A stretch of 64,000 bases of DNA from Spiroplasma endosymbiont of Panorpa germanica (GTDB taxonomy: Bacteria > Bacillota_I > Bacilli_A > Mycoplasmatales > Mycoplasmataceae): assembly GCF_964019765.1 (NCBI RefSeq), contig NZ_OZ026461.1:806001-870000 (forward strand), written 5' to 3'. The position numbers were made by a program, and so were the translations under genes. Within the stretch, counting starts at the first letter, position 1; every line of letters starts with the position of its first letter. The notes beneath the pieces were generated by a model. That model did no database searches. It saw only the letters and a program-made list of their open reading frames with translations, and was not told the origin of the DNA. Positions 1-64,000 of this stretch are shown piece by piece.

Positions 1-451
1 CTTCACTGTCGCGGCCTCTAGTTTTAATTCTTTCCATCGCTTTATCTGTTGAAACCTTTAAATAAACAATAATATCGAACTTAACTCTTTCATCAGGAAT
101 TGATAAAGTTTGTAAAACCACATTTTCATAAAAATCATTGTAAGTTTTAAAGTCCACATCATTGACGTTTCCTAAATCATGATTTACTTGCATAAAAATA
201 GGATCTTCTAAAATTGTTCTATCAAATATTATTTTCTTTAATTGTTGTGCTTGTTTAAGTTGTTTACTTCTAGCTGCTAACATGAATATTTGCATTTTAA
301 AAACATTGTTTTTAATATCCTCATAGTAAGCTTCAAAGTAAGGGTTGTTGTCAATTGGTTCGGGAAAAATCTCGTGGCCAATTTTTTTACTAATATATTC
401 TGATACTGTCGATTTACCAGCTCCTACAGTTCCAAAAAGTGCTATTCTCAT
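1..451 (-). CDS. Deoxynucleoside kinase (dAK/dGK type), 3' end cut by window
   Basis: Salvage kinase that phosphorylates deoxyadenosine/deoxyguanosine with ATP in the cytosol. The first 150 residues are visible; the family is usually 200-220 residues, so the C-terminus lies beyond base 1. The N-terminus MRIALFGTVGAGKST is the P-loop (GxxGxGKST), and a DRT-I-x-E motif near residue 79 matches the DRS/E catalytic motif of the dCK/dGK family. An arginine-rich segment at the cut end (KTRGRDSE) fits the lid region. The start is the ATG complementary to 449-451. Substrate preference cannot be told from this fragment. Confidence 0.88.
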   Translation of the reverse strand, partial: MRIALFGTVGAGKSTVSEYISKKIGHEIFPEPIDNNPYFEAYYEDIKNNVFKMQIFMLAARSKQLKQAQQLKKIIFDRTILEDPIFMQVNHDLGNVNDVDFKTYNDFYENVVLQTLSIPDERVKFDIIVYLKVSTDKAMERIKTRGRDSE

Positions 452-512
452 ATATTATCCTCATTTCTTAACTTTTTTTTATTATAACTCAATACTAACT
501 AATTTTAATTCA

Positions 513-1280
513 TTACTTATTAATATTTGAATCTCTATCCCCTTTTCTTCTCACGGCTGTGAAAATACCATAGAATTGTTTAACTTCATGCGGTTTTAAA
601 GGACGATAAGTTCCCGGGTTCAAGTTGTCGATTCCCAAAAATTCAATCTTAGTTCTTTTTAATTTGACTAAGTAAATATCGGCTGCTATTAGCATTTTCT
701 TAACATGATGTTTTCTACCCTCAGCAATTGTCATTTCAATCACAGAGACATCTTTATCCTCATCATATTTAATTAATTTTGAGGCAATTGCCTTAGTTTT
801 GTAATCTTCATCTATTGTTACTCCACGAGTTAATTGCTTCACTTGAAATTTAGAAACTTTACCCTTGCAAAGTGCTTGGTAAGTTTTTGTAAATTCATAA
901 CGCGGGTGCATTACAAAGTTTGCAAAATCCCCATCATTGGTCATTATAAGCAAACCTGAAACATCATAATCCAGACGACCAACAGGATAAACTCTTTCAC
1001 TCATATTCTCAAAATAATCAGCCACTGTTGGGCGGTTTTTGGGGTCTTTCATTGTTGTTAATACTAATCTTGGTTTATAGAATAAGTAGTAAACTTTTTC
1101 CCCACTAGAAATAACTTCTTTGTTAGAAATGGTAATTTTTGCATCAACTGGAAATTTAGTTCCCAGTTCTTTAACAACAATTCCATTTACTTGAACTTTT
1201 CCAGCCAGTATTAGTTCCTCAGCTTTTCGTCTAGAGGCGTAGCCACGATTTGCTATTATCTTTTGTAAACGTTCTTCCAT
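513..1280 (-). CDS. rluB: Ribosomal large-subunit pseudouridine synthase, RluB/RsuA family
   Basis: Isomerises a uridine in 23S rRNA (RluB: around position 2605 in E. coli numbering). The 255-residue protein has an N-terminal S4 RNA-binding domain (residues 1-55, RLQKIIANRGYASRRKAEE) followed by the catalytic domain with the GRLDYDVSG motif near residue 100, whose Asp is the family nucleophile. Length matches the family. It lies 5 bases downstream of scpB, the conserved Firmicutes order scpA-scpB-rluB, and the deoxynucleoside kinase follows. The exact target (RluB versus RsuA or RluF) is assigned from length and neighbourhood. Confidence 0.9.
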   Translation of the reverse strand: MEERLQKIIANRGYASRRKAEELILAGKVQVNGIVVKELGTKFPVDAKITISNKEVISSGEKVYYLFYKPRLVLTTMKDPKNRPTVADYFENMSERVYPVGRLDYDVSGLLIMTNDGDFANFVMHPRYEFTKTYQALCKGKVSKFQVKQLTRGVTIDEDYKTKAIASKLIKYDEDKDVSVIEMTIAEGRKHHVKKMLIAADIYLVKLKRTKIEFLGIDNLNPGTYRPLKPHEVKQFYGIFTAVRRKGDRDSNINK

Positions 1281-1285
1281 TGTGA

Positions 1286-1846
1286 TTACCCCCTATTAAA
1301 GATGTCTGTATCTTGTCCATCCTCACTGGTTGGTAATTCTGGTAATTCTGATAAACTGTTTAAATTAAAAAGTTTTAAAAAATCATTGGTAACAGAATAT
1401 AACATTGGTCTTCCTGGCAATTCTGATTTACCCATTTCCTTAATCAAGTTACGCACTTTTAATTTATGCATAATTTGGTCACAACCAACTCCACGAATTT
1501 GTTCTATTTCTGGCTTAGAAATCGGCCCCTTGTAGGCAATGATCGATAGAGTTTCAATTGAAGCCGAAGACAACTTTGATTCTAATTTGATATTGGCCAT
1601 TTTAACCATATAGTCGTGATATACTTTCTTAGTTGTCATTCTATGTCTATTTCCTGCAAATTTTTGAATATCTAATCCTGAGGAATTATCGTTTTGATAC
1701 TTTTCTTTTAATTTCTGAAGCGCTTCTTGGATTGTGGTTTCATCTTCGTTTTCTAAAATCAAGTGAATATAGTCTTCACCAATTCCTTCATCTCCACTAA
1801 TGAATAATAAACCTTCAATAATTCCCATTATTTTTTGTATGTTCAT
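1286..1846 (-). CDS. scpB: Segregation and condensation protein B
   Basis: Kleisin-associated subunit of the SMC-ScpAB condensin that organises and segregates the chromosome. The 186-residue product has two winged-helix modules; the typical central stretch (ASIETLSIIAYKGPISKPEIEQIRGV) is at residues 96-121, and it contains the conserved IRGV motif. Length matches ScpB. It starts 15 bases after the scpA stop on the same strand and ends just before rluB, so the three are probably co-transcribed. No internal TGA codon is needed for this gene. Confidence 0.93.
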   Translation of the reverse strand: MNIQKIMGIIEGLLFISGDEGIGEDYIHLILENEDETTIQEALQKLKEKYQNDNSSGLDIQKFAGNRHRMTTKKVYHDYMVKMANIKLESKLSSASIETLSIIAYKGPISKPEIEQIRGVGCDQIMHKLKVRNLIKEMGKSELPGRPMLYSVTNDFLKLFNLNSLSELPELPTSEDGQDTDIFNRG

Positions 1847-1861
1847 TTTTTCAGTCCTTTC

Positions 1862-2629
1862 TTAAGCATCTACATTTAATTCTAAACTATTATTTTGATA
1901 TTGGATATGAATATCGTCTTCAAATTGGTTTATTGATAAAAATTGGTTTTTGGCTAAATCTAAAATTGCCAAAAAACTTGCCACAAGCATCTGAATCGTG
2001 AATTCTTGCTCTATCAAGAAATCCTCTAATAATCAAACGCGATTTTTATCAGACTCTAATATTTTAACAATCTGAGCACTCATAAATTCTGGTGAGATAT
2101 CTTTTCTGGTGATTGTTTTAACACTTGGTGTTTTTAATTGATTTTTCTCGATTGCCTTTAAAAATATATTAGCAAACTTGTTTAAATCAATATTAATTGG
2201 TGCTAACGGCAGTTCATCATCATCTATTTTTAAAACCTTAACAATTGACTTGGGTTTTGAATGAGTCTGCATATATTCAGCTTGTTTTAATTTAAAAAAA
2301 TCTAATGTTTGCTTAATTTTGTGGTATTCTACTAAACGGCCCAGAAGTTCAGTACGTTGGTTTTCCTCAAAATCATCATCTAAATTAACCTCTTCTTTTG
2401 GTATTAAAGTTTTAGATTTTAATTCTAGCAGATAGGCCCCCATTACCAAATATTCACTAGCAATTTCTATATCGAGTTCTACAAATGAGTTGATATATTC
2501 GATATACTGATTTGAAAGTTCAATTAGATTTACCTCTAAAATACCAATTTTCTTTTCCTTAATTAAGTGCAAAAGCAAATCCAAAGGACCGGTAAAATTA
2601 TCTAGTTTAACTTCATTTCAAATTTTCAT
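1862..2629 (-). CDS. scpA: Segregation and condensation protein A (kleisin)
   Basis: Kleisin bridging the SMC heads in the condensin complex. The N-terminus MKIWNEVKLDNFTGPLDLLL is the ScpA signature (F-x-G-P-L-D-L-L-L-H-L-I). It is readable only when a TGA at 2618-2620 is Trp; a further TGA Trp occurs near 2030. The 255-residue length is normal. The start ATG complements 2627-2629 and the stop is at 1862-1864, with the C-terminus ending ELNVDA. It follows the HEPN-like gene by 9 bases and precedes scpB by 15. Confidence 0.93.
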
Positions 2630-2638
2630 AATATTCTC

Positions 2639-3496
2639 CTAATTCTGGTTTTTAATTAACTTTTGTTGATACTCTAAAATATTGTTAATTTCTGCGTCAT
2701 CTTTGAATGTATCATTAATAAGCAACATACATCTACCAATTATAATAAAAAGTAAAATTATCGATAAATTAATGTTATATTGTGATGATGGGTCGGCAAA
2801 ATCATGCTCTAGATTATTGCGCAACTTTCTAACGTAATGCCAAGCGTTTGAAAATCTAATTGTATTTAATCCTTTTACTAACGTTTCTTGATCTTGAGCA
2901 GTTTTGGTAAAATTGCTGGCATCATTGGCAAAATTAATAAAAAATTTTAATGACAATTCCTTATTATCAAAATTAGTGTTTTTAAAATACTTCAAATTCA
3001 GGTGATTAATAATATAGGCAAGTTTATCAAAAATTGAAAATAAATACTTAAACATTTCATTTTGCTCATGAAATTGAACAGAATTTATCTTAAATAGCTT
3101 TTTATAATCTCTTAAAGATTCATAGCGATATGACTTTTCCAAGTAATATCTTACCATAGATTTGACCTCTGTAAATATCATAAAATTGAAGAAAACAGTT
3201 TTTTGAAACAAGCATCGTTCCAAAATTTCCTTGCAGTAATTTAGATTGTCAAATATTAAGTCTAAATCATTTTCAACGTCAAATTCATTCTTAAAATTAA
3301 TGTCCAAATCTCGACCACTTTTTTGACTAATTTGAGCCAATTGAAAAACAAGTTCATCATTTGAGAAAACTTCTTGGTCAACAAAATTGGTTATTTTACT
3401 AATTGTGCTTTTAAATTCTGCTGACTTCATTGGATACCTAGTCAGGTTGTCATTAACATCCTTTAAGGTCATGAAATCTTTATAGTTTTTATTCAT
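2639..3496 (-). CDS. HEPN-like protein, possible ribonuclease or RNA-binding protein
   Basis: A 285-residue, almost entirely helical protein without signal peptide or clear membrane anchor until a hydrophobic stretch near residues 244-256. Near the C-terminus, R226-N-N-L-E-H231 matches the R-x4-6-H motif of HEPN domains, with Asn after the Arg as is usual in active HEPN RNases. The arrangement resembles Cthe_2314-type HEPN proteins, but that is inference from one motif. It is the first gene of a run leading into scpA-scpB-rluB. No antitoxin partner (MNT-like nucleotidyltransferase) is adjacent, so a toxin role is not supported by context. Confidence 0.5.
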   Translation of the reverse strand: MNKNYKDFMTLKDVNDNLTRYPMKSAEFKSTISKITNFVDQEVFSNDELVFQLAQISQKSGRDLDINFKNEFDVENDLDLIFDNLNYCKEILERCLFQKTVFFNFMIFTEVKSMVRYYLEKSYRYESLRDYKKLFKINSVQFHEQNEMFKYLFSIFDKLAYIINHLNLKYFKNTNFDNKELSLKFFINFANDASNFTKTAQDQETLVKGLNTIRFSNAWHYVRKLRNNLEHDFADPSSQYNINLSIILLFIIIGRCMLLINDTFKDDAEINNILEYQQKLIKNQN

Positions 3497-3564
3497 TACA
3501 ATTGTCCTCTATTTTTATTATAGACTATAGCTAATGAACTTTCACCAATAATGGCGTATTTGGT

Positions 3565-3597
3565 CAAAAAAAATCTTTCAACTTAATAAAAGATTTT
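3565..3597 (-). terminator. Intrinsic terminator of guaA-guaB
   Basis: Arms aaaatcttt (3570-3578) and aaagatttt (3589-3597) form a 9-bp stem with a 10-base loop. On the minus strand it is followed by a run of T, and it lies a few bases downstream of the guaB stop. Confidence 0.75.
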
Positions 3598-3603
3598 CAA
3601 TAT

Positions 3604-5070
<1,467 letters not shown>

Positions 5071-5074
5071 ATTA

Positions 5075-6616
5075 TTACTCCCATTCTATTGTTCCTGGTG
5101 GTTTTGATGTTATATCATAAACTACTCGGTTAACGTGATCTACATTATTAATAATTAAAGAAACTACATTTTCGATAAAATCTCATGGTAAGTGAGAAAT
5201 GGTTGCTGTCATAAAGTCTATTGTATTTACTGAGCGAATGCTTGCTAAGTAATCATAAGTTCGATTATCGCCCATTACACCAACAGTTTTTACTGGTAGC
5301 AATACTGCAAAAGCTTGATCTACTTGATTGTAAAGACCTGCTTTTCACAATTCATTAATGAAAACATCATCAACTTCTCTTAAGATATCAGCCTTCTCTT
5401 TAGTGACTTCTCCAATAATTCTAATACCAAGTCCTGGACCAGGAAAAGGATGGCGATTTATCATAACTTCAGGAATACCTAAAGCTAAACCAACTTTTCT
5501 AACCTCGTCTTTAAATAAGTCGCGAATTGGTTCAAGTAATTTTAATCCCATTTCTTCGGGTAAACCCCCAACGTTGTGATGAGATTTAATGGTTTTAGAA
5601 GCGTGATCTGGAGAACTTGATTCAATAACATCAGGATAAATAGTTCCTTGAGCTAATCACTTAGCTTGTTTCATTTTTTTGGCTTCTGAGTTAAATACCT
5701 CGACAAATTCTCTTCCAATTATTTTTCTCTTCTCTTCTGGATCGGTTACACCTTTTAGGGCCTGATAAAATTGCTTAGAAGCATCAACCATTTTTATTTT
5801 CATATTAAAGTTATCTTGATAAGTTTTTAAAACTTTTTTAGCTTCATCTTTTCTTAATAATCCAGTATCCACAAAAATACAAGTTAATTGACTTCCGATT
5901 GCTTTTGAAATTAGTGCTGCAGCCACACTAGAATCAACTCCCCCAGATAATCCCAGGATTACTTCATCTTGTTTAACCTTATCCTTTATTAAATCAACTG
6001 TCTGATTAATAAAAGAACTCACTTCTCAGTTTGCCTCTGCCTTACAAATATCAAAAACAAAGTTTTTAATCATGGTTCCCCCATATTCTGAATGGGTTAC
6101 CTCAGCGTGAAATTGAATTCCATAAATTTCTTTACTTTTATGCATAATGGCCGCTACACTTGAATCTGAGTGTGCTAATTGAATAAACTCAGGAGGCATT
6201 TTAGTCAAGTGATCGGCGTGACTCATTCAAACAAGTTTTTTGTCAGGAACTCCCTTAAATAACTTATTACTTTGATTGTCTAAGAACAACTTTGCCTTAC
6301 CAAACTCTTGATTATCTGCAAGTTCAACTTTTCCCCCGAATAAGTTAGTTATTAATTGCATTCCGTAGCAAACCCCTAAAATTGGTAAATTCAAATCAAA
6401 AAAAGCTGGATCAATTTTATAAGATTTTTCTTCATAAACACTTGAAGGGCCTCCTGATAAAATTATCCCTTTAAGATTTGGATAATCGGTCATTTTGGCT
6501 GCCAAAATTCTGTGGTCCAAAACCTCTGCTAAAACTTGATTCTCCCTAATTCTTCGGGCAAGCAATTGGGTATACTGACTACCAAAGTCTAGGATTATTA
6601 TTTGTGTTTGTATCAT
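5075..6616 (-). CDS. guaA: GMP synthase (glutamine-hydrolysing)
   Basis: Aminates XMP to GMP using glutamine and ATP. The 513-residue protein has a class I glutamine amidotransferase domain (Cys83 in LGVCYGMQ, later His/Glu of GIQFHAEV), then the ATP-pyrophosphatase domain with the P-loop LSGGVDSS, then the dimerisation domain ending PPGTIEWE. Five in-frame TGA Trp codons break it in the standard code. It is promoter-proximal to guaB; a good promoter lies at 6650-6678 and an SD (AAGGAG) precedes the ATG complementing 6614-6616. Confidence 0.96.
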
Positions 6617-6649
6617 AACTTCTCCTTTTAAACCATTAATATTCTTAAA

Positions 6650-6678
6650 ATTATATTATATTAGACAAGCATAAACAA
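6650..6678 (-). promoter_or_regulatory. Promoter of the guaA-guaB operon
   Basis: On the minus strand, -35 TTGTTT (6673-6678), a 17-base spacer and -10 TATAAT (6650-6655), about 35 bases before the guaA start codon. No guanine riboswitch-like structure was recognised in the short leader. Confidence 0.6.
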
Positions 6679-6754
6679 CCTTTAATGATTAAATTTTAAC
6701 TTTTGTAATTTAATATTTATTATATGTGTGCTAATATGAATGTGGAGGGATAAG

Positions 6755-7558
6755 ATGTTTAAATTTAAAAATCATTATAACGATATTCTGGTAAATAACT
6801 TCATTAGTTTTAATAACGATCCGGATTTAAATCAAGGACTGATTAAAAAAACGGTTCACGAAAGCGAAAATTGGTTGGAGGTCGATTCAAGTAAAACAAA
6901 CTTAAAGATCAACTTCTTATATTCAAAACCCTTGTTAACAGCAGAAGACAAAAATAAGAGTAAATCTATTATTGAAAAGTACACCAAGCTTGGGCAAAAC
7001 ATTATCTGGGTGATGCTTTCTGAAAGTAAGGATAAATTATCAAAAGACCAATTTCAAGAATTAAAACTGGATTATGAAGTTACTTATGAAGCTATGATTA
7101 TGAAACTAAGCGAGGCTGTGATACGCGAGTTTCAAGTACCAGCTGGATATGAATTGAAAAAATTAGAACCAAAATACTTAAACCAATTTATAGACCAAAT
7201 TGATGATGGGTTTGGTAAAGGTGTTATTGATACAACAAAATATGCCACTATACTGAAAATGAACAATGAGCAAAATATTTGCGAACCAATCTTCCTTTAC
7301 CACGACAGCAAAATTGTTGCTACAGGAAATATTTATTTTGGATCACAAGCTTGTGTAATAGATGATATTACAGTAAATAGTAATTATCGAGGGAAGGGTC
7401 TAGCTTCTATTATACTTTATGAACTTTTATCAAAAGCTAGAACTTTTGGTTGTGAAAACCTCTTGCTGGTAGCTACAAAAGATGGTCTTCCAATCTATAA
7501 AAAAATGGGATTTCAAAAAACCGGATTAAATATAGAAATATATGAAACAAGAAATTAG
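6755..7558 (+). CDS. GNAT-family N-acetyltransferase
   Basis: A 267-residue protein whose C-terminal half is a GNAT acetyl-CoA-binding domain: the motif A region VNSNYRGKGLASIIL (residues about 205-220) carries the R/Q-x-x-G-x-G/A pyrophosphate loop, and YKKMGFQKTG is the usual C-terminal Y-x-x-x-GF strand. The N-terminal half is not recognised. The ATG at 6755 is preferred over an upstream in-frame ATG at 6740 because ggaggg lies just before it. The substrate is unknown. It is divergent from guaA and followed by ispG after 69 bases. Confidence 0.75.
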   Translation: MFKFKNHYNDILVNNFISFNNDPDLNQGLIKKTVHESENWLEVDSSKTNLKINFLYSKPLLTAEDKNKSKSIIEKYTKLGQNIIWVMLSESKDKLSKDQFQELKLDYEVTYEAMIMKLSEAVIREFQVPAGYELKKLEPKYLNQFIDQIDDGFGKGVIDTTKYATILKMNNEQNICEPIFLYHDSKIVATGNIYFGSQACVIDDITVNSNYRGKGLASIILYELLSKARTFGCENLLLVATKDGLPIYKKMGFQKTGLNIEIYETRN

Positions 7559-7627
7559 TTTTAATAACTAATTTTTTTTAGTCTCTTTACTTCTAATTAT
7601 GGTAAAATTTTGGAAATGGGTGGTTAA

Positions 7628-8701
7628 ATGTATACTAGAACGCAAACAAGAAAAGTAATGGTCGGTCCTTATCAAATTGGTGGGGATAATAATGTGATTA
7701 TTCAATCAATGACAACTACTAAAACTCACGACCTTAAAGCAACACTAGAACAAATAAAACAACTCCAAGAAGAAGGTTGTCAAATTGTGAGAGTTGCTGT
7801 ATTGGGAATTAATGATGCTCAGGCTCTAAAAGAGTTAGTTGAAAAATCACCAGTTCCGATAGTGGCAGATATTCACTTCAATCACAAGTTCGCTTTAATG
7901 GCAGCTGATGCTGGGGTAGCTAAAATAAGAATTAATCCAGGAAATATTGGTTTGAAGGAAAACACAATTGCTGTGGTTAGAAAGTGTCAAGAAAAAAAGA
8001 TTCCTATTCGTATAGGAATTAATTCAGGAAGTCTTCCAAAAAAAATAGTAGAAAAGTTAGGTTGGACTCCTGCTGCGATGGTGGAAGCCCTTGGAGAACA
8101 TATCAAGATTCTAGAGGAGTTAAATTTTTATGATATTATTTATTCTCTAAAAGCGACTGACCCATTAATGGCAATAGAAGCTTACAATCTTGCAGCACAA
8201 AGATGAAATTACCCTTCTCACTTAGGAATTACTGAGGCTGGAAGTTTGTTAAACGGAGCTATTAAGTCAAGTTTTGGTTTAGGACATTTACTAATGCAAG
8301 GATTGGGAAACACAATTAGAATTAGTTTAAGCGAAGATCCCATTGAGGAAATTAAAGTTTGTAAACGTTTGCTAAATGCTTTGGGATTATATGATAATAT
8401 TGTTGAGGTTATCGCTTGTCCAACATGTGGAAGAATTGAATATTCAATGAATCCAGTTGTTAGTGAAATTGAAAAATTTGTGGAACCACTCCACTTCCCC
8501 TTCAAAGTGGCCATTCTTGGTTGTGTTGTTAATGGTCCAGGGGAAGCTAGTCACGCAGATGTTGGTATTGCTGGAGGTAATAAAGGGGGCATCATTTTTA
8601 AAAAAGGTAAGATATTTAAAACTGTACCCCAAGAAATGCTTGTACCTGAATTAAAGGAAATTATCACTCAGGCCTATAATGAATATAAAAAAATCAAGTA
8701 A
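7628..8701 (+). CDS. ispG: 4-hydroxy-3-methylbut-2-en-1-yl diphosphate synthase (IspG/GcpE)
   Basis: Fe-S enzyme of the MEP (non-mevalonate) isoprenoid pathway, converting ME-cPP to HMBPP. The 357-residue protein has the N-terminal TIM barrel (IQSMTTTKTHD, VADIHFNHKFA, KIRINPGNIG) and the C-terminal [4Fe-4S] domain with Cys264-x-x-Cys267-G-R, Cys299 in GCVVNGPGE and Glu306. One TGA Trp at about 8204 interrupts it in the standard code. An extended -10-like TGGTAAAAT lies near 7599. The enzyme needs electrons from a flavodoxin or ferredoxin, not seen here. A terminator palindrome overlaps its stop. Confidence 0.95.
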
Positions 8702-8717
8702 CTAGTTACTTGATTTT
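8690..8717. terminator. Bidirectional terminator between convergent genes
   Basis: A perfect 28-base palindrome centred at 8703/8704, with arms aaaatcaagtaact and agttacttgatttt. It serves ispG (plus), with a T-rich tail, and overlaps the last codons of the convergent minus-strand gene. Confidence 0.85.
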
Positions 8718-9304
8718 ATTTTTTCTAGAATTAGACTAAATGAGTAATTTTGAAATCTCAAAATTTTATTTTTTTCTAATACTCATTGTGTTAGAAAATC
8801 TTGAATATCATTTTGATTAAAACAAGATTTCAGTTGGTCATTATTTTTTATATTTAATAATAAGTCTTTGTTTATTTTTATCTGACCGTTTATTCAAATT
8901 AAGAGTTCTTCTATTTTTTTAGTACTAATATTTGCAATGTTTTTATTTTCCAAAGCTTCAATTAACATATCCTTAAAATCAGAATTTGTGTTAAGATTTT
9001 TATTGATTTCAAAAAACATAGTTTCTTGAATGGCGTTTAGAATAATAGAGATTTGTTCTTCGGGTAAATCAAGTTCTTTTAATACAAACAAGTCCGCTTG
9101 ATTAACAATATCGCGTTTATTTATTCAGGCGCTTGTACAAATAAAACTTATCAAATCCAAATCACTAATATCGGGCTTAATATTTTGTAAATTCAAGTAA
9201 TTTATAAAGTCCACAGCCACCTTATGATTTATTGATGAAATTTTGTTTTCTTGGCAAAATTTTGAGAATTCAGTTTTAAGAGATTGGTTTTTTATCTTTA
9301 ACAT
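8702..9304 (-). CDS. Hypothetical protein, 200 aa
   Basis: Not recognised. The frame is open from an ATG complementing 9302-9304 to a stop at 8702-8704 when TGA is read as Trp. The start ATG directly follows the TAA of the GalM-like gene (TAAATG), which indicates translational coupling. The protein is charged, mostly helical, Asn/Ile/Leu/Lys-rich and has no signal peptide or membrane segment. The last dozen codons run through the terminator palindrome shared with ispG, so the C-terminus is constrained by the hairpin. Function cannot be inferred. Confidence 0.7.
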
Positions 9305-10144
9305 TTACTTTAGCTCCATAGTGAAAACATCATTTCAAATTTGGTTTGGTTCTAGGCTTAAAATATTGTCCTTATTTGAAATGAAATTATCTTTTCTATC
9401 GTTAAAGTCTGCTGAACCAAACCAAGGTTCGATGCAAATATAATCACTCTTATTATCCTCAGATCATAGAAGGCAAACTGGATATTTCTGTAAATTTATT
9501 TTGAAACTTTTCTCGTCATCTTGGTATTCCACAAAATCACTTTGTAATTGATCACTTCAATAAAATTGAGAGCCTTTAAAGTTGATGTCTTTAATTTGAA
9601 CTTTAGTGAAGTCAAATTTATTTTCAGGATTTCTTTTTAAATAAAGCATATCTTCATTATCGGTGTAAAAGATTTCTTTTTTTGAAAAAGTTAAGCATCC
9701 CTCTTGTTTAATTAAGAATGCTGGGTGATATCCAAAGCTAAAAAACATAGTTTCTTTTGATAAGTTTTTAACTATAAAATTAGTTTTTAAACTTGATTCT
9801 TCAATTTTAACTTGGAAATCAATTTCAAATTCAAATGGATATTGTTCAATAAACTTTTTACCACTTTTTGTTGAAAAAGTCACTTGCCCTTCAGACTCAT
9901 TTTTTATTTCCCAATTACTTAAGTCTCTGAAAAAACCATGTCGAGGTAAAGTAAATACCTTATCTTTATGAGTAAAATTATTATTTTTTAAAGTACCACA
10001 AATCGGAAATAGTATGGGTCAGTTCTTCTGTCAACTATTTGAGTGTTGATAGGTAAATTCTTTCGAACCCTTTTTAATACTTCTTATTTCCATATTATTT
10101 TTATCAATAGTAACTTTTATATCTTTATTTTCTAATTTATACAT
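9305..10144 (-). CDS. Aldose 1-epimerase family protein (GalM-like)
   Basis: A 279-residue protein of the GalM/YeaD-type mutarotase fold, which interconverts alpha and beta anomers of sugars. Seen motifs are the N-terminal PILFPICGTL, the PRHGFFRDLSNW segment and SFGYHPAF, matching the conserved active-site His pair of the family (H of RHGF and of GYHP), plus CIEPWFG near the C-terminus. Several TGA Trp codons are present. Its start overlaps the stop of the upstream MFS permease by 8 bases, so the permease may supply its sugar substrate. The specific sugar is unknown. Confidence 0.82.
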
Positions 10145-11633
10145 TCGTTTTCTCCTTTTCAACTATTCGAGTCTCTGCTCTCTGTAGCGTTTGACTATGA
10201 TTTAATTTTATCATATCCAAGTTAGCCTGCCTAACATCAACATAATTACTTAGAACCTTATCGATCGTGAAGTAAAATATTAAAATTAAAACCATCGTTA
10301 GACTTGCTAAAATACTCATCCCTATATTTCAAGCAACAAAATAATGATCTTGGATTTGTTTTAAATCAGGATTGTCCACTAAACTTTGGATGTCTGAATC
10401 ATAGTTAAATATTCACACCTTATTTTTTTGCAATGATCGTATAACCCCTTCACAAATAAAAGTTGCTAGAATTCCAGAAGAAGCCACAATTCCAGTTACT
10501 GGAAAATTCTGAATACGATAATTTCACATAACCGCTAGAGCAAATAGTCCATAAAATATTTGAGCCACTGCCATTGTGATTAGAAATTGAAAAAGAATAA
10601 TCATAATAGGATTTTTTAAAAATCCTATTATTGATAATCAAATTGCTAGACATAATAAGTTGGTGATGAAATGATATTTATATCCCATTTGTGGGAGAAC
10701 CATTTTATAGATTAAGTATCCAAAAAATATTTGGGGTAAATAGTAAAGTGACTGATTCAATCGTAGATAAATTTCTATGGTAGAAATTTTGCTATGGTTG
10801 ACCAGAATTATTTTTAAATATTCCTCAAAAAACAACCCTCCTGAAATTTCTGAGATGAACACAATAACAAAAGTTGCTAAAGATAAATAAATTACATAAA
10901 TATATTTAAATGAGTCTAACTCACTACGAAATTGAAAACTAAATGTTCCCACATAGTTGGAGTTTTCTTTGTAGACAAATGAAAGTCCAAAAGCTAAAAC
11001 TGAAGCTATAATAACTAGGCAAAGCAATGTTTGAACTTGGTAACTAACTTGATAAATGCTAACAAGTGCAAAAGTATAATTAGCAATAAAGTTACCAAAC
11101 AACATCATCGAGGCAACTGTTATAGTTGAACCGATGGGATTTAAACGATAAAAAGTCTGTTCACAAACTATTAAATAGTGCAAAGTGTTGGCCGATAGAG
11201 AAAAACCAATTAAAATTAAACTAAAGTACAAAGTTATAAAATTTGGTTCTTTTAAAATAGCAAAATTCAATAGAGCTAAGATAGCGCCCATAAATAAGGT
11301 TGCATTTGATATCCAATATCAAAGTCTTCTGCTCTTTAATTTTCCTGTAACTAATGTAGCGATCGGTTTAAAAATTATGGCTACAAAATTTATACCAAAG
11401 AAAACTATTAATGTAAAGAACAGATTACTATTTTCAAAAACTAGATGCAGCGAGGTCTCTCACGTAACCACCTTGATAATTAAAGCAGCTGCAAACCAAA
11501 ATAAAAATATTTCTAAGTAAATCAGTTTTCTTTTTAAATCAGTTTTTTCGTTTTTGAGCATAAAAAAAATTGAAACTAATGCAACTACTATTAAAATCGG
11601 GTTTAAAAAAATTAAATCTCAATAGTTTTGCAT
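10137..11633 (-). CDS. Major facilitator-like membrane permease
   Basis: A 498-residue polytopic protein with about 12 hydrophobic segments and few charged loops; the C-terminal cytoplasmic tail is charged (RAETRIVEKEKTNV). It resembles the MFS permeases that are common in Spiroplasma-type genomes, but I see no diagnostic signature that fixes the substrate. The start ATG complements 11631-11633 and the reading frame crosses several TGA Trp codons. The stop overlaps the GalM-like epimerase start by 8 bases, which suggests coupled expression and a sugar-related substrate (inference). Confidence 0.72.
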
Positions 11634-11655
11634 TACTTTTCAATCCTTTTCTAAA

Positions 11656-13317
11656 TTACATTTCGTTTACAACATTAATACCAATTAATTTAAAGGCGTT
11701 TGATAAAACTTGATAAACTGATTTAACCAATGCTGTGCGTTGACTCGATAATGGCTTATTTTCAGTATCAACTATTTTTGATTCTGAGTAGTATGAATGA
11801 AATTGTCTTACTAAAGTTTGAACATAGTCACAAATAATGTGAGGCGCTCTTTCTTTGGCGGCATACTCAACAGTTTTGGTAAATTTGTCTAATGTTAACA
11901 TAATTTGTATTTCTTTCTCACTTGTTAGTAAGCCGAAATCATCTTTAGCTTGTGGAATTTTATTTTCCTCTGCCTGCTTAAGAACTTTAAAACTTCTAGC
12001 TGTTGCATATTTAGCATAGTAAACAGGGTTAGAACTATTTTTCTTAGCAACAATATCTAAGTCAAAATCCATATGACTTGAAGCAGTTTTTGATGAAAGC
12101 ATATATCTTAAAGAATCTTTACCAACTAATTCTAATAAATCAATTAGTCAAACCGCGGTACCGCGACGTTTAGACATTTTGTATTCTTTTCCATCTTTAA
12201 CAAGACGAACCATTTGAATCATATCAATATCAAGGCAATCACTTGGTGCTCCCAATAATGAAAGTCCCGCTTGCATTCTCACAATATAACCGTGGTGGTC
12301 TCCACCTCAGAAGTTAACCAATTTATCCGCTTTACTTCTTAACAAACGTTCTTGGTGAGTTGCTAGATCTGGGGTTATGTAGGTGTAGTCTCCTGAAGAT
12401 TTAGTTAGTACTCGATCCTTGTCATCATTAAACTGAGTTGTTTTTAATCATAGGGCCCCATCTTTTTCATAGGTTGCTCCCATTTTTTTGTAACTTTCCA
12501 ACATTTTTTCAATTTGTTTTTCATCATACATTGCTTTTTCAGAAGTATAATGTTCAATTTCTACTCCAAAATCATTTAATTGCTTTTTAATTATGTCCAA
12601 GAAGAATTTAGTTGACTTAGTTTTAAATAGTTCCATAACTTCATCATCATTAATTTTTTTATCCTCATAGCTAATGTTTTTAAACTTATCTCCATATTCA
12701 GCCACAAACTGCTTTGCAACAAATTCGTACGCCTCTCCTGAATATGAATCTTCGGGTAATTGAGCATTAACTCCAAGTTCTTTTAAATAGTGAACAAAGA
12801 CAGTAATCGCTAAAATATTAATTTGATTTCCTGCATCATTTGTATAATATTCAGTTTGTACATTAAATCCTGCAAAACTCAAAATTTTGGCCACCGAATC
12901 ACCGATAGCACCATTTCTAGCATGACCCACATGTAAATATCCAGTTGGATTTGCTGATACTAATTCTAAATTATATGTAAAGTTCTTTTTAGGACCTGAC
13001 CCAAATTTTTCCTTTGATTTTAAAACCTCTTCAACAACTTTGGCAATTTGTTCTTGCTTTAGATTGATATTAATAAAACCAGGACCAGCCACACTAACTG
13101 ATTCAAATTTTTTAGAGGCCAATAACTTGTCAGCTACTTGGGCTGCAATATCTTGGGGCTTCTTTCTTAATTGCTTAGCTGCTGCTAAGGCTACGTTAGT
13201 TGAAAAATGTCCGTTTGTTTCATTTCTGGGGTTTTCAATTACTGGACTGACATCCAATTTTAACTCTTTTAACACTTTTTTTAACTCGTCTTGAACGATT
13301 AACATATTTTTACTCAT
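11656..13317 (-). CDS. argS: Arginyl-tRNA synthetase
   Basis: Class I synthetase charging tRNA-Arg. The 553-residue protein has the N-terminal Add1 domain, the HIGH-like motif HVGHARNG following SANPTGYL (residues about 118-133), the KMSK-like KMSKRRG near 12160-12180 and the C-terminal anticodon-binding DALR domain ending GINVVNEM. Length is typical. Two regions are broken only by TGA Trp codons. It lies 22 bases upstream of the permease gene on the same strand. Confidence 0.96.
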
Positions 13318-13343
13318 TTTATATTACCTCTTCTCTTTTTCTA

Positions 13344-14525
13344 TTAATTAATGACTTGCTTCTTTTCAGAAGTTGCTTTTATTGGTTTTGAATTAACATC
13401 TAAATTATAAAATCTGGTTTCAAAGTCTTGAAACTTTTTATATAACTTAGCGAATTTAATTTTATCGTCCTCGATTTGCTTTTTAAGTTCTTTAATCGAC
13501 CTATTACTTTTTGTTAACTGATAATGGTAGTGGGCAATTTTCTTGTATTGTCTAACTAAATTATAAACGATATATGTAAAGAAGTAAAACAAAAATAGAC
13601 CTCAAACTATCGGTAGGCCGAACAAGATAACTTTTTTGGTAACTTCTGATTTGGCAAACAATTCTAAAAATAATAATATAGCACTAAATGAAATCGCTAA
13701 TGAAAATAATACCAAAAGTCATATTGTCATTATTTTAAACGAACGAAAAACCTTAGATTTTTTTAATATATCACTCCCCGATTCAGAAGGTTGATTAAAT
13801 AACGATTTAGTCTCTTGTGAAAAATTGATGCGATATTTTTTAGGATTTTTAGAGCTGCTTGACCCATTTAAACCATCGGTGTTGTGATCAAAGTTATCAA
13901 AACTATTAATAAATACTTCAGTTTCTGCTGTTTTACTTTGTAAATCCAAGGCAAGCCGATTTTTGTCCTCCATAATTGTTGGTTTTTCATTTTTAGCTAA
14001 GATATCAATATTGCGAATCCTCATAGTTGTTGGTGCAAAATCATCTTCTTCTTCAACTGGATTCAATTCCGCATCATTGGTAATTGAAATCGGCTCCACA
14101 AAAGTTGTTTTAAAAGCTGTGTGGTTATTTGTCACTCCAGTATAAGTAGTTTTAGAATTTCCATTGCGTAGAGTATTTTCTTGTAATCGCTTTGGGATAA
14201 ACTCGGATGTGGTGGTATCTAAAGCTGATTTTAGTTCTGCTATACTATCGTTAACCGATGTTGGGGTTTGATCTAAATTGGAATTAACTGAATTTTGGGA
14301 AATATTGTTAATTGTGAGAGATTTTGAACTGCGAGATTTGTCAATGTTTATATGAGATAACTGGTTTTTATTGATTAAAAGTGTTTTTTGATTAATCAAA
14401 TTCTTGATTTCAAAAAAAGTATCACTGTTTTGTTGGTCTAACAAAATCTCTTTTTTATTTAGTATGACATAATTTTCATTGTGATAAGACACAACCATTC
14501 CGATTTTAAAGTCCATAATTTCCAT
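13344..14525 (-). CDS. Hypothetical membrane protein, 393 aa
   Basis: Two adjacent open segments are one gene: the apparent stop at 13719-13721 is TGA (Trp) in MTIWLLVLF. Residues 1-65 form a compact, beta-rich module (FKIGMVVSYHNENYVIL), then about 200 residues of low-complexity polar sequence rich in Asn, Ser and Thr, then two membrane segments at about 268-290 and 298-322 and a C-terminal coiled coil (residues 330-370). This predicts a long cytoplasmic N-terminal part anchored by a hairpin. An alternative start is the second ATG three codons in. Function unknown. Confidence 0.72.
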
Positions 14526-14597
14526 CCCTTTAACTTTAAGTATATATTAAGTATTGACATTTTTTCAAGTTTATTAATCAAAAAAACGGAAAATTAA

Positions 14598-14624
14598 AAA
14601 AACCAAATTAAATTTGGTTTTTTT
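14598..14624 (-). terminator. Intrinsic terminator of pyrH-frr
   Basis: Stem ccaaa/tttgg extended by A/T pairs, with loop at 14608-14612 and a T run on the minus strand, immediately after the frr stop at 14623. Confidence 0.75.
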
Positions 14625-15171
14625 AAATAGTCATTATGTCTTTTTCTTTATCTTTGGTAACAGTTTCTAATTTAGCAATAGTTTCATCTGTTAGTTTTTG
14701 AATCTTGGTTTCTAAATCTTTAACTAAATCTTCTGGAATTTCCTTAGATTTTTTGGCTTTATCCATTGAGTCACGACGTTCGTTTCTAACTCTAATTTTG
14801 AAAGTTTCTAGCTCTGCTTTAAGTTTTTTTACCAAGTCTTTTCTAATTTCCTCAGTTAAAGCTGGAATATTAATTCTAATCAAATCAGCTTCTGAAATTG
14901 GGTTTAAACCTAAATTAGCCTTATTGATTCCTGCCACAATCGCAGCTATTTGAGAACGATCATATGGTTTAATAACCAATTGTTGAGGTTCGGGTGCTGA
15001 AATTTGTGCTGTTTGAGCAATTGGAGTCATTGATCCATAAGCATCAACCATAACTGAGTTTAACATTGACGAGTTAGCTCTTCCAGTACGTATTTTTTTT
15101 ATATATTCGTTATAAGCCTCTACTGTCTTATTCATATTGTTTTTTGTATTTTCTAAAATTGTGTTGTGCAT
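14623..15171 (-). CDS. frr: Ribosome recycling factor
   Basis: Splits post-termination ribosomes together with EF-G. The 182-residue protein shows the RRF signature: residues [20 protein letters not shown] near 28-47, and [18 protein letters not shown] further on. Length is typical. It follows pyrH by 10 bases in the conserved pyrH-frr order and its stop sits inside the terminator stem. Confidence 0.96.
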
Positions 15172-15181
15172 TTTTTTCTCC

Positions 15182-15892
15182 TTATTCGATGATTGTTGAT
15201 TCTATCTCACCATGAGCAACTTTTATAATATTATCTTTACCATTCATATCGAAAACCTCGATTTTTAATTTGGCATCTGCTGAAAGTGTCGCTGATGTTA
15301 AATCCATTACTCGAAGTTTTTTATCAGCAACTTCTTGATGAGTTAATTTGTTCAAGAAAACAGCTTTTGGGTTAGTTTTTGGATCCGAATCATAAACTCC
15401 TTTAACTCCATTTTTAGCCATTAATAGCGCATCTGCTTTAACTTCGATTGCTCGAATGCTTGCTCCTGTATCTGTTGTGAAATAACTAAATCCAGTTCCC
15501 CCGGTAAAGATTAAAATATAACCTTCGCTTAGTTTATCACGAGCTTCGCGATAATTGTATGGTGTGGTAACTGTTTTAATTTCTAATGAAGAATAGACTC
15601 TAACTTTTTCGTATCCAAGACTTTTTATAGTTGCCTCTAAAGCCAGTCCGTTCATAATAGTTGCCATCATTCCCATGTAGTCACCATTGATTCTATCCAT
15701 ACCTAAATTGCTAGATAAATTACCTCTTCAAATATTTCCCCCACCAACAACAACAGCTATTTGTAGCCCTTCTTTTACCAAAGAAATTATTTGTTTAGCG
15801 ACATCTTGTACTTTTTCTTGATCATAGATATCCTTACCCTTTAAGGCCTCGCCGCTAATTTTTAATAAAATTCTCTTATACTTTAAACTCAT
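15182..15892 (-). CDS. pyrH: UMP kinase
   Basis: Phosphorylates UMP to UDP; amino-acid-kinase fold. The 236-residue protein begins [19 protein letters not shown], with the nucleotide loop [11 protein letters not shown] near residues 47-57, [16 protein letters not shown] near 135-150 and the [10 protein letters not shown] segment near 170. The start ATG complements 15890-15892 and the frame is joined through one TGA Trp in NIWRGN. It is followed closely by frr. Confidence 0.96.
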
Positions 15893-15931
15893 TATTCTAC
15901 CTCTTTTTATTATTATATCAAAAAGAATTTA

Positions 15932-16909
15932 CTATTTGTATGTAATACTTTTATATTTGTCCTTAAATAAGCTTAAATTTGAACAAATTAAAGGAACCAC
16001 TATCAAGAATACAACATAATCAACTATGGTATTTATTGAATTAAAAACTAAAGAATAAGTTCATGCATTGAAACCAGGTCATGGAAATGTTGACCAAAAC
16101 ATTACCCCAGCAATTACTCTTGAGAAGTAAATTCACAAGATTGGGGCACTAATGAATAATATGAAGTCAAGTTTTCGAAATGAGTTAGAATCATTTCTGC
16201 TTGGCTTTATTAGTGCTGCAAATGTGATTCCAATTGGAGGCACTCAATAATCAAAGATGAACTGAGGAACGTTTATAATGAAAGTTCCTGGGAAAAACCA
16301 TTCAAAGCCACCACAAATGACTGAGCAGACTAAAACCTTTGTCCAATCACATATAAAAGCTAGAAAAAACAGCGGGATGAACTTAATTGTAATGGTGATA
16401 AAAAATGGCAATTGGGGAACTAATGAAGAGACAAAGCCTAAGGCAAAATAAAGAGCAAAACACAAAGCAATAAAAACATAGTCAAAAATAATTCACTTTT
16501 CTGGCTTAAAACTGAAAAACGGTATTGTTTTTTTATCCTTCATTAAAACCATTGTGAATGTATAGAAATCGATGGTAAAGATACCAAAGAAAAGGAGTTG
16601 ACCCTTAAATGAGTGTTGGTAGGTAAATAATAAAAGCAACTTCAAACTCTGGTTAAGTAAAACAAAAACATTTATTAAAAAAGCTGTAATAATAATCAGA
16701 CTAATTCTTCCCGAAAAATTATTATTTTCAATTTTTAAAGATTCTTGAATTTTGAGAACTAAAAAAACTGTGGCAACGATTGCTAATACTTCCACAATCA
16801 AACTAATAATAGCACTAATTACAAAATTGGTTAATGAAAAATACTTTATTTTATAAAAAGCGTCAAAGTTCTTTTTTATCGGTAATTTTTTATTTCCTAG
16901 CACACTCAT
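15932..16909 (-). CDS. thiT: ThiT-like thiamine transporter (ECF S component) with N-terminal extension
   Basis: Membrane S component for thiamine uptake by an energy-coupling-factor transporter. The C-terminal 185 residues look like ThiT: SLVPQLPFFITITIKFIPLF, and the characteristic RVIAGVMFWSTFPWPGFNAW followed by TYSLVFNS, which matches the known thiamine-binding aromatic region. The 325 residues exceed the usual 180-190 because of about 138 extra N-terminal residues with three membrane segments; the extension is not recognised. No T component or ATPase is in the window, so those must be elsewhere (inference). Many TGA Trp codons are needed. Confidence 0.75.
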
Positions 16910-16950
16910 AATTCAACCTCAAGACAATAATATTTTACCAAAGAAAAATA

Positions 16951-16975
16951 AAAAAACCTTTTAAAGGGTTTTTTT
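16951..16975 (-). terminator. Terminator after the tsf-linked membrane gene
   Basis: Stem aaaaaacctt/aagggttttt with a short loop and T run on the minus strand; it lies between the 260-aa membrane gene (stop 16981) and the ThiT-like gene. Confidence 0.75.
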
Positions 16976-16980
16976 AAATA

Positions 16981-17763
16981 TTAATTAGAATCTTTTTCAT
17001 CTTCTGGTTTAGTTGTTTTTGGTTTGGTTGTTTTTGGTTTAGTTGTTTTTGGTTTAGTTGTTTTTGCCTCTGCTTGAGGTTCAACTTCATCTGAACTTTT
17101 AAAATTATTCAACTTGTTTTCGGTTGCCAACATCGCAGTATTTGCTGCATCTAGTTCTGATAAAACAATTGAAAGACTTTCTACTCTAATTTTTTGACCT
17201 GTCATTTCTGCGTTTTCTAAAACAAATTGTCCAATAACTGTTGATTTTCTAAATTTATAAGTTTTAAAGTTTGATCTTCCTTGACGGTAAACAATTGAAA
17301 CAATTCCCAATTTGCTATCATCAACTACAGTTACAACTTTTGCATATGGTAAATTTTCACCAACAAGTTCAAAAGTGTTTTCTGAGAATCCAGCTCCAAA
17401 TAAATGAGCACAAATTATTAATAATGCAAACATTACAATAATCATACCCAATGCTGGGAAAATGATACCAAATAAGATAGTGTTATTTGCTAAATCTGGT
17501 TTATCAACAAAAACTGTTGAAGCGTTGAAAAATAATATCATCGCTGTTAAACCTAGAGCTATGGCAATCACACCAACTATTCCAACAGTAATAATTAATG
17601 TTTTGTTAAGATAATTTTTACTTGCTTTTTTATTTTTGAACTTCAATAAGTATGTTCCAAAAATTGAAAACAATATAACCGTAATTATTACGACAATAAA
17701 CGACATAATTAATGGTGAATTATTATCTAACCTACCATCTACAAAACTAGCCAATAAATTCAT
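16981..17763 (-). CDS. Hypothetical membrane protein with Lys-Thr-Pro repeat tail
   Basis: A 260-residue protein with membrane segments at about residues 18-42, 54-78 and 95-124, then a soluble C-terminal domain (residues 130-215) and a tail of four tandem PKTTK-type repeats (about 232-252) ending acidic. The tail repeats are also visible in DNA as near-identical 15-base units at 17010-17070. It starts 4 bases after the tsf stop, so it is co-transcribed with rpsB-tsf. Family unknown; the repeat number may vary between strains (inference). Confidence 0.7.
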   Translation of the reverse strand: MNLLASFVDGRLDNNSPLIMSFIVVIITVILFSIFGTYLLKFKNKKASKNYLNKTLIITVGIVGVIAIALGLTAMILFFNASTVFVDKPDLANNTILFGIIFPALGMIIVMFALLIICAHLFGAGFSENTFELVGENLPYAKVVTVVDDSKLGIVSIVYRQGRSNFKTYKFRKSTVIGQFVLENAEMTGQKIRVESLSIVLSELDAANTAMLATENKLNNFKSSDEVEPQAEAKTTKPKTTKPKTTKPKTTKPEDEKDSN

Positions 17764-17767
17764 ATAA

Positions 17768-18646
17768 CTAACCTTTTAATTGAGCCGCAACTTCTGCTGC
17801 AAAGTCTGTTACAACTTTCTCAATTCCCTCTCCAACTTCGAAACGAATCATTTTTACTAATTTTGATTTTTTAGATTCAATAAATTTACCAACTTTGAAT
17901 TTATCATCAACAACATAATCTTGTTCTAATAAACTAACTTCAGCTAAACGTTTGTTCAATTTTCCTTGAATCATTTTTTCTTTAACTTCAGCAGGTTTAT
18001 TTCCAAAATCACTTGTCTCCTCAATTACTTTTAATTCTTGTTTTTTAAAGTCTTCAGGAACTTCGTTTGAAGACATATATTTTGGCGACATTGCAGCTAC
18101 GTGCATACAAACATTATATGCATCTTCTTTTGCAATAGTTCCTTCAAAACTTAATAAAACTGAGATTCTTTTATTTGCATGGTTGTAAATTGAAACTACA
18201 TTTTTAGATTTGCTAATTGCTTCAAAACGACGGAATTCGATTTTTTCACCGATTGTTGATGTTAATTCAATCATTTCCTCTTTTACTGTACGATTATTAA
18301 CTTTAACAGATAAAGCTTCTTCAGTATTTTTAGCATTAGAAGCTAAAAGAACTTCTCCCACCGCATTAATAGCATTTAAAAATTTTTCATTTTGAGCAAC
18401 GAAGTCTGTCTCTGAATTAACTTCAAAGATGATTGCTTGCTTGTCATTTTCTTTAGCAACTGTAATTCCTTCAGCAGCAACACGATCAGATTTTTTAGCA
18501 GCTTTGGCTAATCCATTTTCACGTAATCACATAATAGCATCATCTATTACTCCGTTAGTTGCTTCTAAAGCTTTTTTACAATCCATCATTCCTGCGCTTG
18601 TAATTTCGCGTAATTCTTTAATTAGTTGTGGTGTTACTTTACTCAT
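17768..18646 (-). CDS. tsf: Elongation factor Ts
   Basis: Guanine-nucleotide exchange factor for EF-Tu. The 292-residue protein begins with the UBA-like domain ([22 protein letters not shown], residues 5-26, the [12 protein letters not shown] signature) followed by the core domains. The start ATG complements 18644-18646; the upstream part is hidden by a TGA Trp (IMWLRENGL). It follows rpsB by 14 bases, the universal rpsB-tsf order. Confidence 0.96.
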
Positions 18647-18660
18647 TTTAACTTCCCTCT

Positions 18661-19551
18661 CTATTCTTCTGTTTTTTCAGGTTTTGATTCCACTGATTTT
18701 TCTTCGCTTTTTGGCGCTTCTGAGTTTTCAGGTTTTCTGTCAAATTTAGGTCTTGGTTTGAATTCACCATTATTTTGGTTACGGTCGTTACCAAAACGTC
18801 CGCGACGTTCTCCTTCAACAAATTCTTTTTTAGGTGCTACAAATTTCAAAGTAGTTGGTTGCATTTTTACTTTAGCAGCATCAGCCCATACTTCAACAAT
18901 GTGGTTTACAATTACGTTAATTGCTTCAGGTAAATCATCATTACCTGGGATAATGTAATCAACCATATCTGGATCCACATTTGTGTCACAAATTGCTATA
19001 ACTGGAATTCTTAGTTTTCTAGCTTCTTTAACTGCGATTTCATCAGTTTTAGGGTCAACCACAAACATTGCGGCTGGCAATTTATGCATTTGTTTAATCC
19101 CTCCAAGAGTTTTTTCAAGTTTTTCTTTTTCTTTTTTAATTAAAACTTGCTCTTTTTTCGGTCTTAATGCTAATCTACCTGTTTTTTCTTCATTTTCAAT
19201 ATCTCATAGAGCTTTAATTCTAAGTGAGATAGTTTTCATGTTTGTTAGAGTTCCCCCTAATCATCTTTGGTTAACAAAGAAGTTTCCACTTCTAACAGCA
19301 GCATCCTTAACTGCAGCTTTACCAGAACGTTTAGTTCCTACGAAAATAATTTTTTCACCTTTGGCTCCGATGTTTGTAACCAATTTTCTAACATCCTCTA
19401 ATCTTCATAGAGTTTGTTGTAAATCGATAATATGGTTTTTATTTTTGGCTCCATAAATGAATGGTTTCATTTTAGGATTTCATCTTTTTGTTTGATGACC
19501 GTATTGAGCTCCAGCTTCTCAAAGCTGTTCTCTTGTAATTTCTTTTGACAT
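18661..19551 (-). CDS. rpsB: 30S ribosomal protein S2
   Basis: Small-subunit ribosomal protein. The 296-residue product has the S2 start [21 protein letters not shown], the FVNQRWLGGTLTN motif and the C-terminal [21 protein letters not shown]. It carries about 60 extra C-terminal residues rich in Lys, Glu, Pro and Arg, probably disordered. Several TGA Trp codons. A clear promoter lies at 19672-19701, leaving a 5' leader of about 110 bases that could carry S2-type autoregulation (known in other bacteria; not shown here). Confidence 0.97.
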
Positions 19552-19671
19552 TTTAAAATGTTCCTTTCGTTAAACTTCCATTTGGTTCGAAATCTGACCA
19601 CTAATATTATTTAGCACTCGACCAGAAAATTCCCAGATGTGATTAAATACCCTTAGATACAAATCCTTTTA

Positions 19672-19701
19672 ATTATAGCCGATTTTACACATATAAATCA
19701 A
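19672..19701 (-). promoter_or_regulatory. Promoter of rpsB-tsf
   Basis: Minus-strand -35 TTGATT (19696-19701), 18-base spacer, -10 TATAAT (19672-19677). It is placed about 120 bases before the rpsB start. Confidence 0.7.
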
Positions 19702-19714
19702 CAAAATATTAAAA

Positions 19715-19735
19715 AACACCTCAAAATGAGATGTT
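19715..19735 (-). terminator. Intrinsic terminator of pepV
   Basis: Minus-strand stem AACATCTC/GAGGTGTT with one G-U pair and an ATTTT loop, followed by a T run, 6 bases after the pepV stop. It separates pepV from the rpsB promoter. Confidence 0.75.
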
Positions 19736-19741
19736 CGATTT

Positions 19742-21094
19742 TTATATTTTTGCCAGTTTAACAAGAGATTTTGTGTAAATCTCTAGCATTTTTTCTAATT
19801 CTTGAATTTTTATCGATTCATTGTAAGCGTGCATTGATGAATTTTCTAAATCAAATTCAGCTCCAAAAGCAACTACATTTGGCATCGATTTGGCAAAAGT
19901 TCCCCCACCAATGGCAGCGGGCGGAGTTTTCAAATCTCCTGTAACTTCTTGATAAACACTCATGATTTTTTTAACTAAGTCGGATTCTTTACTCATATAA
20001 ACCCTAGGTTCAATCGCCACTGTTTTGTAATCCAGACCGTTAGTTTTTAAGTAGGTTTTTAAAACTTGAACTATGTCCTTTTCAACTTCCTTATGAACAG
20101 GAATTCTAAAATTAATAGTCATTCTTTGGGAATCCTTTTTAAAATCAAAAATTCCCAAATTAGCAGTTAATTTTCCTGACTCATCGCTTAGATCGCCAAA
20201 TATTTGCTTTAATTCAAAATTTTGATGAAATTGAAGAGCTATAAGTTTAGTTCAATTATCTTTAATCCCTGCTTCAAACATGGCCTTAAACAATCAAGTA
20301 CCGGCATTTATCCCTCTTTCAGGGAGACTTCCGTGAGCTGAAATTCCCTCAACTATTAAAAGTTCATTACTTATTTTATTGTTTATTTTATTTTCTTTTA
20401 AGTACTTGCTAATGATTTCTTTTTTAGGGCCTTGATAAGTGACAACGTCGTTGACAACATTGTAAGCATCTCCACCCTTAATTTCATAATCCAATTGTTC
20501 GCTACCTAAAACATCACAATCTAAAATTCATTTTTCTGCATAAACAAGTGGGAATTGACCATCTGGGGTATAACCGATGTCAGCCAACTGTTCGTGTTTT
20601 ACATAGCTTTGCATGCACTCCCAAGTTGTTTCTTCTGCCAAACCAAACACCAAACGGATTTTGTAGTCTGGAATAAATTTGTTATCCATTAAATACTTAA
20701 CTGCAAAGATATTCATTATTGTTGGACCTTTATCATCAAGGGCTCCACGACCAAATAAAACTCCATTTTCAACTTTAGGGTCAAAAGGGTCAAATTTTCA
20801 TTGCTCTAAGTTGCCTGGTGGAACAACATCTAAGTGACAAAGAATTGCTAAAAGTTTTTCTCCATCACCATAATCTGCATAGCCATATTTATAGTCTTCG
20901 CCAACTTTGGTTTTAAATCCTAACTGGTTACAAGAACTTATGATGAAATCTAAAACCTTACTTACTCCAATACCAAATGGTTTTTTTGGTTGAGAATCTT
21001 GCAAGTATGACGGGATTTTAATACATTCTTTTAGCATTTCTAAAGCTTTTGGGAAATAGTTATCTTTTAAATTTTTATTATCAACTTTAAGCAT
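19742..21094 (-). CDS. pepV: Dipeptidase PepV (M20 family)
   Basis: Zinc dipeptidase that finishes hydrolysis of imported peptides. The 450-residue protein has the M20 metal site: His and Asp of LCHLDVVPPG, Asp of GALDDKGP, the Glu pair of LAEETTWE, and a downstream His/Glu in HGSLPERG and FGAEFD. Length matches PepV (about 450-470). Several TGA Trp codons break it. The function complements the Opp peptide importer at 45852-54157. An aldo/keto reductase lies 14 bases upstream on the same strand. Confidence 0.9.
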
Positions 21095-21108
21095 TTTTTA
21101 CCTCTTTT

Positions 21109-21933
21109 TTATAATTCATCTGTTTTTTCTGGATCTGGACCTAAACGACGTTCAGGTTGAAGATTATTAATAACTTTAATTTCCTCTTCTGTTAGAGCAA
21201 AACCTTCGATGTCAAAGTTTTGTTCAATTCTTGAATTGTTTGATGACTTTGGAATAACAATAATTCCACGGTCTCAAGCTCAACGTAAGGCAATTTGGGC
21301 AGGTGTAGCATTGTATTTCTTACTTAGGTCCACAATAACATCTATTTTAGAAACCTCTCCACGCATTATTGTTTGTCATGATGTTACTGCAATATTGTTG
21401 TCATGGCAAAAATTAACCAAATCAATACAAGGCAATTGGGGGTGTAATTCTATTTGATTAACCATCGGGGTGATTTTTGAAATTTCAAAAAGTTTTTTCA
21501 ATTGGTTTATTGTAAAATTTGAAACCCCAATTGCTCTAGCTTTCTTGTCTGCGTATTTTTGTTCTAAAACTTTGTAAGTTTGCTCCCATCCTGGGGAAAA
21601 TCAATGAATTAAACATAAGTCAATATAATCAGTTTCCAATTCGCTCAAAATTCTGTCAAAGGCAGCTTCGGGGTTATTGAAATCTGTGATTCAAATTTTA
21701 GAAGTTATAAAAATTTCGCTTCTTGGTATTCCTGAATCCTTAATAGCCTTAGCTATTATTTTATGGTTATTATAGAATTGAGCTGTGTCAATATGGCGGT
21801 AACCAACTTTTAAGGCGTGTTTAATAGCTTCTAAAGTTTCCTTCTCATCTGTCATTTTGTAGGTTCCCAAACCAAATTGCGGCATAAGCACTTGATTGTT
21901 TAATACTTTTTTGTTTTCCAAAATTTTACTCAT
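21109..21933 (-). CDS. Aldo/keto reductase
   Basis: NADPH-dependent oxidoreductase of the AKR superfamily, 274 residues, with the TIM-barrel signature GYRHIDTAQFYNN (catalytic Asp and Tyr), the Lys of FITSKIW and the His of LIHW: the complete D-Y-K-H tetrad. The C-terminal cofactor segment VIPKSSNNSRIEQN has the Lys/Ser/Arg that bind NADPH phosphate. The substrate is unknown; it resembles the 2,5-diketo-gluconate reductase-type AKRs of Firmicutes. The gene is just upstream of pepV. Confidence 0.88.
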
Positions 21934-21962
21934 AATAATACCTCTTTTCTGTAAATAAAAAA

Positions 21963-22931
21963 TTATATTCCGCGTGCTTTTCGAATAGTATCGTATGCGG
22001 CATTTATTTTAGCCATCTTTTCTTTTGCATAGACTGAATCGTTCACATCGGGGTGATATTCTTTTGCTAGTTTTAGATAAGTCCTCTTTAAATCCTTATC
22101 CCCAATTTTTTCACTAACTCCCATCATTTTATATGCTTGGGCTAACTCGTTTGTTTGATTATTTGCGAAGCCTTGATTATAGCCTTGCCTTTGATTATTT
22201 TGGTTTGTACGTTGTCCTTGATTAAAACCTTGATTATGAGCTCCAGAGAAAAACGAATTAATATTTTGAAATAGATTTTCAATCATCTTATTGATGTCAT
22301 TTGTAGCGTTATTAATAACTTCATCACATCGACGTTTGTTATAGTCCATAATTATTTTTGAAGAGTCCGCGATTATCTGTTCAAAGTTTCCTGCAGGAAA
22401 AATGTCACTAGCGTTTAATCCCAAACCTTTACCAATGAAGGAAGGCATTATTTTGTTACAAAATTGTTCCAAAAAAACTTCCCTAGTTCTGTCTAAATAG
22501 TTATTATAATACTTTATATATGTAATATACTTGATTTTAATTGGACTGTTCATTTGAATTTCATCAAATTTTGAAAGCAATCGACTTTCTTGAGTTGATC
22601 AGTCCAAAAAAAGTTTCTCAAATGAATCATAAATTTGTTCAAGTATTTCAGCACCCTTGGCACGATCACCTGTTTTTTCAAATAAAAATTTCTCAGTTAG
22701 ATATAATTTGGTTTGAAAAGGATATTTATCAAACTTCTCTTGGGAATTAAAATAGAAGATATCTACTGGTTCTGCTACTTTTTTTGACTTCATGTTTTTG
22801 CGAAAAAGTCTTGCAAACGAAGTATTTCGATTGTGTCAGGAAGACTTAAGAAAAGCAAATAAAAAAAGCAAAATTGACATTACAAATATTGCCAAAAGTA
22901 AGCTACCCAAAATCGAAAATAGTCAAGCCAT
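21963..22931 (-). CDS. Membrane-anchored protein with C-terminal J domain
   Basis: A 322-residue protein joined across TGA Trp codons. Residues about 3-30 form a single N-terminal membrane anchor (WLFSILGSLLLAIFVMSILL), residues 50-200 are an unrecognised helical region, 200-245 are a Gln/Asn/Gly-rich linker, and 250-322 form a J domain with the HPD motif at 293-295 (YHPDVND). It lacks the Gly/Phe and zinc regions of DnaJ, so it is a specialised DnaK recruiter at the membrane (DjlA-like layout, inference). The start ATG complements 22929-22931. Confidence 0.8.
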
Positions 22932-22974
22932 AAATAAAATCACCTTTCATATATTATAGCCTATTTGAAAATAA

Positions 22975-23000
22975 AAATAAGCACTCAAGAGTGCTTATTT
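22975..23000 (-). terminator. Intrinsic terminator of rplU-prp-rpmA
   Basis: Perfect 12-bp stem aaataagcactc/gagtgcttattt with a two-base centre (22987-22988), followed by a T-rich stretch on the minus strand; it begins at the rpmA stop. Confidence 0.85.
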
Positions 23001-23293
23001 TAATTCTTTATTTCTGCTGGAATAACAACCGCTCTTGTGCGATCTTTTCCAAATTTTTGATATTTAACGATACCTGAAACTAAAGCGAATAGAGTGTCAT
23101 CTCCACCACGACCAACATTTTGACCAGGGTGAATTTTTGTTCCTCTTTGTCTAAAAATGATTGAACCCGCATTAGCAAATTGACCGTCAGCTTTTTTAGC
23201 TCCCAATCTTTTTGATTCAGAATCTCGACCGTTTCTTGTTGACCCTACTCCTTTTTTAGAAGCAAAGAACTGTAAACCTAATAGAAAACGCAT
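23000..23293 (-). CDS. rpmA: 50S ribosomal protein L27, with Prp-cleaved N-terminal extension
   Basis: Large-subunit ribosomal protein near the peptidyl-transferase centre. The 97-residue precursor begins [20 protein letters not shown]: the LQFFA|SKKG motif is the cleavage site recognised by the cysteine protease Prp in Firmicutes, and the mature protein starts at Ser after Ala. The remainder has the typical [14 protein letters not shown] and [14 protein letters not shown]. It follows prp directly with 1 base between them. Confidence 0.97.
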
Positions 23294-23294
23294 A

Positions 23295-23609
23295 TTAATC
23301 GACCTCCTTTAAAGTAATATTTTTTGGATATTGAAATTCAATTGTTTTTAATTGTAAAATCATAAACTCACAAATCAATTGAATATCCTTGTTTGATAAA
23401 TTATTAATTTTAATAATAACCTCATTATCTAAAACTTCTAAATTAGTCTCGCTTTGAAACAGTTGGTCTAAACCGTTCAAGGAACCGTTTATAATAGCTG
23501 ATACCCCAGCGCATACTAAGTCTTTTCCAAATTGATCTGCTTGCGCGTGACCCTTAATGGAAATGTTCTCGTAATTTTGGTTGTTTTTTTTGATTAAAAC
23601 TTTAATCAT
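23295..23609 (-). CDS. prp: Ribosomal-processing cysteine protease Prp
   Basis: Removes the N-terminal extension of L27. The 104-residue protein carries the catalytic His in [12 protein letters not shown] and the Cys in VCAGVSAI, the two conserved Prp residues. It sits between rplU and rpmA exactly as in Firmicutes (rplU-prp-rpmA), with 5 bases to rplU and 1 base to rpmA. Length is typical. Confidence 0.93.
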
Positions 23610-23614
23610 TATAA

Positions 23615-23959
23615 TTATGCAGCCTCATCATTTGATGGACTAGCAGCTTTTGAAGAACCTTTGGCTTGAATAGAATCAATTTTAACTTTTGTAAAAGGTT
23701 GGCGGTGCCCGTAAACTTTATTTACATTCTTTTTCGGGTGGTATCTAACAACACGTAATTTTTTCTCTTTACCTTGTTTGATAATTGTCCCTTTTACAGT
23801 AGCTCCATTTAAATAAGGTGTTCCTACTTGACCATCGATCATTAGGATTTCATTAAATGTGAAAACAGAACCTTCTTCTCCTAAGATTTTTTCAATAAAA
23901 ATTTCATCACCGGGTTGAACTTTAATTTGTTTTCCCCCTGTTTTTAAAATTGCAAACAT
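23615..23959 (-). CDS. rplU: 50S ribosomal protein L21
   Basis: Large-subunit ribosomal protein of 114 residues: MFAILKTGGKQIKVQPGDEIFIEKI at the N-terminus, VVRYHPKKNVNKVYGHRQPFTKVKI later, then a short low-complexity tail (KAASPSNDEAA). The true start is the ATG complementing 23957-23959, preceded by AAGGAG; a longer upstream open frame is the L21 leader RNA rather than protein. Confidence 0.97.
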   Translation of the reverse strand: MFAILKTGGKQIKVQPGDEIFIEKILGEEGSVFTFNEILMIDGQVGTPYLNGATVKGTIIKQGKEKKLRVVRYHPKKNVNKVYGHRQPFTKVKIDSIQAKGSSKAASPSNDEAA

Positions 23960-24052
23960 TTCTAAAATCTCCTTCAGTATAGACTCGCCTTGTACGTGAG
24001 TTTTAAACTTCTTTATAACGCACAAAAGAGCGGTTGAAACTGTCAACCTCAT
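23960..24052 (-). ncRNA. L21 leader, structured 5' region of rplU
   Basis: The approximately 95-base leader contains a hairpin with stem actcgc/gtgagt-type arms at 23983-23988 and 23996-24001, just ahead of the SD GAAGGAG. This layout matches the L21 leader of Firmicutes, thought to mediate autoregulation. It is read through by a non-genuine open frame. Assignment rests on position and visible hairpin only. Confidence 0.55.
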
Positions 24053-24054
24053 TA

Positions 24055-24083
24055 ATTATATACACTTGCAATAATTTTTGCAA
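24055..24083 (-). promoter_or_regulatory. Promoter of rplU-prp-rpmA
   Basis: Minus-strand -35 TTGCAA (24078-24083), 17-base spacer, -10 TATAAT (24055-24060), placed so that transcription begins at the L21 leader. Confidence 0.7.
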
Positions 24084-24100
24084 GGCATTAAATTAACATT

Positions 24101-24817
24101 TTATATTAAACTAGCAGCTTCTTCATCCACAATAACAGTTACATCTTTGTGATTTTTTAGTACTGTACAAGGTCAATTAATTGATATATTTCCGTTTACC
24201 AGCTGTTTTATGGCTTCAGCTTTATTTTTTCCAATTGCAATTAAAACGATTTTTTTAGCGCTCATTATTGAATTTAGACCCATTGAAATTGCTTGTTTTG
24301 GCACTTCATCAATTGAGGCAAAAAATCTTGAATTAACATCAATTGTTTCTTGAGCTAAGTCTACAATTGAAGTCATTGAATCAAAACTTGTCCCTGGTTC
24401 ATTAAAACCGATGTGGCCATTAGTTCCAATTCCTAGTAATTGTAAATCAATTCCTCCATTTTCAGCAATTAATTTATCATATGCTTCTGGGCTTTTGTTG
24501 TTTATCCCGTTTGGAACGTGTGTATTTTTAATGTTAATATTCACTTTTGTGAACAATTTTTCGTCCATAAAATAACGATATGATTTTTTATGTGTTGGCT
24601 CTAAACCTACATATTCATCTAGGTTGAAAGTTTTCACCTTTGATCAGTCTGTCTTATTTTTTTTAAAATCTTCAATTAAATACTCATAAGTTGACTCTGG
24701 AGTACTTCCTGTTGCTAATCCCAAAACTATATTTGGATTTGAGTGGATGTTTTCTAAAATGAATTCAGCTGTCATTTTTCCCACTTCTTTGTTGTTTAAA
24801 ACTTTAATTACTTTCAT
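24101..24817 (-). CDS. nagB: Glucosamine-6-phosphate deaminase
   Basis: Converts glucosamine-6-phosphate to fructose-6-phosphate and ammonia, feeding amino sugars into glycolysis. The 238-residue protein has LATGSTPESTYEYL, the active-site FNLDEYVGL (Asp), GIGTNGHIGFNEPGTSF (His/Glu) and the final segment VDEEAASLI. Two TGA Trp codons are used. The start ATG complements 24815-24817. No nagA or PTS gene is adjacent. Confidence 0.95.
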
Positions 24818-24886
24818 AAATTCCCCTTTGTTATAGAATAATATTACCTTTTTAATCCTAATTAAAAAAGGGGTTTTCTCACTTTT

Positions 24887-25153
24887 TTAAAAAACTATTA
24901 AATTATTATAACTAGCGTTCAAACTTTCGGCTTTAATTTTTTCTGAGTTGTCCCAAGTTGTTGAAAAAGCCTTAGTTTTATAACTCCCTGAAACCGCATT
25001 TGTGCCGTGCATAAACATGAAAGTAATCCCAGCAATTGTTGAAATTAAGTCAGTGACACCGCTAATGATGCTTCCGATTCCAGAAAAAACCGCTCCACTT
25101 AATCCTGCCCCAGCAATAACCTCGCTACATTCAAGAAAATTCAATTCTTTAAT
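24887..25153 (-). CDS. Small hydrophobic bacteriocin-like peptide, non-ATG start
   Basis: No ATG exists. The best start by SD spacing is an ATT complementing 25151-25153, 3-8 bases after GGGGTGAT; the alternative is a TTG at 25144. From ATT the product is 88 residues, starting MKELNFLECSEVIAGAG, which looks like a short charged leader ending in a Gly-Ala/Gly pair. It is followed by a Gly-rich hydrophobic core with many GxxxG spacings (LSGAVFSGIGSIISG, about residues 18-50) and a polar C-terminal tail. This resembles double-glycine-leader class II bacteriocin precursors, but no transporter/peptidase is nearby. It could also be an ordinary small membrane protein. Confidence 0.5.
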   Translation of the reverse strand: MKELNFLECSEVIAGAGLSGAVFSGIGSIISGVTDLISTIAGITFMFMHGTNAVSGSYKTKAFSTTWDNSEKIKAESLNASYNNLIVF

Positions 25154-25195
25154 AATATCACCCCGAATTAAATTCGTTTAAAATAATGTCCGACC

Positions 25196-26068
25196 CTATT
25201 TTTTATGAAATAAGTCGTATAATTTATTTTTATTTAGACCAAAATCCTTAGCAACTTTGATAATAGCTGATTTGGTATTTAAACCATTATTCTTTTCAAG
25301 AATTACCTTTTGAATTTGCTCTTCATCACTCATTGAATCATTATTATCACTAATTTGAGGAATTATAGTCACAACAAATTCCCCCTTTTCAATCAAGAGA
25401 TTCTGATTTAAGTACTCATTAATTTCGCTCCCAATCAATCAAACAAATTCCTCATTTATTTTGGTAATTTCACGAGCAATAACAATTTTGGATTGTGGGC
25501 CAATATTTTGAGATAGAAATAATAAGGTTGACTTTATTCTATGAACCGACTCATAAAAAGTGTATGCTGTATTTTCTTCAAAGCCTTTGATTATCAATTC
25601 CTGATTACTTTGTTTTTGATCCCAAAATCCCAAAAAGACATTTTTGATACCAACAAACCCCGAGACAATCAGAGAATGAATATATGCAGGTCCAACATTA
25701 ACTGGTGCTAAATTAAAATCATCAAATATGTCTTCTTCAAAAAGACGTGAAAGTAAGTGAGCACCTGGATCACAAATCAAAGGTACCCCAGCATCTGAAA
25801 TAATTGCTATATTTTTATTTTGATTAATAGAGTCTTTAATTTTATCCAAACGACTTGATTCGTTAAATTTATGAAATGAGAAAAGCGACTTTTTGATTTC
25901 ATAGTGATTCAAAAAAATACTACTTGTTCGGGTATCTTCACAATAAATTTCATCCACTGATTTTAGAGTTCGAATCGCTCTAAAACTTACATCTTCTAGG
26001 TTTCCAATCGGAGTTCCTACCAAAAATATTGTTGGTTTTTTGTTCTTAAAAGTCTTCTGTATTTTCAT
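25196..26068 (-). CDS. rsmI: 16S rRNA 2'-O-ribose methyltransferase RsmI
   Basis: Methylates the 2'-hydroxyl of C1402 in 16S rRNA. The 290-residue protein has the tetrapyrrole-methylase fold: FLVGTPIGNLEDVSFRA at the N-terminus, EDTRTSSIFLNHY, IISDAGVPLICDPG (SAM binding) and YESVHRI. A TGA at 25439-25441 encodes Trp and hides the C-terminal domain in the standard code. Length is typical. It follows greA by 55 bases, with a terminator in between. Confidence 0.95.
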
Positions 26069-26080
26069 AAATCCTCCAAT

Positions 26081-26105
26081 AAAAAAACCTAATATGTTTA
26101 TTAGG
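26081..26105 (-). terminator. Intrinsic terminator of greA
   Basis: Stem cctaata/tattagg with a short loop and seven T on the minus strand, about 20 bases after the greA stop. Confidence 0.8.
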
Positions 26106-26123
26106 TGTAATTAAATATTTCAA

Positions 26124-26600
26124 TTATTTCACTGATTTTATAGTAATTTTGTAAGGTTCACGAACCTCTCTTACTTCAACAGTATCTCCGATTGAAAGTC
26201 CCAAAATAGCTTTGGCTAATGGAGACTCGTTTGAAATCATATTTTTAAAGGGGTCAGCTTCAATCGCACCCACAATTTTAAACTCAATTTCTGTTGAATT
26301 TTTAAGATTTTTAACAGTTACTACGCTACCAATTTTAACATCTCCAACACTTTTTTTAGTGCTGTCAATAACTTTTGCTTTTGAAATCATTGTTTCGACT
26401 TCTTTAATTCTAGCCTCAACCTCAGCTTGGCGATTTCGAGCTGCATCATAATCAGCATTTTCGCTTAAATCCCCTTGAGCACGAGCCTCAACTAATTCTT
26501 TAATAACATCTTTTCTTACTACGTTTATTAAGTTATCTAATTCTTTTTTTAAGTCTTCTAGACCCTCAGCAGTTAAAATAATTTCAGTTTTATCTATCAT
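26124..26600 (-). CDS. greA: Transcription elongation factor GreA
   Basis: Stimulates transcript cleavage by stalled RNA polymerase. The 158-residue protein has the N-terminal coiled coil with the acidic tip (QGDLSENADYDAARNRQ, residues 41-57, including the Asp/Glu pair) and the C-terminal FKBP-like domain (ESPLAKAILGLSIGDTVEV). Length is typical. The start ATG complements 26598-26600. Confidence 0.97.
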   Translation of the reverse strand: MIDKTEIILTAEGLEDLKKELDNLINVVRKDVIKELVEARAQGDLSENADYDAARNRQAEVEARIKEVETMISKAKVIDSTKKSVGDVKIGSVVTVKNLKNSTEIEFKIVGAIEADPFKNMISNESPLAKAILGLSIGDTVEVREVREPYKITIKSVK

Positions 26601-26683
26601 ATAATTCCCCTTTTTATTAACTATAACATTATATACGATTATTAAGCAATTTTAACAATTTTATCGGAAATCAGTATATGTTT

Positions 26684-26708
26684 TTATCCACACTTATTTT
26701 GTGGATAA
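26684..26708. promoter_or_regulatory. Inverted pair of perfect DnaA boxes
   Basis: TTATCCACA at 26684-26692 and its reverse complement TGTGGATAA at 26700-26708 match the canonical 9-base DnaA box exactly. They are separated by 7 bases, between greA and uvrC. The pair would also form a 9-bp hairpin, but neither strand has a T tract after it. Confidence 0.55.
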
Positions 26709-26709
26709 C

Positions 26710-28476
26710 TTACTTTAAATTTTCTATGTAGTCTATCAAATTATTATAGGCTTTTGGATTTTTAACTATTTTTTTTAACTCAATCTTGTCGGCCTGTTTT
26801 AATTCCTCTAAAGTGGGGTAAATGCTGCGTATTTTGTTTACAGTAACTTGTCCAATTAATGGTATTTGGGCTAAACCATCTTTTACCAAAGCGTTAGATT
26901 GATTATTCCTAAATCCTGAAATTGCAAAGTTATGCACACGATCTTGCATTTTTTTTAAAAAGTTGAAAAGTTGGCTTTGTTTTGAAATGATTAAATCTTG
27001 TTTGTTTAAGTCCAGAATATGGTCAGTATTATGGTGTTGGTCCTTCACTAATCCAATCACCGGGATTTGTAAATCTAATAATTCCAGTTGTGATTTAATT
27101 GCATTAACCTGAATAATTCCCCCATCGGCAATTATTAAATCTGGTAATTCTTGTTGCTCGCGTAGTCCTCGTTGAAAGCGTCGGTAAATCATATGCTGGA
27201 ATCTTTGATAATCTCCTTTTTTGGGAATATCAATATTGTACTTTCTAAAGTCGTTAAAACTAGGTTTACCACCCTTGAAAACTACCATAGCTCCAATAAC
27301 AAATTCGTCCAAGATATTTGCCACATCGAAGATTTCGATATGTTGTGGATAATTTGGAAGTTTCAAAGTTTCTTCAAGATTTTTTAAGATAGTTACTTCA
27401 TTGTTCAAAACTATTGTTTTAGCAAGTTTTGATTGGCGTAAGGCTTCCTTAGCATTTATCAATGCCAGATTTAATAACCTTTTTTCAGTCGGACTAACCA
27501 CAGTGGTAATCTTACCATTATAATTATTGGAAAATTCTTCAACATTTAAAGAATCGTCCACCAGGATGAAATCGGGAAGCATGTTTTTTGCATAAATTTG
27601 AGATAAATAAGACTCATGTAATTCATTTAAATTTTGACCTTCAAATTCTCCAACAAATTCATCTTTAAAAACCAATTTTCCTTGTCTGTAAAAAAGAATA
27701 GAGAAAGCAATTTTGTCTTCCTCTACGAAGAAAGCGATGACATCTTGATTTAAATTATCATTGAGTTCCACTTCCTGCTCGACTCTTGAAAAGTTTAAAT
27801 GCTCAATCAGTTTTTTGATTCTTCCAGCTTCTTCAAATTGAAGATTATCAGCTGCTTGAATCATTTTACTAGTTAACTTATTTTTTACCTCTTCACTACT
27901 ACTTCTAAAAAAATCATCAACATGATTGATTTTGTCTTGGTAATATTCTCAATTAACTTCTTGAAAACAAGCTCCCGAGCACTGTTGGATGTGATAATAC
28001 AAGCAAGGTTTACCCAAATTTCCCAAACATCTTCTTAAAGGATAAATCCTTTGCAACATCTTCAAAATCTCTCTAGCACTAGTCCCATCAGGAAGAGGTC
28101 CAAAACTTTTCAAAGAGTTTTTATCATACTTTCTTAAATATCGGTATTCTGGATCGGGCTCATTTGTGATCACAATATAAGGATATTGCTTATCATCATT
28201 TAAAACAATGTTAAATCTAGGCTTATATTTTTTAATTAAATTCTGTTCTAGAATTAAAGCCTCTTGCTCATTTTCTGTAATAATAGTTTTTATTTCATGG
28301 ATGTTTCGAACAAGCTGCATTGTCTTTATCCCACTTACTTTTTTAAAGTAACTTGAAACTCTACGACGAAGTCTTTTGGCTTTTCCCACATAAATAACTT
28401 TTCCCAAATTATTATAAAACAAGTAGCAGCCTGGATTTTCTGAAATTAGACTAAGCTGCTCTTCAACATTCTTCAT
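26710..28476 (-). CDS. uvrC: UvrABC excinuclease subunit C
   Basis: Makes the two incisions in nucleotide excision repair. The 588-residue protein has the GIY-YIG nuclease domain (GCYLFYNNLGKVIYVGKAKRL, residues 16-36), a cysteine-bearing region, the UvrB-binding UVR segment, the RNase H-like endonuclease core (LIIADGG, VGLVKDQHH with Asp/His) and the HhH domain (LAQIPLIGQVTVNKIRSIYPT). Joined by a TGA Trp (QEVNWEYYQD). It is 11 bases upstream of nothing on the same strand but follows the VWA gene by 11 bases, so expression may be linked. Confidence 0.96.
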
Positions 28477-28487
28477 TAGATTTCCTC

Positions 28488-30461
28488 CTAAAACTCAGAG
28501 ATTTGGCTTAACTTTCTAAGAGTTCTTTTATAATTACTTAAATCCTCAGGATCTAAATTTCAAACCGCACTAAAGTTTTTCAAAATCCCCATATTTGGAC
28601 TTTTACTTAAAACTAAAGCATGAAAACGCGTTTTACGTTCGATTTGTATTTTTTTAATCTCACGATATATTTCATCAGGAATTTCTTCACCAAGAAAATC
28701 TGAAATCATTAACACATCAGCATTTTGATACTCGCTAGTTGTCATAATTTCTAAAGCTTTTTGTAATGGTGTGGCAAAATCTGTTCCTCCATCTGAGAAA
28801 TTCATTGATAAGAAATCGTAAAGTAGTTTGATATCGCTGTGCATTGCTGTTAAATCTAATGAGTTGATATCAGTAGAGAATGTAATTAAATGGATACTAC
28901 GACGGTTACGATTAGCCAATGCGCCCATCATAATTGCTGTTGCCTTAGAAATCAATTCTGGATTTCCATGCATACTTCCCGAGATATCAATAATAAGTAT
29001 GATTGGTCCTCGTTTTTGTTCTTGACTTAAACTTCTTTGTTGTTTAATTCTTGAAAGTTCATTTTCATTCATAGTTTCAGTATTTTTGTAATCAAATGTT
29101 TGAAATTTTTGTTCCAAATACTTAACCATGAATAATTTTTTTAAGGCCGGTGTTTTTAAATAGGCTAATTCACTAGATAGGATTCGGTCTATATCTGATG
29201 ATAATTTCATACCCAAAATTTCTTCAGGATAATTTTGTTCTTCTATTTTTTGTTTCTTTTCAAACGATTTTTGAAGTCTTGATTTATCAAACTCTTGTTT
29301 TGCACCTGAAAGTTTTCCTAAGATTTCAAAAAGCCTTTTTAAAACAAGGTTGTTCTTAATCTCATCAGCTAATTTTATCATTAATTCCATTTCCTTCATC
29401 GAAACTTTAGTAAAATCTAAACCTCAAGCTGGACCATAAATATCTCTTATTGGTTGAGTTGTGTCAATGAAACTAATGAAACCGTTAATGTCACTTTTAA
29501 TTTCGCGAGCAACTTTATTTGCCCCTTCATTTATGTAAATAAAAATCTCTGATAAAAATTCATCATAAATATCTGATTCCAAAATTTCTATAATGTTATC
29601 GAAATTCTCTTTATTATCAATTTCAGTGTTTATTTTTTCCAATTCTTTTTCAACCGCTATTTTATTCGGTTCAAAAAGATCTGTGATTTGAGTTAAAGTC
29701 AAGTCAATGGTTGAATTATCAATAAAGTGATTTTGGGATATATTTTTTTCAACCACTTTTATATTGTTGACTATTTTTTCATTAGGTTTTAAATCACTAA
29801 TTATCTTAGTTCAATGATTATAGAATCCAATGATTGCTTCTCTAATTTTTCTACTCAATAAAAGATTTTCTTCTCCCTTTAAATGAAATAAATAGTCATT
29901 GTATTCAGGAAGGGTTTTCAAAAAATATATTTTTTTATCCAAATAATCGTAAGCAAGTTTTTTGGCTTTTTGTGTATACTTATCAATTTCACGATAATAG
30001 TTATCAAAATATATTTGAATTTTTTTATTAAAATCTTTTTCTAAATGTGCAAAAATATCACCAGTCGCATAACTGATCAAAACCTTGACTCAATCATCTA
30101 TTACATCTTCTTTGTAAATGCTTGGTAGGACATCAAAATCATGCAAAAAATAAGACTCATTTTTATGTAAATACTCTCTTGTTTCGTTGTGTTCATAAAC
30201 AAAGGTGGCGGCATTCATTTTTTCCAAATAATTTAAATCACTTTTAACTTTATTCTCCATCAAAAAGCGATGAATCAAAATTTCAAAATTACTAAATAAA
30301 ACTTCTAGTATTTCCTTCATTGTTTTTTTCTCAGAAGCGCTGGCTGCCTCAAAAAAATTCTGGTAATATTCTTGTTTGAATCAGTTCTTTTTGAAATTTG
30401 AAATTTGTAAAATTAAAGATTCGCTTATTTCAGACTCAATTTTTTGTTTAAAATTAATCAT
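28488..30461 (-). CDS. viaA: ViaA-like VWA-domain protein, partner of RavA
   Basis: A 657-residue protein. The C-terminal von Willebrand A domain (about residues 485-640) has an intact MIDAS: D492-x-S-x-S (DISGSMHG), a Thr/Asp in DGGTDFATPL, and MISDFLGEEIP. The domain aligns closely by eye with E. coli ViaA (GPIILI-D-SGSM, GGTD, ISDF, RFHAL). The N-terminal 480 residues are longer than in ViaA (483 residues in total) and not recognised. Four TGA Trp codons split it. Its ATG directly follows the ravA-like stop (TAAATG), giving tight coupling. It probably acts in a complex with the ATPase; the client is unknown. Confidence 0.82.
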
Positions 30462-31667
30462 TTAACCAACCATTTTCTGAAGCTTTGCAAACGATTTTTC
30501 AAAATCATTTCTAATTTCTACATCTACTCCGTCAATCCCATTAAAAGCTACAGGAAAGAAAACTGAACTGGCCTTTGTTAAAGTACTACGTTCTTGAGAA
30601 ATTCTCTTAAGAATTGATTTGTAGCGAGTCCCGATTTCTTTGGTATAGTTCCTGTCAGAAAAGTTATTTTTTAAAACATTTTTTACTTGAACCGTTAAAG
30701 ACTTAATTTCAGTTTCAGCTCAACTAGCTTCATTCTTGATACCAATTTCTTTATTCATTAATTCTTTGTAAATTAAATTGATTTCATTTCTTTCATTAAC
30801 GGTATTATTATTTAGTTTATTTCATAAAGTATGATTTACTACAAAAGTGTCAACCATCTCTACCTTATCTCTACCAGAACAGTGAGCGCTAACTTTCATT
30901 AGTCGAATAACTTTTTTTCAGCGACGATCTGAAATATATATTCCTGTCTTAGCTTCAATATTAGCTTTTAATTTATCAATAAAGGCGATAACTTCTTCTG
31001 ATAATGTTATGAATTGGCCTTTTTTACCATCAACTACTTCACTAATCTGAGTGATCATTTCTGGGGTAATTAAATCTTCTGCTTGAAGAGTCACATCCAA
31101 CTTTGCAGGGTTATAATTTACCATTTTCAATATATTGTCAAAATCTTTTATTGGGGTTATTTCATAGCGAATTAAAAATCGGTCATACAAAGCTTCTAGA
31201 CCTTGGTTTTCTTCGGGAAATTCATTGGAAGCTGAAATTAATAATTTCAGAGGAACGCGGTTTACCTTGTTACCATTTCTAAATTCTTTTTCGTTGATTA
31301 TTGTTAGTAAGGTATTTTGGATACTTGGACCTGCTTTTCAAATTTCATCAAGAAAAGCTACATCCGCACCTGGTAAATAACCTTCAGTTCTTCTAAAATA
31401 TTCTCCGTGTGTTAATTTATCTATGTCCAGGGGTCCAAAAATTTCATCTGGTGTTGAATACTTATTCATTAAATATTCAAAGATTTGACCATTTCTAATA
31501 ATATTTTTGACCAACTTAGCTAAATTGGATTTTCCTAATCCTGGTTTTCCATATAAAAAAATTGACTCTTCTGCAAACAGCGCTAAAAGCGTCAGATGAA
31601 TTGCCTCATCTCTTTCATATAAATTATTTGTTAAAAAAGTTATTAATTTCTCGATTTTATTTTTCAT
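30462..31667 (-). CDS. ravA: RavA-like MoxR-family AAA+ ATPase
   Basis: A 401-residue hexameric-type AAA+ ATPase. The sequence tracks E. coli RavA through the core: LYERDEAIHLTLLALFAEES, Walker A G-x4-GKS at residues 40-47, EYLMNKYSTPDEIFGPL, EGYLPGADVAFLDEI (Walker B 104-109), WKAGPSIQNTLLTIINEKEF and SASNEFPEENQGLEALYDRF. The RavA-specific triple-helical/LARA region is shorter (family about 500 residues). Tryptophans are TGA. It is the first gene of the ravA-viaA pair and follows proC by 37 bases. E. coli RavA acts on respiratory and lysine-decarboxylase complexes that mollicutes lack, so the target is an open question. Confidence 0.85.
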
Positions 31668-31704
31668 GTCTACCTCTTTTATTTATTATATATTTATAGG
31701 TAAT

Positions 31705-32529
31705 TTAAGTCAAAATACTGCTCAATTTTTCATCTTTTTTTAAGATAGCTTTAATAGCTTCCTTGACAATCAATTTGAAATCAGAATTATCAAAAACAGC
31801 AATCCCTTCCATAGTTGTTCCCCCTGGTGAAGTAACCTGTTTAATAATTTCATTAGGTTTTAAATCAGAATTTAAGTAATTTTTGAAAGTTCCTTCAAAT
31901 ACGCTTAAAAATAATTCCTTAACATTTAAATAGCCTAATTCCATTTCAGCAGCTAGATTTTCAAATAGCTCATAGAAATACAAAATCAATGCAGGAGAAC
32001 TCCCTGCCAAAGCAGCGAATTTTGAAAAATCACTTTCTTCTATTTTGTAAATGGCTCCAAACGCTTTTAAAAGCATCTCGATATTTATTAATTCAATTGG
32101 GCTCAATTCTCAACTAGAGCACCAAGCTGTTGCTGACTTATTTACATTAGCATTAATGTTCGGCATTATTCTAATGATTTTTTTAGACCCTTCTTTTAGT
32201 AAAAAACTATTAATTTTTTCAATCGACCAAGAGACAACCATTGAAATAATAATTTTTGAGCTATCAACAAAAGGACTGATTTGTCCTAGAACATTCAGCA
32301 TATCTTTTGGCTTTATTCCCAAAAAAATAACATCTGTTTTTTCCACTAATTCTTTTATACTATTCAGTGGTGTTGTTAAATTATTTTTTAAAAAACTTTC
32401 ACTAGTTTTTAAATTCCTATTAAATGTAAAAAGTTTGAAATCACCAAGTTTTTTATTATGTTTAATACCTTTAATTATGGCCATTCCCATATTTCCAGTT
32501 CCAATAAAACCAATATTTTTAATTGACAT
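31705..32529 (-). CDS. proC: Pyrroline-5-carboxylate reductase
   Basis: Reduces pyrroline-5-carboxylate to proline with NADPH. The 274-residue protein has the Rossmann start IKNIGFIGTGNMGMAIIKG, MPNINANVNKSATAW, and the C-terminal dimer domain with SPGGTTMEGIAVF (signature of ProC). One TGA Trp separates the two halves. No proA/proB genes are visible, so it may work in ornithine or arginine-derived proline synthesis (inference). It is followed by ravA and preceded by the degenerate ABC gene 5 bases away. Confidence 0.92.
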
Positions 32530-32534
32530 ATAAT

Positions 32535-33182
32535 TTAGCCCTCATCTCCATTTTCTTTATTCAAGTATATTGTTTTTGAAAAATTAATTTTAAATTGTTT
32601 TTTGCTTTCTTCATCTTTTAAAATTCTAATAATAAAAGCTGTTCCAGATTCATTTAGTTGGTGGATGCTTTTTGTTACAATATTAATTTCATCATGAGAA
32701 AAGTTATCTGAATCAAGATCTAGTAAAATTATTTCTGGATTATTCAACATAGCTATTAGCAAGGTTATCTTAAACTTTTGAATTTTACTTAATTTAAAAA
32801 TTTTAACAAATAATAAATCATCTATTTCAAAATAGCGAATTAGCTCCACTAGTTTTTCCTCTGATTCTTTTTTTGTAATTGATTTTAATTTCCCGCAATA
32901 TGAAAGATAATTTTGCAAAACCATTTTCTCTGGTAGCTTGTTTAAGTCTAAGACATAGCTAATCTTTTTAACTAGAGAGGCTTCAAAAACATTTAAACCA
33001 TTTAAGAAAATCCCTCCAGATTGAAAATTACTTTGACCTGAAATTATTTTGAGCATATTGCTCTCATCAATGTCAACAAGCTGATTTATAGATTTTTCCA
33101 TAATATAAAAGGAAATGTTTTCATAAAAAGAAGTTGCACCCCTTTTTTGAGTGATGTTATTTACAATAAGCAACTTTTCCAT
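32535..33182 (-). CDS. Degenerate ABC-transporter ATP-binding protein
   Basis: A 215-residue protein with the overall ABC fold but broken catalytic motifs. At the Walker A position residues 33-44 read NQLVDIDESNML with Glu40 in place of the Lys. The signature LSGGQ is LSKIQ (131-135). Walker B is IILLDLDSD with the catalytic Glu replaced by Leu156, and no switch His is evident. Segments such as LKIISG and NNPEIILLD still align. It lies 4 bases upstream of the permease gene, hence a probable transporter partner that may not hydrolyse ATP. Confidence 0.7.
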   Translation of the reverse strand: MEKLLIVNNITQKRGATSFYENISFYIMEKSINQLVDIDESNMLKIISGQSNFQSGGIFLNGLNVFEASLVKKISYVLDLNKLPEKMVLQNYLSYCGKLKSITKKESEEKLVELIRYFEIDDLLFVKIFKLSKIQKFKITLLIAMLNNPEIILLDLDSDNFSHDEINIVTKSIHQLNESGTAFIIRILKDEESKKQFKINFSKTIYLNKENGDEG

Positions 33183-33186
33183 GAAC

Positions 33187-34974
33187 CTATCTCCTTTTTA
33201 CTATTTTCTTATGAAATTCTAAATACCCAATTGAAATTGTCAATAATGCCACAGCTATCCAAGTAAAATAAAGTGTTCAAACTGGTACGATACTTTTTTT
33301 AAAGCTGTCTATTTTAACCATTCTTTGTGCATATTCATTTACTTGATTTCTTACAATAAATTCCTCAGGTGCGTAGCCTTCTTTAAACTCTACCTTATAA
33401 TATTTGTTTGCCATTGCGCCAATTTTTGGATTAGATTTGTGATACTCAATTTGATTATTGTATCAACCGAAATTACTCATTAATCAAAATTGAGACATGT
33501 AGTTTATACCCACACTGGTTTTTTGTTTTTTTATGTATCGATTAAGATCGGGTTCGTTTCACAAATTAAAATTGTAGTTGTATGCGTTTCTAATCATTGA
33601 TAACATAGTTCCAGTTAACACTCTTTCACCCGAGGATGAGTTAAACAACAAATGTTCTTTATTAGCGTTATTGTTTTGCAAACTATTATAAAAGAAATCT
33701 TCACTATTTGTTTGGTTTAAATCTAAGGGCGATAAACTTGAAGTATTAAAGTATGAGTAATCATTTATAAAAGTGTTTGCGTAATCATAAAACTGTATGA
33801 TATCTTCATTCGAATAATTTAATGAGAGTGTTTTAGTTTCTCGAATCTCTTTTAAAGCTATTAATATTTGGTCATTATTGAATGGGTTTAATTTTATATC
33901 TTTAATATTTTTTCTCTCTAAATTGAATAAAGAATTTTTTCAATCATTCTCGCGAGTCTGAGAGAATTTATTTTCTAGATAATAGTCCCTTAAGCTTTGG
34001 TTAATATCATAAAAAACTTCTAAAGGTCTTAATTTCTTAGAAACCATGTCATTTCCTCATTTAATACTGCCGTCAATTATTTCTCAATTTATTTCAAAGT
34101 CATTGTTATCTCCAGTCTTTTTATCAATATCTAAAAAAAGATAGTCGTTAAAAACACTAGAATAAAGTTCGTTTTTGTAATCATTCTCAATTTTGCATTC
34201 TTGATTACAGCTCTTTAATTTAAATGCATAGTCTCAGAATTCAAATGACTTAATCAAATCTTCAACAAATTCATTAACTTCGCTCAACTCATAAATATCC
34301 ACAACTGTTTCAATCCCAATAGTTTGACGACTTAAATTTCTAGCTATTAAGTCATCTCTTGGTGAATCCTTTTTTTGAGTAGTTTGAAAGTGCAGGTTAG
34401 CACTTAAACCGCTAATTGATAGGGTAATTGCAAACAATGTGGCAACAATGCTTGGAAACAATCATGGCAGTGTCATTTCAAACAATACCATCAACCCAAA
34501 AAATAATAGATTTATAATTCCTGCCGTGAAGAAAATTGGATAAAACATTTTTAAGTAAATGTTAAAATTCTCAAAATTTCGGACCAGAACCATTGATACT
34601 GTAACGCAGAATAAAGTTAAAATAAAAATGGTCGCTACTCAAAAATTAATGACCATTCTAATCGAAAAAATTTTTCAATTAGAAATAAAACTGGTTCTTT
34701 CTAAATTAATAATTTGTTGTTCGAAATGATTATGAAAAAATTTTCTTGAGAATCATGTTTGAAATAACAGAATTCAAAATATTAAAATTGCAATATTTAC
34801 AATAATTAAAGTCGTCTCAGATTTAAGAGTAGCATCATTTTTGGCTTTGTCAATGATAAAGTAATTAAAAATTAAATTAATTAGAAGAACAAAAAACGAG
34901 AAAACAATTAAGCCTCAAGACTTAATTGTTTCTTTTCAAATAAACGCTCTTATGATTCTTGCTTTACTTTTCAT
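33187..34974 (-). CDS. ABC-2-like permease with large extracytoplasmic domain
   Basis: A 595-residue membrane protein. About five N-terminal membrane segments (residues about 19-41, 55-72, 107-130, 145-165, 172-192) are followed by a soluble region of about 370 residues and one C-terminal segment near 565-583. The soluble part is Asn/Tyr-rich and not recognised. It lies between the degenerate ATPase (4 bases away) and the lipoprotein gene (8 bases away) on the same strand, forming one unit. Whether it exports or imports is unknown. Many TGA Trp codons hid it as one frame. Confidence 0.65.
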
Positions 34975-34982
34975 TCTTTCTC

Positions 34983-36521
34983 CTATCTCAAATTAAAAGT
35001 ATGGTCTCCTAATATTTTTTGCGTAACTCCAACAAGTCTAATTTTTGAAATACTTAACATTGATGTTGTATCATCAAATTCTTTAAGATTAGTTGAAAGA
35101 TGGACATCTTCATCGATTCCAAAATCCACATCATATTCCCTTTGCCTTTTAACCAGTTCTTTAAAATCTCTTTTAAAGTCCCCAACTGTTTTATTGCTAT
35201 TTTTAAAAATAATATCTTCAATCTCCTCTTCAAAAACTTGCATGATGAAGTTATATTTTGTTTCATTATTTATTTTAAACTTAGTAGTTCCCTCAAATGA
35301 AAAGTTGTAGTGTAAAAATTTTACATCGCCTTCTTTAAAGTTTATATCCACATCTTGGGTAGCTCTAATTCTAAAATCTAAATATGAGCTCTCAAAAGAA
35401 TTGAATTCCTTGCTAAATTTAAAACTATTATCAATTAATTCATACTTATTTTTCAATTTTGAACTTTGGTCCAAAATTTTTATAACCTCAGCTTTCGCCT
35501 GATCTTCTCTGGCAGTAGGCTTTAATTTAATTCCCGAAAAATCACAATCAAAAAAAGTGATTTCGGGATATTCTAAATAGCTCATGTCCTTCTCGTTGAC
35601 TGTAAACTTCATTTGCTTATAGTCACCGGTTGAGAAATAGTTTTCAACATTTCCAGTAAACTCTAAAATAAATTCACCTGTTTTTGTTTTGCTATCATAA
35701 TAAATATTTTGTCCCTTATCAGGATAATATTTTCATTTATTATTAATTCTTGGATCTTGATTTAAAGTATTGCTAATTTCTGACTCTATATCTGCCAAAG
35801 AATTTCTGTCGCTGCGAATTTGAATATCCCCTAATGAAGTATCTAGAACTCTTTGACTTGCAACTGCATTTTGTGGGTCAGTTCAGTTAATTTCAAAATC
35901 AAAATCAAAAACATCATCAGCTTTATATGCCAGGTCGACATCATTTTTAAATTTTATTTTACAACTTCCATAAGGGTTAAATTTATGTGATTTTAAATAG
36001 ATGATTTCTGTATTACCTGAAAAATATTTATTTTTATCAATGCCGGTGAAAAGCGTTTTTTCAATAGTATCACTTTCGCTACCAAATTTAACCTTTAGAT
36101 CTCTAGTGAAATCATAATCACCCAGTTGAGTTTGCCCTTTAATTTCAATTCCGTCAACACTTTTTGTAGTAAAATTAAAATTAAAATCGTCGCCCTCTTC
36201 ACCAAGACCATCGATATCCTCATTTATTGAAAAAAGAAAAAACCCCATACCAAGTTGTTTGTCATAATCCATCGCTTCAAACTCATATTTATCTTTAATG
36301 ATTGAATTTTGGTCAAGTTGATCGATAAAGTAATCTTGTATTTGTTCCTTTGTAGTTGTGTTATTAACAAAAATATCTGTTATTTTAATATTCAACAAGT
36401 CTAAAATCTCTTCATGTTCATCTCAAGGAATTTCTTCATCTGGAACTAAACAAGAAACCACTCCTGAAGTTGGCACTGTAAATAAGCAAATTGCGCCTAA
36501 TATAGCTGTTAACTTTTTCAA
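34983..36521 (-). CDS. Lipoprotein, 512 aa, TTG start
   Basis: Hypothetical surface lipoprotein. It begins at a TTG complementing 36519-36521, with AAAGGAG 8 bases before it, giving MKKLTAILGAICLF and a lipobox GVVSC, so Cys24 is the lipidation site. The mature part is an acidic, Asp/Phe/Lys-rich beta-type domain containing two internally similar halves (QDYFIDQLDQNSIIKDKYEF and the later EVIKILDQSSKLKNKYELI), which suggests a duplicated repeat unit. Broken only by TGA Trp codons. It is the first gene of the permease cluster. Confidence 0.75.
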
Positions 36522-36597
36522 AATACCAACTCCTTTATTTATTTATTTTATCACATAATTTATCAATTGATTTTTGACAAATCTACGTGAAAATGCA

Positions 36598-36617
36598 AAA
36601 ACCAGCAATGCTGGTTT
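36598..36617. terminator. Terminator near a small membrane gene
   Basis: Perfect inverted repeat aaaccagcaatgctggttt (centre at 36607-36608) followed by a T-rich stretch on plus; the T run on minus is short. It lies at the stop of the 157-aa gene. Confidence 0.7.
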
Positions 36618-37091
36618 TTATTTTTTTACTGAATTAATGATTATTTCTTTTATTTTTGAAATAACTAATTGTCATCCTTCTGGTTTAGGGGTTTTATCAA
36701 TTTGTTGATCTAAAACTATAAAAGATGTTGATAATAAAATGGTTGATATAAAGATTAGCACCAAAATAGTTATGCTAATTTTTTTAAGCATTCTAGTTTC
36801 TTGTTTGAATGTAGCAAAAGACAGGCACATAAAGAAACTTAAAATTGCAATTGAACCGACTCATAATCAAGGATTTAAAAGTGATAAAAGGATTAATCTA
36901 ATTGGCATTTGGTTAAATGTTATTGTTGTCATTCCAGGTGTGAATTCATCTTCTAACAGTTGTTCTCTTTGTGATTCTCAAAATTGTGAGCTTTTAACTA
37001 TATTTATTAGGAAGTATCCAATTGTCAATAGTAACAGTATTCCAAACAAAGTTAAAAATATCTTAAAAAAATTTACTTTTTCTCTTAGCAT
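36618..37091 (-). CDS. Hypothetical membrane protein, 157 aa
   Basis: Readable only with TGA as Trp: MLREKVNFFKIFLTLFGILL..., with membrane segments near residues 8-30, 73-92 and 102-125. The C-terminus KEIIINSVKK is basic. The start ATG complements 37089-37091 and the stop at 36618-36620 overlaps the terminator. It lies upstream of the lipoprotein/permease cluster on the same strand but a terminator separates them. Function unknown. The overlapping plus-strand open frame at 36739-37161 is a shadow. Confidence 0.6.
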
Positions 37092-37172
37092 TGCTTACCT
37101 TCCTCTTTTATTTACAATAATTATTATACCAACATTATCCAAAAGTGCAATAAAACTTTAAATTTGCTTTTA

Positions 37173-37210
37173 AAGTAAAAAAAACCAAAGAATTTGGTTT
37201 TTTTTACTTT
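37173..37210. terminator. Bidirectional terminator with long perfect arms
   Basis: Arms aaagtaaaaaaaaccaaa (37173-37190) and tttggttttttttacttt (37193-37210) form a long stem with a tiny loop. It has T runs on both strands. Confidence 0.85.
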
Positions 37211-37212
37211 CT

Positions 37213-37273
37213 AACGAACATTATGGGGGTATAAATACTAGACGAGAAATTAACTCCCTTTTGTGGTTCGTTT
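37213..37273 (-). ncRNA. Candidate structured small RNA upstream of a terminator
   Basis: A nested inverted-repeat region: outer arms AACGAAC/GTTCGTT flank inner arms GGGAG (near 37253-37258) and CCCCC (near 37225-37230). It lies between the HNH-like gene and a strong bidirectional terminator and contains no reading frame of note. It may be an independent small RNA or the 3' end of the upstream transcript. Confidence 0.3.
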
Positions 37274-37365
37274 ATAGCTGATAGTTGTCGTATCTTGCTT
37301 TCGCTTTCTTAACTTGATTTATTTTACAAAAAAACCAAAAAAAAGCAAGTAAATTTGCAAAATAT

Positions 37366-37695
37366 TTACTTTGCAAAAAAACTAGCTTTTAAGTCAGTAT
37401 TTCAAGATATTTTATCTTCATAATTTTTCTTACTGATATAAAGTCAAAAACCATTAACATTTAATTTATTTTCGTTGCAGACCGCGTGGGTAGCAACCAA
37501 ATTGGAAGTATTTACATTATTAATATTACCGTCCACTCAATCAATGTTTCAACCTTTTAAACCTGGTTCTGGTTCACTTGTATTCATATCTTTAAATTTC
37601 ATGATGTCATCACAAATGTAACACATTCGCATTTTTTCTTTATCTTGATTATTAAAGCTGACTGAGTTCTCTCAAGCTATATTGAATTTTTCCAT
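37366..37695 (-). CDS. HNH-like zinc-binding small protein (paralogue A)
   Basis: A 109-residue protein with Cys25-x2-Cys28 and, about 45 residues later, N65-L-x3-H70-x2-Cys73-N. This spacing and order match HNH-type treble-clef domains (C-x2-C ... N-L ... C/H-x2-C-N-x-x-K), but the catalytic His of the usual I-D-H is replaced by Trp53 (NIDWVDG), so nuclease activity is doubtful. A second gene at 61688-62032 is clearly related. The start ATG complements 37693-37695 and the gene has its own extended -10 promoter. Function unknown. Confidence 0.6.
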
Positions 37696-37712
37696 ATTGT
37701 TACCTCATTAAT

Positions 37713-37723
37713 ATTATAGCATA
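37713..37723 (-). promoter_or_regulatory. Extended -10 promoter of HNH-like gene A
   Basis: Minus-strand TGC followed by TATAAT (37713-37718), about 20 bases before the gene start. The -35 region is weak. Confidence 0.45.
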
Positions 37724-37762
37724 ATTGATTATTCCAAGAAAACAGAAAACTGATTAAAAATT

Positions 37763-37787
37763 AAAAAAAACCTAATAAGGTTTTTTT
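37763..37787. terminator. Terminator between HTH and HNH-like genes
   Basis: Stem aaaaacct/aggttttt with short loop, T run on both strands; it separates the 82-aa HTH gene from HNH-like gene A. Confidence 0.7.
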
Positions 37788-37847
37788 GTTCTAAATAATT
37801 AACTATATCGTTAAAATTTATAATAGATTGTTTTTGCAGTACTTTTA

Positions 37848-38096
37848 CTAGTTCTCGTCAGAAAATGGTGTGTCCTTAGCTCTTTTTCAACCAAATGTTC
37901 TACCGGTTTTATTTCTTAAAGACTCTGGACCTTTTGTCTGGTAATTTATACAAGCATTTCTTGCTGCCGAGTAAGAGACGTTGTACATATTTACAAGATC
38001 TTTTAGGGGAACATTATTTTCAAAATGCTCCTTCACCATTTCTAATTTTTTTTCATAACTCAAAATATTAGACTTATTTCCCTGGTGGTTCGCCAT
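37848..38096 (-). CDS. Small helix-turn-helix protein, IS3/transposase OrfA-like
   Basis: An 82-residue protein whose residues 15-60 (KLEMVKEHFENNVPLKDLVN ... SYSAARNACINYQTKG) form a helix-turn-helix like that of IS3-family OrfA or InsJ proteins, followed by a short basic tail with GRTFGW (Trp from TGA). No integrase OrfB or flanking inverted repeats are seen, so this is either a remnant or a domesticated DNA-binding protein. The start ATG complements 38094-38096. The protein has no obvious ligand domain. Confidence 0.6.
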
Positions 38097-38226
38097 AAAA
38101 TTACTCCTTTCTTTTTTTACAATCTATTTATATAATAAACGATTTTTTTAAAAATTTAACAATAAGTGCCACTTTAATATAAAAATTAGGCTAATAATTC
38201 AAAATTTTAATAAACTAAAATACTAG

Positions 38227-38268
38227 TTGATAAAAAATAAAATAAGAATAGAATAAATATCAAGGAGG
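38227..38268 (+). promoter_or_regulatory. Promoter and SD of azoR
   Basis: TTGATA (38227-38232), 16-base spacer, TAGAAT (38249-38254), then aaggagg (38262-38268) 7 bases before the ATG. Confidence 0.6.
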
Positions 38269-38275
38269 AATTAGT

Positions 38276-38878
38276 ATGAAAAATAAAATTTTAGTAATAA
38301 ATGGTTCAGTTAGTCCTATTGAAAAATCTTTTTCTGTAGCATTAACAAATCTATTCATAGAGGAATACAAGAAAATTGACCCTCAAGCAGAATACATTCA
38401 TTTAGATTTAAACAATGAGGAGATGGCACACAAAACTCTAACTAGAGATAATATGGCTACCTACTTTAATGAAAATGATACCTTTAAATACATAAATCAA
38501 CTGAAGGAGGTTAATAAAGTTATTATTGGCTGTCCTATGAATAACTTCAACGTTACTGGGTTGGTTAAAAATTATCTAGAACACGTTTTATTAGCCAATG
38601 AAACATTTTCTTATAAGTATTCAAAAAAAGGCGAAGCAATCGGATTGTTGAAAGACTTAAAAGTTCAAATTTTGACTACTCAAGGCGCTCCTTTTGGTTG
38701 ATATTTATTTGGTAACCACACCGAGTTTTTAAAAGGAACATGAGAATTTATGGGGGCCAAAGTAAACTCGCCTGTTTTATTTGCAGGAACTAAAATAGCT
38801 CCCGTTGATAAACAAAATCCTAACGAAGCTGTCTTACAAGTTAAAGATGAAATCATTAAAGCTGCTAAAGAATTTTAA
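38276..38878 (+). CDS. azoR: FMN-dependent NADH-azoreductase (AcpD family)
   Basis: Flavodoxin-fold FMN enzyme reducing quinones or azo compounds. The 200-residue protein has the start ILVINGSVSP, the CPMNNFNVTGLVKNYLE region (FMN-binding loop) and TTQGAPFGWYL, all characteristic. Trp codons are TGA at about 38700. A clear promoter and SD precede it. It is divergent from the HTH gene and convergent with the methyltransferase across a terminator. Native substrate unknown. Confidence 0.88.
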
Positions 38879-38905
38879 AAAAATAGACGTAAGTCTATTT
38901 TTTTT
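38877..38905. terminator. Bidirectional terminator between azoR and methyltransferase
   Basis: Stem aaatagac/gtctattt with a short loop and A/T runs on both sides, at the convergent gene ends. Confidence 0.75.
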
Positions 38906-39650
38906 ATGAAGCAATAATTGTAACGGTTTTGAGATTTAAAACCCTTTTCATACCGTAGTTTATTTCAACATTTAGTTTACTAAATCCTGAATTTAATAAC
39001 ATGTTTTTAAATTCTTCAACCCCATACCAATTCAAATTAAATTGTTGAACCTGTGTTTCAACAATTTTATCTGCTTGAAAATCCTCATAAACCAGTTGTG
39101 AGATTGTTTTTTGATTAACTCAATCAATCTCCTTAGATTTATTGGTTAATTTTATAACGCGATTATCATCTATTTGATAGTCAAAACTGTGGTCAACACC
39201 AGGTTTAAAATTTGTTGGGTAAATTAAGTCTACTACCAATTTACCTTCTTTTGTTAAAATATTTTTAAAATTCTTTAAAATTTCCATTACCTGATTTCGA
39301 TCTTCAATAAGACAAATTGTGCCAGTTGGCATTAAAATTGCGTCGTATTTTTGAGTTAAACTAAGGTTGATCAACTCGTCGTGAATTAGCAAAGCCTCTT
39401 GGTTATACTTAGTTAAATTGTTTTGACAGATCTCTAACATTTCTTTTGAACTATCAATTCCAACCATTTTGATACCCTTTCTCAAAAATGGAACCATCAT
39501 TCTACCAGTACCGACTCCGGCTTCCAAAATATTTCCAGTATAATTTTTGACTTGATCAAAATAAAAATCTAAATCACCATCAACAGAGTATCCAACCGGC
39601 TTTGTCATGTCATAAATCAAACCACTTAAACTAGGATAATAATTTTTCAT
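38904..39650 (-). CDS. Class I SAM-dependent methyltransferase
   Basis: A 248-residue protein with the SAM motif I LEAGVGTGRMMVPF near residues 42-55, motif II MVGIDSSKEML (acidic end of beta2), and the beta4/beta5 region ILMPTGTICLIED. The last 70 residues are not recognised. Its ATG directly follows the stop of the 187-aa membrane gene (TAAATG), indicating coupled expression. Substrate unknown; ordinary small-molecule or protein methylation is most likely. One TGA Trp joins the two halves. Confidence 0.78.
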
Positions 39651-40214
39651 TTAAACACCCTGAACAATGCTAAGATTTGCAAGAGACTTTGATTTTTTAA
39701 CTAAATTTTTAATATAGCGACTCATCAAAATAGCATCAATCACTATTGAAGCTGTAAATAAAATTATAAATGTCACGACTCAATAAACATCAAAAAAGTT
39801 CTTAATTAAAACCGTAATAAAAATAACATTTAAAAATGCTTTTATAGTTAGACTAGCTATTAGATAAGATATTTTCAAGCGATTTTCTGAAATCTTTTCT
39901 TTGCATGTTGGTTCAAGTGATTTTTTTTGGTCTAAATCTGAGATTATTTTTGGTTCTTTTGGTTTGATTCAATGTCAAAATAAGAATGAAAGCGGGATAG
40001 TGGCTAAAGAACTTGAATATTGACTGATTGGAAATTCAACAGCCGCTTCGATTAAAAATACTAAAATAATAATTCCAATCACGGCTATCAAAATATCAAA
40101 CCATTTTGTTTCCTTAAATACAAAAATTTTAACTAATAAAAATACAATTAGCAGTACTGTCGTTGTTGATTTCAAAAATATTTGAATTCAATTTAATGTC
40201 TTGGTTAATCTCAT
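39651..40214 (-). CDS. Hypothetical membrane protein, 187 aa
   Basis: Reads MRLTKTLNWIQIFLKSTTTVLL with Trp from TGA. Membrane segments lie near residues 17-35, 43-62, 120-140 and 145-163; a short charged cytoplasmic loop (EPKIISDLDQKKSLEP) connects the pairs. It is coupled to the methyltransferase gene and the start ATG complements 40212-40214. Function unknown. Confidence 0.6.
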
Positions 40215-40273
40215 ACAATTACCCCCAATATTAAAAAGATTATAGCATATTTGAAAATTATATTGAAATTCTA

Positions 40274-40939
40274 CTATTTAATGTCAGCTTCAATATATTT
40301 AACCAACTCTTTTAGGGTCGCTTTAAATTTTTTAATCTTTTTGTTTAATGAAGTCGAGTTAATCGGTTCATCCACAGGAGCCATTAAAGACTCATCTTTG
40401 CTAATAATAGCCATTTGCATTGACATGATTTGAACTCAAAACGTGTTAGCAAAAATATCTAAGATTTCGTTTAGAATCGAAACATACCCTTTGGTAATAA
40501 TGATTCCAACCTCAACTTCTTCTTCTAATGATTTAAACTTATCTAAGAAAAGTTTTTCCATAGCCATTGTTGTAGTTTTAATATCTTCAAACCCTTTGGT
40601 CCATAATTCTTGAATTTGGCTTTCTGCCTTTTGAATTTGTGACTCTTTTAAAGTTATTTTTAATTCTTTAAGTAAATCTTTTGGCGGACTAAGGCTAATT
40701 GTTATTTTATTACCAAAGTAATCTAAAATCACATCTTTCTTCGCGTTTTTAAAAAAGTCTTTGGTTATTTTTTTAATATCTTGTAATTCAGTATGATAAC
40801 CTTGGTTATCTTGTGAATTTTTCTGGTTGTTTTTAGTGTTATTTTTTTTCGAATTTCTTACTATAAAAATTAGGCCCGTTGCCCCAAAAAGGATCGCTGC
40901 AATTCCTATTCCAAGAACAATTCAATACATATCACTCAT
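40274..40939 (-). CDS. Membrane-anchored hypothetical protein, 221 aa
   Basis: The protein starts MSDMYWIVLGIGIAAILFGA, a single N-terminal anchor at residues 5-27, followed by a polar Asn/Gln/Lys-rich linker and a long charged helical domain with coiled-coil character (residues about 75-200). The start ATG complements 40937-40939; TGA codons give Trp in MYW and FWVQ. It follows the 347-aa gene on the same strand. Function unknown. Confidence 0.6.
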
Positions 40940-40995
40940 ATTTATGTCCTCCGTTTCTAACAACTCTAAAATTATACATTAATTAAATAGAAAAA

Positions 40996-42039
40996 TTATT
41001 TAATAAGCTTATTAAATAATTTGTCATACTCTACTAAGTCATCTCGTCGATTGATTAGTTGATCATAGTTTTCGTCGGCATATTTTTTTTCTTGAATTCA
41101 TTTTCTGAAAGAATCTGCTGATTGTTTTTCCATTTCTAAATCAAATTTAAGTTTATCAAAGTTAGGTTCTTCTAATAAACTAGGGTCAATGTTTAAACAA
41201 TAGCTCAAATAAGGTAATTCGTGATTTCGATCCAAATAATCAATTGATCTCTTCATTTGTTTAAATTTTTCAATAACACTTTCAAAAAAATTGCAATTTT
41301 GATCGCGTAAATTTAAAGCCTGAGAAAACAAATCTAGCAATTGAGAGTTATACTCTTTTAAAAATTTATAATTATTGGTAATTTGAATTTCGTTGTCACG
41401 GATTTTGCTTAAATGATTTTTTATTTCAATTACATTTGAACCAACCCTGGCACGACGCACATCATTGAATTCTGAGTCGGTCTGTTTTGCAAATTTTTGG
41501 TTATCTTCTAAAAGCAAGCTGCTTAAATAGTCGAGTTCCTCAATCTTTTGAATTAATTCTTCAACTTGATCACTATTTTTGCTAATAATTTCCAAGGATA
41601 ATTCAATTTCGTTGTTTAAAATAATGACCGGGTCAAATTTTTCACGAATCTTTGTGAGTGTTTCTTTAGTTTCGCCGTCCAAATATATACTTTGCAGGAA
41701 AATCCTCTTAATACTTAGAGCTTCTAAAACGTCTAGTTTGGTTTTATCGTCAATTACTCCCAGTGGGTTTTTTAGATTATCTAATTTAACACTTGCAAAA
41801 TTGTTTTTTCTCAAAGTTATGTGATTTTCGGTTTTTGAAATACGATTATAGAAATCAATTTCAATTTTTCTATCTTCAAAAGCAGATCTTTGAATTGAAA
41901 CAAAGCCGATAACATTTCCCGTGCGATCATAATCAAGTCCAAGCGGAATAAAAAATGTCCTTATAGGCACTTTTTTGCTTATCTTATCGATTTTAACTTC
42001 ATATGAGTAATTAATTTGAAATACTTCTCATGTCTTCAT
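40996..42039 (-). CDS. Hypothetical coiled-coil protein, 347 aa
   Basis: Cytoplasmic protein with an N-terminal beta-rich part (residues 1-110) and a long charged coiled-coil region (about 150-300). The start ATG complements 42037-42039 (MKTWEVFQINYSYEV, Trp from TGA), extending the obvious open frame by 23 residues. No family recognised. It lies 21 bases after the ftsK stop and just before the 221-aa gene, so these may be read from the ftsK transcript. Confidence 0.65.
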
Positions 42040-42060
42040 AAAAAATCTCCTTTTTAAAAA

Positions 42061-45000
42061 TTAATATTCTTCACTACTAATAAATACTTCTCTTGGTTTT
42101 GAGCCATTTTGAGGACCAATAATCCCATTCAACTCTAAATCATCAATTATTTTAGCGGCTCTGTTATAACCAATGCTAAAGCGGCGTTGAATTAAAGAAG
42201 TTGAAGCCTTTTGAATTTGGATGACATAATCCTTAATTTCTTCATAAAGATCGTCATTTGAACCACCCGAGTAAGTATCGTTATTTTCTTGAATGTTTAA
42301 AAAATCGTCATCAAAAATTTGTTGTTGTTGGTTAGAAGCAAAATCAACAATTCTTTCAATTTCTGAATCACTTAAAAAGGCTCCTTGAGCACGGGTTAGG
42401 GTTGAACTTCCAGGAGGCATGTATAACAAGTCGCCTCGACCAATTAATTTTTCAGCTCCTGTTGAATCTAAAATTGTTCGTGAATCTATTCCCGAAGACA
42501 CAGCAAAAGCAATTCGTGTAGGAATGTTTGACTTGATAACCCCAGTTAGAACGTCTGTAGAAGGTCTTTGGGTCGCAACAATTAAATGAATTCCAGCTGC
42601 TCGCGCCATTTGAGTTAACCTCATAATACTATCTTCAACATCTTTTTTGTTTGCTGTCATCATTAAGTCAGCCAACTCATCAATTACAATTACATAAAAT
42701 GGCAAACGACTTTTATCATCAATCACTTTTGAATTATAACCTTCAATATTTTTAACACCAACTTCAGTAAACAAACTATAACGGCGTTCCATTTCATTAA
42801 TAACTTTTTTTAAAGCACTATTTGCTTCACGCATATCAGTTATTACTGGAGCTAGTAAGTGTGGTAAGTTTGAATAAATTTGTAATTCCACTTTCTTAGG
42901 ATCGATCATTAAAAATTTAACTTCATGGGGCTTACTGCGTAATAATATCGAGGTAATTATTGTGTTAATCATAACTGATTTACCACTTCCAGTTGAACCA
43001 GCCACTAGTAAATGCGGCATTTTATCAAGTTCAGCAAATAATAACTCCCCTGTTACATTTTTACCAATTGCAAATAACAATTTTGAGTTCATTTTTTGAA
43101 TTGGTGTCTTTTCAATAACCGCTCGTAAAGGCACTAAGCTAGCAACATCATTGGCTAGTTCTATACCAACCAAGGCTTTCCCCTCAATTGGAGCTTCTAG
43201 ACGGACATTCTGACTTGCTAAAGCTAGTTTTAAGTCGTTTTCCAAAGATATAATACTATTTACTTTGGTTCCTGGAGCTGGTTGTAATTCGAATTTAGTA
43301 ACTGTTGGTCCAATATTCATATTAACTACCTTAGCATTAACGTTAAATTGTGCTAAAGCATTATTAATTGACTCAGCCTTGGCGTGAGCCATCGCTTCAT
43401 TTTTACGCAAATCATCTATATTAGTTTTATGTTCGTCCAATAAAGAAATTGGTGGGATTTTATAACCCTTGTTAACGTAAAGTTCTTTTTTAACAATTTT
43501 GTTTTTGTCAACTGAGATTTTTGAAAATCCTGATGAGGGGTTGTTTAAGAATCCGTTATTTACAACACGGGTGTTATTTCTTTGTGCAGCAATTTCTGCC
43601 ATTGGGCTACGAGATTGGTGTTGTTTGGCCAACATTTCATCATAACTTTTTTGTTCGATTTTAGCACTTGAAATAAATTCTTCAATAGTTGATTGACGAG
43701 GTTTATTAGAATTTAAGCTTTCCAGACGGTCTTTTTGACTTGGCAAAATTCTGTCTTTATTTTCTTGTGATAAGTGTCCAAATAGTTCAGTGGTTTTACC
43801 ATTAGCTCCAAATGGGGTGATTTTGGTTTCTTTTTCAAAGATTTCACGAGCTTGATTGGTTGAAATGTTTCCATAAATACTTGATTGAGGAACATCGTAT
43901 TTTTCAACTTTATAATCGTTTGGTTTATAAATATCCCTTTGAGGTTGTTGGTATCCCTGGTTAACATCGTGAGAGTAAATATTTCTCTGTGAATCTTGAT
44001 TTGGATTTAAGTTACGTTCAAATTCCTTAAAACTATTGTCATAAAAATCTTCATTAATCTTGTTAATCGGTTTATATCCACGAGCCCCTTTTTGTAAATA
44101 ACTATCATCAACTTTTTGCATTTGAGTTAAATGATCATCATCTTGGTGAAAATCCAATTGAGTTTTATAAAATCCGTGTCCTTGATTTTGGTATAAATCC
44201 TCTTGGCGATGGCGACGAAAACTTGGTAATTCAATTGTAACATCACTTTCCTTGATTGATTCAAGAATCATTCTATCATTAAAACTATCTCCGGGATTAA
44301 AATCTAAAACATCCATATAACGACGTTTTGAACTAGAAGCTCGACTACCGCTATTTTTTAATTGTAAAATTCGCAGGCTGCGACCCTTACGCTTGTTTTT
44401 TGGTTTAAATAAATAAAACGGGTCTCCTGTAAATATTCACACCAAAGTGATAAAGAACGTGAATGTAGCAATGATAAGACCTCCAAAAATGGTTGTAAAT
44501 CCTGCAATTGAAGCTAACAGATTACCAAAAATCCCTCCACCCGCTCATAGTGTGAAATAACTTTCTGGTGGAGATATTAATCATGGATTTGAATTTTGAT
44601 GATTACTTGAAAATACTGAATTTTCTTTTCAATTTGCAAAATAACTTTTCATAACATCAGAAATAATTGATTTTGATCAAAAATCCTTAACCACAAATAA
44701 TTCTGACTTAGTATCTCAAGCCACGATTAACAAAATAGCTGAAATTAAAAAACATGAAGCCAGGATTGTGCACGTTACCATTAGTAAAAATCTTGGTTTA
44801 AATTTGTATTTTATCCCAAAGTAGATTGAAATATCCACTGCAAAAAAGACAAAGTAAATTACGTATTTAAACCACCCGAAAGGCAAAGTAAAAATAACAT
44901 CGTCAAAAAACTGGCCAACAATTGTTAGTCTAGCGATTGAAACTATGTTAAAAAAGAACAGCAACAAGGCCCCAATAATTCACCCAATTGAATCACCACG

Positions 45001-45078
45001 GCGCTGTTTTTTGTAGATATTAAAAGCTTTGGTTCGATCATCATTTTGATTTTCAAACTCTTGATCTGTTTCTTTCAT
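42061..45078 (-). CDS. ftsK: FtsK/SpoIIIE DNA translocase
   Basis: Hexameric motor that pumps DNA through the closing septum. The 1005-residue protein has four or five membrane segments in residues 30-225, a polar Gln/Asn-rich linker (about 260-550), the RecA-like motor with Walker A GSTGSGKSVMIN and Walker B FYVIVIDELADLM, and the C-terminal gamma winged helix (SLIQRRFSIGYNRAAKIIDDL). The N-terminal part is cut off by TGA codons in the standard code, but is present. The start ATG complements 45076-45078; a strong promoter precedes it. Confidence 0.96.
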
Positions 45079-45114
45079 TCTAACCCACCTTAATTTGTGT
45101 TTATTTATTTAATT

Positions 45115-45143
45115 ATTATACTAAATTAGTGAGGATATTTCAA
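45115..45143 (-). promoter_or_regulatory. Promoter of ftsK
   Basis: Minus-strand -35 TTGAAA (45138-45143), 17-base spacer, -10 TATAAT (45115-45120), about 37 bases before the start codon. Confidence 0.7.
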
Positions 45144-45160
45144 AGAACCCTTAACGAAAG

Positions 45161-45195
45161 AAAAATATCTTTTTAAATCTAAAAAGATATTTTTA
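45161..45195. terminator. Terminator after the opp-linked lipoprotein
   Basis: Arms aaaaatatcttttt (45161-45174) and aaaaagatattttt (45181-45194) form a 14-bp A/T stem; it overlaps the stop of the 219-aa lipoprotein gene. Confidence 0.65.
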
Positions 45196-45852
45196 AATAT
45201 ATGTTAATTGAAATTCTGTATCTGTGTAATGAAGGCTTGAGCTGGTTCCTTTAATGGTAATAGTACCAGTTTCACCATCTTGAGCTTCTATGACTGAGAC
45301 AATTTCCATGTTTTTTGAATTACAAATTAAATGGTTATTGAATCTTTTTATTCTTTGAAAAATTTCATCTGGTTTTTCAATATCTGCTTTGAAGTCTTTC
45401 AAATAAGATTGTAATACCCTATCTTTTAAATCTTTTTTACTATCTTGAAAAGTAACTGCCTCAATAATCATGGTTTTGTCTTCAAAATTTTCGCTTGTAG
45501 TTTTAGCAACTATTTGAAAAATAATTGTTTTTCCAATTCCAAAATCAACTTTATCACTGGTGATAACTTCGTGATCTGCATTGTAGTAAATAAATTCAAA
45601 GTCTTTTTCCACAATTGGTAAATAAACATCATTTTCCAAAGCTCTAGCAGCATTTCACTCAAATGCTTCTTGTCCTGCTTTAATATCTGAATTTTCTAAA
45701 ATACCAATATGTGATAATTCTGAAGATGAATAAACCTGTAAATTATTTTTGCTAAAATCCCGATTATGAGTCCTGTCCCCACAGCTAATTACACTAAAAG
45801 TGCTAGTTGATGTTAAACCAACTGCTAAAATACTAAATAGTAATTTTTTCAT
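45193..45852 (-). CDS. Lipoprotein, 219 aa, last gene of the opp cluster
   Basis: N-terminal signal MKKLLFSILAVGLTSTSTF and lipobox SVISC with Cys24 as the lipidation site. The rest is a beta-rich extracellular domain with no recognised family. The start ATG (complement 45850-45852) overlaps the oppA stop by one base (TAATG), so it is co-translated with OppA and may support peptide uptake (inference). One TGA Trp lies after EAFE. Confidence 0.72.
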
Positions 45853-48080
45853 TAGTGAACACCTCCGCTTTTAACATCTTCTAAAATTGCTTTTTTTTGC
45901 TCTTCATATCTAATAGCTAAAACATCACGTTCGCGTTGAGTAAGCAAGAATGGTGTTAATTCAACAAAGTTGAATCGGTATTTAGATCCCCCATATGGTG
46001 TTAAAGGTTGGGTAAATGGTTTTTTGTATGTCAATTTAACTTGATAACTACCATTTGGCACATAAAGTGGAATTAATAAATAATCACGATATATTAAATT
46101 GAATTCAGCCTCTGCATAAGCTTCGTAACGATCTTTTAAGTTATTAGTAATTCTGTCAGCTTCGTTCAATTTAGTTGAATACTCAGCATATCTTTTCATA
46201 GTTTCAACTGCTTCTTTACTAGTGCTTAAATATTTATAATCATCATTAAAACTTTTGAAAGTTACTGTGTCTCCTGACTTGTCAAATGTTGCCACTCGAT
46301 TAGTTCCAGTATAACCTTGTAAATCTCCACCAATGGCATAAGTATTTAAGTAAGTTGATGGGTCTGAGTAATCTGGAGATCATCCTGATACTGCTAAATT
46401 TCATCCACCTTTTTTTAGGAGCGTTTGATATTCAGTTACATCAACTGTGACATTTTTAACAATTTCGATTGGATTATTATCAATTGCATTAAATGTATCA
46501 ACCATGTTTTCAAGATAAATATTTGAAGTTGTTGCTAAGTTACCATTCATTAAAGTTGGGATTTGAACTCTTTCATTTATATCAACTGCTTTTAAGTCTT
46601 TTCTGACTTCATCAAATAAAGTATCAATTGTGATATTTGGTTTAGAATCTTTAAATGAATTTTTTAAGTTGTTTTCATTGTGATATAGTGCGTCACTTCC
46701 ATCAGCTAATAAATCACTAGCCGAACTTGGTTGAGCGGCTGCTTCTGGGTCTGCTAGAGTTTGTGATTCCTTAGTTGTCATCACTTCTTTTTCATATTTA
46801 TGTTCAATATATGAAGCATAATCGGTTCCATCTTCTTCAACTACGAATTTACGAGCTGTATAAACGTTTCTTAAAAATGAAGAAGTTTTACCACTATCTA
46901 GAGCATCAGAGAAATATTTAACAAATAAACTTCTATCTAAATAGTTAGATAGAAGTGCTCTAACTGATTTTGTGGTCATTGCTAAGTTAGCTTTACGAGC
47001 TTGTTCATCACGATTTACGTTGGCCATATTCATTGTGTAGTTAAACGTTGTTGGATCTGGAGAAACCTCACTTGTGGCTCCCGAAAAAATTGGGTTCGCA
47101 GCATCTTTTCCAACATATTTATTTCATCCCGCTGAGTCAGTTGGAGCAATTACAGCTTCACTTGCATCTCCTGATTCAAATAAAACCCTATTACGACTCA
47201 CATCAGCATTTTTTAAATATGTATATTGTAAACTGTTAACATGGATATCACTAGCATTTACATAGTTGGGATTTTTTTTCATAACTATTTGTGAAGTTGG
47301 TTCATATTTATCAACTAGATAAGCTCCTGAGTATCAAGGAATTCTTCAGTTTCTTCCATAATTGTAATAAGAATCACTTGGTTTATTTTCGTCAATAGCT
47401 TTATCTGGAAGTGGTGAAAAGGCTGAATAAGTTACCACTGTATCAAAATATGGCACCCCTTTTGTAAGGTGAACGGTGAATTTTTTGTTATCAGTTTTAT
47501 CCAATACAATACCTTCAAAATCTTCATACAATTGATCAATATCAAAATCACTGGATGGGGCAATGGCATAGCTACCATCACTTGCTTTCACACCATTCAA
47601 TTTGCCTTTTAATTCGCTAGCCCCTTTAATAAAGGTTTCTCATAGACCTGCGGTTTCTGAAATACTACGATTATTTAAAACGTAAAAAGCAGCGTTTTTC
47701 ATATCTTTTCCTTGAATGGTTTCCATTTTAACTCCAGAGGCATCAAATCAATGAGCATCATCTTTGAATCTAAAAGTTCATTCAGTTGAGTCTGCGTTAT
47801 GCGTTCAACCTTCTTCAACTAAATCACCAACAATTCTTCCATATTGGTCATTTGTTAAAAGAGTTCCTTGCAAGTTATTTAAATAACGTCCATCTTCTGC
47901 TTGCATTGTTACTCCAGTCGATCAACTTGTTAATGGGTACAGGTAAGTAAATCTAAAGGTATTAATATCATTTAAACGAGACATTAGTCTACTAGAAGTT
48001 ATTCCACAACTAGCTACAGAACTAGCTGCTAGAGTAACTGCTGAAAAACTCGCTAGCATTTTTAATTTAAGTCTAAGCAT
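45852..48080 (-). CDS. oppA: Oligopeptide-binding lipoprotein OppA
   Basis: Substrate-binding protein of the Opp importer, lipid-anchored outside the cell. The 742-residue protein starts MLRLKLKMLASFSAVTLAAS with lipobox SSVASC, and has the family 5 binding-protein fold: VEEGWTHNADSTEWTFRFKDDAHW and WNLAVSGWSPDYSDPSTYL near residue 570. It is much longer than E. coli OppA (about 540). An own promoter sits at 48119-48124 with an inverted repeat. It follows oppF across a terminator, so stoichiometry may be set separately. Confidence 0.9.
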
Positions 48081-48118
48081 TTGATACCCTCCTTTTATCT
48101 TATTTGTTATATTTTCTT

Positions 48119-48151
48119 ATTATAGTGGTTTTTCGGCGATAATACCACTAT
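48119..48151 (-). promoter_or_regulatory. oppA promoter with overlapping inverted repeat
   Basis: Minus-strand -10 TATAAT (48119-48124). Arms atagtggt (48122-48129) and accactat (48144-48151) form an inverted repeat across the -10/-35 spacer, a plausible operator or early-transcript hairpin. The -35 (TGGTAT at 48142-48147) is poor. Confidence 0.45.
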
Positions 48152-48175
48152 TTGATATTTAATGTTATAAAAAAA

Positions 48176-48197
48176 TGCCAAACTAATTTGTTTGGTA
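48176..48197 (-). terminator. Intrinsic terminator of oppBCDF
   Basis: Minus-strand stem TACCAAAC/GTTTGGCA-type with short loop followed by TTTTTTT, just after the oppF stop. Confidence 0.75.
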
Positions 48198-48199
48198 TT

Positions 48200-50224
48200 T
48201 TATTTATTTTTTAATTCTTTATATTCTCGCGAATTAGCCAACACAAAGTGTCCGGGTGTTATTTCCACAAATTCTGGTACGTCAAATATATAATCTGCGT
48301 GTACTTCTTCTGGGTTATATTCCACGTGGATCTTAACTTTTTCTTGTTTTGGATCTGGTAGCGGAATTGCTGTTAGTAATGATTTTGTATATGGATGCAT
48401 TGGATTATTAAATAATTCATTTGCTTCGGCAAGTTCAACAATTTCACCATGGTAAATAACAGCGATTCTATCAGCAATAAATTTAACAACTGATAAGTCA
48501 TGGGCAACAAAAATGTAAGTTAAATTGAATTTAGCTTGGAATAGTTTTAAAAGATTTAATACCTGTGCTCTAATTGATACATCAAGTGCCGAGATTGGTT
48601 CATCTGCAACTACAAATTCAGGACGCATAACCAATGCTCGAGCAATTCCGATTCTTTGTCTTTGACCCCCTGAAAATTCGTGAGGGTATCGAGATAAGTG
48701 TTCAGATAAAAGACCGACCTCTTTTAGGATCGAAAGAATTAAGAATTGTTTTACATCCCCATCTTTTACTTTTTCCATTGAAAGCGATTGCTGTCCCTCT
48801 TTTAAATTATTGTTGTAAAATTCAACATAATTTGATCGAGCTTCTTCATTCTTGTAAAGTTCAGGGAAGTTCTCTAAACCCTCACCAATAATTTGCCCAA
48901 CCGCCATTCGGTCATTTAGTGAAGCTGCTGGATCTTGGAAAATCATTTGCATTTTTTTCTTAAATTCTCTTCGAGATTTGCGATTCTGTAAAACGAAGAA
49001 TTGTGAATTTTTAATAACATCATCAATTGATGGCAGTTTTAAAAACTCTAGAAGCTCAACAATAGCTGAATACTCAATATTTGGTTGCTCATCATTGTTT
49101 TTAGCTCATCGATAAGTTTCAATAACTTCCCGATTGGTAATTATTTCATCTTCACTATCTTTAATTGAATCTAAAGCAATTTTGTAGCTTTCTAGCAATC
49201 CTTTTTTAGCATCATCAATTTCTTCATCTACACTCAATTTAGAAATTCTTTTTTCAAAAGTATTGATCACTTGATTTTTTGGTGTTTGAATTTCTGCGTT
49301 ATAAATTTCGATTTGTTTTTTGCGGCTTTTTTGCGAACTTGATAAAGCAACATTCATCTTTTGGTTATCTGAGATTGTTAAGAATATTTTAGAAGCCTGA
49401 CGACATCCTAAAGTTACTTCTTTTAAAACAGTGAATAGTTCGTTGAAAAAGTCAGTTAAAGAATTGTAGTATCCTTTAATTCTGAAATTGCGACGAATTT
49501 TTTCAATTTTTAAAATATTTTCATAAACTTGGTTATTTAATGTTTTGGTTTGCAAAATTAAATCTAAAGTATCGTTTTGCTTTTTCATAATTGATAGTTC
49601 AAGTTCTTTGTCAATTTCAGGAATATATTCACTTAGATTATCAATAAATCTTAGTAAACGTTTTTGTAATTTGATTGCGCTAATTAAAGATTTCAAATTA
49701 TCATTGATTAACATTTTAACTAATTCAAATTGTTTAGCGCTATAATCACTGGTACTAATTTTTTTATAAAAGTTGGTTCCATCTTTAAGAATATAGTTTT
49801 GATTACTAAATTCTCTGATTTCATTGGTTTTAATATTGTAGTTTTTGTTTTCAACATATTTGTAGTAAGTTTGCTTAGCGTATTTCAAGTAGTTATTTAA
49901 AGCCACAATTGAGCTATTAATATTTAATTGCATATTGTTGATTTTAAACAGAATTTTTTTATTCATTGAATTTAAGTTTGGCAATTTTCCACCAATAACG
50001 TTATTCTCTAAATAAACTGTTCCATCATGAATTGGTTGAATACCCATTATAGCTCTTCCGATTGTGGTTTTACCACTTCCTGATTCACCAACTAATCCTA
50101 AAGTTTCACCTTTAAGAACATCAAAGTTAACTCCTTTAATTGCTTTAAAGGTTTTACCTTTAGCTCTAAATTGAACTTCAAGGTCGCGAACCATTACAAA
50201 AGGTTCTTTTTGATTTGATTTCAT
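48200..50224 (-). CDS. oppF: Oligopeptide ABC transporter ATP-binding protein OppF, with large insertion
   Basis: ATPase of the peptide importer. The 674-residue protein has Walker [13 protein letters not shown] at about 40-51, then about 330 inserted residues of charged coiled coil before the Q-loop [14 protein letters not shown], then signature [14 protein letters not shown], Walker [12 protein letters not shown] and the H-loop FVAHDLS. E. coli OppF is about 330 residues. The insertion between Walker A and Q-loop is typical of mollicute Opp ATPases. The C-terminus has an extended acidic tail. It follows oppD by 3 bases. Confidence 0.92.
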
Positions 50225-50227
50225 AAA

Positions 50228-51925
50228 TTATTCACCAACCTTTGCATCACTGACAGCTTGGGAAAGCATGTCTAATTGTTTTGGTCTTTGAACTTTTGGA
50301 GATCTTGGATCTAACAACCAAGTTTTAGCATAATGGTTTTCATTAACTTTAAACATTGGTGGCTCATGAACGTAATCAACTTTCATTGCGTATTTATTTC
50401 TTGGAGCAAATGCATCACCTTTAATATTTGAAAATAATGATGGCGGCGTTCCTGGAATTGAAAATAAGTCTTCCCCTTTAATTCCCAGTTGAGGAAGTGA
50501 AGATAAAAGCGATCATGTATATGGATGTTGTGGATTAAAGAATATATCGTCAACAGTTCCGTGCTCAATAATTTGACCAGCGTACATTACAGCTACGCGG
50601 TCTGCAACATTGGCAACTACACCCAAATCATGGGTAATAAAGATTGTTGTGAAACCATACTCTTTTTGTAATTCTTTAATTAATTCTAAAATTTGTGATT
50701 GAATAGTTACATCCAAAGCAGTTGTGGGTTCATCACAGATTAAAATTTTAGGGCGACAAGCCAGAGCGATTGCAATAACAACTCTTTGTCTCATTCCCCC
50801 AGAATAGCGTCCCGGAATATCTTTGAAACGTTTTTCTGGATTAGGAATTCCAACTTTACCTAAAATTTTGATAGCTTCGGCTTTAGATTCTGCTCTTGAC
50901 ATATTGTGGTGTTTTCTTAGTACTTCGGTAATTTGAAATCCAACTGATAACAATGGGTTTAAACTAGTCATCGGATCTTGGAAAACAGTCGCAATAGTAG
51001 CGCCACGTAATTTAGTAATTTCTTTATTAGCCTTCACTTGAGCTATAAAATTTGGAGCTCAAATATTTTTTCAATTTTTAATTAAGGTGCTGAATTCTAA
51101 TTCGTTAATGGTTCCCTTTTCCTTAATCACTTCGTTAAAATTTTTCAACTCTTGTTCAAATTCACTTAAAAATTCTCTTTTTGAAAAATACTCATCGATT
51201 TTTAAAAAATCAGCTTCTGAAATTGCACCTGGATTATTATAATACTTTTTAATCAAATCAACATTTCTTTTTAAATTAAATTTACGAGCTAATGAAGGTG
51301 TTTTAAATTTTTCAATATCGGCTTTGGCAAAATTAATCTCGTTGCCTAGTTTTTCCAACTTTTGTTCACGATATCCTGGAGTTGAAGCAGTCTTGTAAAT
51401 ATCTTCGTATTGTTCAATTTTTTCAATAATCGGAATTGATTTAGTAATTCCTCGATTTGATTTTGAGAATTCATACTTAGCCTTATTTGCTTTTAATTGG
51501 TCGTTTAGTGTTTTCAAAATCTCTTCAACTTCTTTTGGATCAAGAGCGTTGATTTTTTCAATTAAACTTGATTTTTGCTTAATGATATTTTTATTCTGTT
51601 TGATGATACCTTTTGTAGTAGTTTTGTCTAATAATGTTTTATGCAAGCTTAAAAGATTTGTCTCATCTTTGAAATAAGAGTTTTCATCTTCAATTGATTT
51701 TTTTGTTGGGAAGTAAGTGATTGAACCATTACTTACCCATCCATTTTCTTCAAGCATATTGGTTAAAGTTTTTGTCATAACAGACTTACCACTTCCAGAT
51801 TCCCCAACAATTGCAACAGTTTCACCATCATAAATGTCAAAAGAAACATTACGAATTGCTGTTAAAGTTTTTGAACGGACACGAAACTTAACTATTAAAT
51901 CTTTTATTGAAATTATCTTTTCCAT
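50228..51925 (-). CDS. oppD: Oligopeptide ABC transporter ATP-binding protein OppD, with insertion
   Basis: ATPase of the peptide importer. The 565-residue protein has Walker [15 protein letters not shown], an insertion of about 220 charged coiled-coil residues, then the Q-loop VFQDPMTSLN, signature YSGGMRQRVVIAIALA, Walker B ILICDEPTTALD and H-loop FITHDLGVVA. Several TGA Trp codons separate the visible pieces. It is 19 bases downstream of the oppC gene start side and overlaps none; oppF follows immediately. Confidence 0.93.
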
Positions 51926-51943
51926 TCTATTACTTCCTTTCTT

Positions 51944-52921
51944 TTAACGATGGTTTTTAGGATCTAGAGAATCGGCAAATACACGACCCACTAAGAATAC
52001 TATAATTGATATACCTGCTATCATTGCTACGGGAATTATTATTAAGTGTGGGAAATCTTGTCAAGCACTATTAGCTAATACTTCATTTAAGATTTTCCCT
52101 AATGATGTGTTTTCTCTTCCTTTAATGAAACCAAAGTTGAAGTAATTCAGAGTTGAATCAATGGCTATGGCTCCTGGAATTGAAAATGATGCTGTTTGAA
52201 TAATAATTGGTAAAATTTTTGGCATAATGTTACGTCCAATAATTTTATATCCTGGGGTTGCTAGAGTTCTTGAAGCGATATTATATTCAGTATTTTTCAC
52301 CAAGATGATTTGTATTCGAATAATTTCAGCCATCCCGATTCAACTAACAATTGAAACCGCAAAAACTATGACGATTCAAGATTGTCCAAAAGCAAAAATG
52401 ATAATTAACCATAAAATTAATGTTGGAACCAAACTCATGAAACGAGTTATCTCAATAAATAAAATATCTAAACGACGATAGTACCCTCAGATTGAGCCAA
52501 TCACAACTCCTAAAATAATTTGAATTACTGAAATTGTAACAGCAAAAATTAAAGTGGTTCTAGTTCCGATTCAAATTTTATTTCAAAAATCTTCTCCTTG
52601 GATTCCTAATCCAAATCAGTGATCTCAAGAAGGATCTTTTTGAGTGATATCTCAAGTGATATCTCCAGGTTTAGGAACGGCTATTTTTCCAATTGGAACA
52701 ATCGCTGCTAATAGAATAATAACCAGTAGAACTGCAGAACATACAAGAAAAATTCAGTTCTTGCATAAAATTGATCCGACAGTTTTTCAATAACTATATG
52801 GTTTTGATGTAATTCTCTCGTTTTCTTCATTTTGAGGTCCGATTATTTGGAAAAGATCTTGATCGATTTTTTCAATATCAAAATCTTCTGTAGAACTTTT
52901 GTCGATTTTTTGATCTGGCAT
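51944..52921 (-). CDS. oppC: Oligopeptide ABC transporter permease OppC
   Basis: Second membrane subunit of Opp, 325 residues. An N-terminal cytoplasmic tail (SSTEDFDIEKIDQDLFQIIG) precedes six membrane segments; the EAA loop ASRTLATPGYKIIGRNIMPKI is conserved and contacts the ATPases. Trp codons are mostly TGA. It lies between oppB (18 bases) and oppD (18 bases) in the same operon. Confidence 0.93.
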
Positions 52922-52939
52922 TTTAAGACCTCCTTTTTT

Positions 52940-54157
52940 TTATTTAGTTAATTTAATACGTGGATCTAATGAAGCCATAATTATATCTGCAATTAGAGTT
53001 GTTATTATACCCACTGAGGCTGAGAAAACTATGTATCCCATAACTACAAATGAGTCTTTAGCAGCTACTCCTGAAACAATGAATTTACTCATTCCTGGAA
53101 TTGCTCAATTCTGTTCGGTAAAAATACTTGAACCAAAAATGGTTCCCACAAATGCGGCTGGTAAAGTTCTAAAAATTCTGATTCCAGCATTTCTGAAAAT
53201 ATGAATGTTAAAAACGTAAGTATTTGTTAATCCTTTTGAAAGCGCGAATTTAGTATAGTCCGCTGTCATTTCATCGATTACATACCTTCTTGTTGATATT
53301 ATGATTGGTGGCATAATCATTAACACAAGAGTTAATGTTGGCCAAAATTTGGTGTCGAATGTGCCTGAACTAAATAGTCCGTGCGCCCCAAAGACATTAA
53401 TAGATATTAGATAAATTCCAACCACAAATACTACTGGGGGAATTGCTGTAAAAACTATGCTGGCTGTATTAATTGAATTATCCAAAGCTTTCTCTTTGCT
53501 TTTAGCTGAAAGAATTCCAAGCGGCACTCCGATTCCATATGAGAAAACCATCGCCACAGTTCCAAAAGCAAATGAGTAAGGAATAGCTTCGGCAAATACA
53601 CTTGTTACGGTTTTTCCTGGCTCTGAAACTCCAGTTGAGAAAACTTCTCCTAAGTAGAATCATTTAATTACTTTATCTCCAGTTAAAACAATTTCTCCTG
53701 AAGGTAAGATACTTGCAGTTCCGTTAACAATAACTTCCTTTGGAATAAATGGGATAATGTTTAAAATATAGTTTCAAAGTTGAGTTAAAAGCGGACCATC
53801 CACTTTAAACATCGCTTTTCGCATTGCAAGCAAACGATAGTACTCATCATCTCCATATGAGATTCCTAATTTGTTATAGTCAATATTTCCCATATAAACT
53901 TCATCGGGGGTTTGTAATCTTAGCATAATAAATACAACACAAACAGCTAATAGCAAAGTAATTAAAGCGAACAGAATTCTTCTTAAAGAATATCCGATTA
54001 AAGGAAAACGCTCCCAAAATTCGTCGGTATTACTTTTAGCACTTGAAAGGCTGAATTTCATCTTTGTTCAGATAGAAGATTTGGTGTGCATAATTTCATC
54101 ATCAAGACAGAAATTATTTGACTCTAAATCGAAATCGATTTTCTTTTTTTCTTCCAT
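52940..54157 (-). CDS. oppB: Oligopeptide ABC transporter permease OppB
   Basis: First membrane subunit, 405 residues, longer than E. coli OppB (306) mainly through an N-terminal cytoplasmic extension and a larger first periplasmic-equivalent loop (residues about 80-160). It has the permease block PIIISTRRYVIDEMTADYTKFALSKGL, containing the EAA-type motif, and ends SLDPRIKLTK. It is the first gene of oppBCDF. The start ATG complements 54155-54157. Confidence 0.93.
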
Positions 54158-54228
54158 TGAAAATACCCCTCTCTTTAATATTAATTATTACTTTATAAAT
54201 TTAAAAAATTACATTTATTTACATATAT

Positions 54229-54258
54229 TTACATATATTTATTAATATAACATATAAT
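54229..54258 (+). promoter_or_regulatory. Promoter of the 160-aa membrane gene
   Basis: TTACAT (54229-54234), 18-base spacer, TATAAT (54253-54258); followed by a 7-G run that forms the SD (54295-54301) before the ATG at 54307. Confidence 0.5.
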
Positions 54259-54306
54259 AAATTATAAGTGAAATTATTTTAAATAAAATTTAAAGGGGGG
54301 GTTAAA

Positions 54307-54789
54307 ATGAGTCAAAAAGAGAAAAAGAAAAGTTCTTTTAAGCAACTAAAGGAATTAAAAGCTGATCAAAAAGAGATACATAATAAAGAAGTTGACGAGG
54401 TAATTAAGGATACTTACTATAGCGAAGATACTTTAAATAAAAAGGCTAAATATCGTTATAATAAATCACTGCGCTGATATGAAGTTTTAATTGCAACCGT
54501 TATTTCTGGTATTTTATTAATGATTGCATTTTTAGTTGATGTTTATGCTATGCCGGGAAAATACTTCGCTTCAACCATGACAACAATTCTTATTGTTTTT
54601 GGTTTAGTGGTTTGATTGGTTCTAGGTTGAATAAAAAATCGACAAGCAGCCAAACATTACAACGACGCTCGCAGAAGATACCTACCCACTTTATCTGATG
54701 AGGAAGCTTGAATTGCTAAAATCAGAAAATTAATGTTAATATTTGTAATAGTTCAAGTTATTGGTGCGGGATTTTCATTCTTATTATAA
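54307..54789 (+). CDS. Small membrane protein, 160 aa
   Basis: Missed in the standard code because of many TGA Trp codons. The product begins MSQKEKKKSSFKQLKELKAD, a basic cytoplasmic stretch of about 60 residues, then three membrane segments near residues 62-84, 92-112 and 138-158. No family recognised. The SD is a run of seven G (54295-54301), which could change length by slippage. Divergent from oppB. Confidence 0.65.
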
Positions 54790-54822
54790 AAAACAACAGA
54801 TTTTAATCTGTTGTTTTTTGTC
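54788..54822. terminator. Bidirectional terminator between convergent genes
   Basis: Stem aaaaaacaacagatt/aatctgttgtttttt, nearly perfect, at the ends of the 160-aa gene and the RNase J-like gene. Confidence 0.85.
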
Positions 54823-56524
54823 TAGAATTATATCGTCTAGGTTCAAATACTGAACCTGTGATTTCGTTAATTATTACTAAAACAATTGGTTGTTTACCTG
54901 TGTCTTGTTTGACAATACTTCTCATTTTAGAAATGATTTCACGTTTGATCATATTTAAGTCAAAGCTTTCAGGTTTTTTCTTAAAGTCTTCTTTTGCTTT
55001 ATCTAAAATATCCACAACGTTTTTTTGCATTAGTTTAAAGATTGGGTTGTCATCATTGATATAGATTACTCCACGCATTTGAATGTCAATTAAACTTGTC
55101 AATTCTTTATCATTTTCATTCAAATTGGCCCCAACAATAATAACCCCATCAGTCGCTAATTGTTTTCTTTCGTTTAAAACGACAGCTCCAATATCTCCAA
55201 CTCCAGTACCATCAACATAAATGTCTCCAGTTTTAATTTCCTCTTTTGAGAAAACCAATTTTCCTGACTGGCTAATTGTTAAAACTCTTCCATTATCCAT
55301 TAAACCAACATTTTCAGGTTTAACACCAGCTTCAACAGCTGCTTGCTCAGCTTGAAGGAAGTCCTTATAAAGCGCTTTAACTGGTATAAAGAATTTAGGA
55401 TTCATAATTTTGGTCATTAACTTAATATCTTCAAAACTGGCATGCATTGCTCAAATGTTTTTTTCACTTAGAACAACTAATTTGGCATTTGTTCGAGCCA
55501 ATTCATCAAGAATTTGAGCATGACGCATTTCAACTCCAGGGGCTGGTGGGGTTGCTAAAATAATAATATCTTTTTCTGTGAACTCAATAACAGTATCGTT
55601 TCCAGTAGCTATTTTGGCTAGACGCGAGTAAAGCAAGTCTCCTGTTCCAGTTACTAAAAGAATTCCATTATCTGATTCCATAAAATCATTAATTGAGAAA
55701 ATGTTTTCCTCGGAAATATTCAATTTGTTTTTGATAATTGGTGATTCTAAAATAGTTGCCAATGATCTTCCATAAATCGCCATTTTACGATTATTTTTAA
55801 TAGCTTCTCGAGCTATTTCTGAAAATTTGAAAATATCTTCTTCAAAAATTCCAATAATTAATCTAGCTTTTTCCTTCATTGGACCAGCAATTTTAGCTTC
55901 AATTTTATGATTTGGCACTGTGTAAGCTTTTCTTGAAGCACATTCTGCGTCACTAATTAAAGCTAAAACCCCATTTTCTGAAATTTTATTTAGATGGTGA
56001 ATATCTGTTGAAAAGTATGATTGTTCTTTTCCATCAATTATATAATCCCCAATGTAAACAATGGCTCCTTGATCGGTTTTGATAGCAAAACCAAATGACT
56101 CAGGAAAGCTTGATGTTGTTCTAAAAACTTCAACTTCTAATTTTCCTACTTTTATTATTTCTTTATCTTTCACGATTTTAAAGTTGTTTTCACGATTTTT
56201 CAAGCGGAATTTTTGAGTTTTATATTTCAATACTAATGTTGTTAATTCATTACAATAAACTGGAACATCCACTTCGCGTAAAATATAATTAATAGAACCC
56301 GCATTATAAGCAGCTGGATTTGAAATAAAAACCCCTTTTACTTTATGTTTATTATTTTTGATAAATTCAAGATTAGGAATTACTATATCAATTCCAAGAA
56401 TTCCCTTTTCGGGAAATTTAATACCTGAATCAAAGATGAATAGTTCATCATCCACATCAACGATAAATAAATTTTTACCGCGCTCGTCTTGACCTCCTAG
56501 GGCCATAAATTTAATTACTGACAT
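54803..56524 (-). CDS. RNase J-like protein lacking catalytic metal ligands
   Basis: A 573-residue protein with RNase J architecture: metallo-beta-lactamase fold, beta-CASP region and C-terminal domain (KREIISKMRSIVKQDTGKQPIV). It tracks RNase J (IFDSGIKFPEKGILGIDIVIP, LMTKIMNPKFFIPVKALY). The H-x-H-x-D-H zinc motif is absent: the equivalent residues 69-74 read N-P-A-A-Y-N. The later His of the HGEY motif is Lys (IPVKALYK), and the His before PDS is Ser. The core Asp of IGDY remains. It is therefore likely a non-catalytic subunit, like an extreme RNase J2, perhaps paired with an active RNase J elsewhere. Joined by one TGA Trp. Confidence 0.82.
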
Positions 56525-56733
56525 TTTTTTCTCCTCTATTATAAAGACTGGCTTTACGAAATAAAAACTTTGCTCGTTTTTAACTATTATTTTTATTTAA
56601 TTACTCGCAATTGCATTTAAGACTTAGTTTTCTATATTATATCTCATTTTGGATTTAAATACCCACAATATATTTGAAATTTAATATTTATTGTCATTCA
56701 AATAATGGGGTAAAATACAAGTGGAGGTTAATT

Positions 56734-57033
56734 ATGAAATCAATGACATTTAACGAATATATCAAAGTGCAAGATCAAGCCCGCACAATCGATGTGAGGA
56801 CTAACAGTGAGGTTAAAACCCTACTAAATTTTAGTTGGGCAGAAAATATTTATGTTGAGGACTTAATCAGAAATTATAAGAGCTATTTTCCTGATAAAAA
56901 CGAGTTAATAATTACAGTTTGCAACGCTGGGAATCGAAGTGGCCAAGCTGCCCAATTTCTTGAAGAAGTTGGTTATTCCAACGCTTTTGTTTTAACCGGA
57001 GGAATTTATAATTACTTTAGAAACAAAAAATAA
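56734..57033 (+). CDS. Single-domain rhodanese-like protein
   Basis: A 99-residue rhodanese domain. The active-site loop ITVCNAGNRSGQAA has the persulfide Cys, and the start TIDVRTNSEVK and ending VLTGGIYNYF match the fold. The ATG at 56734 is preferred because aagtggagg lies just before it; the longer open frame at 56674 has no SD. It may provide sulfur in tRNA thiolation or reactive-sulfur detoxification (inference). Divergent from the RNase J-like gene. Confidence 0.85.
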   Translation: MKSMTFNEYIKVQDQARTIDVRTNSEVKTLLNFSWAENIYVEDLIRNYKSYFPDKNELIITVCNAGNRSGQAAQFLEEVGYSNAFVLTGGIYNYFRNKK

Positions 57034-57055
57034 TCAGTTTTACTGATTATTTTTT
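57029..57055. terminator. Bidirectional terminator after rhodanese and lipoprotein
   Basis: Arms aataatcagt (57029-57038) and actgattatt (57042-57051) with T runs on both strands. Confidence 0.75.
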
Positions 57056-57754
57056 TAATGGCTCAACAATATTTTCTAAAGTATTTTTGAAATACTTAGT
57101 TGTATTGTTAGCTCAAATTTGGTTTGGAGTTGAATACTTATCCAACTTAGACAAAATGTCATTTTTTTGTTTTATAAAATCTGTATCATTGGCAATATTA
57201 TTGTCGTTAACAATCTCAACATGACTGTTGTAAATGGCTTTGTAAACCAACAGGTCAAAGTTTTTCTTTTCATAATCTTGTAAAAATTTATTATTTCTAA
57301 ACAGGTAGAAGTAACGCATCATTTTTTCATTATCTGAATCACCCTTGCTTGTTGCAAAGGGTGAATTTCAACCCGAAAGTTCTTTAATATCTTCTAAAGC
57401 AACCTTGTAATCACTTTGATATTCTTCAGAATTAATATAATTTTCCAAGTTATCAACATACAATTTCAAAGCGCTAATTGTTAAATTACTTGGCTCAAAT
57501 CCATTTGTTGGATCTACAAAGTCTTGATATTGTTCTCCATCAGGAATTACATCAACTCCTAAATCGTCTTCTGGCAAAACTGGTTTACTTGGTTTTGGAT
57601 GAGATGGCTTGATTGGATTGGGAATCGAAATTTCAGGTTTTTCCGGAATTATATTTCCGCCTTTATTTGGTATTCCAAATGTACAAGAAACCACCGAAGC
57701 GGGTGCCCCAGCGATTACAGATACCCCAGATAAAATAATCAATAGTTTTTTCAT
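57047..57754 (-). CDS. Lipoprotein, 235 aa, Pro-rich linker
   Basis: Starts MKKLLIILSGVSVIAG with the lipobox PASVVSC and lipidated Cys around residue 24, preceded by AAAGGAG. A proline/isoleucine-rich linker (IPNPIKPSHPKPSKP) follows and leads to a helical domain ending PLKK. A GTG three codons upstream is an alternative but lacks correct SD spacing. No family recognised. Several TGA Trp codons. Confidence 0.72.
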
Positions 57755-57807
57755 CTCAATCACTCCTTTTATATATAAGTATATTATAACCTTTTAGCGG
57801 GCTAACT

Positions 57808-58182
57808 TTAAGTATTTTTCAAAAGTCTTTTAGTTTTAAGTACGAAAGTTGTGAAATTATAGTCTCTTAAGGATAGAATAATTTTTTCATCCAATTCCTC
57901 AGCTTTAATTCCCATTTTCTTCAATCTTCTAAAATCCACTAGACTTTTAGAATACAGATTTAAGCTACATTGTAGGTCAACGCTTTCAATCGCTTCAACA
58001 TTATCTAGACCACCCAAAGATTCTAAAATATTATCGTACTTAAAAATATGTTTTTCAAAAGTTTTGTCTTTTTTGTTTTTATTAAAATTGGTGTAAAAAC
58101 CCTTTCTAATAAAGATATACATAATACTTCAAATCGCAATAATTACAGCGATAATTAAAATAACTAATCAGATAATCAACAT
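57808..58182 (-). CDS. Membrane-anchored small protein after nadK
   Basis: A 124-residue protein starting MLIIWLVILIIAVIIAIWSI, a single N-terminal membrane segment, then a charged helical domain. Its ATG overlaps the nadK stop by one base (TAATG), so it is translated from the nadK mRNA. The resulting association with NAD kinase is conjectural; no function recognised. Confidence 0.6.
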
Positions 58183-58973
58183 TACTTGTGTCCATCCTTA
58201 ATAAAAATATCTCTTAAAAGTTGAATTTTGGTTGGTGGATTTGTAACTGTACTAATGATTTTTACTTTGCTTGGAATCAGACTTATTTCTAGTTGACCTT
58301 TTTTTATATTTATCTTTTTTGTATCAACAATTAAAGAATGAGCCGAGCTTTCAATCTTCAGTTTAATTATTACATCCTTACTCAATATAATTGGGGATTG
58401 CACTGAATGATAAGTATTATTATTAACTGCCCCAATTTCGGTCATTTGCATCAACGCCAACTTTTCAACAAAAATAGCTCCTGAGTTTGATTTATTAAAA
58501 CCTGTTGAACCATTATTTGTTGCCACACAAATTCCTGTTCCTTTAAAAACTTGCAGAAATTCATCATTTAGCGAGACAAAAATATCTCTAGCTCTCAAAT
58601 CACTCACCACTTTAATTTCGTTAACAGCTAAAAAAGCATCATTATCAACTTTGCACAAGAGTACATCAAAACTATTAGTTTCAAAATTTCCTCGCTTAAT
58701 GACATTGATTATGGTTTCTTCTTCTTTGAGATTGTTGTGATTTGTGTAAAACCCAATACCCCCACTTTTGAAAGGGACAAAAAGAATCTTATCAAGATTA
58801 TTGTTATATTTTTCAACAGCTCTTAAAAAAGTTCCATCTCCCCCGATTATAAAAACAAAATCGGGATTTTTTAAATCCTCAGTTCAACCCTTTTGCAAGT
58901 GGATTTTCTCTAATTTTTTGGCAATAGTTTGACTTTCGTTGTAATCATTTTTTATGATAGCGTATTTTTTCAT
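58182..58973 (-). CDS. nadK: NAD kinase
   Basis: Phosphorylates NAD+ to NADP+. The 263-residue protein has the GGDGTFLRA motif (FIIGGDGTF, residues about 41-49), the NE motif region LAVNEIKVVSD, and TNNGSTGFNKSNSGA in place of TPTGSTAY, all as in the NadK family. The start ATG complements 58971-58973; early Trp codons are TGA. Confidence 0.93.
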
Positions 58974-59081
58974 TGTAAACCGACCTTTTGATAATTTTAA
59001 CAAAAAAATGGCTTAATTTGAATTTAATAAATAATCTTAGTGAAAATAATCTATAATTTTATTAATAGGAAATGGTGAACT

Positions 59082-60092
59082 ATGGAAAAGAAAAGATTAA
59101 TTTCAGGAATTACAAGTACTGGGAAAATGACACTAGGTAATTACCTAGGTGCAATGCAACAATTTGTGGAATTACAAGACAAATACGAGATGATGGTTTT
59201 TGTCGCAAATTTACACGCAATAGTTTTACCAATTGAAGCTAAGGTGCTTAAAGAAAACATCAAGAGCATGGTGGCACTTTATTTCGCTTGTGGATTAGAT
59301 CCAAATAAAGCTACTGTCTTTCTGCAAAGTGATGTTTTAGAAGTTACTAACTTAGCTTGAATTTTATCTTGTAATTCAACAATTGGAGAACTTGAGAGAA
59401 TGACTCAATTTAAAGATAAGTCGACAAAAGTCCGTGCTGATAATAAAACTAACTTTATTCCCACTGGTTTGTTAACTTATCCAACATTGATGGCTGCAGA
59501 CATTCTAATTTATGACGCACAAGCTGTACCTGTTGGTAAAGATCAAAAACAACATATTGAACTTACCAGGAATTTAGCAGAACGTATGAATAATAAATTT
59601 GGAGATATGTTTACTATTCCAGAGCCAATTATAAGAGAAAACGGGGCTAAAATTATGGATTTGCAAGAGCCAAGCAAGAAGATGTCAAAGTCATCTTTAA
59701 ATCCTAAATCTTATATCGGTCTATTAGATGATTTAAAACAAGTCGAAAATAAAATTAAAGCCGCAATTACTGATAGTGAAAACGTTATTAGATTTGATCC
59801 AGTAAATAAGCCAGGGGTTAGCAATTTAATGACAATTTATAGTTGCATTACTAAAAAAACTCATTCACAAATCGAAAAGCAATTTGAGAGCAAAAATTAT
59901 GGGGAATTCAAAAACGAAATTGCCCTGGTTGTAGTTGAACTATTAAGTGGAATTCAAGAGAAATATCAAAAATTCTACAACTCCAACGAAGTTGATGAAT
60001 GGCTCCAAAATGGAGCTGTCAAAGCAAGAGAACTTGCTCGCAGAAAACTTGAAAAAGTTGAATGAAAAGTCGGATTAAAATATAAAAAATAA
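59082..60092 (+). CDS. trpS: Tryptophanyl-tRNA synthetase
   Basis: Class I synthetase charging tRNA-Trp, with the HIGH variant TGKMTLGNYLG (residues 13-23) and the KMSKS motif in SKKMSKSSLN. The 336-residue length is typical. Two TGA Trp codons, at about 59358 and 60063, hide parts in the standard code. Because UGA codes for Trp here, the charged tRNA-Trp(UCA) is essential. Divergent from nadK; a TATAAT is near 59050. Confidence 0.97.
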
Positions 60093-60113
60093 AACCTTAC
60101 GGTTTTATTTTTT
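60083..60113. terminator. Bidirectional terminator between trpS and lipoprotein
   Basis: Stem aaaaaataaaacc/ggttttatttttt with loop ttac, at the ends of trpS and the 521-aa lipoprotein. Confidence 0.85.
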
Positions 60114-61677
60114 ATATCAAAAATTTAAACTGACTGTCTTGACCTTTTTTGGGAACATAGTCCTGGACTAATGAAATTGAATTAGCGGAATTAAAGTCTG
60201 TTGATAAAAATAATCTCAATCCTCAATTTATTTCACTAATTATTTTATTCTTTTCCGTGGCGTAAATATTACCCTTGTCATCAACATAGAAACTACCGTG
60301 ATTTTTTAAACTCATTTGATTTAAGTTAAATGAGGGTTGAATTCCAAATTTATCAAGCTCTTTGATGGCTTCTTGGCAATCACTTGAACCTAAAATCGCT
60401 CCAAATAATTCATCATAGCTGTAATTTTTTGATAGTTCAATACTTTCGGGTTTATTAATTAACATAAACACATTATCACTCTCAGATTTTTTAGAAAATA
60501 AAGCGTTAAAGAAATTAGCAACCGCTTCGAGCAAATTCTCTTGGTAGTTTGTTGATTTAGCTTCCTGAGAAAAGATGGTTGACATTTCTGGTAAAACAAA
60601 TTGATCACTACCTGCACTTACAATGACATTACTTACATTCATCCTTCCAAAGGCAATGGTTTCATCTTCTTTTGGTGATCAACTTTTTTCATCAAATAGG
60701 GTACCAAATTTTTGGCTTACATTTTTTTTAAAATTATCAAAACCAAATAGTTGATTTTTGCCTTCGCTTTCTGCCCCCATTTTTTCATAAAATTCTTTTA
60801 GCTTTTTACCGCTAGCCTCTCCACCTTTTAAAATTGCTCTTAATTCTGCTCTTTGAGTCTTACTGTGAACTAATCTTTGTGATAAACTATTGTAATTAAA
60901 AGGGTTTGTTGTGAATATAAAATTTTCGTTTACTGCGTCCAATTTAGTTTTAAAATCTGATTTTAATCCGCTATGAAAATTATCTGATCAAAATCTAGGA
61001 TTAGTAACATCACTTTTAAAAACCAAATCGGCCTTATTAAGTGAGGATAAGGTTTTAGCATATTGTTTTGACAAAGCATCTGCTGTTGTTTTACCTTCTG
61101 AGTTGAAAACTACAATTGATTCATCAAATTCTATTCAATCTGTTTTTTCACCAAGACCTGATTCTTCTAAATAGTTAAAACTAAAAAATAAATTAAAAGT
61201 TACTAGAAAGGAATCTGTTTTCTTTTCAATAGCAGTTCCATCTACAGAGAAATTTATTTGTGTATTTTCTCTATCAGGTTTAATTAGTCGGTAATCAATT
61301 TTAGAATTAATGTCTCGGATGATATTTTCTCTAATATCGTTAATATTTATTATCTTACTTAAGTCTGATAATAGAAGCTTATCAAAATCTGTTTTCTCAT
61401 CTACTTGGCTAAGAAAATTATAGTTTAGAAAATTAAACTCCTGTTCTTCATCATTATCATCGCTGATAATGATGTATTTTTGTGATAAAGTGTTTAAACC
61501 TTTTGAAATTAAATAGGTTTCGATTTCACTTTTGTACATTTGGGTTAAATAATGGTAATCCGCTGAGGGAAAATCTAGTCAACTATCTGATTTCTGATTA
61601 CTTCCACATGATATAACCGAAGTTATAGGAAACGCTGAAAGCGACAAACTAGATAAAACTAACAATAACTTTTTCAT
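60112..61677 (-). CDS. Lipoprotein, 521 aa
   Basis: Signal MKKLLLVLSSLSLSAF with lipobox TSVISC and lipidated Cys near residue 24. The mature region is a long, acidic, Asn/Ser/Lys-rich protein without recognised domains, similar in style to other Spiroplasma-type surface lipoproteins. Four TGA Trp codons are used. The start ATG complements 61675-61677. The HNH-like paralogue B lies immediately upstream on the same strand (11 bases). Confidence 0.75.
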
Positions 61678-61687
61678 TTTTCTCCCC

Positions 61688-62032
61688 CTACTGATGAAAT
61701 TCTTCATCATATAATCATTTTACTTTGCGAATTTTCTCAATTCGCTTTGCTGCATTAGGCTTTTTTCTAAAAATCAAACACCCTTGATGAATTGCGATTA
61801 AATTATCTGACTGAAATAGCTCAGGTTGTTTTGTATTTATTAAGTCAACTGTTCAGTATAAAATATCTGCTGTTTTATCCGTGTAATAGTTTTCTTTTAA
61901 CATATGAAACTTGCAGATATAACACATTTTTATTTTATTTGGATCGACATTTTCTAGTGAAATCGCCTTTTCTCAAGCCAAATTAAGTTCTAAGGTGTTA
62001 AACTCAACTTCATTACCTGTAATTTTTGCCAT
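61688..62032 (-). CDS. HNH-like zinc-binding small protein (paralogue B)
   Basis: A 114-residue relative of the protein at 37366-37695: both share L-N/I-A-W-E, K-M-C-Y-I-C, W-x-V/I-D, N-L-x-A-x-H-x2-C. Here the pairs are Cys37-x2-Cys40 and His82-x2-Cys85; the position of the HNH His is Leu64 (VDLIN). The C-terminus is basic (KKPNAAKRIEKIRKVKW). It has its own -10 near 62076-62081 and is 11 bases before the 521-aa lipoprotein gene. Function unknown. Confidence 0.6.
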
Positions 62033-63027
62033 TTTTCTTTCCTTTAATTGATTATTAGGTTTAGACCTTAAAATAATTATACCTTGTTTGAATCAAATTA
62101 AAAAGGGACATAGTAACTTATTTACCGCTGGATTTGAAAACATTAAGGGAATTTAGATGAAAAATCATGTGAAAATCATTTTGTTAAAAGTTTTACTAAA
62201 TAAACTATGTTTGTACAAATATTGTATGTGTTTTTAATGTTTAGGTTAGACTTTAAAAATTAAAAAATTTAAAATATTCCTGTATGATGTTAAATATTTT
62301 TCAAAGTTCAAATAATTTACTTTTTCACTGGAAAACAATACAAACTTTAAGAACTTAAAAAGTTTCATACACTTGCCTTCAGTACTGGGACTTGAGATGA
62401 TGATATAGTTAATAATTTTTAAAAAATAGGTTTAACTAAAAGGGTTATCTTGGTTTAAACAAGTAGTGATTTTGCTAGTGCTTTTCAAAAAATACTAATT
62501 AAAAAATCCGAAATCTCTGCATATTAAAAAAACCAAAAACAATTTATCGATATAAAAAATTGTGAGTCGGTTATTTAGTGGTCTTTGCTAAATACTATTT
62601 CACTACTTTAATTGACATTAAAGCAGCTTTTAATTTTTTTTTAATTTCTTCAAGATAATTCAGAACTCAATCCGGGTTTTTATTTTTTTTGTATATTTAT
62701 TTACTTTTTCCACGTTTCAACATCCTGTAATAAACAAATGTTTATTTTATATTCTCTAACTCTGATTTCAAAAGCTATTCTACTCATTTCAAAATTTAGT
62801 CTATTTTCTAGTTGTTCTTAGTTTTTACATTCGATTACTATCATTTATAATTTTTAGTTTATTCAAAGTTTTTCTTAGAAAATATTAAATATTAAATAGG
62901 AAATTTGAAAAGAAGAAATATTCCCGTTTTGTTATTTTCACAAATCAGAACTTACATTGCGATAATAAAAACTATTTTTATCTTGAAGATACTCTTAATT
63001 ATCTAACAATTATTTAATCGCAAAACC
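62033..63027. other. Gene-poor 995-base stretch
   Basis: No convincing gene on either strand. A minus-strand fragment ending at 62595 reads NPDWVLNYLEEIKKKLKAAL in one short frame, without a start, and looks like a decayed gene end. Otherwise the sequence is AT-rich with frequent stops even with TGA as Trp. A TATAAT for gene B is at 62076-62081. Confidence 0.6.
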
Positions 63028-63273
63028 TTACAACAATGGATCATCTTCTACAATTCATGCATAAGGCAGGAACGCCTCAAACATTGCAGTTTTAAAAATA
63101 GTAGCGACTTCACCAATAAAATTATTTAGAGCTTGGTTGTAGTCGTATTGTTTAACAGCTTTTCCCTTAGTTTTACAACTAACAACATAAATTGTGTGGG
63201 CACCACCATTAACGAAGTTGCAAGTATTTGCAGTAATTTTAAATTTTCAATCTCCTATTTTAAATATTAACAA
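63028..63273 (-). pseudogene. Open frame without good start, decayed or small gene
   Basis: Reads about 81 residues (from a TTG at 63273 directly after a stop; AAAGG 5 bases before) and ends AFLPYAWIVEDDPLL with a TGA Trp. Amino-acid composition looks coding (ANTCNFVNGGAHTIYVVSC), but there is no ATG and no recognised family. It may be the 3' remnant of a longer gene. Confidence 0.35.
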
Positions 63274-63331
63274 TTATACCTTTAAGGGTACTTTATTTGA
63301 ATCTGGTTTTATTCTTATAAAAAACAAAAAA

Positions 63332-63625
63332 CTAGCTGTGATTTAATAACAGTTTCTCAAATGAAGGTTTTAGAGATAATATGTGTGACCAATAAATTAT
63401 TTGAACTCCAGTTCCAGAGACTTTTACTCCCAACGCTTTTGCTGATTTTAGTTTTGGTTCATCCACCAAAACTGCATTAAATAAAGTTGCTCGTAACAGA
63501 GCTTCACAGTTCTCAAGACATTCAATGTTGACATCTTTTACTAAACCATCAATAACGTTTCTAAGTGGTGTGATATCATGGACGTGGATTTGAACAGATT
63601 TCGAACCAGTACTTTTAATAAAGTC
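63332..63625 (-). pseudogene. Open frame preceded by TAA, likely gene remnant
   Basis: About 97 codons with coding-like composition (SVQIHVHDITPLRNVIDGLV) and stop at 63332-63334, but the frame is closed upstream by TAA at 63626-63628 and lacks an ATG or SD. It probably represents the end of a decayed gene. No family recognised. Confidence 0.35.
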
Positions 63626-63684
63626 TTATGAAGCTTTGCTTGGATCTTAAAATTCAAAGATGAGTAAGTTTTGAAATTAATTAA

Positions 63685-63709
63685 AAAATCGACTCAAAAA
63701 GTCGATTTT
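63685..63709 (-). terminator. Terminator of the gene at the right edge
   Basis: Stem aaaatcgact/agtcgatttt with loop caaaa; followed by T-rich sequence on the minus strand, just after the stop of the 63729 gene. Confidence 0.75.
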
Positions 63710-63728
63710 AGTCAAATTATTACAGTGG

Positions 63729-64000
63729 TTATTTTCTCCATTCTAAAACGAAGTATGATCAATAGTTTTGTGATAGTCCAATCGTCTTCATGCCCTGTTT
63801 AAGTTGTATTACCCTATTTTCATCATCATTTTTATTTGTATAAAAGTATGTTGTTTTATCAACTACACCGTTATAAGAAAATAGATATGTTTTTAATTCG
63901 ACTCTATTTGTTGGCTTTCCTCAACTTGTATCTCCAAAATGAGTTCGACGTTCCTTTGTGCTATTATGACGGCCATGTTGTATGTAACTTGGGAACTCCC
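63729..64000 (-). CDS. Hypothetical protein, 5' part beyond window
   Basis: The last 89 codons of an unidentified gene: EFPSYIQHGRHNSTKERRTH ... GDTSWGKPTNRVELKTYLFS ... QNYWSYFVLEWRK, with TGA as Trp. It is aromatic- and charge-rich and not recognised. The terminator at 63685-63709 supports it being a real transcription unit. Confidence 0.5.

Follow-up and report, generated by a model that had tools for sequence, protein, structure and literature searches.

RavA-ViaA and related chaperones

The function of the RavA-ViaA pair of Escherichia coli is disputed, with lysine decarboxylase, respiratory complexes and membrane lipids each having been put forward as its target. RavA (PDB 3nbx, 6q7l) contains an AAA+ core and lid that carry the catalytic motifs, and its gene is followed by that of ViaA, which contains an NTV-like region, a C-terminal VWA domain with a MIDAS and a basic amphipathic C-terminal helix. 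According to work on the E. coli proteins (PMC9489729), the LARA domain of RavA is required for binding of LdcI and phosphatidylglycerol but not of ViaA; the N-terminal domain of ViaA is enough to bind RavA, and its basic amphipathic C-terminal helix attaches to anionic lipids. MoxR AAA+ ATPases are also found with VWA co-chaperones in the NorQ-NorD/CoxD-CoxE systems and in the MoxR-vWA ternary conflict systems (PMC7159879).

A pair of this kind is encoded in the window, the whole 64,000-nucleotide stretch analysed here, which spans positions 806001-870000 of the single-contig, 1,054,068-base genome of the Spiroplasma endosymbiont of Panorpa germanica. It is referred to below as pair 2 (RavA2-ViaA2), and an ordinary pair elsewhere in the same genome as pair 1 (RavA1-ViaA1). 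Pair 2 shares with the E. coli system the domains, motifs and gene order given above, but is without LARA, bears a private extension of about 170 residues on ViaA2 and scores under the equivalog cut-offs of both families. The host genomes also differ, as that of pair 2 has no LdcI, Nuo or Frd partners and holds two pairs in one cell. Pair 2 likewise resembles the ternary conflict and NorQ-NorD/CoxD-CoxE systems in joining a MoxR ATPase to a VWA co-chaperone, but has neither a third component nor a metalloenzyme target operon.

Gene organization and the RavA2 ATPase

The ravA2 gene (30462..31667, minus strand) encodes a 401-aa RavA-subfamily ATPase (MoxR class, AAA+) that has no LARA-sized insert, and viaA2 (28488..30461, minus strand) encodes a 657-aa ViaA-type VWA protein with a MIDAS. 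Both frames are open under genetic code 4 only, as code 11 introduces TGA breaks into each (four TGA=Trp codons in ravA2 and five in viaA2). The direct coupling of the two genes noted in the preliminary description is borne out, with the ravA2 stop and the viaA2 start abutting at zero gap in TAAATG. A sigma-70-type TTGACT-17-TATAAT site (31685..31713, minus strand) lies some 18 bases ahead of the ravA2 start, matches 11 of 12 consensus positions and overlaps the end of the inconstant upstream neighbour proC (pyrroline-5-carboxylate reductase; 31705..32529, minus strand). All three members of the genus retain this site, which ranks among the top two promoter-like matches in the region; it is thus a putative ravA2 promoter, backed by conservation that is not in itself proof.

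The assignment of pair 2 to the RavA-ViaA kind is very probably correct. RavA2 matches the NCBIfam RavA profile NF010054 at 289 bits (7e-86; profile positions 9-296 of 498), as against just 22 bits for generic MoxR (Pfam AAA_3). Among PDB entries, E. coli RavA is the top hit both in sequence (1e-68) and in fold (Foldseek; 3nbx, E-value 3e-26, compared with 1.7e-13 for the generic MoxR-like 2r44). By profile and by fold, the AAA+ core and lid are therefore nearer to RavA than to generic MoxR. Because generic MoxR scores worse and the two genes are conserved neighbours, as detailed below, the original observation of a MoxR-type ATPase with RavA-like stretches beside a ViaA-like gene stands. RavA2 does lie under the NCBI equivalog cut-off (289 vs 681 bits over the full 498-aa profile), as does RavA1 (334 vs 681 bits), and ViaA2 falls below that of ViaA (199 vs 500 bits). 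Accordingly, RavA2 and ViaA2 are regarded as subfamily members and not as orthologues in the strict sense.

The catalytic apparatus of RavA2 is intact, comprising Walker A (GKPGLGKS), Walker B (FLDE), sensor-1 (N148), the Arg finger (R163) and sensor-2 (SDRRW), and the residues of these motifs fall in invariant columns of the alignments. Past the conserved lid Trp, RavA2 continues for 120 residues versus a median of 227, and its structural model consists of an AAA+ core, mostly at pLDDT >90, followed by helices only (residues 286-399). Thus, RavA2 is without a LARA-sized domain, in agreement with the earlier remark that part of the RavA-specific region is lacking, and the same region is missing from all four RavA2 proteins.

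RavA2 also matches Pfam PF20030 (bpMoxR) at 175 bits, as might a component of a MoxR-vWA conflict or defence system, but the ordinary RavA1 matches this family equally (171 bits). No partner of the VMAP, iSTAND, FtsH or beta-propeller type was observed beside pair 2, nor is a beta-propeller fused to it. PADLOC gave no match for the VWA protein, weak generic AAA matches only for the ATPase, and no system call. With its housekeeping location and presence in every genome of the genus in addition, pair 2 is scarcely credible as a defence system.

Domain structure of ViaA2

ViaA2 matches the NCBIfam ViaA profile NF008230 at 199 bits (1.7e-58) over residues 315-642. In its counterpart from a genome of the neighbouring genus (G147), the match extends over residues 172-635, against profile positions 18-475. 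The protein is laid out as a private helical extension (1-~175), an NTV-like helical region (~175-480), a VWA domain with the MIDAS (~485-640) and a C-terminal helix (641-657). It therefore holds the features of the ViaA family, an NTV-like helical region and a C-terminal MIDAS-bearing VWA domain, encoded adjoining a RavA gene. The MIDAS is complete, with DxSxS (D492/S494/S496), T560 and D588 all invariant in the alignment, which upholds the earlier reading of a ViaA match with an intact MIDAS.

The preliminary description also gave the VWA protein some 170 extra N-terminal residues, and this extension is indeed present beyond the length of ordinary ViaA proteins. It is encoded by about 175 codons (29937..30461, minus strand) and is helical according to a low-confidence model (pLDDT 30-70 for most of it). 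Among approximately 90 ViaA proteins searched, homologues of the extension were found in the four ViaA2 proteins only, where it is retained at full length (proteins of 655-657 aa) though its sequence has diverged. Foldseek searches with ViaA2 returned chiefly local alignments to VWA domains, and no convincing full-length relative. The C-terminal helix (KRTLRK) is basic and amphipathic in the three genomes of the genus, with a hydrophobic moment of 0.53-0.60 (shuffle p 0.02-0.04), and is weaker in G147 (shuffle p 0.12).

Pair 1 and the spread of RavA-ViaA

The preliminary description presented the window pair as the RavA-ViaA of a mollicute that lacks the E. coli partners. This framing does not hold, as the same genome carries a full-length pair that had been overlooked, and the window pair is a divergent second copy beside it. 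Pair 1 lies at 432.8-435.8 kb (L006 8830-11947), 400 kb from pair 2, and consists of adjacent genes for a 496-aa RavA1 and a 539-aa ViaA1. Mycoplasmatales pairs of this type share subfamily, gene order and motifs with pair 2, but RavA1 has a LARA-sized C-terminal region, and ViaA1 has a longer basic C-terminal tail and no N-terminal extension. The two pairs also differ in genomic site and share only 43% (RavA) and 27% (ViaA) identity. A DEAD-box helicase gene precedes pair 1, and the genes that come next in those members of the family with two pairs encode a small PCC-domain protein and a phosphorylase-family protein.

Among 298 Mycoplasmatales genomes surveyed, 65 contain a RavA-like match and 63 a ViaA-like match (63 with both), and the two genes are adjacent in 62 of these 63, so that conservation as neighbours across the group, which the preliminary description had proposed to survey, is clear. 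The sole sampled exception is G132 (L044, L191), in which ravA and viaA lie 198 kb apart and which provides a natural test of the need for adjacency. The Mycoplasmatales pairs inspected belong to the pair 1 type, with RavA of 486-575 aa and ViaA of 456-568 aa, except for a 290-aa ViaA fragment in G033. Additionally, a MAG from another family of the order (G102; L190 3537-6690 and L054) holds two RavA-ViaA pairs, both with full-length RavA (574 and 531 aa).

Across 395 sampled Bacilli, no genome outside the Mycoplasmatales reached E 1e-60. The pair does occur across Bacteroidota, Spirochaetota, Pseudomonadota and archaea, and 70 of 80 outside loci from these and other groups carry a ViaA-like gene, mostly adjacent; several of the remaining 10 are cut contigs. 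These loci were gathered with Trp-containing peptide patterns and served as an outgroup; they represent other phyla only, presumably since mollicutes write Trp as TGA. Because the pair is widespread in the Mycoplasmatales and common outside them, its presence in a mollicute is ordinary and not bound up with the clients of E. coli. It is pair 2 that is unusual.

Insertion site and origin of pair 2

Pair 2 occurs in four of the 298 Mycoplasmatales genomes, these being all three of the genus and G147. In each it lies directly upstream of uvrC (26710..28476, minus strand), which begins 11 bases past viaA2 in the window and forms the right-hand border of the insertion site. In the 26 other genomes of the family inspected at uvrC, this flank is devoid of pair 2, and ftsK is immediately upstream of uvrC in nearly all; the order in G147 is ftsK-ravA2-viaA2-uvrC. 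This clean empty site between ftsK and uvrC points to a single gain. The four carriers also fall on one side of a branch in the UvrC tree, albeit weakly (79/50), and a search for plasmid matches found none.

The identity between the pairs is low, and a recent duplication of pair 2 from the pair 1 of the genus is rejected (AU p 2e-5). An older origin from the pair 1 of the Spiroplasma family is compatible with the data (AU p 0.64) and has a slightly better likelihood, but in free trees pair 2 occupies its own deep branch. This separate branch, together with a ViaA2 that is equally close to ViaA of Spirochaetota, Bacteroidota and Heimdall and to mollicute ViaA1, would suit horizontal acquisition from outside the mollicutes along with an unrecognised client. 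Such an acquisition is nevertheless improbable, considering the fit of old descent, the grouping of RavA2 with mollicutes in the RavA tree (94 SH-aLRT) and the presence of multiple TGA=Trp codons in each gene. As to how pair 2 arose, a duplication with rapid subsequent change and a transfer from another source are both plausible.

Constraint and neighbouring genes

Strong purifying selection acts on pair 2. For the two most closely related genomes, dN is 0.07 for RavA2 and 0.13 for ViaA2, similar to pair 1 (0.06/0.12), whereas the adjoining proC and ABC genes have much higher values (0.35-0.42). The dN/dS ratios are rough and no exact value is claimed, since synonymous sites are saturated. These values bear on a rival reading in which pair 2, as a mostly redundant copy or one kept for dosage, serves the client of pair 1, with the loss of LARA and the added N-terminus arising by neutral drift. 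The two pairs do share subfamily and operon form and are kept in the same four genomes, but pair 2 is deeply diverged from pair 1 and no recent copy, yet is constrained to about the same degree. Its extension, moreover, has stayed at full length in four proteins despite sequence divergence. Redundancy is thus an unlikely explanation for pair 2.

The genes around pair 2 are proC and an ABC operon upstream, and uvrC-greA-rsmI on the downstream side. The ABC operon (window 32535-36521, minus strand) is fast-evolving and encodes a lipoprotein, a weak ABC ATPase and a large permease-like protein that matches no Pfam family; all three members of the genus have it, and it is absent at the site in G147. 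The operon and proC were considered as functional partners and rejected, being constant in the genus but missing at the site in G147, and fast-evolving. Elsewhere in the window, positions 23971-24045 (minus strand) match the Rfam model for the leader of ribosomal protein L21 with 45.5 bits.

Candidate clients

LdcI (PF01276), NuoD (PF00346) and FrdA (TIGR01812) are absent from the whole genome in searches for which the controls worked. The tested E. coli protein partners are thereby ruled out as clients and another client is implied, as the preliminary description had anticipated. The membrane or lipoprotein complexes that it proposed are candidate clients, and proC and the ABC operon just upstream provide no fixed partner. 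A literature search found nothing relevant on RavA-ViaA or MoxR in Spiroplasma or Mycoplasma, which does not prove that no such work exists.

Two candidates were weighed by co-occurrence. The genome encodes seven MreB homologues, as suits a Spiroplasma, and MreB is found in 50 of 65 RavA-positive and 70 of 233 RavA-negative genomes, a loose and clade-following association with many exceptions, on which grounds MreB was rejected as an obligate client. The MEP-pathway gene ispG lies in the window (7628-8701, plus strand), and ispH (L006 4618-5487, minus strand) is situated approximately 3.3 kb upstream of ravA1. An Fe-S enzyme of this isoprenoid pathway, IspG or IspH, could be the client given these locations, the genetic link of RavA-ViaA to Fe-S proteins in E. 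coli (PMC3893208) and the occurrence of IspG in 50 of 65 RavA-positive versus 54 of 233 RavA-negative genomes. However, 15 RavA-positive genomes are without IspG, including all RavA carriers of f5/g16 and f9/g20, while the 54 genomes with IspG but without RavA include G171, and the association tracks clades. An IspG/IspH client is accordingly highly unlikely, and owing to such loose co-occurrence neither MreB nor IspG is an obligate client.

A proposed role for pair 2

Pair 2 is probably a specialised second RavA-ViaA chaperone, in which RavA2 serves as a bare hexameric motor and ViaA2 chooses the client and makes contact with the membrane. Working beside the ordinary pair of the same cell, RavA2 would form a hexameric AAA+ ring that spends ATP in acting on ViaA2. 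ViaA2 would in turn select the client through its MIDAS-bearing VWA domain and private N-terminal extension, and its basic amphipathic C-terminal helix may place it at the membrane. Targeting may thus have shifted from the ATPase to the VWA partner, as the loss of LARA removes the LdcI/phosphatidylglycerol docking route of RavA, and the client is predicted to be non-redundant with that of pair 1. A more far-reaching version is possible, though we hold it to be less than probable: that the pair, duplicated or acquired, was rebuilt in one Spiroplasma lineage into a bare-motor ATPase with all client and membrane targeting in the extended VWA partner, for a client absent from E. coli.

A minimal, wall-less cell that has two constrained pairs and is without the tested protein partners strips those candidates away from the dispute over RavA-ViaA function. 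RavA2 is in effect a natural LARA deletion, so that the RavA-ViaA unit seems able to do without LARA, and its conserved core function, perhaps that of ViaA at the membrane or perhaps one involving another complex, becomes directly testable. Slimmed and re-tooled, and limited to four close genomes, the second pair suggests a specialised machine.

Loss of LARA alone is no proof that targeting was transferred, because a short RavA also occurs with a ViaA of ordinary length in a Prevotella MAG (UBA11202; L057 10001-12745). There, as in pair 2, a LARA-less RavA (384 aa) is encoded adjacent to ViaA, but the latter comprises 526 aa and the locus falls on another branch of the tree, making it an independent case of a LARA-less RavA.
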